Shown here: positions 1-64,000 of the stretch, in pieces | Position numbering within the stretch: the stretch's first letter is position 1 | How the letters are laid out: the number at the start of each line of letters is the position of its first letter | Assembly (NCBI GenBank): GCA_030052745.1 | Contig: JANBVO010000009.1 | Span: 310,001 to 374,000, forward strand | Source: Pleurostoma richardsiae | Taxonomy: Eukaryota; Ascomycota; Sordariomycetes; Calosphaeriales; Pleurostomataceae | Reading direction: 5' to 3' | Length of the DNA: 64,000 bases | Program-made: the position numbers and the translations under genes | The notes under the pieces: generated by a model | Seen by the model: the letters and a program-made list of their open reading frames with translations, nothing else | Told to the model about the DNA's origin: nothing | The model's database searches: none

Positions 1-600
1 ACCTGGACGAGTCACTACATTGAGTCGCGTTTGATGATACGTTCGAGCCACACGATTAGCATTTTACTGATCTTGATAGCAAAGAGAATGGCAGGCTGGT
101 ACCGGACCGAGTCCGCAAATGCATGCCCTACTATGTAGGCACACAGCAAACCCGGCTCCGGCCACCAGAAGTAAATACAACCACACATAGACCCCAATTG
201 GGAAAACACAACGAATGAAGGGGTATCCTGCCGAGGCCAGTGCACAACTTATTCCTCTCCATCTTTCCTAACAACCATTCCATCGTTCAGGGGTATTCCG
301 TGCACGTGGTGAGAGCCACGCTTCTTTTCGTTCCGAGACCTATTAGTACAGCCCATGTCGTTGATTCTACATCATTCTGACTCGGCGTTGTTTCCAGGGG
401 TATAGAATCACTTTGGAACAAAAGCAGAGCCGTGCAATAATAAGCAAGAAAAAGAAAAAGAAAAAGAAAAAATAGATCCCAGGCAAACAAGCAAGTCGAG
501 CCACACGCGCCGACGCGAAGAAGTCGCGTTGATCAGCCTCTCACCGCTGACCAAGCAGCCTCCCCGAAGGGGGCATAACTCAATCTTCAACCGAAGTAGT
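1..600. other. Intergenic, no gene seen
   Basis: No reading frame here has family character or splice support. A purine run of repeated AAAAAG units lies at about 447-474, just downstream of the stomatin-family gene stop. It is probably 3' flanking sequence of that gene. Confidence 0.5.
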
Positions 601-1903
601 TCAGATGTTCTCGACGACGCGAGCGTTCAAGGCCTGCTGGAAACTGGCGTCCTGACCGCCAAAGTCACTGAAGTTGATGCCGCTGCGCTCGGCGCCATCC
701 TTGTCGGGATCATATTTGCTGTCAGCCAGGGCGGCACCAAAGGCAGCGTTGCTCGGCATTGTCTGGTTCGCAGCAGGCAGGAAGATGACCTTGCTATTGG
801 CGGACTTGGCCATCGACTGCATAGCCTCGAGGTAGCGAATCTGCATGGCTGGTGCTGAGGAGAGAATATCGGCGGCTTGGCGCATCAGCTTGGCGCTCTC
901 GACCTATTCGCAGTAGTCAGCTTCTGTCAAGTCAAACCACAGCGAAGGACGCCCCTCCTGAACTGGGGCGGGGATGGACAAACCTCGGCCTTGGCAGCAA
1001 TGATCTTGCTTTCACCGATACGCTTGCTCTGGGCGGCCATGGACAGCGACTCCTGGAGCTCCTGGCTGAAGATAATGTCCTTGATGAGCATGCTCTCAAC
1101 CTGGACACCCCAGCCTGCGGCAACATCCTCGATGATTTCGCCAATGGACTGGGCAATCTCCTCACGCCGCTCAATGACGTCTTGCAGAACACGCGCACCG
1201 ACAACGTGTCGCAAAGTGGTCTGCGTACGCTCGATGAGAGCTTGGCGGACGTTCGTAATGCCGAAGGCGGCCTTGTGAGGGCTGACGATGTGATAGTAGA
1301 TGACCGACGTGAGATTAACGGTGACATTGTCCTTGGTCATGCAGACCTGCTTCGGAACCTCTGCAGCGATAGGAATGCGTTAGCATGCCATACAATAAAA
1401 CACCGCGTCAAGATTGCTGGAAGGCGACTTACCGACGATCTGGATCTTGACATCGACCTGAATTAGGCGCTCCGACAGCGGGTTGACCTTGACCAGGCCG
1501 GGATCGACTGCCTTGTAGAATTTGCCGAACTTGGTGACCAGGCCGACATTGCCCTGACCGACGTTTTTGTACGGATTAGGGCAGCAGATACAGCAGGGAA
1601 ATGCTCCCATGGTACCAATGAGAGCACCGAATCCATTGACTAGAGAACGTGCGGTCAGTCAGGTGAAGGGAGGACCTAGAGGCACAAGATCAAAGCCGAG
1701 CTTTGAGGCGAGGTCGACATACTCATGCTTCCATACCATCCTTTGGGGTTGGCGTCGGTGTCGACAACGGTAGCATAGCTTCTCTGAAGGTCCTCGGGGC
1801 GAGGAGGCTCGACGGACATGTTGGCCTGGGGGCGGAAGCCGGTGGCCTGACCGGCGCCGTTGGTGCGGGCAGCGCTGTCCTTGGAAGTGCTGCCGGAGTC
1901 CAT
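601..1903 (-). CDS. Stomatin-family (SPFH/band 7) membrane protein
   Basis: This is a membrane-associated scaffold of the stomatin/prohibitin superfamily. Family members oligomerise on the inner face of membranes and organise lipid microdomains or modulate channels; the substrate here is unknown. The four-exon model is 1903-1723, 1639-1433, 1360-984 and 903-601 (355 aa). All junctions are canonical (GTATGT, GTAAGT and GTTTGT donors; CTAG, GCAG and ATAG acceptors) and keep frame. A low-complexity N-terminus of about 60 residues precedes a cysteine cluster CCICCPNP (about residues 76-83), likely membrane-anchoring and palmitoylated. The SPFH domain follows: GNVGLVTKFGKFYKAVDPG, then VNLTSVIYYHIVSPHKAAF, then a charged helix with ERREEIAQSIGEIIEDVA. 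The coiled tail resembles yeast and mould stomatin-like proteins. The start ATG is the first in a clean exon. There is no close neighbour on the 5' side for 3.7 kb. Confidence 0.92.
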
Positions 1904-4900
1904 GTTGGAAAGGCGCAGGAAAGATGGATGCTGTTGAGTGTGAGGTGGAATATGCCTGTATCTACTGTACTGTCTCTGGCCTCTGACCTTGCGCTGGAGC
2001 TGTGTGATATGTGATAGTTGTGTGGTAACTTTTGGGCGTTACTCTGGATCACGACAGGGGACTCGGCGGGTATTTATGATTCTCAGGGCCCAGAAAGCGT
2101 TGGCTTCGGCTCCGTTTGCTCCTCCTGTACACAATTGGCAAGAGGGTGAGAGAAAACAGTCGGGGACGAGGTGAGAATGCGGGGGGGAGGGGAGTGGGCG
2201 GGTTGGCGAGTTGACAATGACAGACACACCACAGGGACCCACTCTTAAGGTAAGGTGATCAGTCCCTGGCCCTGCCGAGCCACTAGTGCCTATGTATCTT
2301 CGTCTGCCTTGCTAACAGACGTCGCACATCCCTCTCCACAGAGGATCGGTAAGGTGCACCCAAGAGGGCACTTGTTGCGCTCAGGCTTGTTTGCACTTGC
2401 GTACGGAGTACTTGTCCCCTCACTAGCAGCAGCAGCGGCGCCCCGGCACGATGCTGGGCCGTGCGGAGAAGCAGCCATAGCCCACCTCTTCCTTCGGCCG
2501 GCCCAAGGTTGACTACATCAAGAAGCCCCCTTGGCCCCTTCAAACGCAGATACGAAACAAACCCGACGAGCTTCACAGCCTCCTTTGCCAACGAGGAGTG
2601 CAGCCCTAAGCAATCGCGGTCTTTTCCGATCATTTCGATTTGAGGCAAATACAGACACACACACATCGAAATCCTGACAATTCGGTCTGCCGTACGTACC
2701 TACTAAGAGTCGAGCTGGTCTCAATTACGTAGGTATTTCTCTGCGAGAATAGCGATCCTCTTTTGACGGACAGGATCGAAGGAATCGATCAGCCATCACG
2801 TGTAGTCCATGATGGGGCGGTGCCCAGGCCTTCGTGGAAAGAGACTCTCATCGGCCGGGCGCACTCCAAGATGCTGGGGGGTTGCTAATCTCCTTCTCGC
2901 GTTCCTCGTGTCAGCAAGCTCCCATACTCGAGCGTGGGTGTCATGACCGACGACACACGCCACTCAACGGTTATGAGCTCCCTAAACCGGACACCATCTC
3001 GTCCCTGTACATAGGCCACACCCTTCTAGAACATCGGACACCCCCTCGCTCAATTCTCCGTTTCCAAGTTATCGCCTCAATCTCATTCTGGTGGATGGTC
3101 AATGGCTGGCTGTGGCAGGACCCATTTCACGATTGCCCTAGCCTGTGCCGACATCCGCGATGGTGCGCGCGGGTGGTGCTAGGGGCGTGCCGTCTGCCGA
3201 AAATCGCAGAGGCGTGTGAGTTTGAAGACTTGGCTTTCAGGCTTTCTAGAGATCGAAGCCGCTAATCAATCCTTCTGCGGAGACATCTATTCACCTGCTT
3301 GCCCCCAATTACATCAGTTCACCCACAGCGTGTGGCTGTGACTGGAGACTCTGCACGGAGCCGAGTCAACAATCTCCGTCATGGTCGACTAAAAACAAAA
3401 GAAGCGGATACATGCACGTATGCCCAGCTTCTCTCGTGCCTCACGGCAGCTCTTTCGGTCGGGGATTGCGGGTTCCTCTTCCTCGCCTCGGTCAGCGTGA
3501 CCCCAGCATAGCCCCAATCCCCCAACCCATGCCAAGGACGCCAACTCGACGACGATGGTGATTGGCGATTGATGCCCGACCACAATTCACCCGCCGTGAA
3601 CTCCCAAAAATGACTTTTCTACTTCCACTCGGAGACGGTAGAGCAGCTCAGCTAAGGTACCTTGCCTATTGAGCGTCGGCGTGCTCTCAACGATCGCTAC
3701 CTACGTACCAAGGGAATTGGCTTTCCCTGCATAGAATATTTCCAGAAACATTCCTTTCTCGGCGAGTCTTCTGCCGTACTTGACACGACTTTTTTTTTTT
3801 TTTTTTGGGTAGGGGCGGGGGGGCTTTCAGTCCTTTGAAGTGAACCACAGCCCATGCTACTATAGGCTATAGCCGAGACTGATCTGATGTCAGTCCGCTG
3901 TATCCCTTCCTCCCGCGGTTTCTCTCTCTCGCTTCAAGAATTTCCAATCGCGTTCAACAGTCCCAAGCGGAACACGGCTTCCGACACCTGGCCAATGACG
4001 CAGGAGCACTAAGTGACTGAGACTAAGCGACATCTACTTTACAATTCCTGCAATCGAGCCTATCATGGTGCCGTGTTATCGTTAGGCTTTCCTGTAGGCT
4101 CTACCGTTTTACCGGAGCCTGACTTATAGCCCAGATGGTTTCGAGAGACTAGGCAACCCTCGTGCAAGTGTGCGGCCCATATCCCTCACTTTCATTGCCT
4201 CCTTACCTTTAGGAAGCTCCGGGCCCCGCATCGGACGGGCTTGAAAGTGGCATTGCTTCAGTCACCGGATGCCCAGGCCAATGATCATCACCGATTACGA
4301 ACCGCTAAGCGAGGGACCTGAAAGGCCATGCTCTTTGTTTCCTTGGAGCGACGCGACTTTCGCCCATAGAGACGAAGGTCTCATCCTACCCCGTACGGTC
4401 CGAGATGCTTAGGGCAGCCAGGCGTGGCACAACCGGGTAATTGCGGAACTGCGTGTCTAGTCAACGATCCCAAGTTACAGCTTTCCTAGCTGGGGCGGAC
4501 CGTGAAGTACTCGGATAGTCGGAAGATATGTGTTCATACTGTCAAGTCTCCACAAGTGTATCTCTGACCGCCGTCTCCGTTTCTTACCATCTAGCGAGAG
4601 ATGACTCGACAAGAATTGTGGTTGAACACCACCGCATTCACAATGGGGAACGCTACAACTCGTACCTCGTCTATCTCCGTTCGCTCGATATGTGCCTAGC
4701 TTCAGCGAGAAATCAGAGACAGAACATTTCGGGTCACAGGGGAAATCTGGGGCCATATCAAGGTGGCTAAAGGGATGATAGATATGGCGAAAGGAGCGAA
4801 ATCGCCCGGATCGATTCAAGTACGATGCGAAGAGATGCAGATGTTCTTGTCAATACCTCAAGCTTCGATCCAGCGCTTCTAACACACGCACGCCTGACAG

Positions 4901-5614
4901 CTGATTCAACAGCACTTCTAAGCTGGCAATTCTAGATGAAAAGGCTCTGGGCTCTCTCGGTATTGCAGGCTCTCGAAGAAGTGTGAAGCATCGACACCTA
5001 TTTACCTTTCCCCGGCTCTTCAGCATCTTTCTAGAATTTGCTGTTGTTTTACACCCTCGTACTTATAATGTGAGAAGTCGTCAAGAGGTAAATTGGCTGG
5101 CAGCAATCATAGAGCGTTTTCTTTGGGCATGCTCACGGTCCGGGAACACCGAAGGCTCGGCGCCGAAGCCCCCACTTTTCCCAGCGCCCGGCCGAGTGAC
5201 CCCCGGTCGGTCGACAAATTGTACCTACCTTACATTATCTAAGAAGCCGAATTAAGGGAACTAGAGATGGAGCCTATCTACGTATACACTGAGTCTTACG
5301 GTGGGCCTTCTCCAACTTTCTAGCTCTAGAGACGGCGAAGGCGAGTGTGTTCCGACCCGAGGTCCTGTGTTTAGACGCGGATGCGCAGCACCTTCGCAAG
5401 GCCCTTGGCCAGCGGACCGCCATCACCACGTAACCGGTGATACGATCCAGAAGAGACCAGCGGTTTTCGGAGGGTGTAAGACCTATCATGTCAGGTCTAG
5501 AGATCTATTCTCAAGTACTACGTAATAATGATAACATGTCAAGATGCCCATATAAAACCGCATTAACACCGACCCATGCTGATTTAAAGGAACGCTGAAG
5601 TGCCTCCTGTCTGT
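1904..5614. other. Long intergenic region
   Basis: This 3.7 kb stretch lies upstream of the stomatin gene and downstream of pirin. Frames of 60-143 codons exist, the longest at 2834-3265 on the plus strand. They have no recognisable motifs, atypical composition and no supporting splice sites, so I do not call them. A 17-base T run lies at 3790-3806. I found no tRNA or repeat array. Confidence 0.5.
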
Positions 5615-6788
5615 TTACTGAACCATAGACTTCCCGATCTCACTAGCCCATCCCTCGGCTCTCTCGAACCCGTTCGAGTGCGTCTGATAGTCAAACAGAG
5701 CCTGATACACTTCCTCCTTCGAGGTCAGAACGAAGGGCCCGTACTGAATGACGGGATGGTCCATGGGCACGCCGCCGATAAGCGCGAAGCGAGCCGCCTT
5801 GTTCGCCTTCTCATCGACCTCGGCGTAGACGGCCTCGCCCTCCTGCTCAAAGACCACGTTATGGTACTGCGCAACGGTGGTCTTATCCTTATCATCCTTG
5901 CCGAACGTCACGTCACCCTCGAGCACATACGCGAACGCGTTCCAGCCTTTGGGCAACGGCTGGACGACTTTGCCGCCGGGTTTGATCTCGATGTCAAGGA
6001 TCCACACGGGTGTATACGCCAGGTCCTTGACGGAGTCGATGCCGTGGCTCTGGCCCGAGATCACCTTGATGTGCACCTTGCCGCCATCGACGTCGACGGA
6101 AGGAATTTCTGATGCGCGCAGATCGCGGTAGCGCGGCTCGCAGAACTTGAGGTTCTTGGGCAGGTCGACCCAGAGCTGCAGCCCCGTGTTCGCGCTGCCG
6201 TCGGAGTTCTGGTGCGGCATCTCGCTGTGGACAATGCCTCTGCCGGCCGTCATGAATTGGAGGTCGCCCGCCTGGATCGTGCCCTTGTTGCCGGCGAAGT
6301 CCTCGTGGTCGAAGGCACCGGACAGCATGTAGGTGATGGTTTCTTGACCGCGGTGAGGACTGGAGGTTGCCCTTAAGTTAGCGGTCGTGGGCTTGAAGGG
6401 GAAGCGAAAGGGCTGGGAAGACTTACTGGTCGGGAAATCCTGCACCGGGCTTGACGCTGAAGTGGTCCAGCATCAAAAAAGGAGAAAAGTTGCGCAGCTG
6501 AGGCGTGCCGATGGAACGGCGCACTCTGGCGCCAGCGCCCTCGGCTTGCTCAACGGCCAGGAAGGCCTTGCGAATTGCGCGGGGTACGCTCATGTTGGAT
6601 GCAACGAGGTGTTCACCGGGGACTGGAAGCTGTGCGAAAGGGGCGCCGATGAAGTCGGACAGTCTTGCGGTGCTGTTCAGCCTAATGAGGACGGAAAGCG
6701 CTGTGTCGGTTAAAGTGTCTGTGAATGCAAAGAGAGCGATGGATGCGATTGCAACGATGACTGCTAGAGAAAGCGAGAAGCCCCTCAT
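5615..6788 (-). CDS. Pirin-family cupin protein with N-terminal hydrophobic segment
   Basis: Pirins are bicupin iron proteins, nuclear cofactors or quercetin dioxygenase-like enzymes in other organisms; the role here is not shown. Two exons: 6788-6427 and 6359-5615 (368 aa). The intron (GTAAGT...CCAG) splits the first metal-binding motif, and splicing restores FPDHPHRGQETITY. Metal ligands by alignment to pirin are H121, H123, H165 and E167 (GRGIVHSEMP). The second cupin half holds WILDIEIKPGGKV and ends in EIGKSMVQ. The first in-frame ATG (6788) gives a leader with a hydrophobic stretch at residues 5-22, possibly a signal anchor. A second ATG at 6593 (residue 66, MSVPRAIRKAF) would give a 303-residue protein of ordinary pirin length, so the mature form may be shorter. 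An upstream TTG at 6800 was not accepted as a start. Confidence 0.92.
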
Positions 6789-8210
6789 CAGGAAGGGCAA
6801 AGGCTTTTGATCAGTTAAATAGCTGCGTGCGTGGCTACTGAATTACCGATGCGGCGAGGGGCTCTGACGGTGCTTGATGAGCATGCGGTAGAAATATCAG
6901 GAATATTCCCACCTCTCTCCGCGCAGTCGTCCCCCCTGAACGGGTTCGGCTTGATTCTCGAGGCGCCATCTCCAAATTCTCTTGCCTCCCCGCCATGACT
7001 AACCGTCGCGTCAGCATTGGCGATTGCTTTGCGACCACTCTCGGCGAGCTAAGGTTAGGAGAACCAGGTCTTATGGTAAAGTCCCTAGGTACCTTACTAA
7101 GATACCTACACCCTAGGTACCTACCTGCCTTAGGTACCTAACTTAATTTAGTTAGGGTACTGTACTTGGCAGCTTGGGTACGCACAAGCGTGTGCACGTC
7201 CAGCTTAGCGCATCCAGCCCTACGAAGCGGCCCTCGATTCCGCCGAAGATCGAGAAGCCCGCCCGGGTAAGCGCCGAGAGGGCTGCGGCGTTCCAAACAA
7301 GCCCGCCCCCGCCCTGGAATGGGCCGGATATACAAATAAGACAAGGAGAGAGGAGAGAGACATCAGTTGCGCCGCGATCGACTGGGTCAGGAATTGCAAA
7401 GCCGTCAAACAACAGGACAGCCGTATCGGATCGTAGAACAATAGACAAGTGAACTCGTTGACGTATCCTTCCTCTCCAATCTGTAGGCACCTCCAAGGTA
7501 TCCTTTTTAAATCCTGAGACTAGAAACTCTGGCAAGGCAATATGCGAATCAGCAGGACGGCAGCTCAAACAGACGGCAAGTTCTATCATTCTTTTAGCCG
7601 GTTCATAGCTTTAGCTGTCAAACATACCGCCTTTCTGACGCCCCTTTTTCCTTCACCCCAGACACCAACAATCGAAGATGCGCTGTTTCGAAAGCAATGC
7701 TGAGAGGCAGAACACTTTTTTTCTTCTTTACTGTTGGACATCAAGATAGTCAAGTCGCTCAAAGAATCGAGTTCAACGGTCGAACACCATGAACTGGGAA
7801 TTGGTGAAAGTGACAACCGTAACGAAACACAACGTGAGAATAATGAAAGGAGAACCGCTGCCATGTATCCCAAGGTAATAGATAGCCCCCCATACATTCC
7901 CTGTATAACACATCAGAGGAAACCATTATCACACCGTCTTCGACCCAGCCAGTGTCTCCAAGATTAAGAGTTTGAATCGGCGGAGAGGCGAGGTCTTCCG
8001 TCAGGCTCCTCGCTGAACCCTTCTCCCCAAACCGTCGCAATGAATATGCTAGCGGAGAAAGCATTATGTCGCGCAACGCATAGCGCGGGACTCAAATGCA
8101 ATTGCCAAGACCGCTGGCTCCAGTTTCAGCTTTCCAGTGTGGATGGACCTGACTTGTCTCCCATAACCCCCCCTCTTTGACACAAGGGAATAAGCTCCCT
8201 TGGTTCCAGT
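6789..8210. other. Intergenic with TAGGTACC-rich cluster
   Basis: This is the promoter side of pirin and the 3' side of the CAP20 gene. Bases 7080-7145 hold at least three CCTAGGTACC/TAGGTACCTA palindromic words plus GATACCTAC variants. No convincing coding exon was found. Frames at 7152-7589 and 7759-8076 on the minus strand lack family features. Confidence 0.5.
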
Positions 8211-8869
8211 TCAATTGTTGGCCTTCTCGACCGCACTCTGCGCCTGGGCCTTCTTTTGGCCAAGGAAGCCGGTAAGAACTTGCAGAGCCTCGGCGGTGAC
8301 GACAATGGCGGTGCCCACAGCGGCCTTGCCGTATACCACGAGATTGTGGCCGTTCTCCCCGCCAGCCTTCTTGTACTCGGAGCTGTAGACGCTCAGGAGA
8401 TGGTCCTTGCCCTCGATCCCCTTGTGGTAGGGGAACAGGACCAGGTCCTTTGCTTCCGAATAGAGCTCGCCGGTGGGCTTCTTGACGACGGGGATGCGCT
8501 CGTCGACCTTGCTGAGGGCCTTGTCGCCGAGATCGTCGGCCTTCTTCACGTAGGGCGAGACGTACTGGTAGGGCTTCTGCAGGTAGGGAATAACGGGCGC
8601 GGCGAAGGTCTTGTAGGCGGAGTCGCTGAGCTGGAGCGACTTCTGGCCGTACGGGTTACCCTTGAACGTTTCAACCCCGTCGTGGATCACGGGGTAGTCC
8701 AACAGGTGCTGTGACAGGATTAGAACCATTCCAACCCCTTAAGTAGGATGAGAGGATGGCGAATGGCTGAAGAGCTGATCGCGCCCTCGAGGCGACCGAC
8801 TACTAGACATACCTTTATAAAGGCCGAGCTGGTGCTGGGCACATCGCCGTTGACCTGGGGTGCGGACAT
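8211..8869 (-). CDS. CAP20/MPL1-type fungal perilipin (lipid-droplet coat protein)
   Basis: The product is homologous to CAP20 of Colletotrichum and the Metarhizium perilipin MPL1. Those proteins coat lipid droplets and support appressorial lipid use and turgor. Two exons: 8869-8813 (19 codons, MSAPQVNGDVPSTSSAFIK) and 8708-8211, joined by GTATGT...CACAG, giving 184 aa, the normal family length. Diagnostic stretches are HLLDYPVIHDGVETFKGNPY, VIPYLQKPYQYVSPYVKKAD and VDERIPVVKKPTGELY. The tail is KKAQAQSAVEKANN. No signal peptide is seen; amphipathic segments fit lipid-droplet surface binding. An apparent 5'UTR intron lies just upstream (8971-8891), and the long upstream region suggests elaborate regulation. 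Whether this fungus forms appressoria cannot be read from this sequence. Confidence 0.95.
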
Positions 8870-8890
8870 CTTGTGGTGCGTATAGGAACA

Positions 8891-8971
8891 CTAGCGGGGA
8901 AGATGCTAGGGCAGAGCGGCGCGTCAGCTCCGATAGCTGCGAACGGAGATGCAGGAAGGGTGGTGTCTTAC
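8891..8971 (-). other. Probable 5'UTR intron of the CAP20-type gene
   Basis: Reading the minus strand, GCAG|GTAAGA at 8971 is followed by a GCTGAC branch-like site and by CCGCTAG| at 8891. That is 81 bases, in the usual size range here, ending 21 bases before the start codon. The signals match other introns in the window. It is inferred, not shown by transcripts. Confidence 0.5.
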
Positions 8972-11900
8972 CTGCGTGTGAAGAGCCGGAGGGTTGGATG
9001 CCTCGTAATACCTCTGGTTCTGAGGAGCGACGAGATGGTGTGGCAGTCTGTTCCACCGACAGCAAGACACAGATGGAGCGAGTCGTGGGCTCTCAGCTTG
9101 GGACGATGGTGGGTGCGCGTGTTGTAGACAGGTTGGGCTCGTGATATATCGATGACGGATGCAAGCGAGGCCGGTCGGTGCTTGGTGGGAAAAGCAAGAA
9201 GGGAGTCGATGAGGCGTGAGAGGGATTGGAATGGACGGGATGGGATGGGACGGAAGGATATTTGGGCTCTGGGAGCACAGAGGAAGGGGTCGAGCCGGGC
9301 AGACAGAAAAAGAAGGGAGGAAAGCAAGCACAGAATCGACTGACGCCACACCTCGCAATCCATGCGTGGGCATTCTGACATGTGCTTTTGCTTTTTGCTT
9401 CAGGTTAGGTGTGGTCGCAACTGCTATCGGGTACCCAAAAGTACAGTACCAGTACACAAACCGCCCCGCCTCTACCTTGATCTGGCCGTCCAGAGCTGTA
9501 CCGTCCCGTCCGGCTTGCGCAAGCTGCCCTGGCGGCGCCGGAGCCTGTCTTTCTACTCTAACGTTACCTGCACCTGGACATGCGTCCCCAGGCGCAATAC
9601 TTGCAGTACCCCGCTGTACCTCGCTTTCATTTTTCACCTCTTGAATCCCCCCGTCCTGTTGCCGACTGCCCATCTCTTACGTATTGCTTATCGCGTATGA
9701 CAGCGGTACCCGATGGAAAAAGGAGAAGAAGGAGCTGGAGTGAGGGCTGACATGCCATCGGATGGTGCCAAGATGCTTGAGACCGTCCGGCGGGTTGGTG
9801 GGGTCCATGTCTGCCTCCATACCTTCAGGCAAGTACCTATGGGTACCTGTTAGTACTGTAGCCCCAGGGAACGGGTATCTAATACGGACGGCAACACGGA
9901 GCAGGAGCCGGCTATTGGATTCTAGGTTTGCCTACTCACAAGGAACGTAGAGTACTACGCGCCGCCCTCAGTCTACGGAACGGCGTGCAGTAGCCTGCAC
10001 GGAGTAAGATGTGTCTGCTCACTCAACTTCCGTACGGAATACGTTGTAACAAGTTAGATAGGAAGCCTTGGTAGCGAACTGGAAGCTTCAAGGTTTTGGC
10101 TGCGAAGAGGCGCTTGCATGCTCACGCCACAGCAAGCCCCACGTCACCAGCCCGCACACCCATGGACCCCCTGTACCTCAGGATACGGAACCCTACAAGC
10201 AATCAAATCGGTGGTCGATAAGGAGAAACCTTGAACCTCCTCTCCTGCACTTGCAGTCTCTGGCATGTGAAATTGGCCCATGCTCCTGAGACCCAAGCTC
10301 CCAATCTTCTCCACAGCACAGAATTGCAGCGACCAGCAAGCAAACACTGCTACGTACAACATGGCCGAAGCTAACTAGAGGCCGTTTAACAGAGCATCTC
10401 CTGTCTCGCCTGCTTTAGCTGCGTCGGACGAGCTGCTGCACCTCGTGGGGCCCGGTGAGGGACGATAGGAATCCGTGCAACCGGCGGTTCTCTCACGAAA
10501 TCCTTCCCGCTTCTGTTCACTCTACGGAATACATGCGACTACATTAGCTCTGCCTCCTCATTGATCGCAGCACCGCACTCCAGCAGGCCTGGCGCAAGTG
10601 GGCATGCAGCGGCGAGTAATGGTGACATCACGGCATTTGCTCGCATAAATGATCGCGATGGCCGACCGGCCGACCGGCCGCCGCCGCCGCCCCGTCGAAT
10701 GCTGCCGCCGCTTTTGTCGAGGGCGCGCCGCCCTTCAACCTCTGATCAATAGGCCGCAAGATAGCACCGATCGTCATGATCCAACGCCTCACGGCCTGCA
10801 GTTCGGTTCCCAACGAAGTCCTCCCCTAGATTTTTTTTTTTTATCCGAACCCGATCTGCTCTCTCCTCGTACTCAGCATGCCCGGGAGTTGGACGCACTA
10901 AGCGCCACCTCCTATTCGTCAAGCAACGTGAGGCCTAAGCTACGACACTATTGTAGGCTCTGCAAAGCGAGCTTCGCGGTAGCTTCCACCTCTGCTGCGA
11001 CAGTAGTGCGGTCTCAGAAGGGTGCTCATTCGGCAGCCAGCCTGCGATGCCCCAGTCCGTCCTACTTAGCCTGAATAAGCCACAGCGGAGCTCACGAGTT
11101 ACAGGGCTCTGCAGCACACCCAAGGCGCCGATGTGTGAGGCTTGAGCGACTTGCTCTGGCGTCTGCGTCGCATGGCGTCGTGCCATGGACCGGTGAGCAT
11201 GCAAGGCATGCGAGATGGATGGTCGCACAAGAAAGAATCCTTTCTGAGTCTCCCCTCAGGCGGAAGAAGTGCTCCAAGGCTCCACGATTGGGCCAGACCT
11301 GCTCCGGACGTAGTCTTCAGCATGACTGTCGAGATACTCGGCGTGTCGGCATACTCATGATGCTAGGGGGCCCAGTCCCAATAGAGCCACTGAAGATGTC
11401 GTTCTGACTTCTCGGGAGTAGAAATTGGCCGAGGACCTGGTCGGCGCGCGTGCAGATTTGATGCTGTCGTTGCCAATCGCTAATGAGCTGCCTCGTATGC
11501 CTCCGGATATGGTAGCGAAGAAATGGAAGGGTGTCCTGGCTGCCTGGCTAGGATACCAGTCTACCTAGCCTGTCCAGTACAGGAGGTATGTACGGAATAG
11601 TACCTTGAGGATCGCGCAACAGGCCGGGAGTCTCAATTGTTGACCCCACATGCACCAACAGCCTCATCAAGTGGCGATCCCCTGCGGAAGGCATGCCGAT
11701 TTCACATGTCAGAAGAGGAAGATCGCAAAATTTGTCGACAGGGGATCAATTCCATTGAGGTGACTTAAGGCCCTGATTCTGCGGCATCAGCATGTGCTTG
11801 ACCGCTTCCCGCGGGAACATGTATTCACAAGCGATGATGAGGATGAACAGGGGCAATGGCAGCGCAGTCGCCGCCAGGAATAGCGGACTTCGAGATCGCC

Positions 11901-13421
11901 TCACGACTCTGGCTCATCGACTTCCTATTTGGTCGGCTGCAGCCTGGGCTCCCAACTAACTAAGCTTGACGCAGAGCATGCACAGCCGGCCCCTTTGAGC
12001 GATCGGAAACATGACTATTAATGGAAGCCGCCCCCAGTGGACCCGCTCGAACTACCTACCTGTGTCACACCGCAGTCGGTCCCTCGATATTACAAGCTGC
12101 TGACTATCACGAGCTACAGAGGGTAGTCCTCCGAAGCGCATCAACGGGCGTGTGCTAGCTGCGGGCGAAGATCGGGCCTTGGCCAGGCCTGGTGCAGTTG
12201 GCTCTAATACTATGAATTATAATCCCGGCATCCATGACCGCGGTTGGCGACGACAGTCCTCAGTGTTCGCCGGTCTGTCGGCCGATATTCCCATCAAGAT
12301 CTCGAGAGACGTCCCGAGGCCCCGTGGGTAATTGACTTGGCATCCGTCTGAACATACTATAGATCCTTTGCCATGTCGTCCTGACCCCCCTACGCAAGCG
12401 TCATGTCCAGGTGTGCCATGTGTCAATGGCTCTCTAACTCGAAGCGCCGACGATCCAGAGCTGCCGCCTGGAATTCGCTGCCACTTGAACTCAACAACAA
12501 GACCTCCGCTGAACTCGTCGACGGAGAGATTTCATGTGCCCCCGACCCAGACCGGATACCAAGCGCGGTTAGGCCAGCTCCCCATGAGACGAACTGTGAG
12601 TGGTGCGGCAAACAACTGCCGGAGGCTCGAGGATCCCAGACTCTACACCCCCTAGTTCCGGTCGGTTTGCACATTGGGGTTCCGGTCTAGAAGCCCTCAG
12701 GTCTTCCCTCCCAGGGGCGAGATTCCAAGGGCGATTTTGGTACATTGGCACAGTTCAGGAGGACTCAACGTGTGGTTATCTCACCGTATTTCACGCCAAC
12801 TGATTGAGGAACGGTGAGTATTCATCCACGACTCACTAGCCTCAACGCTATGCGTAAGAGATTGTGAAGTCAAAGAGTGCGCCCGGCGAGACATCAATGC
12901 CTCGTCCGGTTGCTATCGCCGATGTGCGCTCCGAAAAGGGCCAACAGCCAGGATGCACCCCGAGCCGCAAAGGCCGGCCTGCCATGATTATTGTCTTCAC
13001 TTTCCCGGAATCGGTCTCCGGCAACAGAAGGGAGTCATCGGGACCGGCTCCGAACAGTCTCCAGCCGTTAAGGCCGACGGAGAAGTGCCGTCCCATCCCC
13101 CAGGCAGCGGAGATAATCTTTCTTGATAAGAGGCGGATACAAATTCTCTAGCACGCGATTAAGACGCCAATGACGTTTAAGTTAAGGAGGCACCGCAGGG
13201 GTCCTCGCCTGGAGGGGCAGAGGGGTAAGTACCTTACGGAGTAGTGCGGGACGATATCGCCGAGAGACGCTGAGAGCCGATATATAAGGCGAGAGCGCGT
13301 TCGGCTCGACGTGTTTGGATTGTCTTCGAGAGAGCCGCCTGAGGGACGTGTCCGGCACAAAATAACTAGAACTTACAGTATCGCCAACCGATTCGAATAC
13401 CGCAGTTTTAAGGCGCCCAAG
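8972..13421. other. Long intergenic region upstream of CAP20-type gene and ketoreductase
   Basis: This 4.4 kb stretch lies between two divergently transcribed genes. A minus-strand frame at 8924-9673 is pyrimidine-rich leader sequence, rich in Pro, Ser and His, and is judged non-coding. GGTACC words recur at 9829-9860. T runs occur near 10831. Nothing in 10400-13300 resembles a protein family; frames are short and interrupted. Confidence 0.5.
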
Positions 13422-14731
13422 ATGACCAAGGTTCTGTTGACGGGTGAGTCTATGCAATTGCCCCTAATATCATCTCCAACGTCAGCTACGTTATACGGCA
13501 GCCTCCTCGAAGCGTCATGCAAAACAAGATGCTGACCGCAGCACTGCATAGGCGGCTCGGGCTTCATAGCTGGTGAGTTGACTGAACCCCGCAGCCCCCT
13601 GCGTCAGACCGAATGCTGAGTTGAGCCCCTTGCGCAACAGCTCATATCCTGGAGCTGCTGCTCCAGAAGGGCCACAAGGTCGTAACCACTGTGAGGTCTG
13701 AGGACAAGGCACAGAAGATCCGGGCTGCGCACCCCGGCCTTGGGAAGGACGAGCTTGATGTTGTCATCGTGCCGGACATCGCGAGGCCTGACGCCTTCGA
13801 CGAGGTGGTGAAGGCCGCAGGCCTCGAGGTTGTCTTGCACACGGCCTCTCCTTTCCACTTCAAATTCAGTAAGGCGTCTCTCCCCACTGTCCCCGGAAAC
13901 TTTCATTGATATCATTGATTACTTTCGCCGCCGAGGGACGTTAGCTGATCCACTTGTCTCTCTTCCCCTTTGACAGAGGACCCCAAGACGGAGCTGATTG
14001 ACCCTGCCGTCGTCGGCACCACCTCGATACTCAAGGCCATCGCGCGGTCCGCGCCGGCCGTCAAGCGCGTTGTCGTCACCTCCTCCTTCGCCTCTATCCT
14101 CGACGAGTCAAAGCTCTCCGATCCCAACACCACCTTCACCGAGACTTCCTGGAACCCTGTAACTATCGACAAGCTGTACGAGAACCCTGCGGTGGCCTAC
14201 CGCCTTTCCAAGAAGCTCGCCGAGCGGGCGGCCTGGGATTTCGTCAAGGACCCTTCGGTCAAGTTCGACCTGGTCACCGTGTGCCCACCCATGGTCTTCG
14301 GCCCCGTCGTGCACCACCTGGCCAGCATCGATGCCATTAACACCTCCAACGAGCGCATCGTGTCGCTCGCGACTGGCGGGTGGAAGAGCGGCGTCCCGAC
14401 GACCGGCGCGGCGCTCAATTGGATTGACGTCCGCGACGTCGCGGAGGCGCACGTCCGCGCATTCGAGAAGCCCGAGGCCGGCGGCAAGCGGCTCTTCACG
14501 ACGGAGGGCACCTTCTGCAACCGCTACATCCTGGATATCGTGCGCAAGAACTTCCCCGAGCTGGGGGATAAGCTGCCTGGCGACGACGTCAAGGGCGGGG
14601 AGCTGCCACCTGCGAACGAGAGATATAAGGTGGACAACTCGGAGACAGTGAAGCTGCTGGGCATCGAGTGGATATCTTTTGAGAAGAGTATCGTGGACAC
14701 GGTGAAGAGCCTCCAGGCCTTCATCTCATAA
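13422..14731 (+). CDS. NAD(P)-dependent ketone/aldehyde reductase, extended SDR (Gre2/dihydroflavonol-reductase type)
   Basis: This enzyme likely reduces a carbonyl such as methylglyoxal or another aldehyde or ketone with NADPH in the cytosol; the substrate is not determinable. Four exons: 13422-13443, 13552-13572, 13641-13868 and 13977-14731 (341 aa). The first two exons are only 22 and 21 bases, and together they encode most of the Rossmann glycine motif, VLLTGGSGFIAAHILE. VLHTASPFHF follows the fourth strand. The catalytic motif is Y165-x3-K169 (AYRLSKK), with the active-site serines in VVVTSSFASI. FTEGTFCNRY and the C-terminal half fit Gre2-like proteins. All four junctions keep frame. 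The gene converges on ORC6 with stops 188 bases apart. A start downstream of the micro-exons would destroy the cofactor site, which supports this model. Confidence 0.93.
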
Positions 14732-14918
14732 GTTGTAGCCGCACGTGCGACACGGCTCCAGATATATGCATGGTTGCATGACCGAGAGGGATATCAGCCG
14801 TTCAGCATTGCTGGCACCAAAGGTAGTCACTCCAACCGAGACTGTGATTCAAGTGTAGCATGTGCAGGGCGTCGCTCTTCCCGCCTCAATGCTTCCGTAG
14901 AATGGAGAGTCACTCATG

Positions 14919-16222
14919 CTACGGGTACTGATCTAACCCCACCGCATCTGCCTGCTCCCTCTCGATCTGGCGGATTCTTTCCATGACGCTTTCTTTCCAC
15001 ACCCCAAAGCGCTCTTTCTTTTCCCTGGTGAGGTAGTCGTACCGGTCCTGAAACATTGTGTCGGCCTTCCACCAGCAGAAGCGCGGGCTGTCCGGCGTCT
15101 CCGTCTCCTCCTCGTCCGCCTGGTCGTCCTCGCCGTCCCCGCCGTCGCTCAGCTCGCCGTCCCCGGTCTTAATATCCAGCACGCCCCTGTACCAGTCGCT
15201 CTTGAGCCAGTCCCTCTGGTTCACCTCCGTGACGGCTTTGTCCAGCTCCCTCGTCCCGATCACCTCCCAGCCCTCCCAGGCACCGCGTTCGTCCGCCTGC
15301 GGTTTCACTTCGCCCGGAACCCTTCGCAGCACCTCCAGTATCCTCGCCCTCCCGGCTTTGTACCGCGCCACATCGACTGCCTGCCCAGTGGCCTGCATAG
15401 CCGCCCGCTCGGCCACGAACCAGTACACAGCCGCCAACAGCCCGGCCAGGTGCGCGTTGACCCACTCGTCGTCGGTGCGCACCCCGTGCGGTGCCGCGAT
15501 CGACTCCATGCCTGCCATCACCGTCGGCCCCAGTGCCGCCCCGTCCAACTCGTGGCAGAGGAACCGGGCCGTGGGCCGCACCCACGCTGGGAGCGCCGAC
15601 TTCTTCTCGCCCTGGCGCGCGCTGTGGCTGCCGCTGCCGTGGGATGCCGCTCTGGACGGGGTGCCACCGGGAACACCGTGGCGGAAGCGGGCTAGCGAGG
15701 CTTCTTTGGAGGGCGTGCCGCGTGAGGGGAGGGGTCGCGACGGTGATGACCCAGCGGGGGAGCTGCCTATGGGCTGGCTATCCTGGAGCCTCTTCGCGCG
15801 GGCGCGGCTGCCGGGTGCGGAGCGTGGCAGGATGTGGTCGAGATGGCTGTACAGGCGCTTGTAGATACGGGGAGGGATCGGCGGCCGCGGGTCGATTGGA
15901 GGGAGATTGAGGGGGATTTTGAGTCTGGAAGGACGACCTGCTGTTAGCTGTACATTTTCTGCTAGATTTCCCTCCGAGCGGCTGTCGATCAAAGAAATTT
16001 GACGAGGGCTCCAGGCAAGCTGGGGGAACTGGTTACACACCTGTCGCAAGCAATGTGGGCGCAGGCATACGGCCGCGCGATCTCCTCCTCGGCCTTCAGG
16101 GTGCTTACCCGGTGTCGCGACTGTGTGAGGAGAGAGCGCGCGAGCTCTACGAGTGGCGGCGGCAGGTCTGAGTTCTGGGTGGGGAGGAGGGAGAAAAGCG
16201 TCTGCTCGATGTTGCGGTTCAT
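14919..16222 (-). CDS. ORC6: Origin recognition complex subunit 6
   Basis: ORC6 is the smallest subunit of the six-protein complex that marks replication origins and helps load MCM2-7 in G1. Two exons: 16222-16041 and 15924-14919, joined by GTGTGT...CCAG, giving 395 aa. The N-terminal cyclin-like TFIIB-fold region contains MNRNIEQTLFSLLP, LVELARSLLTQSRHRVSTLK and YACAHIACDR. After the junction comes LKIPLNLPPI followed by PPRIYKRLYSHLDHILP, typical of fungal ORC6. A Ser/Pro/Arg-rich linker (about residues 100-165), with potential CDK sites, precedes a second helical domain and an acidic stretch GGDGEDDQADEEETETP. The C-terminus is rich in basic and aromatic residues (WKADTMFQDRYDYLTREKK). Assignment rests on remembered family similarity; the C-terminal half is poorly conserved in fungi. 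It shares a 725-base divergent promoter with the EF-hand gene. Confidence 0.88.
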
Positions 16223-16947
16223 TGTAAATGGTGAGAGTATGGAACGATTAAGGAGGTCCTCGGCAGGAACTCGACGTTAGAAGCTAAACAGATGGATTCC
16301 AATTGAAACACCGAGGACCCAAGTCTGTTCAATGCTTCCGAGCCTGCGTCTTTGGGAGCTGGGAGTTTCCCGGTATAGCTCGAGCAGGAAGGCCAGCAAC
16401 TTGACGCGACAAGCTTGCGACGCGACAGAATCGCGGGGCACGTGCTTTGAAAATGCAGCAGCCTGAGTCTCAAGGAACTCGCGGGGAAGCAGAGACGATC
16501 CACGCGCTGAACGGCTTATCTACCGGCTGAGAGACGACGGCAACGGATGAAGACAATGGAGACTCGCATATCAATGTTGCAGCAGTCCGAGTGTTGGTGA
16601 GCTTGTTCCGCTGGTGACTGTCTGACGGATCTGATGAGCAGAAGATCGGTCAGCCGCAGCGTACCAGGTACCGATGGAGTACATAGTGTAGTTGTATTTA
16701 GTGGAAAAGATAGCCCGTGCCCCTCCCTGGAGGACCCTTGCTAGCAGCTAGAAATAGTAGATTAGCTATTACCAGCAAACCTGATTAGGACAAAGGGGTC
16801 GATGATGGCATCGCCAATGGTCCAGGCGTTCGCTATAACCCAATTGCCTCCGTCGCGATCCTCTCGACGTCCAGCCTGGCCTGCGCCTCCCTACGTGTCC
16901 AGCGTCACCTTCTTCGTACAGCTACCTGCCGCATCATCCGGTCACCT
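16223..16947. other. Divergent promoter of ORC6 and the EF-hand gene
   Basis: This is a non-coding region of 725 bases between opposed start codons. It contains two direct GACGCGAC copies nearer ORC6 (listed separately). No other element stands out. Confidence 0.5.
16403..16426. promoter_or_regulatory. Two MCB-like ACGCGA boxes upstream of ORC6
   Basis: GACGCGAC occurs twice in direct orientation, at 16403-16410 and 16419-16426, 16 bases apart and about 180-200 bases before the ORC6 start. The ACGCG core matches MBF (Swi6/Mbp1) sites that drive G1/S genes in fungi. This is a functional inference from motif and gene identity only. Confidence 0.35.
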
Positions 16948-17712
16948 ATGCATTCCTCCTGGATACTCCTCTTGGCCTCCGCCGGCACAGCGCTGGCGCA
17001 CGGCGACCACGGCGACCACAGCCAGCAGCCGATTGTCGACGAGAACGCAAACTGGATGACGAAGCACATGGCAGGTGAGTGCTGCGCCCACCTCCTTCTG
17101 CTCGCTCTGCATCATGTGCGGCGATTGAGGCACTGACGGTTTCGCGCGTCTTAGAGGAACACCATGCCGCAAACTTCGACGCTAAGAGCTTCTTCACCCT
17201 GCACGACTTCGACGCCGACGGTCAGTGGGAGGTCGAGGAGATCCTGCGGACGTACGGCCTGATGGACGAGTCAAACCAACATGTCAGTCAGGAGCGCAGG
17301 GACGAGATCGTCGCCGAGATCATGCGCATCCTGGACGGAAACGGCGACAGCGCCGTCAGCAAGGAGGAGTGGGAGGCCTTCATCGGCGGCGGAGCGTCGC
17401 TGCCCGACTTCGGCACTGGCCCGGGCCACCACGGAGACGACGAGTACGAGTACGAGATCCACCACTGGGAGAAGTGAGTGCCGTTGACTCCTGCATGTCT
17501 CGTTGCGCGTGTGTCGCACAACATCTGGTGGCTGACCCGCTCCCTGCAGGTATCACGACGAGAACACCAAGCTCGAGGACCTCACTCACCCCGAGGATAT
17601 CGAGCACTTCAAGAAACATGAGGAGATGGAGGATGAACAGCAGCGGATCGAAGACCTCGTCAAGCGCAGCATAGTCGAGGAGAACATCCCGAGTAAGTTC
17701 AGGAGAGACTAG
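16948..17712 (+). CDS. Secreted/luminal EF-hand calcium-binding protein, nucleobindin-like
   Basis: This is a small calcium-binding protein entering the secretory pathway. Three exons: 16948-17074, 17155-17473 and 17550-17712 (202 aa). The signal peptide is residues 1-17 (MHSSWILLLASAGTALA), followed by a His-rich HGDHGDH segment. EF-hand 1 loop, residues 60-71: DFDADGQWEVEE. EF-hand 2 loop, residues 103-114: DGNGDSAVSKEE. The spacing and acidic, Glu-rich tail resemble the EF-hand core of nucleobindins. The last exon runs through a GTAAGT at 17693 and stops at TAG 17710 (ending NIPSKFRRD). If that donor were used with the acceptor before 17772, the protein would end a few residues earlier. 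A conserved-looking FRRD end makes read-through likelier. Calcium binding is inferred from the loops. Confidence 0.88.
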
Positions 17713-17815
17713 CAAGCCTCGGCCCTCTCTCCCGGAGGAGGGGCGGGCTCGCCAAGCTGGGGTTCTGCAGCATGAGTTACGATAGATGGAGATGTCTTGG
17801 AGTTTGTTGTATTGT

Positions 17816-19129
17816 TTATCTAGAACTTTTAATATGTACGTCAAAGACGCAGTGCCACACATCCGGGGCGAAGGTCTTGACCAATTCGACATGTTCTACG
17901 CTTGAGGTGGGTGGCGGCATTGCATTTCCTTCTGCCTCTGCCTCCATCTCGATCCAACCGTCAAAAAAATGCTGAATCTCTTGCCTCCGACCATTAATAT
18001 CTCTGGTGCCAACGTTCTCGTGCAGATGCAGCCAACCTTGGGGATCCGTTCCCAGGATGCGCAGAGCACTCTGCCAGCTATCGTTGCTCCTGGGTAGCAG
18101 ACCGCAGTTCACATGCAGGATATCAAGACTCGTCCCACACGCCCGCAGCTCCCTTGTCCTCCTCTCGGCTTCTTTGTTGTCCTCCAGGAACACTACGATC
18201 CTCTCCTGGCCGGTTACCAGCTCCGAGCTCGGCCTCTGCAGGTCACGCCCCTTCACGACCTTGACCGACCAGCCGTTCCCGTGCGCCCCCCGCCGCAGAC
18301 CCTCGACGCTCCAGGGGTTGATCTCCCAGCACAAGACTCGCATACCCAGCCTCGCATAGGAGAAGACAAAGTACCCTATCCCACCATAGAGGTCCACAGC
18401 CCAGGCATCTCTGAGCGCCTCCTTCGTGCGTGTCCTATGGGCCATACCAGCTTCTCCCCCACAAGGCCGGGCCTCCCTGTGAAAGCCCAGTAGCCTGGCT
18501 TTCTCCTTGACGTTCCCCCTGCTGAACATTGTCCAGCGCGGCGCCCACGTCTGATAGATGCCGTTCTGTCTGGTCGACACCCAGAAGGCCTGTTCAAAGT
18601 CGGCCGCACCGGGGGCCGCAGGAGCGCTTTCCTCGCTCGATGCCATCGCGGGCGGGCCAAAGTCGCCGTATAGTGTGTGCAGCCCGCTTGGGCTCCTGAT
18701 AATGTTCTCTTGGCGCCCTTGACCCCGTGAGTTCGAAGTGTCGGTGCCTTGACCAGACTCCTCCAGAGGACCGCTCACTCGCAGAGGAATCCCCTCGTTG
18801 GCAGCCAGGTGCGTCAGCGTCTCGCTCGACTTTTTGCTGATCTCACGGACAATCCCATCCCAGAGTGAGCCCTTCGTCACTTCATCCAACTGGCTCAAGA
18901 GTGCGCTCCACGTCACACTGGTGAAGCTACCGCTGGGGAGCAGGACCATCGGCTCGTAGACAACCCATCGCTTCGGCGCCTGCTCGACGAGTATTTCGGC
19001 CGCATTCTGTTGGATCCCGATTGCTTCTAGAAATGTAGGCGGCAGCGAGTAGCTCCATTGTCGCACGGCTGATGATATCGGATTTTGAGCCTTGCTCTTC
19101 CTCGCTCGAGCGTTGGCGTTTGAGGCCAT
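17816..19129 (-). CDS. TRM12: tRNA wybutosine-synthesising enzyme 2 (TYW2/Trm12)
   Basis: TYW2 transfers the 3-amino-3-carboxypropyl group of S-adenosylmethionine to the modified base at position 37 of tRNA-Phe, in wybutosine synthesis in the cytosol. This is a single exon of 437 aa. The open frame continues upstream to a TTG at 19327, but the first ATG is 19129 (MASNANARARKSK), which fits family length. Supporting motifs: FEQAFWVSTRQNGIYQTWAP, WTMFSRGNVKEKARLL, and the SAM-binding turn AVDLYGGIGYF around D246, followed by the acidic ribose-contact strand VLCWEINPWSVEGLRRGA. Near the C-terminus are HVNCGLLPRS and WLHLHENVG. The sequence between residues 90 and 150 is a low-complexity insertion. 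It converges with the EF-hand gene, with stops 103 bases apart. Confidence 0.9.
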   Translation of the reverse strand: MASNANARARKSKAQNPISSAVRQWSYSLPPTFLEAIGIQQNAAEILVEQAPKRWVVYEPMVLLPSGSFTSVTWSALLSQLDEVTKGSLWDGIVREISKKSSETLTHLAANEGIPLRVSGPLEESGQGTDTSNSRGQGRQENIIRSPSGLHTLYGDFGPPAMASSEESAPAAPGAADFEQAFWVSTRQNGIYQTWAPRWTMFSRGNVKEKARLLGFHREARPCGGEAGMAHRTRTKEALRDAWAVDLYGGIGYFVFSYARLGMRVLCWEINPWSVEGLRRGAHGNGWSVKVVKGRDLQRPSSELVTGQERIVVFLEDNKEAERRTRELRACGTSLDILHVNCGLLPRSNDSWQSALRILGTDPQGWLHLHENVGTRDINGRRQEIQHFFDGWIEMEAEAEGNAMPPPTSSVEHVELVKTFAPDVWHCVFDVHIKSSR

Positions 19130-19728
19130 TCCAGACACCTTGAACTGGATCAAATCGGCTCCTGGGCTCCTTGAAAGGCAGGACTCCTCAGGAGCGGGCC
19201 ATATCCGATCTTGGTCTGCCGTGGATTTCCTGCGCCCCCGAATCAGTGTCGGTCCTGTTTCGGAATGGATGCTGAGGATTTGGCGGCGCGCGAATTTCTC
19301 ACTAGATCCAAGTTGACGGCAACGCAACGCCTAGCATTCTCCCTTTCCCCTTCTACGCCGATGACGAGAACCCTAGCGTGCGGCGCTCTCTACAAGACTA
19401 AATGTATCAAAGGTCGATATTATTTGTCGACATGAGCGCAATATGCTCAACGTGCCCAAGACTTTTCTCAGGTTACACGCTCGCTGGATCACCGTCTCGA
19501 ACTCACCTCAAGAGTCTCAAAGTCACTTGAGCTTAGTCCAGAGCATAATTATGAAGAAACCGTTTATTCATTGTCGTGACCCTCACATAACCACCGAGGG
19601 GGTATCTTCGTCGCCTTACGTATCCTACATAGTGGTACATCCATTAAACGCCGGCCCTCGTACCATTATAGTTTCTATATCTTCAGGAGCATAAAAAAGA
19701 CGCGAAACCCAAGGACATGAGCAAATCC
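19130..19728. other. Intergenic between TYW2 start and Ppg1 stop
   Basis: About 600 bases: the upstream region of TYW2 and the 3' flank of the phosphatase gene. No conserved coding or repeat is seen. Confidence 0.5.
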
Positions 19729-21077
19729 TCAGAGGAAGTAGTCCGAGGGGCCCCTACGCCCCGCTGGAACGTGCCGTTGGTCGTCAGGCACCGCCGAGAA
19801 GATGCTGAACTTCGTGTTCAGATCTGTGTCGACCGTCATGATCGACGCCACATTGCCACACCGGTAACAATAGTTCGGTGCAGACCAGACAGTCACGACA
19901 GACTTTTCTGGGAAATGAAACTGCAGACAAGTTAGTCCGATTTCCTGGGCGGACCGATGTCGTAGTTTAGCTACCTTGTATCCTTCGTTCACGAGCTGAT
20001 GAGCTCTCGCGATGGTCTTTAGGCCATTGACATGGTTGAACTCGGTGGCTACCTTGTCGCCAAACAGCCAACCGGCACCACGGGGACTCACCGCCCATGT
20101 ATCGATGTCCTCAGGGTCACTCCACACGAGATCGCAGAAAGCCCCTTCGTGTGGGATCTCCTGCGCTCGAGCAACGACCCGGATTTGATCAATCGTCCGG
20201 ATCTCTGGGCTGAGGCCGCCGTGAACGCAGAGGACTGTCCCATCGACGATAGCAGCCAGTACGAGAAAATCGAAGACTTGGCAGCACGCTTTCCAGACTG
20301 AGGCATTTCCGTACTTCTGTTGGCATTCTTCGTAGAAGCCGTAAACCTGAGTGATCTGACGAGACTCATGGTTTCCACGCACAAGGACAATTCTATCGGG
20401 GTATCTGGAGGGCGTTAGATATGGAACCTCACACGCTGCAAGAATGGTCTCACTTCGCTTTCAAGCACATGAGTAGTGTAAATGTTTCAAGGCTGAAATA
20501 GCCTCGGTCGACGAAGTCACCAAGGAAGACAAATCTGTTATTAGCTGTGGCCGACTGGCTAGGGCTCACGCCCACGCCTGAATCGGAACTGCTGCGTCTC
20601 TCAATATTCTCGGAGGATGTATTAGCATTATCATCTTCGTCACCGCCAGGGGACCCGGCATTTCTAATCTTCTTCTTCAACTTGGGGTTCGTGATCTCCG
20701 TCGGGGGTTCAATATCCTCTGACGTGATGACCGTTGTCGCAGTTTGCGGGGCCTCAACACTGGCCTCGCCAGGCATTCCGCCAGCAACGCGGAAGAGCTC
20801 CAAAAGATCATAGAATTGGCCATGGATATCTCCACAGACCGTTACAGGTGTTACAACAGGTTGGATGTTCGATTCTGAGACGGCATGGTCAGGAACGCTT
20901 CAAAAGTTGCTTCAGCGGGCTTGTAATACCTTCCATGAGAACCTCCTTCACCATCTCACAAAGCTGTTTCATCACCCCTTCGGGAAGGTAATGACATTGC
21001 TTCGCCTCTTCGAGCCATTCATCAAGTCCTGCTCCTGGCCGAAGCTTGGCCGGACCTGGCTTGGGGACCCCTCCCAT
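19729..21077 (-). CDS. PPG1: PP2A-like serine/threonine phosphatase Ppg1
   Basis: Ppg1 is a catalytic phosphatase of the PPP family, the STRIPAK-associated or glycogen-related PP2A-like branch. Four exons: 21077-20930, 20874-20454, 20404-19975 and 19920-19729 (396 aa). Metal and catalytic motifs are complete: GDIHGQ (residues 64-69), GDFVDRG (168-174), [14 protein letters not shown] and YCYRCGN. The C-terminus DYFL is the methylatable PP2A-type tail. A Ser/acid-rich insertion of about 75 residues (86-161) separates the first two motifs; yeast PPG1 lacks it. The last intron, 54 bases with an ACTAAC branch, is a multiple of three without stops, so an unspliced form would insert 18 residues. The start at [12 protein letters not shown] precedes the helix [17 protein letters not shown] longer N-terminus is possible (see the frame at 21134-21793). 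Confidence 0.92.
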
Positions 21078-21133
21078 AGTGGCGAGCCTCGACGTGCCTG
21101 TCGAATTTCGAGGAACAAGGGTTGCTGACTGTG

Positions 21134-21793
21134 CTAGATCGATCGCGAGAGAAGACTCGGATGGGTCCCTGTACGAGATAGGGGGCGGACAATCGGTGTA
21201 GGTGTTGAACGTGGTCTTGGAGAAGGGCTTTCGCTGCGACTCGGACAAGACGACGGGTTCGTGGAGAGGGGTGGTAGAGTTGAACGGTCGGAACCGCTAG
21301 AAGGCTCTGTCTTTTCAGAGACGGGGGAGATGTAGGTTCCGGTGCCAGAAGTCGCAAGGTAATCCGCCCATCCGTCAGCTCGAAAGCTTGACAGCTGATC
21401 TTTGTGGATTGATTCCGTAGTGGATGAAGGGGGGCGGACGGTACGAGGCACCAAGTTGCGCTGCTGGTTTCTTGAGAGGCTTATTCGTGAGCGAGTCGGC
21501 TCTCCAAATGATCCTCTTCCACGCGCTGTTTCTGCAGTACGCGGTCCACCTGGAGACGAGCTCAAATGCGCGAGCTGCCCAATACAGCTTGGGCCGGCGT
21601 GACTTTGGGGTGCGGCCCAGTACGGGACCCGGTCGATGCTAGATGCGGCTTGTGACGTGCGGTGGCCGGCAGCGCGGTCTCGGGAGTTGTTGCCTCGTCT
21701 GGAAGCGGGTGGGGGCTCTTCGTCCTTTCTCTCGAAACCTTCGGTCTCGAGGTCGAGGGCGGTTGCTTTGCCCTTGCCTTTATTCGACGCCAT
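21134..21793 (-). CDS. Disordered Ser/Pro-rich frame, possible N-terminal extension of Ppg1
   Basis: This is an open frame of 219 codons starting at a true ATG (MASNKGKGKATALDLETEG). It is rich in Ser, Pro and Arg and has no folded domain. It may be a separate small gene, a long upstream frame, or the first exon of the phosphatase gene. A candidate intron of 77 bases (21174-21098; weak donor GTACAG, acceptor CGACAG) would join codon 206 in frame to the phosphatase start and give a protein of 609 aa. The donor is poor and the branch site unclear, so I keep it separate. Codon pattern and amino-acid bias look coding up to about 21180. Confidence 0.35.
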   Translation of the reverse strand: MASNKGKGKATALDLETEGFERKDEEPPPASRRGNNSRDRAAGHRTSQAASSIDRVPYWAAPQSHAGPSCIGQLAHLSSSPGGPRTAETARGRGSFGEPTRSRISLSRNQQRNLVPRTVRPPSSTTESIHKDQLSSFRADGWADYLATSGTGTYISPVSEKTEPSSGSDRSTLPPLSTNPSSCPSRSESPSPRPRSTPTPIVRPLSRTGTHPSLLSRSI

Positions 21794-22347
21794 CTTACAT
21801 GGATCTGGATAAGCTGTCCGGTGTATAGATGTTCCAGCTCCGAGGGAGTCACGTGCTTAGGAGACGTGCATCTAAGGCAAAGAAGTAATTAAGGTACCTG
21901 CTGCTTCTAACCATATTCGGACCAGCTGCACCTACAACAGCGTACCCCACTACTTAATAGTCGATAACTCTACTCCGTACATAATACCTACCCAGTAGGC
22001 CTTGAATACGAGCAGTCGCAGCTATCACCGCTCTTCACGTCCAGGCCTTGCTTTTTTGCAGAGCAAGAGGACCCTCGTCAAGGAAACATACACGGATCCT
22101 CGACTTCTTTGTGTCTCTATCCGTTTAGGGACCCGAGACTGTCCAGACATCTGCGCCTTTCGCACCTGACGCATTTCACCCCGGACTCGATGTGTACTTC
22201 CCCTCCACCAGACCTGCAAGACGTGGAAATGCGCACATCACCGTGACTCCGAGTACGACCACCGATTTCTACGAGGGCCGCCTGGGCGAGCTGAAGTGTA
22301 CGCGCCAGTTGTCCCGCTGAAGGGCGCGAACATCCATTCTAAGCAGG
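21794..22347. other. Divergent promoter of UPF3 and the Ppg1 locus
   Basis: 554 bases without a credible gene, containing TACCTACC-type words near 21980. It probably serves UPF3 on the plus strand and the phosphatase locus on the minus strand. Confidence 0.45.
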
Positions 22348-24332
22348 ATGTCGACCCCTCAGGTCCTCTCGCGAAAGGCGAACGGTGTGTTGCCTGTCGC
22401 CGCAGCGCAAGCTGCTGGCGAAGCATCGAAACCTGCGAAGACCAAGGTGCCTGTTGAAGGGGAGAAAGTGGTAATCCGTCGACTTCCACCAGGTCTGACG
22501 GAGGATGAGTTTCTCAAGGTCTTGAGTGAAGACTGGAAGGCGGGGAATGGGAAGGTGGACTGGTTTTCTTACAAGGCTGGCAAGATCTCTCAAGAGTTTG
22601 TGCTCACCTCGCCTTCAGACATCGTTTCGAAGTCTCCATGCTGACCATGTTCGACCGCATAAGCCCTTCTAAGCCTTCCAGGCCATCCCGTGCGTATCTT
22701 CACGTCAAGAAGCGAGACGACCTCATGGCGCTCTCGGAGGCCGTCCGAACTTCTGTCTGGGAAGACTCGAAGGAGACGTGGACAAGCCCCTCGTTAATCG
22801 GGCCGCCTACCACTGAGTTCGCGATCTACAAGAAAGTCCCAAGCGCGAAGCGTCGTAACGATGGGCGCCAGGGGACTATCGATCAAGATCAGGAATTTAT
22901 GGACTTCCTCGAGGCTCTGGCCAATCCCGCAGCTACCCAAAAGGATGGCGAGAACGATGAAGGTGGCGAGGAGACCACCAAGTCCGAGGTTAAGACGAAG
23001 AGCACCCCACTGATCGAATACCTGAGGGAGAAGAAGGCAAGCAAAGCAAAGGAGGCCGCAAACGCTAAAAGTGCAAAGCATGGGAGGCAGGAGTCCCAAG
23101 GGGGCAAAGGCAAGGCTAGCGCCGAGGAATCCAAGAAGAAATCTAAGGAATCGAAGGACAAGGCGGCAGAGAAGCCGAAGGAGACGGTCAAGATCCTCAC
23201 GAAGAAGCAGGCCGCGGATGCCGCTGCGGAAGCTGCAAAGGCTGTGGCTGGCCAGCTTACCGCATCGACTTCCCAAGAGGCGCCAAAGAGTCGAAGGGCT
23301 GGCATCGCAGCAGCCGCTCGTATTCTGGAGAGAGACCTCGGCCTCAGTCCCGGTACGGCCCATAGGAGGGCGCGTATAGAGGCTGCGAAACAGGAGGCTG
23401 GCAAGAAAGCCGAGGCAGATACCAAGTCCTCCCACGTGAAGGACGATGCCGCAGTCCCGCCGGCATCTACATCTCAAGGCCGGCCGCCCACACCTACGGC
23501 GCCCAAGTCTCAGACACAGCAGCCAGCGAAAGGCTCGCGAGGCAAGAAGGGTAACGCGGGCGAGCCATCAAAGGCTCGTAGCGGGAATGACAAGTCTGGA
23601 GAGGGCTCTGCTCCTGCTTCTGGCAAGGCCCCAGTCGTTCTGTTGAAGAAGAAAGATGATGCTGGGGCATCAGCACAGGCCGCAACGGGGTCACCCAGTA
23701 CTCCTGCTCCTCCGACCACAGTTCCCCCGACCGGCCCGAAGTCCGGGCAGGCCAAGAGTGGATCAGGCTCCCAGAAGAAGGGGGGCGCTGCTGGCCCCTC
23801 GCCAGGTGCCACGCGAGCCTTCGTCAAGCATGCAAACCCGTCGCAGGGCGTTACAGAGACCGTGTTGAAAGAGGCAATGGCGGCCTTCGGCAGCGTCACG
23901 TTTGTCGAGATAGATCGTCGCAAGGGCTTTGCCTATGTCGATTTCGCCGACCACAGCGGCCTCGCCAAAGCCATAGCAGCAAATCCCGTACCTGTTGCCC
24001 AAGCTACCGTGCAGGTGCTAGAGCGTAAGGATCCCCCGAAGAAGGCTGCCGCTCCCGCTGCTGCTGCCGCTTCTGGTCCTGCTACCGGAAGTGCTTCTGC
24101 CAGCAGCAACGTCGCTAGCACTCCCGCTGTCGCTGCGGAGAAGGCTTCTACAGGCGGTGAGCATAAACGGTCCGGCCGTCGACGAGGCGGCCGAGGGAAG
24201 GATGGAGGCGCCAGGGACGCCGCCAAGGAGGCCGCAGGTGGTTCCGGCAGCAAGAACGCTGACCAGAGTACGACGACTGGTGCAGGACCCTCTGTCTCGC
24301 AAGGGACAGCTGCTTCCTCTAGTGCTGGGTGA
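22348..24332 (+). CDS. UPF3: Nonsense-mediated mRNA decay factor UPF3 (Smg4/UPF3 domain) with C-terminal RRM
   Basis: UPF3 bridges exon-junction complexes or terminating ribosomes to UPF2/UPF1 in nonsense-mediated decay and shuttles between nucleus and cytoplasm. Two exons: 22348-22595 and 22664-24332 (638 aa), with intron GTTTGT...CATAAG and a GCTGACC branch. The Smg4/UPF3 RNP-like domain spans about residues 38-190: KVVIRRLPPGLTEDEFLKVL, WFSYKAGKISQ, PSKPSRPSRAYLHV, SPSLIGPPTTEFAIYKKVPS, and EFMDFLEALANP. A long Lys/Ala/Glu-rich linker with charged helices follows. Residues about 466-545 form a second RRM-like unit with RNP1-type KGFAYVDF at 503-510. The tail carries KRSGRRRGGRGKDGG, an RNA-binding-type basic stretch. 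In-frame splice restoration between ISQ and PSKPS confirms the intron. The gene is convergent with the PPOX-fold gene, with stops 329 bases apart. Confidence 0.9.
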
Positions 24333-24661
24333 GGGGCTAGTATGTGTTGCTGCCATTCTCAATTCTCGGAACGCATGTTGCAGCTGAGCTTCGACATCAC
24401 AACCGACAATTAGTCCCCAAAGTGTGGTCCAGGGCCTTCTCGTCTGATAGCTCCCAGCGCGTGCTAGTGAGCGACAAGCAAACAGTAGTCAGCGGACCCG
24501 GCGACCTGTGAATATCGGATGAGTGTGGCTCAGGTGTAGCCTGACTGACATTCACGGTGAGATACGAGGCGCAACTCTGTTCGGCTGGGCGACAGGTCAA
24601 GGACAGATGGAGGACATGGCAAGGCTAGTGATAGTGCATTTACAGGTATCATCTAGTCCCT

Positions 24662-25573
24662 TCATGCGCGCACCGCCCTGGAGGGCAGCGCTTGTAGCTG
24701 CGTCTTCCAGGCCACAAGCCTGTCCGTCTCAAGGACGCCAAGCAGCCGGGTACTACTAGATAGCACGCCGTAGAGCAAGACAGCCAACAAGAACCCGAAG
24801 ATGATTGCCTCCTTCTCTGCCAGGATCCTCTTCATGTACGCTTTCGCATCCGTGACCCACAGCCACTGACCGGCCTCGCGCCTCGCCACGCGCAGGCCCG
24901 GCAGCCCGTCGAGGCTGTCGAGATTTACCTCGACTTGGTACGCCAGCGTCTTGCCGGCCTTCTCCCGCCAGGCCGCCCGTTCCGGCAGCGTCGGCCTGTC
25001 CTCGAAGACAGAGTTCTCCTCCTCCCACCTCCACCCACCCTTCCACCCGCCCTTCTCTCCCCGGGTCGTCTCCGTCCCGTCTTCCGCCGCCGCCTTGCCC
25101 CCCTTCGGCTCCAGCCCGGCGCCGGCGTACACCTCCCTCTTCACCCTCGGCACCCCGTACCCGCAGCTCGTGCTCACCTGGAACACCTCGCACACAATGA
25201 CGCTCCGCACCGCGTCGGGCCTCTCCTGGCCCATGCGGCCCAGCCAGCCGTCGAACCCGGGCGCGTCCCACTCGACGACCCTCCCCCGGCAGAACAGCCG
25301 GAGGATGCGCGGCTGCGGGCCCACGCTCATGAACATGACGGTCAGCCTGCCGTTGCCGCGCTCGTACAGGTGGGCGATGGTCTCGCACCCGGAGCCGGTG
25401 CGGTCGAGGTAGGCGACGAGCCCCGGGGACAGCACGGAGAAGGTAGAGGAGGGGAGGCCCTTGGGCGACACGTTGATGTGCCGCCCGTGCAGGGGCGCCG
25501 AGGCCACGAAGAAGACGGGCTGCTGCAGGGCCCAGGCCGTGAGCTCCGGGGTTAGTTCGGGGAGGAGCTTCAT
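24662..25573 (-). CDS. Pyridoxamine-phosphate-oxidase-fold (PPOX) flavoprotein-like protein with C-terminal membrane segment
   Basis: A single-exon gene of 303 aa. The N-terminal half matches the PPOX split-barrel family, which binds FMN, F420 or haem: FFVASAPLHGRHINVSPKG, FSVLSPGLVAYLDRTGSG, ETIAHLYERGNGRLTVMFM and the strand ILRLFCRGRVVEW. CEVFQVSTSCGYGVPRVK is also typical of this fungal subgroup. A Gly/Glu-rich linker follows (about residues 155-200). Near the C-terminus AIIFGFLLAVLLYGVLSSS is a predicted transmembrane helix, so the protein may be tail-anchored. The biochemical role of this fungal subgroup is unknown, and pyridoxamine oxidase activity should not be assumed. The ATG at 25573 fits domain boundaries. 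The DNA is very GC-rich, which leaves long open frames on the other frames. Confidence 0.85.
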   Translation of the reverse strand: MKLLPELTPELTAWALQQPVFFVASAPLHGRHINVSPKGLPSSTFSVLSPGLVAYLDRTGSGCETIAHLYERGNGRLTVMFMSVGPQPRILRLFCRGRVVEWDAPGFDGWLGRMGQERPDAVRSVIVCEVFQVSTSCGYGVPRVKREVYAGAGLEPKGGKAAAEDGTETTRGEKGGWKGGWRWEEENSVFEDRPTLPERAAWREKAGKTLAYQVEVNLDSLDGLPGLRVARREAGQWLWVTDAKAYMKRILAEKEAIIFGFLLAVLLYGVLSSSTRLLGVLETDRLVAWKTQLQALPSRAVRA

Positions 25574-26849
25574 TGTGCGTATCTCTGTGCCGTGGCCGTG
25601 GTGCGCTTGCTAGAGGAGGGGTTCGCTCTCTCGATCTTCGGACGTGAGGGCCGGGCAGTGTTGCCTGGATCTGTGGCAAGACGCTGGTGTGATGAGCGCT
25701 GGGCGCTGGTGTGTCACAGGCAGCGATGAGGGAAACAGGCAGCAAGGCTAACTCCCAAGGCGGACTGGAAAGTGCTCCAGATGATAAGAGCCGGGAAGCG
25801 GAGGGATGAGAAGAGTCACAAAGTGAGGGGCACACGCACATACACACAGGAAGAAACGGCTGGAGCAGCCAGCGCAGGATTCGGGAGTTGTCTCGATCTA
25901 AGCCAAACCCGGGTTGAGCTTCTTCGATTGCTAGATCTAATGCAGATAAGAGCCGATGACAACGGCTGCAGGTATGTATGGGGGTATATTCGCTGTGAAG
26001 CTCGGTGTGGTAAATGCACAAGTCTATCCTAATGAATGCGAAGTTGGTTGAAACTCGCGCCTGCGCCCGTCCCATTCCCCTCAGCCATTTTCCCCTGATT
26101 GTTCCCCCTTTTTGACCTGGATAGTCCTGCAAGCAAGGAAGACACAGAGGAAGCCAAGTTGATACAAGTTGATAATGATACAACAGGAGCTCGCCCAGGA
26201 ACCAATAATAGACGTTGTACAGAATATCAGGAAGCGCGCAGTCTATCCAGACAAGGTGACAGTACTGCGCAGTGCGACAAGCAAGAATGGGAAGCAAGTG
26301 CTCCAGGGCCGATGGGTTCGGTGACTCAGATAACTGCCTTCCCTTCACTCCACTCCCGTCATCGGGGTGGTGATCTGGAAGGCAACAGGCTTTGGAGCGG
26401 CCGTTGATGAGCCCCGCCAACCCCACCCCCAGGTTCTTGGCATCTTGCTGGGGGTTTCTAAGGGTTTTGCCAGGCCTGCCCGCTCGAGCCCGGGCTGTCC
26501 AGAAAATGCGCCAGCCCTGACAGGACGGGCGGGAGATATCGCGTGCAGATGCAGGCGATCTGTGAGCGCACTTGGCCAGCGATACGCAGGCATCAGGCAA
26601 CGGCGAGCCACCTTGCCCTGTCGCTCACCGTAGTGCGTCATGCAGTATAGCGGATGCTGGATGCCAAATCCGGCCATCGTTGTAGGCTGCAATTGGCGGG
26701 CGCCCCAGGACCGACCGGGGAGATGGCGCAAAGCGCAACGGCGCAGCAGTAGAAGTTCCCAGATTGCGCAAAATCGGATTCGCCAGAAACTCCGTTTGTT
26801 GTGTTCGCGTGTCAAAGCGGCCAAATATGCAGGTCTCTTGAAGCTCCCT
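25574..26849. other. Intergenic upstream of the PPOX-fold gene
   Basis: 1.3 kb between the PPOX-fold gene and the coiled-coil gene, both on the minus strand. Overlapping long frames exist on the minus strand (to 26600 and 26345-27166). They lack family motifs and their starts are ambiguous, so they are not called. Much is probably leader sequence and 3' flank. Confidence 0.45.
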
Positions 26850-27851
26850 TCATTTCTTCGGGCGCTCAGCGGGTAAGGGATAGGCGCGATAGTCACCAGG
26901 TTCTTGGTACCTGGTGCTGGCGCCCGTGGATGTAGATGCAGAGGGAGGGTAGTAGTTGGCAGGCGCCGGAGTCTCGACGTAGGGCCGCTGTATCTGCGGG
27001 AGGCCGGCGGTTCGGGGAACTTGGGAGAAAGTTGGGTCGGTAGTGTTGACAAACACCGGCGGGCGGGTGGCAGTCGTTGCGACGTGCTCGTAGTGTCGGT
27101 TAGCTGGCGGCGACTGAGGCATGTGAACCTTTGGGCCGGCAGCACCGGGTCCCCAGGGCTCGACATAGCTGTCGCGGCGCTTCCGCGGCTTTGGCTGCGA
27201 TCCGCTGCTCTCGCTGCCCTCGGTGGTGCTGCCGCGCTCGAATCGCTCAGATAGGCGCTTCTTCTCGGACGCGGATTTGTCTCTTGTGCTGTTGCGCCGG
27301 TGGGGCTTGCTAGTCTCGGGAGGGACAGCGGGTGTCATTTCAGGGCGAGCGGCGTCATGCTGCTCCTGGTACATGCGCGGGGAGTAGGCACGGTCAAGTT
27401 CTCGCTTTAACCTTTTGATCTCATCATGCGCTAAGGCGAGCTCAGAAGCTAGGTTGTTGTTCTCGTCCTTGAACTCGCGGTTGGCCTTTCTGAGTTTCTT
27501 CTCGTCGGCCTTGAGGACCTCGTTCTCGTCGAACAGGCCGCGCCAGTTGGCTTCGGTCTCGCGCAGCTCCTTGCGTGCGGTGATGAGCTCGGCGTCGAGC
27601 TGCCGCGCCTTTACCTTGTAACGGTCGAGGTCGTTGACGGTGGCCGCCAGGGCCTCCTGCAGGGCTTGCACGTTGTATCGCTGCTCGTCGATGTCTTGAG
27701 CTGTGAATGCGCGATCAGGACGAGCCCCACGACTGGCACGGTCACTCAACGAACCAATTCCAGAGTCCCTGCTGCTGCCGTGGTGCGAGCGGGAAGCCCC
27801 ACTACCGGGCGACGAGTCGCCCGAGCGGAACGTGACCCTGTTTCCCGACAT
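26850..27851 (-). CDS. Coiled-coil protein of unknown function
   Basis: A single exon of 333 aa. The open frame extends upstream to a GTG, but the first ATG is MSGNRVTFRSGDSSPGSG. Residues 1-45 are Ser/Gly-rich, with an SSRDSGIGSLSDRAS stretch likely to be phosphorylated. Residues about 50-160 form a long coiled coil with heptads: YNVQALQEALAATVNDLDRY, ARQLDAELITARKELRETE, and a repeat-like NENNLASELALAHDEIKRLK region. The C-terminal 170 residues are basic, Pro/Tyr-rich and disordered (RRNSTRDKSASEKKRLSERF; TRYQEPGDYRAYPLPAERPKK). I do not recognise the family; it looks like a conserved filamentous-fungal protein, perhaps a scaffold. The second coiled-coil gene 5 kb away is not an obvious paralogue. 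Confidence 0.75.
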   Translation of the reverse strand: MSGNRVTFRSGDSSPGSGASRSHHGSSRDSGIGSLSDRASRGARPDRAFTAQDIDEQRYNVQALQEALAATVNDLDRYKVKARQLDAELITARKELRETEANWRGLFDENEVLKADEKKLRKANREFKDENNNLASELALAHDEIKRLKRELDRAYSPRMYQEQHDAARPEMTPAVPPETSKPHRRNSTRDKSASEKKRLSERFERGSTTEGSESSGSQPKPRKRRDSYVEPWGPGAAGPKVHMPQSPPANRHYEHVATTATRPPVFVNTTDPTFSQVPRTAGLPQIQRPYVETPAPANYYPPSASTSTGASTRYQEPGDYRAYPLPAERPKK

Positions 27852-30169
27852 ACTATTGTATGTGGTAGATCTGCTTGGGGAAGTTGACTCCCTACGGTAG
27901 TGAAGGGTTGCCGTCGAATGAAGAAATCCAAGGCTGGAGAGCCGGAACAACAGCAACGATGTGTTCTGTGCTGATTTGACAAGATGCAAAACCGGCTGCA
28001 CAGGTGCCCAAGCTAAATAAGAAGAGAGGAAGGAAGTGCAGCAGAGGGAGACAGCGCGGGCGAATTGGGAGAGTGGCAGAGCGTAGGGCGAGCGAGGCTG
28101 TGGTTGGAATGCGTCTTATATGGTTAGGCTCCAAGGGAAGGGGGCAGTGGGAAAAGTTCAGGGATGGGGTTGAAGCCCAACCACAAGCTTTGAGCCGAGG
28201 AGCGAGCGAGAGAGGGTATAAGTGATATAAGGCTCAATAGAATCTCCTTTCTTTTTGCCGAAAGGGAACTCGTGCTTATAAGAGCAGCTCGGCCTTGGAT
28301 TGCACCAACAAGGTCCGTGTGCACTCACTCTGCGGTGAGAGAAGAAACGGTGTTGATGATGTTGGATGGGAAAGACGAGGACGGACCTTCGCCGTGCCTC
28401 GCTCACACCTTACCATCGAATTATATTTATCCCCTCGCGAGGTCAGGGAACGTCCGCGACCAGAGGACAAAAGGTGCCCGCTAATGAGCCACACTGCTGC
28501 TGCCTCCGCCAGCTCCGTCCACGGCACAATCACAGACGGTGTAAGAGCTGGTAAGAAGCGAATGGGAGGAGGGATGAACCGGAGACTTGAAAATTGTCTC
28601 AATATCAGGCGCGGGTATAGGTAGCGGTACCGCGACGACGGGAGGAGACCCGACACGACAAGGGGGGGATAGCCAAACTGCCTAGGGTACCTTGGTACTA
28701 AGGAGCAAATGGACAGGGGGTTGGAACAGGGGGTGTGGAGGAGTCATACTGCTGGCTGGTCAGACTCTCCTGTCCCTCCCTCTCGCATCACGACGCCTCG
28801 CTGAGAACCTGCCCAGGCAGCCCACCTTGCCGAAGTGCCTTCCGCCGACCCTAGGCCGGCAAGGTACCCACAGTTTGAGGCTCAATGGCGAAGGGCCGAT
28901 GAAGAGATTCTCAACGAAGTGAGAAACAGGATGCCACGGAGGCGCAAAAGGTCGCACGGAACTGTCACAGTACTCCGTGGTTCGGCATCGGCAGCTTTTT
29001 GGCAGGTTGGGCGTCGCTGAGGCGGTGCAGGGATACCTGGGCAGCTTTTGCGCGCAACCGCGTCAATGTCCAACTTCGCGACGACGCTGGCTCTCCAGTC
29101 GGCCCTCCATCCGTGAGCCGTCGGTCGCACTCCCTCCACCCTTCTTTTCGAAATCGCCTGTTGCGCCGGCCTCTGTTCATTGGTCCGGCGAGACAGCAAT
29201 GCGACTGACCTCGACAGCTGATTCTGCCCGAGTACCAAGGCATGATGGCTCTCGCTCAGAGCCAGAATAGGCAGGCCGAGAGAGGCCGCGCATCTGGCTG
29301 CCTCGTCTGCTCTGCTTGCCTCAACACTCACCGAGAAAAGCTGGCCGCTCCGATTACTTCCTGGTGGTGTTGAAAGGTCCTAGCCCCCAAAGTGGCTCGC
29401 CAGGAGGGTGGAAAGCTGGGTCGCCAGTCGGCAAACTGCGGACCCCTCGTGCGGGTCTGGAGCGCGGGAGGGCATCACACCCACCACGTCCACACCCTCT
29501 TGCGCGCAGACACAGCCAATCGACGCGATGGCGCAGGCGGGAGGGTCGGCGGGGATTCGCTCGATTTCTGGGCCTTGCAGTCGCAAGCTGCAGCGGCATA
29601 CGGAGACGATGGAGAGATGGAAGTACGTACTCCGGAGACGATCTGCGGAAGGATCCAATTGCTCGCCCGTCCTGCTGAGTCGCTGAGTCGGGCCTCGACA
29701 ACGAGACCCATCACCGCGCGCGCAGGTGACAGGAGTGAAGGTGAGTCACCCAACCACCAACCATGGACGTCGTTGCTCCGTTTCAAGAAGCAGCTGGGCG
29801 TTGTTTGTGCCCCGATGCCGCTGGCGTCTAGAGGTACGTATGTTTATGCGTTGCATGCAAGGTGTCTCTGTCGCATCACCTCTCGAGTGCCAGCCGTCCT
29901 TGAGCTCCTTTGGGATGACGGACTTTTTTGAAAGTTCCATGCCGCTTGCGCGTCAGGCTGTCCCTGCGTAGAAAGGATGAAGAAGCGTCGGACAAGCAGG
30001 AGAACCGGGATCTTCTGTCGGATCCTGGCTGCTGCATGTGGTCCTTTTCTGCGGTCCTTTTCAGCGCGCCTTTCTTTGCAGGATAGGCGGGAGAAGCAAG
30101 GATGAAGCCGAATGAATGACTGCCCCTCGTCCATGTCACGGTGACCCCTCCAGTCCATCTGTCGGTCAC

Positions 30170-30205
30170 TCAGTCAGTCAGTCAGTCCGTCAGTCAGCCA
30201 GGTCA
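30170..30205. repeat. CAGT microsatellite
   Basis: Imperfect run of CAGT units (cagtcagtcagtcagtccgt and continuing) at the centre of the gene-poor gap. Recently expandable simple repeat, non-coding. Confidence 0.75.
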
Positions 30206-30309
30206 GTCACCTCACCCTAAGGGCACGAAGCGGAGTACCTCTCCTACCACGTCTCATGTCCCTCTGAGTAGGTGCTCGACTTGTGCAGAATACCTAAAGT
30301 GATAGGTAA

Positions 30310-30380
30310 CCCCTCAGCCCCTCTAACCCCTCCTGCCCCTCCTGTCTGCCCCTCCTGTCTGTCCCTCCTGCCCGCTGAGT
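30310..30380. repeat. Pyrimidine-rich degenerate tandem CCCCTCCTG units
   Basis: Repeats of CCCCTCC(TG)(TCTG) about 10-15 bases long, strongly strand-biased C/T. It could form a triplex or be a promoter CT box, but no gene is adjacent. Confidence 0.6.
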
Positions 30381-32798
30381 CCCGCTGCGGTCCCGCTGGG
30401 TCCCTCTCCCGCCGCTCCTTCCCTTTCTCTCCTGCGCTGTACTACGTACTCCCGAACTCGTCCCCCCCTTCCGTTGTATGTACCTCCGTACTGTACGTAC
30501 CTCTTGGGGGGATGGGAGGGAGGCTGTGCCAAGGTGTAAAAACCCCCGGCCAGTTGGCCAGTCCAGGCCAGCCCTTTTGGTTTAGTTAGGTAATCAATAT
30601 GTCGGCTGCACTGCCCGGCTGGCTGACGCTGCCACGCCAGGGATCGTTTGCATGTGGCCCGTGCTTTTAAGTTGCGGCCCCCAAACTTCCTTTTGGCTCG
30701 CATCTCCCTCCCGCTCTGCCCTCAGTCGTGTCTCTCCACCCAAGGCAGAGCAAAGGTGCCTCAGGAACAACGTCACTTGTGCAACTTGGCACTGCTGACG
30801 TGGTTCCTCACGGGGGAGGCGATGTCGCGCGCCTCGTCGGTCTGGCATTCCAAATCTGCGCGCGTCACCATGCCAGGGAGAAGGCGACGCGGTCGCTGCA
30901 TGTCATTCAACAGCGAGCCGGGCTCCAGCCCTATGGCCCTACTATGTATGCACAGATCCTTGGGCCCCCGCCCGCTGGAGGGGCTAGGCCTGGCTGGAGG
31001 GGCTTCTCCGCAGAGAGAGATAACGGTCCAGCCTGTACAGTGGAGAACCATCGTCATCCTGCTTCACCCCGGTGGCGCCGGGGGAGGGGCAACAGCTGGG
31101 TACCTACCTACATGAATCCTTGGCGATGTATACGAAATGCACGCGCATCACGTCGCATGTCGCGAGTCCAACATGTAACGTGGATCCAAGTACCGCGTCA
31201 AGAGGTCTCCAACTTCCACGCGAGCTTGCTGAAGTACCTTGGCCTAGAACAGCAGGCAATCAACGCATGTCAGACTTTAGCTGGGGCGGAGAAAACCGCA
31301 GCCGGCAAAGGTTCCAAAAGGTCCTCGCACCGGACGCATCAGCGGAATCAGTGGCATCGGTGTGCGCCAGGGGGGTGACTGGCCACGGTACCACGGTGCC
31401 ACTGTATGCCACGGCATCGGCCTGCACGACGCGGGGTTGATCTGCCCGCTGAGCAGCTGCGCAGCCTGTGGCAGCTGGCAGTATAACGCCCGATCCATGC
31501 CGGCTTGTTTGCGTCACAGACGGTTCCTCTGTCCCGCCTGTTGCCTGGTTCCCGAGTTGGTTTGGACAAGGCATCTATCTACATTCCTCACCTGACAAAC
31601 AGAGGGAGTCTTTCAGGCATACACCTCTGTAATTGGTCAGTCATTTGAAAGGCAAGATAGAGCCATTTGAAAGCCGTGAACAGCGTTCGATCCCGGGTGC
31701 CTAAGTCTTCGGGAACAGGCGACCGACCCAAATTTTAGTCCTGCTGGCTGGAAGGATCAACCAACCCTTGCAGTGTGATCGATCTACGGCTGCTGTGTAA
31801 GCGACTCGTCTACATACACCCTTTCCCTCGAGAAAGATTTCATACAGAAGCCATAGAAAAGACTAGTTGCCAAGCCTACGGAAGATCGTATCCAAAGACT
31901 CCCTGTGATTCAGAGATTACCCAACGTAAAAGCAAGACATCCCTCGTGCGTCAAGCAGAATGTGTCTTTCCCATTTGAGGAACTGCCCACATGATATCGC
32001 TACGCTAACACGCGACTTCGGAATCATGAGCATCGCCAACTTAAGGATCGCGTGGAAAGCCAGGCATCAGTCACGGGCGCCACGAGTTAGATACCACACA
32101 ATCGACATATCCGTACAGACTCCGTGCCTTTCAAAGGTAATCTACATCTAGTACCGAGAGCCGCCGCCAACGGCAGAGTTTACCTCTATCCCGCACAAAA
32201 AAAAGCAATTCAATGTACCCTGCTGGAAATGGTGCGGAAGATAAGACGATCCTGAAATAGAAGTACACTGATGACGATTCTCGTCTGACCTGTGGCTGTC
32301 CGTCTAAATAAGAGCAAAGAGATCGAATCGGCTTGAAGCGAAGGAATATCTATCGCAACCCCGCCTCCGCTGGCTTGCTTTGAGCCGTCAGAAACAGGCA
32401 ACAGCATAAGCCTTGCTTGGCTTCTCGGGTTTGCTTTCTTCTATGAACTTTTCCATGACCAATTGTCTCATAACGTATTTGTTTGTTGGTCTATTATGCG
32501 ATGTTTAGAACTGTAGGGCGAGGTTAGCTGTCTGTAAATGGGAGGAAACAGCCAATGTCTAAGCTTGATTGGCGTACCATCAGTCTTGAGCCAATAACGT
32601 GTAATGCTTCCGTGCTCCTAGGAGACATCGATCTGAGCTGCGGACAAGCATCGTAGACCGCACCAGACGATTGACTCCAAAGCGGAAAAAGGAGAACCAT
32701 GGCCGTGATCGACTCTGGAGTCGCCGGGTCCTCGCGCTACCGTAGTATCAAGGACAATATAAGGTATCACACCCATCGAACTACCACGTCACGGGGAA

Positions 32799-33485
32799 TC
32801 AGCGCCGGTGAATGATGCCCTCGAGGATCCGGATCTTGTCGAGCAGGCGCCTCTCCTCGTGCACATGATCATCCAGGTCTTTCGCCAGCCGCCTATTCCT
32901 CACTTCAAGCTCGCAGTTCCGTTCCTTAGCAACGTCGAGTCGCCCTTGTATCCGACTATTTGAGACCTCAACGGTTTCTGCGCGATGCTTCCAGGCCTTG
33001 GCCTCCTCTATGAGCTTGCGCACACGATCGTTGAGATTATCACGCAACTGTTGCTCGAGAACGCGCATCCGCTGTACCAGTGTTTCGTTCTCGTTCTTCA
33101 CGCGAGTGTACTTGACGCGTAGATGGCGCAATTGCTGCTCTATGTCGCTATTACTGTCGAGGGAGCGGCGGAGCTCTTGGTTTTCGTATTCTAGGCCGCG
33201 GATGCGTTCCTGGAGCTGAGGGACTACCTGCCGAAGGTTATGTACCTCCGCCTCAGACCTTTGAAGGTGAGCCTTCAGGCTGGTGTTCTCCTGAAGAAGG
33301 GTGCTGTTGTAAACGCGGAGGTCTTCCTCCCGGGCTACCATGTTCTGATAGTCGTGACGGGTCATCTTGACGTATTCTTCATGGTGATGATGGTGGCCGT
33401 GATGTTCGTGGTGGGAGTGGGATCGCTTCATGACGAATCGCTTCCCGCCCTTGGCCGTCTCTTCAATCCAGACTTCTCTAGCCAT
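32799..33485 (-). CDS. Histidine-rich coiled-coil protein of unknown function
   Basis: A single exon of 228 aa. The open frame extends to a GTG upstream; the first ATG gives MAREVWIEETAKGGKRFVMK. The N-terminal segment contains a His cluster (SHSHHEHHGHHHHHEEYV, about residues 22-40) that could bind metal. From residue 45 to the end the protein is almost continuous coiled coil: LLQENTSLKAHLQRSEAEVH, LQERIRGLEYENQELRRSL, VKNENETLVQRMRVLEQQL. There is no leucine-zipper DNA-binding basic region. Homologues with the same MAREVW-like start seem common in filamentous fungi; function is unknown. It lies in a gene-poor region with 6 kb of upstream DNA, so its promoter may be long. Confidence 0.75.
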   Translation of the reverse strand: MAREVWIEETAKGGKRFVMKRSHSHHEHHGHHHHHEEYVKMTRHDYQNMVAREEDLRVYNSTLLQENTSLKAHLQRSEAEVHNLRQVVPQLQERIRGLEYENQELRRSLDSNSDIEQQLRHLRVKYTRVKNENETLVQRMRVLEQQLRDNLNDRVRKLIEEAKAWKHRAETVEVSNSRIQGRLDVAKERNCELEVRNRRLAKDLDDHVHEERRLLDKIRILEGIIHRR

Positions 33486-36400
33486 ACGATGTGAGCTTGG
33501 TGTCACCGAGCAGTTGATAGGAGTTCGTCTGTTGTGCTAACCACGAGTTGTCACCGAGACCTACGCGTCTTCCTGTAGAAGATCAACTAGTGGTTTCGAC
33601 TCAGAGTCTCGTGGCTGAAGCGACTAATGCGGAGACGGGATGGTTTCTAACTGCCCGGGACGTGGACGATATATATATGTATGGGACAAGAGTGCGAGTA
33701 GAGACGCAAGGTCAGAAGGCCAGCGTGTCTAGGAGACCAGACGAAAGCGTCAAGACAGATGGACAGACGGACAGGGTATTGATCGTGTGGGTATGCGGGT
33801 CAAAGATCAAGCACGGGCAGATCTAAGGTAAGAAGCGAATGGGGGTGAAAGCAGAGGTGGTTGTTGGGCCGGGTAAGAGCGGGAGGCTAGTTTTAAGCAC
33901 CTGGCTAGGCATCTTCGAGACAAGGAACTCCTGGGGAAGCAGACATGGGGAGCAGGTGGATGAGTCGGGAGGTTACCAAGGGACACAAGGGGAACACATT
34001 GGTAGCAAAGAGAAGAGGGAAGAATAAGAGGCGTGAGTCCAATGATCCACGAGGCTCAAGCAGCATGGCCTCTTTGCGAGGCTGACTTTGGCGACTTGAG
34101 GGGGGGGGGTGTGGCGGGGAGGGGAGGAGGGGTGGTACACTCGAGCAAGGACCACGGAGTGCGCAACGGGACAAAGAGCCATTGCAGAAATCGCACTCGC
34201 AACGCCGCTGTACGATAAGCTAACTCGCAGTCGTTGATGGCATCCGGGTCCCTGCCTGCGACTTGCAGGAGCCGACTCGCCGGGTCAAGGAGACACGGGA
34301 GACTCAAGGATGACCGAGGAATTCGTGTCATCGCCAAGGGACGAGGTACGGCCAAGTGGCGCCGTAGGACTCGAGAGCGGAAGGATATCTGGGCACCGTG
34401 ACGTACCAAGGTTGACGCAAGAGAGTCCAAGTCCTTTGACGACCTCGGTGAGGTGGCATCGAGCTAAACGTCTCCTGATCTCTCATTGCGGGTGTCGGGC
34501 CAGACTGTTGGCCATGTGCGCCGTGAAGATGAGCAGCAAACTGTCTCGGTCCACCTGAATAAAGAAGAGGGAGGGAGGGGTAACGACCACCACCACCTAA
34601 AGTAGATGGGGTAGGGGTTTACAGCCAGCCCGTACATAGAACGAACGGCTGACGCGAGGCGCAGCTGACGCCAAACTCGACGACGGTACCAGACCCGGAA
34701 ATGGCTCGAGTTTCGTCTGGGGCCTTTTTTTAGGTATCATTGTGCGGTTACCGCTGGGCAGGTAGGGTGTACCTTAAAAAGTAACCTTATCTCGGGAGGG
34801 TTGGGGAGGCAGAAACCGGTTCCTCTGGCATGCGAGTTCGGACCCAGCAGAGAGAGAGAGATTTTGATGCCTTCCTTCCTTATCCCGAGCATCCATCCAT
34901 ATTAGCTGATAAGCCGACGGCTGGCGGCGCGCGTTGGCGTGCGTGTCGTCGTCGACCAGCCTTGGAGCGCGTGGTCTTTCGGGACCCGTGGAGACGCCAG
35001 GCACAGGAACAGAAAACAGACTTGAGGCTCAACTCGAGAGTGCATGAACGACGCGTGGATGCACCATCCAATTGCCAAATGGGAAGAAAGGAGAGGTTCT
35101 CACCTGCAGACAGCAGTTTCGTCCTCTGGTTGCCGGAGGCCTGTGGATTGAAAAGCAGGTCGACCCACTCTCTCTCTCTGTGTATCACTGTAATCTTGGG
35201 TACCTGCGTGGGTACCTGGGTAGGTCAGGTAAGGTACCTGAGCTAGCCTTGCCAATTCAGCACAGCACAGCGTCAGCAGGTACTTACTTTAGATACCTAA
35301 TGTTCTGACCTAGGTACGGTAGGTATGGTAGGTACCCCTGAAAACCCACTCTCTCGTGTCTAGGTCGTCCCTCTAGCCGCCAGCCTTACGCCCTACGGAT
35401 CTCCTTCATGACATCCATGGATCGTCTTATGGACCTCCTCCCTGCCCCCCCCCGCCCCCCCCCCGCCTACCTTTATCCCGGCCTTGCTCACCTCCACGAT
35501 TCCAAATCTGAGAGAGACTCCATGTGAGGCCAAGGTGTCTTACGCGGCCTTCCACCCTCGTAAATCCCAGAGCGGCTGGCGGTGGCTTGTGCTGCTGGAT
35601 GGGTGGTCATCCTCGATCCGTCCCGCCATCGCCAACCCCGTAGGACTTCTTCCGTCTTCTTCAGCCCGCCTTGTGGCGTCTCTCTGGTGGCTGCGGTCAT
35701 GACATCCATCAATGCTCGTTGAAGAGCAACTTGCAGCCACATTCGACCTACGATGCCTCGGTCGGTAGGATGGTTCCTCCTATCCCGAAGTGCTTGATTG
35801 AAGCCGAGTCACCCATACCCCGTCACACCTTTTGAATCACTACGTGAGCACGCGGCTGTAGGGAGATGATGGCCGCCCGAAGGTGCGTACAGGAAGTTTG
35901 CGGTACGAGGATCCCGAAATAGAAAGTCGCGAGGGGCTTTTTCTGGCCGTTGCTGGAAGAAAGCCATGATGTCAACTTCTCCCCTGGCGCGTTCCTGGAC
36001 TCATCTCAGCGCGGCCCCCGTCCGTCACTCAATCCCCGTCCAGGCGTCTGCCACGAGGACGGAGCCGCTCAGTCTGCGGACCCCCTGTTTCAAGTCCTGA
36101 TGAGGCTGAGGACGAAAGTTGAGGACGAAAATCTGATATCAGGGAGTATCCTGAGTACCAATCGTTCTCCAGCTCCTCCAGCTCGGCTTGGCTTTCCTAA
36201 CCTACTCCTCCCCTTTTGGGCTTGGTCGCGAGGCCTCCGACTTCAGCCAACCGTCATCACCGCTTGCTGTATTTGTTTGTGCAGTCGTCTATTTTGGCCC
36301 CCAATAAGTTAAGTGCCGAGTACCTCGAAACGGTGGCAGATATGTCCTTTGCTAGGCCGCTGCGGCATGTGACAACTGTGTTCAACAGAAGACGCGTCGC

Positions 36401-39400
36401 ATGTGTATCGTTACAGGCACACGGGAGTGACGAATGCGCTGCCCCAGGCGTGATTCGACAAGCCATCATTGGGTTCATCGTGACAAGGCACGAGAATTCT
36501 GCAACGAGTCCTCTATGAAGGGGTAGCGAACTTGAGGTCCAGATTTTTGTGTCCAAAGCTAGGCTGTGCACGAAGCGATCCTATCATGCGCTTTCTCACT
36601 TGCGACCCGGTGTCTTGTAGGGGCTGCAGGGGTCATATACCGCAACCTGCACCCACCTGCGTCTACAAGTGTATGTTTGTTGGAGGATAACGTCACCTCT
36701 GAAGAGAATCGAATGTTTTGGCCTCGGATGTGGGCTGCCGCAGTCAGACATCCAGGCCGTGATGTGATGTCAGACTTTGACCGACGTCGAGCACCCAGTT
36801 TCCTACGCATGCGCACCTGCGACAGATGGCTCGATATTATCCTGTGGATAATCATGAATCCCTGTGCACTGGAGCCACGGCCTAGTCGACTGGCAGGAGT
36901 TGGTCAGGAGCTGAATACTCTCGGCGACCATGGCTATAGCCGGGAGAAAGAGCGTCGCAACGGCAGCCTTCTCGAGATCATATATCTTGGAGGCGTCTCT
37001 TGACGAGGATGAAGAGTAGTAGTGCAAAACTATCTGCGTCAATCTCAGAGTAGTTTCCCATGTCTGCTAACTGTCTTATGGCGGAGGGTGTCAGTCTAGG
37101 GGTGAGAGCAGCATTCCTTTGGTCGTCAAGTCGAAGTATAAGGCTTCTATCTTTCCCTCAAAAGTAAATCAGAATGAGGTATTCGGCAGTTCAGGTGTAC
37201 GACCCTACACGGATCTGTATCCAGGATCTGGCCCAAGCAGGCAGTTACCAGTTCTGCGCGCACATCTTGCCGAGCATGAGCGGCTTGGCCGAGTTGTGAC
37301 GTGTCTCCTGTGCCCACCAACCTCGTGGCGTAGATGCACGGTAGGAAAGGAAAGTATCTTCTGCATCGAGCGGCCATGAGGAAGTGTCTCTGACGAGAGA
37401 GCTTCCTGCTTGGGGGTTGACTTAGCGGCTATGGTCGCCCGTGTTCCCGCAATGCGCTGCAAGAAGTATCACGGATAGTACCTTTGATGGGACTACTGTA
37501 CTAATGCTTGTCCTGAGTCCGCGCAGGAAAATGATCCTTACGTGCCGCGTCTTGCTGTGAAGCCTTTCGTCTTTACAAAGCCCTGGCGAAAGAGATTGCC
37601 GAGACGTGCGAGCGGTCAAGGCTGAATCCTGACGAAATATGTACTTCACGTCGCACGGCGAAAGTCCTGAGCCATCACATAATCGACCGCAGAGCACAGC
37701 GAGCGTGGACACTTTTGTGGCCGCCGCGGTCCCTCGGGCGCTCATAGCATTGAGGCTGGAGGCCAAGATCGAAATATGTGAGTTACTTCGGCAGGACTAA
37801 CATCGTTTGAATGAGCCTGGCTGAATATCCAGGGGTCTCGTCAATGACCCTAACCTGAGTCCGAAGATATGGGGAATCCTTCCTACGTTGCTTCTATTCT
37901 TGGGTTTGCATGAGCAGCTCGCAGCATCATTTCAAGTCCAAGACCGAAGAGGAGAGTTCCGGGTTCTAGTTTGCGTGCCATCAGCGCTGCCCGCTGAAGA
38001 TAGCAACGGCACTCCAAGTGTTGAATATCCTATCGAATGGGCTGCACCTCTTCGTTGAGAAGAACTCGATTAGGGAGCCGTCTCCGGCAGGGTCCCAGCA
38101 GCATCTGCGCATCACTGCAGAGCCGTGAGAGCCTCCTTTGGATAATGACGACCAGACTTCACACCTGCGTGTTTGGACCTTGAATTCAGGGTTGCCTCTG
38201 TGTGCCGGAGCCTTGAGCTATCCTGGTCGGCCTGGTCGCCAATGCAGCTCCCTAGTGCGAGTAGGTGGAGGCTCCTAATAAAGGATAGACATGATAATCG
38301 CTCTAAGTCCGGACAAAGTGGCCGATCCCCCATTCTCGCAGCTGCTGCTGTGGTCTGAAGGGATCTTGCACCAGGACACCGGTCTCTGTGGCGCATCGGG
38401 AGGTGGCCACGTATCACGAGGGACTGTCGTAGATATCATAGTACGGGCGGGGATGACACTACTGCGTGCGATACGGCACCCGCGAGCACCGATTCATCGC
38501 TCACCGTAACTTCCTGGGGCCTCCCTAGTTCCGGGCCTCTCTAGTTCCGGAGTCGTCCTAGTGTGGCCTCTGAGCCTTGAGCTTGGGAGGCTGGGAGGCT
38601 AACGAACGCCGGATCTTCACAGTAGTGGACCGAGCTGAGCGACTCTCACCACTTCCCAGCGGAGGGCCAGACTTTGAGATTACTTATTATGCGGAGAAGG
38701 GAGCCGAGGTTAGTGGAGTGGCCTCTGCGAGGACTCGAGCAGAGACTCGGTCATGTCCGGACCAGACGGTGAGGACTTCCGCGACCCAGGGTAGACAGAC
38801 CCCCTGCCTTGAGGTAAAGAGAAGGGCTGCGTTCCCAGGCAAAAAGATATTGCCATGCGAGAGCGGCAGCGGAAGCATCTTGCCTAGCGCCGTTGACTAT
38901 CTTGCCAGGCGTCCCGTCTCTATCGATGGCGGGCCCCATCCCGATGCCGACGGCCGGAGATCTGAAGGATCACGGCAGCAACAGAGCCCACACTATCCCA
39001 GTTACCGGATCAGACTAGAAACACTGTAGAATGATCTGCTGCGGCTAGCGGTGTCTGCAACTCCGCCGCGTGGGGATCTGCAGTCTGCAGCACGGATACT
39101 GCACGGGGATTTTTATTTCCACAGAGAACCCCGGTGGCGCTCACCCAGTGGTTGCAATCGCAGGGGAGCATCGCTCGGGCTCTAAGCCTCATTAGTCGAA
39201 GGGGGCCAGTTTCGGCGCGCTCGGCGCGCACCCTAGCCAAGGCAATCAGCCGTCCGTGAGCCCGGTACGCGGCCAGAGCTCGAATAGCTGCCTCCCGAGT
39301 GGCCTGGCGAGTGCCGAGACAAATGTTTCCAGTCGTTCGCGACTCCCTTTCATGCACGTTGCTGCTTTGCTCCAGGCTTGTGCCGCGGGTCCCTCGCGCA

Positions 39401-39467
39401 AGGCAAGGAATCTCGCAGAGAGAGAAAGAATTGGTTCACCGCCTGCCCTCCTGAGGCTCTGGAGAGT
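33486..39467. other. Very long intergenic region, 6 kb
   Basis: No coding exon could be supported. Notable sequence: homopolymeric G run near 34100, two C runs at 35446-35465, and a cluster of GGTACC/TAGGTACC words at 35195-35335. Frames up to 150 codons (for example 38577-39029 on the plus strand) have mixed composition and no motif. It lies between two genes oriented away from each other, so it may contain promoters. Confidence 0.5.
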
Positions 39468-41569
39468 ATGGATCATCCACAACCCCGTCGTGGACCCCAA
39501 GTTAAGCTCGGGATGAGCTATGGCAGCAGTCCGGGAGCCCAGGCGCCGGCATTCCGCCCGATGATTGTCGGCGGCAGTGGGAAGTCGTCATCTGGCGCCT
39601 GCCTCTCCTGCCGCGTCCGGAGGATCAAGGTATGGTGAACTGTCTCTCATGCCGTCGCCATTTCGGGTCGTTTACCTGAGTTTGACCATGTTCGCCAGTG
39701 CGATGAGACGAGGCCCAAGTGCTTGAAGTGTGCCAAGACGAACAGAGACTGTCCCGGTTACAAGGACGAAAACAGGCTCAAGGTGCGCGACATGACCGCC
39801 AGGACCATCCAGAAGTACACTTCGAAGAGGAGAACGCCGTCGACACCGCCGGTCACTCAACTGGAGCACGGACCAAGCTCATCGACGACCGCGCAGAGCC
39901 AACCCGCCAATCGTGCCAGGACGACTTCACCGCGCGCTCTGGCGTACTCCGTCGAGGAGCAGGCCATGTCTTTCCTTGACAAGTATTACCTCGGCGGGGC
40001 GGGCATCTATAGCGAGCTCGGCTTCCTGAACGTGATGCTGAAGAAGGGGGATCCCGGCCCGTGCCTCTCGGCCAGTCTGTCTGCCGTGTCCCTCGCCGTC
40101 TTGTCGACACGCTGCAATGCCAGGAATATTCGGCTCCAGGCCCGGGCGAGCTATTCCCGTGCACTGAAGGCAATCAACTCGGCGCTGGAACGGCCGGACA
40201 GCACGAAGGACCACAGGCTCCTGGCTGCTGTGCTCGTCCTCTGCGTCTACGAGGTGTGTTGACTGGGCAATCGGGATTGTGGGCCCGAAGGGAAGTATCC
40301 AACTAACGATATGAGCAGACTCTCGTATCAGCTCAGTTCGACGCGTGGGTACACCATCTCCGTGGTGCGGCTGCCATCATCATGGCACGAGGCAGGAAGA
40401 TGCTGCGTGACCCTATCGGCGTCGAACTGTTCCGCGTAGCGAAGACTGAACTGGTAAGCATGTCTCCTCCCCTCACGACGGCAACAGTCCTTTGGCAGGG
40501 AAACCTTGGAGAAGATCCGGCGGCCTGAGACGTGCAAGTCTACGTGATCGGGACCGAGCCTTTTTCCCGCCGAGGAGGCTAATCAAGGCCGCAGGTTCGC
40601 GCATCGTTTGTGACTTACGAGATATCCGGGATGCTCCAGGACTCATGGCTAGACGAGTTGGAGAGATACGATATCGAGAACGACGGCGCCGACTGGTCGA
40701 AGGAGGTCCCCGAAGTCCTGCTCCACAGACCGCCCTTATACCTCGAGAGCTTGGATTACTCCGACATGGCGGACTGGTTCAAGGGCGACAATGCCCAAGA
40801 TTACTGTCCCGGGTCCGGCTGGACCCACCACGCAGCGCGTCGTCATATGGGCCGTAGGGGCTCCGTAGAGATCCTTCTCGAGTTGGTCAGCACCTGGATC
40901 GAGGAGGGTCGGCGGCCCGAAGAGGCGCCCGGACGGCCCCAGCTCGGCGTCACGATCACCGACCCGGCATCGTGTAAAATCCCTGCCCCGTGGATGATCT
41001 TCCCCGAGTGTCCCGTCATCATGTATGACGACGTGCCCGCCTTCAAGACCGAGATCGTCCTGTCCGCAACGCGCCTCTCCCAGTCCCACATGGTCTCTCG
41101 CCTGACCAGGCGGATCTACGGCGAGGACAAATACACCAGCTCGCCGGAGTACAAGGTGGCGGCGCTTCGCGCTCGCAAGGAGCTACAGCAGATCATCGGC
41201 AGCGTGCCCTTTGCGTGCGGCTTCGACGTCGACGGCCACGACCTCGTCAGCGAAAGTGAACCGCGCCCACCACCGGAGGGCCTGGGCTGCGCCGTGGCCG
41301 GCTTCGTCTCGCACATCTTTCTCGCGCTTGGGTCCGACTTCGCAACAGCGACCGAGCGCGTGTATTTGTTACGCATGCTGCGCTTCGTCGCGGAGGACCG
41401 CGGCATCAGTCAGGCGTACGCTTTCCTAGACGCATATGCCTCGAGCAACTCCTTAGCTGGCGCCGCAGGTAGCGGCCGGCGGCCGGCGGATCTGTCAGGC
41501 GACCTGCGGGCTTTGAGCAGCCTAGGACCTGCGCATCGATCGCCGGTGCATGCTATGCCAGATGTATGA
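39468..41569 (+). CDS. Zn(II)2Cys6 transcription factor
   Basis: A fungal binuclear-zinc DNA-binding regulator. Four exons: 39468-39629, 39699-40253, 40319-40453 and 40595-41569 (608 aa). The zinc cluster spans the first intron: exon 1 ends with ACLSCRVRRIK and exon 2 opens with CDETRPKCLKCAKTNRDC. Together they satisfy Cx2Cx6Cx6Cx2Cx6C, proof that this splice is used. A basic Ser/Thr linker follows (RTIQKYTSKRRTPSTPP), then the fungal regulatory middle region: LAVLSTRCNARNIRLQARASYSRAL and LLAAVLVLCVYETLVSAQFDAWVHHLRGAAAIIMARG. Exon 4 holds a helical C-terminal half. The target is not evident; no biosynthetic cluster lies beside it. The first in-frame ATG at 39468 was chosen, with an alternative at 39513. 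Confidence 0.9.
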
Positions 41570-41792
41570 CATGCCCTCCTCCTTGCTGAGTAGCCGAAAC
41601 CGCGTATGGGGCGAATTGTCAACACGGTTTAACCAGCGAAACGAATCAAAGTACGGGTCAAGGCACTTCCACGGATTTATATTCCACGCATACTAACTGC
41701 CTGAGTAACATATGTCACGCTACAGTTCCAGCCGTAGCTGCAGAGAGATTATCGCATCGAGATCAAGAACACAAGCCGCCGCAACTCAGCCG

Positions 41793-43569
41793 TCAACGCA
41801 AGAGAGGATCGAATCCCACCGGCCGAAAGTCATCTGGCGACCCAAACGATCCCTGGAAGTCGTCGTTCGCGAACGGAAAAGCTGGCCGGGGCGCAAACTG
41901 AGGAAGAGGCTGGAAATGGGAAAAGAAACCCTGGCTGCTCCCCTGGCCCCTATAATGGGCGTCGCATGCGGCGCTGCCTCCCCTCGCAGAGTTTGTGCCC
42001 TCGCTCATACAGCCATGAGTCGAGCACTTGTGCACCGCACAGAAGAACTGGTCGCGCATGGCCTGGCTGTCACACCCGCCGTGGCGGCAGCTGTGCTGCG
42101 CGCAGTAACCGGCCACCAACGGCTGGAATCCCATCGTCGTCGTCATGCGGCGGCCGCCGTAGGCGACACCGGCGCTCTGCCTCAGTTCCTGGCAGTTTGC
42201 CACGGGGCACTTGTGCGCCTCACAGTAGCTGCAACCGAACAACTTCGCGTTCCCACACAGCCGGAAGCCGCAGAGGTGGTCCTCGCAGTAATGGGTTCCT
42301 TCGACGACGCGATTTGAACAGGGGCGGATGCCGCCAGCCTGACAGCTTCCATGGCGATCTGGAGCGGGATATTGTCAGCTAGGCTGGGATAACGCAATTC
42401 TCTGTCTACTTCAGGAAGTGCGTGGCGAGACAAAGGAGAGAACGACTCACGCCTGTCACATCTATCATGCTTCTTCATGCCTTCCACCAGCCGGTCCTCC
42501 TTACAGCCAGGCACCTCGCATCGCTGGTGGTTATCGCAGAAACCGTCCATTCTAGCCTCCTTCTTGCAGTTTCGCCGCTGGCATGTATGGCTATGGCAAT
42601 AGTCCCCCACAAGCTTGGGATACCGGCACTCCATCATGTCACACTCGTGCTCACGGCAATACCAACCCTCATACGCCGCGATGCCCCTCGCGCAGCCCGC
42701 CTCCTTGCACCGGTGCCGCCCCCAGTGGCCCTCGGCGCCCGCCGCGCGCTCCTCGCCGCATCCGTCCACCCACTGGCAGTAGTGCTCGCCGCAGAAGTTG
42801 GCTGCCGACCCGCTGTCGCGCATGTGGCAGCGCCGCGAGCATCCGTTCCTCGAGCAGCGCCGATGCGTCTCGCAGAAGCGCCACGGCGAGGATGGATCAC
42901 TGTCTCCGGGCACGACGGACGTGCAGTACAGGTGCTGGCAAGTGTGCTTGAGGCAGAATGGGTACGGACCCCCTCGCCGGGGGTCTCTGCACCCTGGACT
43001 GCTGCAGAGGTGCTCGGCGCAATAGGGGCGATCGGGCAGCCGTGCGTAGACGCAGTCACTTTGGGCGCAGTTATCTTGAAGAGAGGGTTAGCAAGAGGAG
43101 GCGAAAGACTCCAAGGCAAGATCTCGATAAGGGGAGAAGAACAAAAGAAAGCAACATCGCAGCAAGGACATGGCGTGACAGCGGAGGACTGACGGGTATC
43201 AGCGCAGAACTTGTACTTCTCTGGGTTATTCTCCTTAACGGCTCTGTCGCATCGTCCGCCGTCGATACCACCGGCTTGACATCGCAAGTCTTCATGATGA
43301 TAGCCCTTTGTATTAGCAGTACTCTATCCCGACAGCGTAGAGAACGAAAGAAAGGCAGATATGATCAGGTATTGCTTACGCTCCGCACACCAGGGAATGA
43401 CGAGATTGACTCTTGGCCACTGGCACGTCCGCCCATCCTCAATCTTCTTGCAGAAGCACCTGCCGCAGTACTTAGAGCGTAGGATCTGGCCCCTGTAGTT
43501 GAGCTTCTTGACTCTGTCGCCGCAGCGGTGACAGTACGTCCGTTGCTTCTTCTCCCCAAAGAGCGCCAT
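41793..43569 (-). CDS. Tandem Cys/His-repeat protein, putative multi-zinc protein of unknown function
   Basis: Four exons: 43569-43380, 43289-43194, 43074-42451 and 42358-41793 (491 aa). All junctions have phase 1 and each restores a repeat motif, which confirms the model. The N-terminus has CxxC pairs (TYCHRCGDRVKKLNY; KYCGRCFCKK). Then about 14 units of roughly 25-35 residues follow, each ending in an aromatic-Cys-x2-His-x(1,2)-Cys core: WCAEHLRC, YCAEHLC, FCLKHTC, FCETHRRC, FCGEHYC, YCREHEC, YCHSHTC, FCDNHQRC, YCEDHLC, YCEAHKC, YCAQHSC, FCAVHKC. Between cores a Cx(4)C-type pair recurs. The C-terminus is Phe/Gln-rich and disordered (FSHFQPLPQF). I know no characterised function for this architecture. 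It is not a classical C2H2, RING or LIM arrangement. Zinc binding is an inference from the cysteine/histidine pattern. Confidence 0.8.
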
Positions 43570-45181
43570 GTCATCAGCTAAGTTTCCAGGACAAACTCAG
43601 TCTTAGACATGACCATGCAGTTGCCATCGAACTCGTATGTGACCTCCTGAAGGCCGAGACCGGGGACAGTTTGCAGCAGATATGGCGGACGGCCTCTTAA
43701 GGCTAGGCAGGTTAAGCAGATCTCGGCCAACGCACAATGAGGCTGACCGCTCTTCTTGGGTTCGGGTCTGCTTGTACTCTGTAGGAGGGCGACAGTCTCG
43801 TGCTCCGTTGTCTCTGCGACGAACAGAGTGGAAAGGGTCAAACAATGACGTGTAAGTGGCCGGGAACACAGAATCCCGGAACGAATACCGTTGATGCATC
43901 CGAGCCGAACTTGCCTCTCGATTGAAAGTAGGTGAGGAGGCGAGCTCTAGGTATTGCCTTCTGGCCCGGAGCAGTTGCCTTTGGTGAGCTTCCAGCATCT
44001 ATATCATGGCGTATTGTAGAGTCAACCCCGGAGAGCCGCACATCCGCGCGAGATCTCGATGCTTCATTACCATACAAGGTGGTACTGAATATGTAAGCTG
44101 CAGCACGGGACACAGGTCCCATATGTCGGGGTATATCTGTTCTGAGCCACAGCCATCGTCCGCTTCAAAGACAAAGCACATCCTCTCCATTCTCGTGAGT
44201 AACCGCGATCTAGTTTTCTGCCCTCCGAGAAGGATCTGCTCCCCGGTCCGCCTTTGCGGAACCTGCGGGCCAGTGCCGACCCGTCATTGTCCATGCGGAA
44301 CGGACGTGGAACACTGACTCACCTCTCGAGGTTGCACAAACAGGTCCCTGTAGCCGCCGCGTTTCTGCCCCTGTGTTCTTGTCATTCACTTAATGGCAGC
44401 GAGTACCGTGTGTCCTTGCACTATCACTGCATACTACCACAGTTCTGCACTGGCATACGTACATCATTGTCGGTAATACTCCGCACCCCACGAACGACAG
44501 GTTCACATGCTACGGAGTCTAAGAAGAGCGGCGTCTTTAACGAGTCAAGATATGATCAAACCTGGACAAATAAGGCATCAAGTCCAGCCGGCCACCTTGC
44601 CCTGGCGATGACTTCCATGGTGTCATGGCGCGGTCAAAAGCTTGAGATTCCAAGGTACGCAGTATAGCAGCAGCATCGCCGCCCCGATTCAGACGTTATA
44701 CGTGGAGCACTCTGTTTGTTTATCCTCCTCTTTCCATACGCCTATACCGGCATACTAAAAGCCCAAATGGTAAGCCGGCTCCTTGAATCCTCCGGATCTC
44801 GTGGTATCATAATGCGCAAACACTCCGGTTTTCCTTCCCGCAGACTCCTGTTGCCGGAAGGGGGCGGCCCTCTCCTTGGCCGGCTGCATTGATCCCTGAA
44901 CGCCCTAGAACCGATAATATTGTCATGAGGTGCTGTCTGTGTTCGTACCTTTGCTTCTCTCCCTCACCGCTATTCAGCTGTTGACTCCAACCATGGGAGG
45001 AAGCTTGGTTCCTGATGGCCGTCCATACAGTTCAAACCCCGTATACTTTCGAGCCTGCCTAGCTGGCGCATAAAGTTATTCCGGTCGCCGTATAGAAAAG
45101 AGAGATCGAAGGCTTTGGGACCGTATTTCTCCAACTCACGTTGAAGCTAATATCTAGAACAACTAGTAGAGTGTGAGAGCC
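43570..45181. other. Intergenic, no gene seen
   Basis: 1.6 kb between two minus-strand genes: the 5' region of the Cys/His-repeat gene and the 3' flank of the telomere-protein gene. Short frames at 43578-44317 lack splice or family support. Confidence 0.5.
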
Positions 45182-48100
45182 TCAGCTCTCTGTAGCCTGC
45201 TGTAAGGCTTGTAATAGTGCTACCTCGTCGAACGAATGATCCGCAGGGGGGTTATTGGATACGTCGAGGGCAACGGAGGCCTTGGTTTCGTGCCTCGGTG
45301 CGTGTACAGGTTCGGAGACCTGCGTTTGCACATGTGTTTCTGGCTGGGATGCCACCACGAGTGACGAGGCCAGAATATGTTCAGGTCTAGGCTGCAGTGG
45401 CACGGGCGATGTTTGCGGGGCGATCGCGATAGGCTGTGGAGCAGATGTAACACTCGGTGCCGCCACAGCTACGCCCGGCGTAGCAGGGCGAGACTGGACC
45501 GAGAGTGTCGGTGCTTGGCTGTTCGTCGTGCCGTTTACTATACTGTTGGCAGTTGCGGAGCGACTAGTATTCTGTAATCCGTCCGCCAGCGTTATGATGC
45601 CCTGGACTCTAGCCTGCTCTTCCTCCGAGTTCAAGCGAGCCCTCTCCTCTGCTGCCTTGCGCGCTGCTTGAGTTGGTGCTCGTGTCTTCAACTCGCCGGT
45701 TACGCAGCTCAGATAATACGGCATCTCTGAGCCAGCCTTGAGGAAGAACAACTTCAGGTTGCGGGCCTTGTCTTTGAGCTGGACTTGTGTCCGATCCTTG
45801 AGAATCTGGTTCTCAGTCCCATTGGGGCCGTACAGGCTGAGAATCTGGCTCCAGTGAGGACCCTGGACCTTGTCGAGACCAATCATAAGGGTTCTCTCCT
45901 CTTCCGGCGTCCACGGTCGGCGCGTCGAATGCAATCCCTCGCGTCGCGCGTGCGACGTCGACTTCGCAGCAGCAACTTGCCGTGCTCTCTCGTACAGCAC
46001 AGCTGTCGGAAGACTCTGGCTCGGTGGAAGGTGTCCATTATAGTCCGTCGTTGAATGGGTGCCCTGGGCGCCCGCGTTGTTCATGTAGTATTGCTGATGG
46101 CCAGCATATTGTGCCGGATACGTGCCATACATCTGGGTGGGGCCGGTAGCTGCGAGGTGTCAGCTTCACGCCTCAGAAGGAGCGGTCGTGGGTGTCAGGC
46201 AGCCCAAGAGGAGAACGGCAAGTAAAGATGCAGGACGAAGGACAATGTGTAGAAAGACGCCCGGTTCTGGGGAAAAGGGATGAAAGGCTAAGGGGCCCAG
46301 TTTGCTGCTGCTCTATCAAGGAAAACGGTTTGCCAAAGGGGAGAAGAGGGTGTTGCGTGCCGTATAGGAAAGTCTCAGCGTGGTATTCGAGGGCATTGAC
46401 ACTACCGAAATACAATAACCACTTTATAAGGACGAGAGGGATATCGCAATACGCACCATTGCTCATTCCGGCCGCTTGATGAGGGTAAGAGACAGCCGAC
46501 ATGTTCGGCAGCCCATCGTAGGTAGTGCCAAGACTTTGCATTAGCAAGGATGCCAGGCCTTGAGATTCAGCTGTGTCTCCGCCGGCAGTCGTTGCTGACC
46601 CGGCTTGGGATTGCTCCGGAAGCTGGCTCTTGATGGTTTCTTCCAGTAGCTTCCCGAGGTCCATGGTTTCTGCAGAAGCAGGTTGTTGAGCGTTGCCGTT
46701 CGTGTTGCTTTCAGATTCCATCTTCGCAGTATGGGTGCTCGAATCAGAACTAGATGCTGCCCCTAACAAAGCCGCTGCTAGACTGCCGGCGTCGAACTCG
46801 GCACTGTTTTCCGGTTCCCCATCATCGGATATTGCGTCTTCGCTGACGGGGATCTCGATGCCGTGGCTCTCGGCGTATTCAATGACGGCGGGTAGGCTGC
46901 TTTGCAAATAAGCGCTTAGATCATTCAGGAAGCCGTCAAAGGGATATTTCTCCTCTAGCTCCTCTGCTTCTGAGGTCAGTCACCGACCTAGCGGCTTGAA
47001 CGTCGGGTACTCACTCCTCTTCTCGGGATCATCCATGACACTGCGTACATACGCCCGCATCTTCGTGTGGGGTCCAACGAAGTCGTCTTCCGAAACCGTC
47101 AACTGAGCCTCCGTTCTAAGTTGGCGTAGGTTCTCCTCAAGATCGGTGGGGAAGAATTTCTCCAGGAGCATAGCCCTGGTCTCATGCTTGTCGTCCACAA
47201 CCTTGGCGTACGCTATGAAGGACTGAATCTTGAGCCCTAGAAATAGTCGGGCCGCCTCTACGGTGATATAGCCATTCTCCGGTATGACAACAGACAGGAA
47301 ATAATCGTGAGACTCGGCCATCGTGGGGCCGCTGTATCCGGTAGCGAAGAATTGCGCACACATGTGTGCCAGGTTCGCAATTTGTAGTGTCTCTCGGTCC
47401 TCTGATTCTTTGATATCCAAATCGTCGGCATGGAGCAGGTGATTGTTGTCCGAGAACATCCTGTAGACGTTCGAGAAAGTCTGGCGCAAAGAGAGGAACG
47501 TCTTGCCGATATTGGAACTTGAGTCCTTTATCTCTTTCTCGATCTCGAGGCGGGGTTGCTGAGAAAATGCAACGAGCACCTGGACAGCCTGATGGGGCAA
47601 GACGTCAGTTACCAAGTTGACGCTTCCGCGCCCGAGGACCGGCAATGACAGAAGCATTGTGAAGCAAGAGGCATACTCACCAAGCTCCCGAGCAACGGCA
47701 GGCCCATAGCGCGTACGAAATATGTCGGATTCTCCATAAATCTCATCTTCTTAGGTGGTGGCCTCTCTCGTCGCCGGGAAGGTGGCGGCGGCGCGGCTGT
47801 AGCAGGTGGTTCCGGCTGGGGAACGGGTTCGGCAGGAGCACTTGGTTCCTTCAACTGCGCATCGTAGCTGACCAAAGCATTCTCAAGCATGTCGCCTATG
47901 TCAAAGCTAGACATGTCTATATCGTGGCTAACCTTCTGTCTCTTGTCGTCGCTCGCGACATCGGTAGGTTCTGGGGTGCGCTGTCGCTTCAATGTTGGTG
48001 ACTGAGGGAGGGTGAGAGGTTCCATTGGCGGCCCTGGACGTGGAGTGGCGAGGTCTCCTTTCATCGTGTCAGCTCCCACATTCCCTCGAACGCAAAGAGG

Positions 48101-48228
48101 CGTGGAGACGGCAGTCGGAGGCCATCAAGCGCTGTTGCGGGTGTGGGGGACGGCGGATGGAACTTACCGCCAAGGGACATGAGCGTCTCGGGGACGGGCG
48201 CCGGGGCAGCAGCGACAGCTTCCGCCAT
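45182..48228 (-). CDS. Telomere-repeat-binding factor with TRFH and Myb (telobox) domains, Tbf1/Taz1-like
   Basis: Binds double-stranded TTAGGG-type telomeric DNA or related sites and dimerises through TRFH. Five exons: 48228-48168, 48057-47681, 47588-47015, 46969-46457 and 46149-45182 (830 aa). The last intron is 307 bases; the others are 45-111. An N-terminal region carries a nuclear-localisation-like LKRQRTPEP. TRFH spans about residues 130-330: AVQVLVAFSQQPRLEIEKEI, QTFSNVYRMFSDNNHLLHAD, AHMCAQFFATGYSGPTMAES and LEKFFPTDLEENLRQLRTEA. A long low-complexity middle follows. The Myb/telobox at about residues 584-645 reads RRPWTPEEERTLMIGLDKV, then VQLKDKARNLKLFFLKAG. The C-terminal quarter is Ala/Gln-rich. 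Homology to filamentous-fungal Tbf1 is likely. I cannot separate Tbf1-type from Taz1-type by sequence alone. Confidence 0.88.
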
Positions 48229-51200
48229 GGTGGAAGTACCCAGAGACGAGTCGAAGTAGCTTTTAAAGCTCCTCAGTCTGTAGAATGCATAACCAGTGCC
48301 CCGAGGGCCGCAAGGGGGCAGCGTCGTCGATAGTCGAGGAAGGCGTTAACCGTCGGAGAAAATTTGATGAAGGCCGATCTGCCCTGATTTCTTGCCCCAA
48401 AATTTTATCAGTCCTGATACACAACGGCCACGGACATGCGCCTGGAAAATAATTGCGCCCGACGAAATAAATTGATCGAGACCGGTTGACACGGGATGAG
48501 TTAGAGAGGTCACAAAGTCTCTGTTCAATGCCATTTCAACTTGCTGAATCCTCGAGGCTGCCGCACAGCTGCTTCCGAGGCTGCAAGGACCGCTGTTCCT
48601 ACGAGGTACCGACGTACCAACTGTGTCGCCTCCACTGCATCGCAGGACGTCAACATCGACACCACTTCCTTTACACGGCCATGATCTGCCTGAAAAGAGT
48701 CATAAGATGATGTTTACCGTTGATACCATATCGTGAACTAGGATATGACGTCCCGTTGTGTACTGTGGATCTTCACAATTGCATAGTTACATGGGTTGGA
48801 GTGTTTGCCCGTGGAGCGAGATGCGTCTTAATTAAGAGACAATAGCAGAGGCAGCCTTCAACTAACAGAATAGTGACCTAGTGATCAGAATGGACTGTCC
48901 CTGGCTATTATCATCTTTTCTCGGACTGTGGCCGTATGAAGAGGTAGGGGATGAGTAGGACTGCAGTGAAAGACGAGCATGGTCAACGTATCGCTTAGTT
49001 GAACGGGACCCTGCTCTCGGCCAAATTCGCGTACAGATCATAGATGCCAGGGAATTTGACAGATCAAGACGATGTTGATGCTTTCGAAGAGTTGTGCCTG
49101 TCTACGATGGGTCCGGATGCCATCAATCATCTGTGCTGTTCAGAATTGAGGCCTCTTACGGCCCGTGGGGCTTTCTGCGACCCGATCGACTGACTCTGAA
49201 GCCTCGCGGACGGCAACTCTAAACGATGAGGAAGCCAGCGTTCCAAGAGAGAAACTCAGCCACACGTCGCCGCTATAAGCACCATATCCACATGCTAGGT
49301 GATGAGCGTTTCGGGGAGATCTCCCATCTCGCTCCCGTCTCGCTATCTGAATTCACATCGGGCCAAGCAAGCAAGCAAGCAAGCTGGCTGGCTGCTAGGA
49401 GTCACGACCGTTGCAGGTGCACGGCCTATCCGGATGGGTCTGGGGTGCATTAGCCCAGATTCTCAGCGTAGCCCGCGAAGCCTGCCCTCCAATCCTCCTC
49501 TCCTTTCCTTGTGACCGGCCCATGTGTGGTGCATATGCAAGGTGGAGACCCCGGAGACAAGGAAAACCGTCCACGGGGTGCCGGAAAGACATCGGATGAG
49601 ACGATTCTGCTGCACCCCGGTAACGGTGATCTCGGGGTGCTGCCAGCGTATCTTCGCATTAACCCAGAACTAAGGTAGCTGCCTGACTACGATGTGAGTC
49701 TGCAACCTCAAATCTCTCGCTCTCTTCTCTCCCCACACCACATAGTGTCTGCTCCGTGCTGTCCCGACTGTGCATCCTCCGTAATCCGTGCGTGCCTCAG
49801 CTCGGGGCCATGCATGCGAACAGTGGGGACAGCCCCTCGCTGGACATTGCCCCGAGTCAGGTCCGGTTGAGGCGGGGTGTGCGGAGTTGGAAGAGCGGTC
49901 TCTACGGTGTGCTATCTCTATTACGCCGGGGCGATTGATGTATGGTTGGGAAGAGCAAAATGAAACCTACACAACAGTAGACAACTCTGGAGCTCTGTAG
50001 GTGAAGGGGTTTGAAAATAGCTTTCTGTAGCACTCATACGACTTTGAGAAAAAGAGTCCAACGCCTTGGAACCGCGGAGGAGGGGATCGAGGGGAGTTCC
50101 ACTCCACCATCCTCGTGCGGGGTTGAAAGTGGAGGGCGTAGAGACTCAACAACGTCAGAAGTCAAAGCCGACGACAACCTGTCCGTCTTTCCCTTTGCGT
50201 GCCAAGATTGCGTAGCTCAACTTGGGCCTAGCCACGCTACTTAGTCTGTACAATAGTTGCTCACTCGAGGGGACTCCGCCGCCCTCGTCTCCGATGCTCC
50301 GCGCGTCTGAAAAGCCACGGTGGATTGAGATCCACAAGCCCCCAGGGCCCCAACAACGCAGATTGTGCAACAAAGGGATAAGCTGTTCTCGTCTGTAACA
50401 CATCATTTCCCAAGGAGGTAACGTAGGCAATGAAGGGGAGACGACGTCAATCCTCAGTAATGGGGCCTCGGGACTCTGGAGATCCCCGTCTCATTCCTGA
50501 TTAAGGTTTAGGTAGAAGCTCCTTTGGTCCTTGGATCAAAGTTGTCGCGAGAATTGGCCCATTTGTAATAATGTTTAGTGAGCCCAACCTAGCTTTGTCC
50601 TGCGCCTGGAATCCTGCACATGGGGGTCTGTGGGCTACGTGTCTGAGTACGGGTGTGCGGTGTCTCCAAACGCGCCATTTCCATTGCTTCCCACCCGCTT
50701 GGCCGACCGGACGGCCGAGGCTCCATGGGTCATGCGGGGGAGTTACACAGTTTGGCGGGACGAAAGGAGGGACGCAGACACACTGGATGCAGCTTGACGA
50801 AACGCACCGAGGTGGCAATCGCCTTGATTCGTTGTCGCTCCAACGAGGCGCGGACGCGTTGGGCCGGCATTTGCACACTTGCAGGAACCGGTAGGCTTTC
50901 GGCGATGAAACAAGTCCGAACTGTAGGAGCTGTTGACCCAGTCTACACCGTAGAATCAAGCATTGAGAGGTCACCAGGCGAAACCAGGAACGAGAGCTCC
51001 TCCGTGGAACCGCTCATGTCCTCTCCACCCCTTCCCACCCCCCTCGTTCCTGTGTCCCGTCATGACCAGCACTCAACCCCGCTTTCGAGTGTTTCCACAT
51101 CCTTGACACGTCGGTCCCTTGCCCTGCGAGCTGTTGCCACATCAAGCTCGTCCTATTTGAGCCGACATGGCGCCATCTTTTGAAGCTTGCTCTCCAATCC

Positions 51201-51330
51201 CTTCTCTCTCACCTCTCTCCTCCTCCAACCCCGCACTACTTAAGAAAGACGCCCACTGCTCAGAACCCCACCTCACCTGAGTTATACACAGATAGCCGGG
51301 GGAACAACAGACTCGCCACGATCATACACA
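48229..51330. other. Intergenic upstream of the aldehyde dehydrogenase and telomere-protein genes
   Basis: This 3.1 kb divergent region shows a tetranucleotide run (AGCAAGCAAGCAAGCAAG, near 49364-49384) and CT-rich DNA just before the aldehyde dehydrogenase (51010-51240), a common fungal promoter feature with several CCCCT stress-response-like words. No supported coding exon was found. Confidence 0.5.
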
Positions 51331-53639
51331 ATGTCGAACCTCTTCGTAGAGCTGAAGACGCCAGTCACTGGTTCCTTCAAGCAGCCCACCGGACTGTGAG
51401 TTCCACTTGATTGGTTGTGAAACTTCTCACCCCTGACATGCCGTCAGGTTCATCAACAATGAGTTCGTTGAGGGTGTCGACAAGAAGAGTTTCGAGGTCA
51501 TCAACCCAACGACTGAGGAGGTGATCTGCTCTGTCGCCGAGGCGACCGAGAAGGACGTCGACATCGCCGTCGCTGCTGCGCGCAAAGCCTTTGAGGGCAC
51601 GTGGAGGAAGATCACACCCCAGGACCGCAGCATACTGCTGATCAAGTTGGCTGAGATCTGCGAGAAGAACGCCGAGACCCTGGCGGCGGTCGAGTCCCTG
51701 GATAATGGCAAGTCCATCAGCATGGCTCGGGGAGATGTCGCCTCCGTCATTGGCTGCATAAGATACTACGGCGGCTGGGCCGACAAGATCGAGGGCAAGA
51801 CCATTGATATCAACCCGCAGATGTTCCACTACACCCGACTGGAGCCTGTGAGTGAACTCTTTTAACTCTTCTCCGTTACTGGAAGAGAAAAAACTAAGAC
51901 GTGCACAAATAGATTGGAGTTTGCGGTCAGATTATCCCCTGGAACTTCCCGCTTCTGATGCTCGCGTGGAAGATCGGACCGGCGCTGGCCACTGGTAACA
52001 CTGTCGTCCTGAAGACTGCGGAGCAGACTCCCCTCTCGGGTCTTCTCTTTGCTCAGTACGTCAAGGAGGCTGGCTTCCCTCCCGGCGTCCTCAACATCAT
52101 TTCCGGCTTCGGCAAGGTTGCTGGCGCTGCCATCTCCTCGCACATGGACATTGACAAGGTCGCTTTCACGGGCTCGACCGCTGTTGGACGCGGCATCATG
52201 AAGGCTGCGGCGTCGTCCAACCTCAAGAAGGTGACTCTGGAGCTGGGCGGCAAGTCCCCCAACATTGTCTTCAACGACGCGGATATCGAGAAGGCCATCG
52301 ACTGGGTCAACTTTGGCATCTACTACAACCACGGCCAGTGCTGCTGCGCCGGCTCGCGCATCTACGTGCAGGATGGCATTTACGACAAGTTCGTGGCGGC
52401 CTTCAAGAAGCGCGCGGAGCAGAATAAGGTCGGCGACCCATTCCACGAGGAGACATTCCAGGGCCCGCAGGTCAGCCAGCTGCAGTACGAGCGCATCATG
52501 GAGTACATCAAAATCGGCAAGGAGGAGGGTGCGACTGTCGCCACGGGCGGCGACCGCCACGGTGATAAGGGTTACTTCATCAAGCCAACCATCTTCACCG
52601 ATGTCACCCCTGAAATGAAGATCATGCGTGAGGAGATCTTCGGCCCTGTCTGTGCCATTGCGAAGTTCCACGACGAGGAAGAGGTCATCAAGCTCGGCAA
52701 TGACACCACCTACGGCCTTGCCGCTGCTGTTCACACTACCAACCTGAACACTGCCATCCGGGTCAGCAACGAGCTGCGCGCGGGAACTATCTGGGTCAAT
52801 TGTGAGCGAACTTCCCTTTCCTTCCCACTGCAGCCCTTTTCAAGACATTGTATCGGGGATCGGCTCAATCGCCTCTGAGGCCCCGGGCAGGGCCAGCGTA
52901 GTCCCGCTCTAACCACTCTGCCTCAACATCCAACTTGCACAAGCACTGATGCTAATCGAAACATAGGCTATAACCAGCGTAAGCAAATTTCGGAGTCTTC
53001 TTATCGTGTCCTTGCATTGTTTTGGGAGTGTGGTGTTTCAGATCGGACTCGGTTCCTTTGGTTCCCCCTCCCAGGACGACCACCACCTCCCTCGCCCTTT
53101 GTCTTCTCTTTCGTCCCCCAGGACTTTCAGATGACTAAACTTAATGCTTTTTGGCATACCTTGTGACGTCTTTGAGGGTGTACTGTTCCGAAAAGGCTTG
53201 GCTTCTTTGGTTCCAGTTCCTGAGACTCCCCAGCACCCCCAGCGTCCCCAGTCCACTTCCCAACCCCCAAATGGAACTCCCTGATCATCCTGGAAGCTGA
53301 CAATTCCCCAGTACACCACGCTCTCCCATTTGGTGGATACAAGCAATCAGGGATCGGTCGTGAGCTCGGTGAGGAGGCGCTCGTAAGTCTTGACTTCTGT
53401 GGCCCATCCCCCCCTTCACCCCCCGGACCCGTCAGGCCTTGCCGGGCGCGGCGTGCCGCGAGGCGGTCTGGCTGGCCCTGTATATGATCTGGTCGCTAAT
53501 CATGTGCGCGTGCGCGTGCACGTTCAGGCAAACTATACCCAGCACAAGAGCGGTTCGTCCTGTCCTCCCCTTATTGTGCCTTCTGGTGGCTGACAGTCTT
53601 ATCCGTGTAGTTGCAATAAGATTCAACGACTTTGTTTAG
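51331..53639 (+). CDS. NAD(P)-dependent aldehyde dehydrogenase (class 1/2-like)
   Basis: Oxidises aldehydes such as acetaldehyde to acids; the subcellular site is not determinable, but no leader is obvious. Seven exons: 51331-51395, 51448-51847, 51913-52801, 52967-52978, 53312-53382, 53528-53552 and 53611-53639 (496 aa, full length). Key motifs: [33 protein letters not shown], general-base E265 in LELGGKSPN and catalytic C299 in [22 protein letters not shown] and [21 protein letters not shown] also fit. Exon 4 is only 12 bases (GC TAT AAC CAG C), encoding the conserved YNQ between WVNC and LHHALPFGG. The following intron is 333 bases, unusually long here. Exons 6 and 7 encode ANYTQHKS and VAIRFNDFV. 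All phases are consistent, so the gene is intact. It is the family of the ethanol-utilisation enzyme AldA in moulds. Confidence 0.95.
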
Positions 53640-54059
53640 CCAGGCTCTACTGGTTCCCGTACAAAACAAAATATGCTTTGTTATGCTTTGTTCAAGGCCG
53701 CCTAACGATGTTGGCATGTGAAATACTGCTATTATGCTGTGTCGATGTGGCTACTTGGCAGAACATATGTATGCTTGGTCTGAGCACGGTTGCCTTCCGA
53801 TACCAGCGTCCGACTGTTTCGGTCAGGGTTTGTCTCTTGGGTGGGTAGGGTCCTATGGTCCTCGCCGGACTAGGACCCGCTGGAGGTGTGGGGACTTGCT
53901 TATGCTAGCTTTCGAGATTCCTCGGGGCGAGGGACTCCATGTTAGACTGCGGCTGTGGGTGGATTTGGTAGATGCCAAAATTAGCTAGCCTGTCTAAAGC
54001 ATGAGTTACAACAACTCCCAATGCATCTTGCCACGTGATCCTGTTGCAGTTGGCTACCC
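53640..54059. other. 3' flank of the aldehyde dehydrogenase gene, no gene seen
   Basis: About 400 bases of unique DNA before the repeat array begins. Confidence 0.4.
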
Positions 54060-54935
54060 TGGATGGTGGATCAGGTTTATCTGCAATTCCTCATGCGGAT
54101 TACTGGGCGTTATAGAGGTTACGCTTGATGGCAATAAGCTTCTGACTCGGCCACTGACGGATAGCATGATCCAGAAAGTCTAGGCATCGTTAGGAGAGGT
54201 CAACAGGAAGGCATCGTTATATTTATGTACTCGAGTACTGGGTGTCATAGAAGTTACGCTTGATAGCGATAAGCCTCTAACTCGGCCACTGACGGATAAC
54301 ATGATCCAAGAAGTCTAGGTATCGTTAGGAATACAGGAGAGATCAACAGGAAGGCATCGTTATACTTACTCATGTACTCGAGTACTGGGCGTTATAGAAG
54401 TTACGCTTGATGGCAATAAGCTTCTGACTCGGCCACTGACGGATAGCATGATCCAGGAAGTCTAGGCATCGTTAGGAGAGGTCAACGAGAAGGTATCGTT
54501 ACACTAACTCATGTACTCCAGGACGGAGGTGTTCCAATCCACTCTGCCTTCAAGATACGCTCTCAAAGCGCCAAATCGGATCGTCCCAGCTGGTCTCACG
54601 ATGACGTAGAACGTGTTATCGGTTGGTGGCAATAAGCTTCTGACTCGGCCACTGACGGATAACATGGTCTAGGCATTGTTAGGAAGACAGGAGAGGCTAA
54701 CAGAGAGACCTCATCACACTTACTCAACCCAATCTATCTTGCCTTCAAGATACGCTCTCAAAGCGCCAATTCGGATCGTCCCAGTTGGTCTCACGGTGAT
54801 GTAGAACGTGTTACCGGTTGATGGCAATAAGCTTCTGACTCGGCCACTGACGGATAGCATGATCCAGGAAGTCTAGGCATTGTTAGGAAGACAGGAGAGG
54901 CCAATAGAGAGACCTCATCGCACTTACTCATATAA
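54060..54935 (-). repeat. Tandem array of exon-plus-intron-like units (about 5 copies), decayed coding
   Basis: On the minus strand the same acceptor (ATGCCTAG or ATACCTAG before AC) recurs with gtctagg at 54871, 54667, 54460, 54313 and 54178. It lies downstream of a GTAAGT-type donor (54928, 54723, 54509, 54371; the last copy reads ATAAATAT). Each unit has a short apparent intron, about 55 bases in the best copies, with a CCTAAC branch-like site. It is followed by about 30 residues including FLDHAIRQWPSQKLIAI, then RNFYNAQY or an alternative block (ALRAYLEGKIDWV). Unit lengths are about 204, 207, 147 and 135 bases. Frame is not kept from copy to copy and stops occur, so this is not a working gene. 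Splice sites are better preserved than coding frames. Multiplication of whole exon-intron modules is inferred. Confidence 0.65.
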
Positions 54936-55014
54936 CCCAATCTATTTTGCCTTCAAGATACGCTCTCAAAGCGCCAATTCGGATCGTCCCAGTTGGTCTC
55001 ACGGTGACGTAGGA

Positions 55015-55300
55015 CGTGTTATCGGTCCTGCCCTTGGTCGGTTTCTCTCTCGGTCTGTGTCGGTCGGATCGTCCCAGTCGGTCCAACGACGATGCCCTTG
55101 GTCGATTTCTCTCTCGGTCTGTGTCAGTCGGGTCGTCCCAATTGGTCTCACAGTGACGTAGGACGTGTTATCGGTCCTGCCCTTGGTCGGTTTCTCTCTC
55201 GGTCTGTGTCGGTCGGGTCGTGCCAATTGGTCTCACAGTGACGTAGAACGTGTTATCGGTCCTGCCCTTGGTCGGTTTCTCTCTCGGTCCATGTCAACCT
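55015..55300. repeat. Tandem repeat of about 85 bp, four copies
   Basis: GGTTTCTCTCTCGG recurs at about 55040, 55104 (imperfect), 55189 and 55274, giving spacings of 64, 85 and 85 bases. The unit includes GACGTAGGACGTGTTATCGG and TGCCCTTGGTC. The same bases also join copies of the adjacent exon-intron array (GACGTAGAACGTGTTA at 54603), so the two arrays share ancestry. No protein product is suggested. Confidence 0.7.
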
Positions 55301-55484
55301 CAATGCGCAGAGCCTGCTCCTTGAGCTTGTTGCGGCACCAGGCCAGCTTTCGGGCATCATGCAACCAGAAATGCTTGTAACGGTATCGTTTCGAATGAAC
55401 AACTCGAAGGCTTCGGGAAGTAACTAGGATAAGAGAGCGCTGTCAATTCCGTGAATAAGCAAACTGCAAGTTGAGTTCATCTTG

Positions 55485-55660
55485 TTAAGAGTGAGGGCCC
55501 CGGGAGAGATGGAGGGTGCAGTAAAGGAAGGTAGGTAGGTACGTAGGCAGTAGTATGGTCACGTGATAATACCCGTAGGAACGGAGTCGGGTCTGGACAG
55601 TGCCCGTGTTCCAGACAGTCTTGCTTGGCCACTTGCGGATGGCTTGATAGTCGGAAGGAA
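55485..55660 (-). pseudogene. Decayed coding fragment related to the repeat array
   Basis: The minus-strand frame reads DYQAIRKWPSKTVWNTGTV and ends in a TAA at 55485-55487. AIRKWPSK parallels AIRQWPSQ of the exon-intron array. It has no start and no identifiable family, and could be a relic of the same ancestor. Low confidence. Confidence 0.3.
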
Positions 55661-56114
55661 GATATGCTTAGGTACGTCTCCGACCTAAAAATCCATTATA
55701 ATTGATAAGTGATATTATGAATGTGATCTGTGGCCCGAAGTCAAAGGGCAAGTTTGTGCAGACAGCCGAGCCATTCTGTCCGGCAGCAGGCTGCAGGGCG
55801 CATCGCTCAGGCGGCTCTTTGTGGTGTTACTTTGTGGTTTTGTTTCGTTGATGGGCGCAAGTCTGTTTACCGGGTCGAGGATCCGATGGTGTGCTTCTGC
55901 GAGTAGAATCGAATATGGGTAGTCTGTAGAGCAGGGACCGTCCGTCGTCTCTTCTCTTTCTCTTTGACCTTGACTGAGTCGAGGATGTGACGGCAGTCAG
56001 AGCGCCAGGATCTTGGTGTGCTAGCTGATCCGTAAGAGAGCTGGGAATAGTATTTAGAATCTTTTGGACCTGGGCAATGTAGGTCAGCAGACGCCGATTA
56101 TTAACGAGACGATC

Positions 56115-56571
56115 CTACTCGGGTCGTACTGCCTCCATCAACGCGTTGAGGTCTAGCTTATGTGCTGTGAAGCCTTCTAGAATTAGCGACTCGGTCGGCA
56201 ACTGGTCTACCAGAAATTTCGCCAAGCTTCGTCCCTCCTCCTTCCACTGGCCGGCTTCCTCATGCGCTGCCCTATGATTTCCCTAATCACAAGGGCAATC
56301 GCAAGTACGTTTGACGTAGTCCGGGTAAGTCGTGGCAAATGCAATGAACGGCAAGAGATCTCCCGGTAGCGGCTTGATCCTTCTCTATTCGAAACTGTCC
56401 AGAGCTGCTGACATTCGGCACGTCTAATCTCTTTAGGCCCTCGAGGCGAGTAAATGTAACGAGCACCCGGACCATATCCACTGTCGTGGGTTTCTCCGAA
56501 AACGCCAAAAGAGCCAAGTGAAACAGGGCGTGACTTTGGCGAACTTCTGAGGGGGAACCGAAGGTTTTCAC
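56115..56571 (-). pseudogene. Broken gene fragment of unknown family with in-frame stop and frameshift
   Basis: A first piece at 56571-56410 reads well as protein: EVRQSHALFHLALLAFSEK, VDMVRVLVTFTRLEGLKRLD. After a shift of frame, a second piece reads RRIKPLPGDLLPFIAFATTY, PDYVKRTCDCPC, a stop (TAG, 56285-56283), then AHEEAGQWKEEGRSLAKFLV, LPTESLILEGFTAHKLDLNA and a final TAG at 56117-56115. The internal TAG would be explained by CAG to TAG. I do not recognise the family. The coding-like stretches in two frames with breaks support a decayed gene rather than chance. Confidence 0.5.
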
Positions 56572-56644
56572 ATTGCAGAGCAGAGGTAGAGCGTCGCGTC
56601 TTCGCTCCCTGTTCGATAGGTGAGGGGGGGGACCTGCTAGGCAA

Positions 56645-58150
56645 AGGACGTTGGGGTCTGGTATCGAGCTTTACGCAGAGTAAGTGGTAAGAGATGGGGA
56701 TTTAAGTAAGATGGACGACTAATGACTTCATCGATGATAAAATATGTATACCTCGTCGTTCTGGACTCGAACTGACATATATGTGTGTCTCGCCGTCTGG
56801 AGTGGAAGTGGCCGAAAGGGACGATGATGCTCCGCCTGGTATTCCCGCGAGCACGAACGACAATCTTGCTATTCAGAGCGGGAAGTGTTCCCTCCCGCGT
56901 TCTGTTTGGTATGGATCCTCGCCGTTAGTCTACGGCATCTTATCGCCATGTTGTCTTCGTTACCCCCGAAGGAGAGATCGAGATCGTTCCGGTGATAAGT
57001 AGCAGTCTCTCTGCTGGTTAGGCGTGTAGTCTTGTATGCCGTCCCTCCTATAGTATAAGTGGCCGCGAGAGAGGAGGCTTGATGTGTAGAAATGACCTAC
57101 GTCATAATAGGGTGTAGAGGAGAAATGTTTTATTAGTGGCTATCTCTGTACAGGGTAGAACCGTTCTCGATCTTTTCGTACAGCCGTCCTGCGCCTGTCC
57201 GATACCAAGACCGCCTGCACCGCTCTCTGTTCAACCTCCTCGTTGGCCTTCTGCTTAGTTACGTCTTTAATTCAAGGCCTGAACCAGGGTCTTTGGAATC
57301 GTACTCTAACAGGCTGGAAGAAACCTAGGCCACTTAGAAGAACTTATGCCTGCTTCGCGGTACCCTGGGACCGGACACTCAGACGTCCACCGTCCCAACC
57401 CATCCCATTCCACTACCTCATATATGTCCAGGTACGCGCCTTGAAGGTCCACATACAACATATAACACATCTAATCCATGAGGTCGTGATGTGAGATACG
57501 GAGCAGACATCCATCTTTCGTTACAACTCATCTCTCGCTATTCTCGCGCGGTTCCCCTTGTCCTCCGGGGCGGGGGCACAGCACAGTCGACTTCACAATG
57601 GTCCTGGACAGAGATATGTGGAAGCGTGATGACTAGTACCGTATGATGACTGCGAGTAGTCCACGACTGCGGCAATAGGAGGCTCCCATCTCCTTAAACC
57701 CGCGCAATCTACTACGCACACTAGCGCTCGATCGCGTTGCCACAAATACGCTCCGGTCCCAAAGCATGATCCGATGTGGTACAACATGGAAGAGGTCCTA
57801 CATCAATGATTTTGAAGAACGACCATGATATCGCATCGAACGCTTATATCATGGCGCCGGGCGCCGGGCCTCGCTGGAGATAAGTTGGCGTGGCAACAAG
57901 ACGATTTCGGTATGTTTTCCAATCGGGATTCCAGCACTCTATCCAGTCCCTATCAAAGATTAGGCCCAGCTGTTTACGTCTTTTCCTCTACCAGAGTATA
58001 TTCATCGCAAGAAGGCCAAGCGGGAGAGCGCTCGGGGGACTTCGAGATGTTATGCCGACGAACTAACCAGAGCAGGGTTATCAGCGCAAACGATTACGAG
58101 GAAGTGGTCCAAGCAAGTCGGCAACCTCCTAAATAATTATCTATCTTGTA
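56645..58150. other. Low-gene region with scattered decayed frames
   Basis: Unique DNA between two pseudogene fragments. Short frames occur (57825-58136 on the plus strand is the best) and may belong to the plus-strand pseudogene. No intact gene. Confidence 0.4.
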
Positions 58151-58159
58151 CACCGTACT

Positions 58160-58840
58160 GAAATTCCTCAGCATATCAAGAGGCAATTAACGCCTGGGTT
58201 GATCTGGACAAGCTGCCGACAGAGAAGGCGATGGTAGGCATCGACGACCTGCCTCTGGGCTTTGCCTACCACTGGCATCGTAATATATACGTCTTCTTTA
58301 TTAAGTACGATCGGCTCAACATGCTGGAAATCTTGCTGTCCCATGCCTACATATCGTGGCGGCCCGCAGAGCTCGTTGAATGGAGAGTCTGTCAACGCAA
58401 AGGCTATAATCAAGTCGTAATTTCAGCGTCGACATCGTCAATGAGACTTTCTGTGAAGGGCGTCTCTGCATCGACCTCTGCCACTGAGGGATTGGGCACT
58501 ATACAACCTTCAGGATGTCGTCGAATTTCATGAAGCCGGTGGAACACGAGACCCACAACTCAGATAAACATGTCCAGGGGCATGTCTGAGGGCTTCAAGC
58601 TCCTGCAGAGGCTTCATAATATCTGCTTCAACGCTGTCCACCACGACAAGGTGCCGAATACGGAGACGTACTAACTGTGCCCCTATTACGACGGACGAGG
58701 GGAATATTGGAAGGCGCAGGATGACCCGGAGCCTCGATTCGTGGCTCAGAAGGTGTTATGAGGGGAGGAATGGCACGCATTACAATCACTTCAAGAGTGT
58801 GCAGGTAACTACTTTATTGACTGTCTAGCTACTTGCAGGT
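58160..58840 (+). pseudogene. Decayed gene fragment of unknown family with several nonsense codons
   Basis: Successive pieces read as protein in shifting frames: YQEAINAWVDLDKLPTEKA and YHWHRNIYVFFIKYDRLNML (58170-58400), then NETFCEGRLCIDLCH, then WALYNLQDVVEFHEAGGTRD, then FKLLQRLHNICFNAVHHDKV. The last frame is interrupted by TAA at 58672-58674 and TGA at 58759-58761. Between and after them it reads coding-like (LCPYYDGRGEYWKAQDDPEP; GEEWHALQSLQECAG). An intron-like GTAACTAC...CTTGCAG follows. Both stops are explained by C to T changes at CAA and CGA. The parent gene is unknown to me, and function should be taken as lost. Confidence 0.5.
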
Positions 58841-59077
58841 CTGTGATTAGAGTCCTCCACATTCGTGCTCGCGAGAATCAAGACGAGGGCTGTAGAAACC
58901 GGACGGAAACTACAACCAGGACAAGCGGCATTAATGTCCGGCCGCTTAAGAGGGAAGCAAGAATATCTTTCTGTCTCGTGCCGTGCGTTCTGGTATCGTG
59001 TCGCATTGTTTGGAGCAAGTTAGCGCAGGCCTTCATTTCCATCGTTGTAGTTACTCTAACAGTCGGGATTGACGGTC

Positions 59078-62000
59078 TTAGAGACCACCAGAGTCGGGAT
59101 TTGGCTCCTCGTCGGGATGAACGACGTCCTCATGAGAAGACGAAGCAGGGTCCTCGTGAGACTGACCAGAGGCAGGAGCGTTCCACTGAGACTGACCAGA
59201 GGCGGGAGCGTCCCACTGAGACTGACCAGGGGCGGGAGCGTCCCACTGAGACTGACCAGAGGCGGGAGCGTTCCACTGGGACTGACCAAACGAAGCGGGG
59301 TCCTCGTGAGACTGACCAGAGGCGGGAGCGTCCCACTGAGACTGACCAGAGGCGGGAGCGTCCCACTGAGACTGACCAGAGGCGGGAGCGTTCCACTGAG
59401 ACTGACCAGACGAAGCAGGGTCCTCGTGAGACTGATAAGACGGACCAGTATCCTCGTAAGGGAAACCTTGCAATTTCATCATTTCCCGTTGGAACTCGTC
59501 GAGTGGTCGCGGACGGACGCCGGATATGTCTTCCAGCTTGACACGGAGTCTCGAGTCGAAATGTTCAGAGGGAATGCTAATTTCTTCCGTTCGTCCATCA
59601 TCCATCTTGTGCTGGAACGTGCGTGCCACGGTCTTGGGACAGGACTGGTTATCATGGCCGATCTCGCGACAAATGGAACACTTGGGCTTCTTGTTCGGAC
59701 AATCCGCGGCCTTGTGTCCCATTTCGCCACATTTCCGGCATGTCATGTACTTCTCCTTATCTGGGCAATCCTTCTTGAAATGTCCCGTCTGTCCGCACAA
59801 GAAGCAATCGTTGACCTGATCTGCAGGAGGCGGAGCACCCAAGGATGAGTCGACATTTGAACAGTCTTCCTTGATATGACCAAGCAAGCCGCAGCTGTGG
59901 CATTTCTTCTTCATTGGACGGCGGCAGAGAGCGAGTGGGTGGTCTGTTGCTGAGCAGTTCTGGCATTTCAACGGCTGAAGGCACTCGTGGGTAGAATGAC
60001 CCTTTTCACCGCAATTCTTGCAGATGTCGTCGGTTCCTCTGTAGTCTTGCGTGGAAATCGTGAGCCGGCAATCCTCGTTGAACAGTGCCTGGTATATCTC
60101 GCGGAGTTTGAAGTAATCCATGTCCGGGTCCTTGGCTTTGCGCTTGTATGACAAGTCATGCATACCGTGATTCATCAAGATGATTTCAGCTTGCTTGCTT
60201 CTCGTTAGAGCGACAGCAAGCCGGCGCTGGTCAGCGCAAAAGCCGGGCTGAGTCGTCTGTACCATGTCCACAATCACAAAATCGCGTTCGCTTCCCTGTG
60301 AAGAATCTAGAGTACGAACCTCCACGCGAGCCAGTTGATCCGGGGTGAGTGTGCGCTCCTTGATGCTTTTGTCCAGTGCTTTCTCGTACTGGAGGACTTG
60401 AGCCTTGTAGAAAGGGAGGATAAGCACCTTCGACGGTCGACTAGCTTCAGGTCCGACGCCGGTCAGGCCGGGAATCTCCAAATACTCAAGAAGAATCTTC
60501 ATGACGTATTGAACGTGATCGGTGTTATACGTGGACTTGCCCAAGTTGCCGGTCTGCGAGGACGGCAGTTCGATCAGAAGGCGATTCCGGGACTCTGACA
60601 TATCTGGATGCAAGCGCTGCAGAAACTTTCGGTGCTGAACAATTGAAGGATGTTTCAAGTTCTCTGCTTCCCGCGAAGAAACCATTTGTCTAGAGTAGAA
60701 AAGCCTGGACGGCAAGGCACTGAGGTGTGAAAGCGATCGATGGTTGACGGTCAGATAAGACTTGACGACGCCGGCTTCTGTGGCACGGTGCAGGGTCGAC
60801 TTCCGATGCTGCAACTTGTAGGGGTCGACCAGGGCGTTTGAGACCATGGTGGTGAAAACCGGAAGCTGGCGAGGATCTCCGACGACCATGAAGAGATTCG
60901 GAGTGAAACGCGCGATGGGAATCAGCAGCCCCAACTCGCTCATGCGGCCTGCCTCATCCACAAAGATCATGTCGACATTCTGGCCGACAGCGGAACGGAA
61001 TTTGGCGTGATTGATTGCAACTGGAGTGGCTGCAATGACGCCGGTGAACTGCTCAAGATATTCCTTATAAAGGCGTGCCACTTCGGTGGAGAGCACGCTC
61101 TTTTGCGAATTCTCTAGGCTTCCGCTGGTGTTGAACTCCTCGAGAATCTCGGTAATCAGCGGCCAGGCAGACTTGTTCTTCTGGTAGTACAGAAAGGCGG
61201 CGGTGTGTAACGACAACTGCTTCAGGCGAGGCGAATGTGAGCTGCGTCGAGAGTCATGCAACTCCAAGGCGAGTTTAGACAGTTCATGATGTGCCATGAA
61301 TTTGTCGGTGACGCTGACGATGGATCTCTGTGCCTGCTCTTTGTCGAAGGGATCGTCGGTCTTCTCGCTGGCGCGTTGCAGGTTCCAGTCATCGATCTCA
61401 GTCTCGAAGTTGTACATTCTGACCACCTGACTCGTGTCCTTTCCCATAGCTGCGTACGCATTGGCCATCTTCTGCGCGAAGTCGTCCACGCCTTTGTTGT
61501 GACTGACCAGGTACAGAGTCTTGTACGGCTGGTCCACGTTTTGATCACCGAAGCGCAACATCAAGTTGATGAAAGTGATCAGCTTGGTCTTTCCAGAACC
61601 CGGGACACCGGCAACGAATTTCAAGGCAAGGATGTTGTTCGGGAGATTAGCATACACCGCTTGCTGGTCGCCATCAAGTTCGTTCCAGATGTCGCGCAGG
61701 TACATCGGCACCTTGTCGATGGTGTCCTCCTTGAGAATGTTCGTCATATGCGGATACTTCTCGAACACGTTGGAGGATAAGTTGTCAGTCAGTTCGGGAA
61801 AGTCGAGCAGCCATCTATGCACCATCTGCGACCATTCTGACGGCGGTGGCTGAGCCGATCGGGGGTAGTGTAAGTCATTGATCGCCGAGGATTCGGCAGC
61901 GAGCGTCTTGTCCGAAGGGGTGGTGAAGAAGGTCACTTTCAAGGCGTTCTCTTGCTGGGCGATGTATCGCTTGAAGCATCCCTGCAGATCCGTCTCATCA

Positions 62001-63655
62001 TTCCCAACAGCCATCATGGGCACCTTGACGTCAATAGGCAATCGCTCCTGGCCTTCGGGGATCTCATCCTTTGGCTCCAAGGGAATGGTGACTAGGAAGA
62101 ACTTGGTCTCCATCGAACTGACTGTCTCGAACTGGTGAGGGATGCGCTCTGCCTTCCATCGTCCGGCGTCCCAAAGAGGCATATTGGTGGATGCAGTGTT
62201 GATGGGCTCATCTGCTCCTTCCAGAGCGATTGTACCAGCTTCAAACTTATCCTTGACGTATTTCTCGACACGAATTTGACGCGCCACTCGGTGCTCCTCA
62301 TGCTGGAAACATAGAGTAGCCAAGGGGGGATCTTGCATAGCGCTGTCGTCCGTGAAATACTTGCCAAGCTTGCGTTTGAGATACTGCTCCTTGTACTCTT
62401 CTATCTCAGCATCCTCGACTCCTGTGAGGAAAATTTCCACGAGCTCTTCGACCACAGGATCGCGAGCGCCATATCCTGGTTGACTTGAGTCTGATATGTG
62501 TTGGGAGGTCTCTCCTTCAGGCGGTTGGGGTAACTTCCGTGGGCGCCGCTTGATACCGGAAATTGAAACGACGCATCTCTCACCCTCGTTTGGCAGATAC
62601 TCATCTTGTACTCCTGGGGAAACAGCTAAGACGAATCGTCGATCCATGTTGAGATGCGGCAGCGCGATCGCAAATGCGTCGAACTCAAGTCGCGAACGGG
62701 TCTCCGAGATGCCAGACTCTCGAAGCGCTTCAACGACAGAAGACGTGATGTGAGCGACGAGCTGCTCTTCCGAATCATGGTACCTTGTGCTGGCAGGCAA
62801 GTTAGGGGGAAGCTCCGGCATGTCGCCATCCACGTCGACACGAGGGCAGTTGCTGTGGTGCAACTGGTGAGCTTGAGGAGACTTCACGAACGCCCATGCT
62901 AATGGATGGCCAGTACCCGGTTCGAATGTTGATCGGTCGCGCTTGATTACTTGCCCGAGAATCTTCTCGAGGGGGGGGCCTTCAGTTCCCAAGAATTTCT
63001 TCGCTATAACCTGACCGAAAGTGAACTCCAGGACCACCTTGCGATTCCGATTTCCTTCGAGGATGGCCTTCTCGAGATCGCCGAGCCGATAATACAATTC
63101 CGTGTTGTGGAACCGCAACTGAGCATGTTGAAGGCGGTCAATGTCAAAGTACGCCTTATACGCGTTGATGGAAACCACGCATGCAGTTTGCGGAATACTG
63201 CGAATGTGCGTGGCGAGCTGTTGTGAGTCACAGAAGCCCGCTAAGTGCTCCATGACATTCTCCTGTGCCCTTATCTCGATGAAATCGAAGATATTGACAG
63301 CTGGACCCTTGACAACGATGCTGGCGACTTTCTCTCGAGTGGCCTTGAACGCGTGTACATCCACACGGATCTCAGCGTACTTCCCATCGTACCAGAAGAA
63401 GTGGATCAGGAAGGTGAAAGAATCGTCGTGAGGCACATCGATGGTGGCTGCGGTGATCGGATTGGGGGTACTGAAGGCCTTGCTGTTGACCTTGAGAAAA
63501 CAATTCATTTTCTCGGACTCGTAGACGACCTCGTCTTTCGTCTTTTCGTCTCCTTTTGTCTCATCTGCCCCAGCAGCAATCTTGGATATATTCGTTGCGT
63601 ATAGCACGTTCTCCGTAGTCTCAGTAGTCTGTCGAGAATTAGCACATCTATGCAT
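59078..63655 (-). CDS. Superfamily 1 RNA/DNA helicase with six CCHC zinc knuckles and decapeptide tail
   Basis: A UPF1/NFX1-like P-loop helicase. The first ATG gives 1525 aa, but the true 5' end is uncertain. A strong acceptor with branch signal (TGCTAAT...CGACAG) lies at 63629, so the ATG at 63655 may be inside an intron and exon 1 beyond the window. Walker A is GVPGSGKTKL (about residue 685), motif II is VDEAGRMSELG, and conserved motifs VVGDPRQLPVF, LTVNHRS, LDSSQGSERDFVIVDMV and RRLAVALTRSK follow. The long N-terminal half has no family I recognise. C-terminal to the helicase are six knuckles at 59639-60023: CKNCGEKGHSTHEC, CQNCSATDHPLALC, CHSCGLLGHIKEDC, CFLCGQTGHFKKDC, CRKCGEMGHKAADC and CSICREIGHDNQSC. 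The tail is about nine decapeptides (SQWDAPASGQ) and an acidic end. No disabling mutation was seen, so it appears intact beside decayed DNA. Confidence 0.85.
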   Translation of the reverse strand: MHRCANSRQTTETTENVLYATNISKIAAGADETKGDEKTKDEVVYESEKMNCFLKVNSKAFSTPNPITAATIDVPHDDSFTFLIHFFWYDGKYAEIRVDVHAFKATREKVASIVVKGPAVNIFDFIEIRAQENVMEHLAGFCDSQQLATHIRSIPQTACVVSINAYKAYFDIDRLQHAQLRFHNTELYYRLGDLEKAILEGNRNRKVVLEFTFGQVIAKKFLGTEGPPLEKILGQVIKRDRSTFEPGTGHPLAWAFVKSPQAHQLHHSNCPRVDVDGDMPELPPNLPASTRYHDSEEQLVAHITSSVVEALRESGISETRSRLEFDAFAIALPHLNMDRRFVLAVSPGVQDEYLPNEGERCVVSISGIKRRPRKLPQPPEGETSQHISDSSQPGYGARDPVVEELVEIFLTGVEDAEIEEYKEQYLKRKLGKYFTDDSAMQDPPLATLCFQHEEHRVARQIRVEKYVKDKFEAGTIALEGADEPINTASTNMPLWDAGRWKAERIPHQFETVSSMETKFFLVTIPLEPKDEIPEGQERLPIDVKVPMMAVGNDETDLQGCFKRYIAQQENALKVTFFTTPSDKTLAAESSAINDLHYPRSAQPPPSEWSQMVHRWLLDFPELTDNLSSNVFEKYPHMTNILKEDTIDKVPMYLRDIWNELDGDQQAVYANLPNNILALKFVAGVPGSGKTKLITFINLMLRFGDQNVDQPYKTLYLVSHNKGVDDFAQKMANAYAAMGKDTSQVVRMYNFETEIDDWNLQRASEKTDDPFDKEQAQRSIVSVTDKFMAHHELSKLALELHDSRRSSHSPRLKQLSLHTAAFLYYQKNKSAWPLITEILEEFNTSGSLENSQKSVLSTEVARLYKEYLEQFTGVIAATPVAINHAKFRSAVGQNVDMIFVDEAGRMSELGLLIPIARFTPNLFMVVGDPRQLPVFTTMVSNALVDPYKLQHRKSTLHRATEAGVVKSYLTVNHRSLSHLSALPSRLFYSRQMVSSREAENLKHPSIVQHRKFLQRLHPDMSESRNRLLIELPSSQTGNLGKSTYNTDHVQYVMKILLEYLEIPGLTGVGPEASRPSKVLILPFYKAQVLQYEKALDKSIKERTLTPDQLARVEVRTLDSSQGSERDFVIVDMVQTTQPGFCADQRRLAVALTRSKQAEIILMNHGMHDLSYKRKAKDPDMDYFKLREIYQALFNEDCRLTISTQDYRGTDDICKNCGEKGHSTHECLQPLKCQNCSATDHPLALCRRPMKKKCHSCGLLGHIKEDCSNVDSSLGAPPPADQVNDCFLCGQTGHFKKDCPDKEKYMTCRKCGEMGHKAADCPNKKPKCSICREIGHDNQSCPKTVARTFQHKMDDGRTEEISIPSEHFDSRLRVKLEDISGVRPRPLDEFQREMMKLQGFPYEDTGPSYQSHEDPASSGQSQWNAPASGQSQWDAPASGQSQWDAPASGQSHEDPASFGQSQWNAPASGQSQWDAPAPGQSQWDAPASGQSQWNAPASGQSHEDPASSSHEDVVHPDEEPNPDSGGL
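59150..59415 (-). repeat. 30-bp in-frame minisatellite encoding SQWDAPASGQ decapeptides
   Basis: About nine near-identical 30-base units inside the 3' coding end of the helicase gene. Two unit types alternate, one encoding SQW(D/N)APASGQ and one SHEDPASFGQ. Every unit is a multiple of three, so length can vary without frameshift. The high identity indicates recent expansion or homogenisation. Confidence 0.9.
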
Positions 63656-63689
63656 GAACAAAAACGTAAAAGCGGGGAGAAAGGAAAGA

Positions 63690-64000
63690 GAGAGAAAAAC
63701 GAAGAGAAGAAAAGGGAAAGGAAGGGAAACGGGGAAAACGAAAAAGGGAAAACGAAAGAGGGAAAATAGGAGGGAAAATAGGAGGGAAAGGAGGGAAAGG
63801 AGGGAAAGGAGGGAAAGGAGGGAAAGGAGGGAAAGGAGGGAAAGGAGGGAAAGGAGGGAAAGAAGGGAAAGGAGGGAAAGGAGGGAAAATAGGAGGGAAA
63901 GAGGATGGAAAGAGGATGGAAAGAGGATGGAAAGAGGATGGAAAGAGGATGGAAAGAGGATGGAAAGAGGAGGGAAAGAGGAGGGAAAGAGGAGGGAAAG
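63690..64000. repeat. Purine-rich minisatellite block at window edge
   Basis: About 300 bases of G/A only on the plus strand. Units: GGAGGGAAA (9 bases, about a dozen copies, roughly 63770-63895), GAGGATGGAAA (11 bases, six copies, 63901-63966) and GAGGAGGGAAA (three copies to the end). On the minus strand this is a C/T tract directly upstream of the helicase gene, perhaps in its intron or promoter. It continues past the window. Confidence 0.9.

Follow-up and report, generated by a model that had tools for sequence, protein, structure and literature searches.

The window analysed here, 64,000 nucleotides of the Pleurostoma richardsiae genome (C126:310001-374000), carries on its minus strand, at 54057-55379, five direct copies of a single intron with partial flanking exons, together with 85-bp copies of exon 2 sequence. 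The intron-bearing module is composed of the end of exon 2, intron 2 and the start of exon 3 of an Argonaute gene that is intact on another contig, C24. We consider it likely, with a probability of roughly 0.8, that this array (array 1) is a rearranged and tandemly amplified pseudogene of a lost C24-type Argonaute paralog, without function. It is homologous to an intact gene and has retained the intron, which places it with the non-processed pseudogenes.

The source gene

Array 1 was identified by a DNA search of its own genome (39.4 Mb, 136 contigs) and by reading of the C24 gene, not by Pfam, in which the 29-residue repeated block had no match and the exon 2 fragment at 55212-55379 matched ArgoN under the cut-off (E = 0.003). 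A 141-nt unit used as query gave at least six matches, five on C126 and one on C24. In the genome search the C24 gene matched stretches of the array with E values down to 1.5e-70, so the similarity is not due to chance. Outside C126, the unit and the gene matched C24 only, among the matches listed for this genome. Because the intact Argonaute carries this intron at the corresponding position, the repeats are a real piece of a gene with its intron and not a plain satellite, in agreement with the sequence-only reading that led to this study.

The C24 Argonaute (L007:2175-5491, minus strand, ATG at L007:5491) is predicted to have six exons, separated by introns of 53, 55, 52, 64 and 51 nt, and to encode 1013 residues with no internal stop. 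Its Piwi domain is matched with E = 1.1e-84 and its ArgoN domain with E = 4.3e-11, and from an alignment with AGO3 inspected by eye we take the catalytic D-E-D-H positions to be occupied by D, E, D and H. By alignment score the intact protein is closer to animal AGO1-4 than to fungal QDE-2 (339 bits to AGO3 versus 146 bits to QDE-2), with a smaller gap for the MID-PIWI part alone (212 versus 148 bits). It occurs alongside two QDE-2-like Argonautes, whose long Piwi-side frames score 429 bits to QDE-2 versus 205 to the best animal AGO (C93) and 358 versus 230 bits (C20). The style of genes and introns suggests a filamentous ascomycete.

Structure of array 1

Tandem repeat calls and alignment both bear out the five direct copies that had been described from the letters alone, and place them on the minus strand. 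Tandem Repeats Finder resolves the array into periods of 147 bp (3.0 copies, 54101-54518), 195 bp (3.0 copies, 54400-55026) and 85 bp (2.4 copies, 55093-55296). Eight alignments connect array 1 with C24: five that include exon 3 sequence are 74-84% identical, two exon 2 fragments are 83% and 90% identical, and a 56-bp piece is 95% identical. The repeats proposed at 54060-54935 are thus real, but the extent was too narrow, as sequence derived from the Argonaute spans 54057 to about 55660 (Table 1). Nor are the units whole exon-plus-intron modules, as had been supposed; they comprise intron 2 flanked by portions of exons 2 and 3, and the duplication breakpoints fall inside exons.

Table 1. Argonaute-derived features in the window, in window coordinates.
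Feature	Position	Strand	Description
Copy J	54057-54245	minus	exon 2 end; intron 2 remnant 54180-54226 (donor destroyed); exon 3 into PHEELQ-like sequence; 84% identity to C24 over 54057-54195
Copy I	54237-54385	minus	147-bp unit; intron 2 copy 54315-54369 with GTAAGT, CTAAC and TAG; stop codon within exon 3 part
Copy H	54384-54624	minus	parts of exons 2 and 3 flanking intron 2 copy 54462-54508 (GTTAGT donor); exon 2/exon 3 frame still joinable
Copy G	54619-54819	minus	195-bp unit; intron 2 copy 54669-54723; 9 nt deleted where exon 3 begins
Copy F	54815-55061	minus	parts of exons 2 and 3 on either side of intron 2 copy 54873-54927
Exon 2 piece (DRERNRP...TDNTFYV...)	55062-55317	minus	tandem copies of 85 bp, one of 64 bp; shared 1-nt deletion
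Exon 2 fragment (WLHDARKLAW...)	55212-55379	minus	90% identity to C24; overlaps part of 55062-55317; 51-nt exact match to Argonaute CDS at 55285-55335
Insertion splitting exon 2	55380-55567	minus	55378-55539 80-82% identical to both inverted arms of C55 element
Exon 2 fragment (KTVWNTG...)	55568-55623	minus	95% identity to C24
Exon 3-like scrap (AIRKWPS)	55624-55665	minus	short, diverged, weak; joined to exon 2 fragment
Weak Argonaute fragment	57683-57800	plus	residues about 930-966; E = 6e-8 (DNA) and 0.003 (protein) in the 83.8-kb region
Argonaute fragments	58423-58671	plus	residues about 320-408; 30-nt exact match at 58577-58606

The insertion that splits exon 2 is present in array 1 and missing from the second array described below. 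The related element on C55 (L044:3394-4334) has 161-nt fully complementary inverted arms lying 619 nt apart, and one related arm is found in array 1.

Loss of the reading frame

Relative to C24, a 1-nt deletion in the motif CCGCCCC is found in all three copies aligned over the site (C, D and F), and the second array has the same CGACC state as the deleted copies of array 1; the deletion is therefore older than the amplification. Measured from each acceptor to the next donor, the exons span 149, 160 and 92 nt, and no value is divisible by 3. With the shared deletion, stops and junctions that are out of register, the frame of array 1 is disabled, and the longest open frame in 54060-55379 is 79 codons without splicing and 83 residues with four introns removed.

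We compared differences from C24 at sites covered by at least two copies, where cells are not independent events. Differences carried by a majority of the copies at a site are constrained (8 nonsynonymous, 11 synonymous), in contrast to copy-specific differences (34 nonsynonymous, 13 synonymous; Fisher p = 0.027). Unconstrained change is expected at about 72:28, with 72% nonsynonymous or stop, and the observed copy-specific proportion is 34/47, or 72%. Small and non-independent as these counts are, they indicate that copy-specific change has been neutral, with no coding constraint after disablement. Based on the shared deletion, the out-of-register junctions and the contrast between majority and copy-specific differences, it appears that amplification took place in an already dead gene. 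The majority differences suggest that the ancestor of the array diverged from C24 while functional, although constraint in the C24 lineage alone could contribute to this pattern.

Splice sites of the intron copies

The branch site and acceptor (CTAAC..CCTAG) are exact in all five intron copies, just as the sequence-only reading had it. Its further statement that most copies carry the same donor is right for three of the five, which have GTAAGT (54927, 54723 and 54369); the donor is GTTAGT at 54508 and is destroyed (ATAAAT) at 54226. The intron copies in F, G and I are 55 nt long, while that in H is 47 nt. Loss of the donor in the last copy, J, is confirmed, but its attribution to two C-to-T changes is wrong, because the site, ACATAAATAT in copy J versus ACATGAGTAAGTAT in the neighbouring copy, lacks 4 nt and carries one G-to-A substitution.

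It had also been argued that splice sites are better kept than frames, which would imply constraint. Copy-specific changes occupy 2 of 69 cells at the 14 splice positions versus 47 of 809 in the exons (Fisher p = 0.42), counts that exclude gapped cells and so leave the deletion in copy J uncounted; constraint on the splice sites is thus not borne out. Compared with the rest of the intron, the splice positions do show fewer copy-specific changes (2/69 versus 27/189, p = 0.008). This contrast is real in the data, but in part it reflects the split of the intron's 5′ portion into two strongly divergent forms, F and G being unlike H, I and J at 34-48% of sites. The divergence of F or G from H is 11-13% in exon 2; in exon 3, F and G are separated from H and J by 2-6% and from I by 12%. 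Patchy gene conversion and two source lineages are candidate explanations for this mosaic. A simple one-source history does not account for the intron/exon mosaic of F and G versus H, I and J, which counts against the pseudogene reading in its plainest form. Out-of-register junctions and an old frameshift common to the copies explain why the frames fail, and the contrast between splice sites and frames is therefore no evidence of selection for splicing. As judged from the copies themselves, the splice sites of array 1 appear to have been inherited with the copied DNA and are not demonstrably selected.

A further point against the pseudogene reading is a 30-nt block that is invariant across copies F, G, H and C24; permutation of invariant runs gave p < 0.05 in three of four tests (0.018, 0.0496 and 0.039; 0.20 for exon 3 alone). 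Invariant blocks and exact-match runs of this kind, chosen after the fact, are suggestive and could be explained by old coding constraint.

The wider locus

With the C24 stretch L007 as query, 15 alignments were obtained in an 83.8-kb region made up of the window and 19.8 kb downstream. Eight lie in array 1 (54057-55623, minus strand), three at 57683-58671 (plus strand) and four in a second array. The latter is located beyond the window at region positions 68226-69248, about 13 kb away, on the plus strand and thus inverted with respect to array 1. Here the exon 3 piece is repeated without the intron, and a run of 97 N occupies 68748-68844. Another exon 3-like scrap is found near region position 74960 on the minus strand. 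Sequence upstream of the fragments is common to 55576-55741 and 68127-68273, and likewise to 67950-68137 and 75046-75236; segments of the locus have therefore been duplicated locally and partly inverted.

Other features of the region were noted in passing. Between the Argonaute fragments, a large minus-strand frame at 59081-63997 of the window, which stays open to region position 64192, contains SF1 helicase domains (AAA_11/AAA_12) and CCHC zinc knuckles, and an in-frame 30-bp repeat (59157-59457) lies in its C-terminal end. Two adjoining long open frames lie on the plus strand at L008:7004-9832 (region 71004-73832), the second of which has C2H2 matches just under Pfam cut-offs and a stretch that, by eye, we presume to resemble a tyrosine recombinase; this stretch had no family match, and the protein of the second frame matches itself and one weak place on C104. 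Over the window segment 55993-56976, two stretches of contig C77 match at 88% and 69% identity, and 63764-64000 contains purine-rich tandem repeats of 9, 11 and 22 bp.

Origin of the array and alternative explanations

From these patterns we infer an order of events and a duplication mechanism, and with them an absence of function. A second C24-type Argonaute paralog would have diverged while still functional, until a frameshift broke it and rearrangement scattered it, with some parts inverted, over about 20 kb. Local tandem duplications (about 85, 147 and 195 bp, with no more than short similarity between their ends) would then have amplified the pieces surrounding intron 2, and the copies would have decayed neutrally after amplification. 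Intron, branch site and acceptor were probably carried along as copied DNA and have no demonstrated present use.

Several other explanations were weighed against this one. That the units are spliced into a repeat protein or domain, as an expressed gene with repeated exons, gains some appeal from three perfect donors and five perfect pairs of branch site and acceptor, and splicing of copy H would give an uninterrupted ArgoN-linker segment. However, every step from unit to unit shifts the frame and the junctions contain stops, the upstream frameshift is common to the copies, and the ratio of nonsynonymous to synonymous change among them is neutral. We therefore reject a spliced repeat protein, which is highly improbable, on its frame-shifting exon lengths and junction stops. 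Even less credence, next to none, is given to an introner-like element, a self-multiplying intron. The repetition of a fungal spliceosomal intron would fit, as introner-like elements are described from fungi (PMC4457414), but the unit repeated here has exon sequence on both sides of the intron, and the intron position is that of the Argonaute gene. The 141-nt unit matched C24 and C126 only, among the matches listed; no dispersal of the intron in unrelated genes was seen among them, and this candidate was rejected. Degradation of the copies by RIP, through C-to-T mutations, was tested on the 15 array-to-C24 alignments and is very unlikely. The apparent GTAAGT-to-ATAAAT change of the donor would accord with it, except that a deletion and one substitution account for the loss. 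A cytosine methylase gene is present at C24:235911-237119, and the dinucleotide indices of array 1 (TpA/ApT 0.92 and (CpA+TpG)/(ApC+GpT) 0.96, versus 0.57 and 1.2 in the Argonaute gene) just pass what we take to be the looser RIP thresholds; those of the second array are 0.73 and 1.41. In one alignment of the second array (region 68226-68446; C126:378226-378446), 21 transitions lose GC versus 7 that gain it, and CA-to-T changes are seen at 9/30 sites versus 12/89 in other C contexts, a possible hint of RIP that array 1 does not share. In array 1 itself CA-to-T changes (17/176) show no excess over other C contexts (38/484) or TA-to-C changes (17/138), which contradicts the C-to-T decay read from the sequence earlier, and over all 15 alignments the values are 41/318 for CA-to-T and 25/188 for TA-to-C.

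A functional role is conceivable if the arrays act as a natural silencing trigger. Transcripts of the two inverted arrays would be converted by RdRP and Dicer to siRNAs that repress the intact C24 Argonaute, a feedback in which the RNAi machine restrains its own effector by means of its decayed copies. Transgene tandem arrays act in a comparable way in quelling, as do RR17 partial duplicates in poplar. We regard this as doubtful, though it keeps a small probability because the genome has genes for Dicer, RdRP and Argonaute and retains exact matches of up to 51 nt. Domain matches alone predict these genes: Piwi on three contigs (C24, C20 and C93), RdRP on three, with an internal TGA in the one on C60, and Dicer-dimerisation on two. 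Eight exact matches of at least 21 nt to the Argonaute CDS were found (22, 51, 31, 34 and 30 nt in array 1, 21 and 28 nt in array 2, and 30 nt at 58577-58606), and none of at least 18 nt elsewhere in the 83.8-kb region. In permutation tests, 5 of the 15 alignments had a longest exact run above that of shuffled data at p < 0.05 (lowest p = 0.0014). These runs may nonetheless come from codon constraint on a once-functional gene, and copy-specific change in the array looks neutral. Array 1 is short (about 1.3 kb), and the two arrays, about 13 kb apart, form no hairpin. On the supporting side, quelling in Neurospora is described as favouring large tandem arrays (PMC2650698), and partial duplicates of RR17 as producing siRNAs in Populus, whereas the same account gives no evidence of siRNAs from those of Salix purpurea (PMC10628195). 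Such arrays therefore need not be active.

If the amplified pseudogene is indeed inert, it provides a clear case of intron-carrying repeats that arose by piecewise tandem amplification of a dead gene. From the locus it further seems that this fungus, which retains two QDE-2-like Argonautes, has lost a second copy of the one that scores nearer to animal AGOs. Should the arrays yield small RNAs, they would be a natural counterpart of transgene quelling, directed at the silencing machinery.

Comparison with known systems

Duplicated, non-processed gene-fragment pseudogenes keep introns, contain frameshifts and stops, change neutrally and occur in clusters. The Argonaute scraps resemble them in each of these respects. 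They differ from ordinary fragment pseudogenes in forming separate tandem arrays, in both orientations and of one Argonaute type, and in having, in array 1, an amplified core built around a single intron. Among the matches listed, the open-access titles and abstract openings name no fungal Argonaute-fragment array, which is no proof of absence from print.

The nearest parallels in those sources are found in plants and in Neurospora. RR17 of Populus and Salix, as described, also combines clustered partial copies with intact gene copies elsewhere (PMC10628195); siRNAs are seen there in Populus, whereas the present case consists of DNA sequence alone and its source is a silencing effector. The sex-linked palindromes of willow have truncated Argonaute (AGO4) copies in a rearranged, repeated region, but in a plant, and the cited text on them makes no mention of short intron-bearing tandem units (PMC9917877). 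Quelling transgene arrays of Neurospora, according to their description, differ from the Argonaute array, which occurs naturally, is short, differs from the gene mostly by 10-26%, and whose silencing is putative; the two are alike in their tandem copies and in a genome with Argonaute, RdRP and Dicer genes (PMC2650698).
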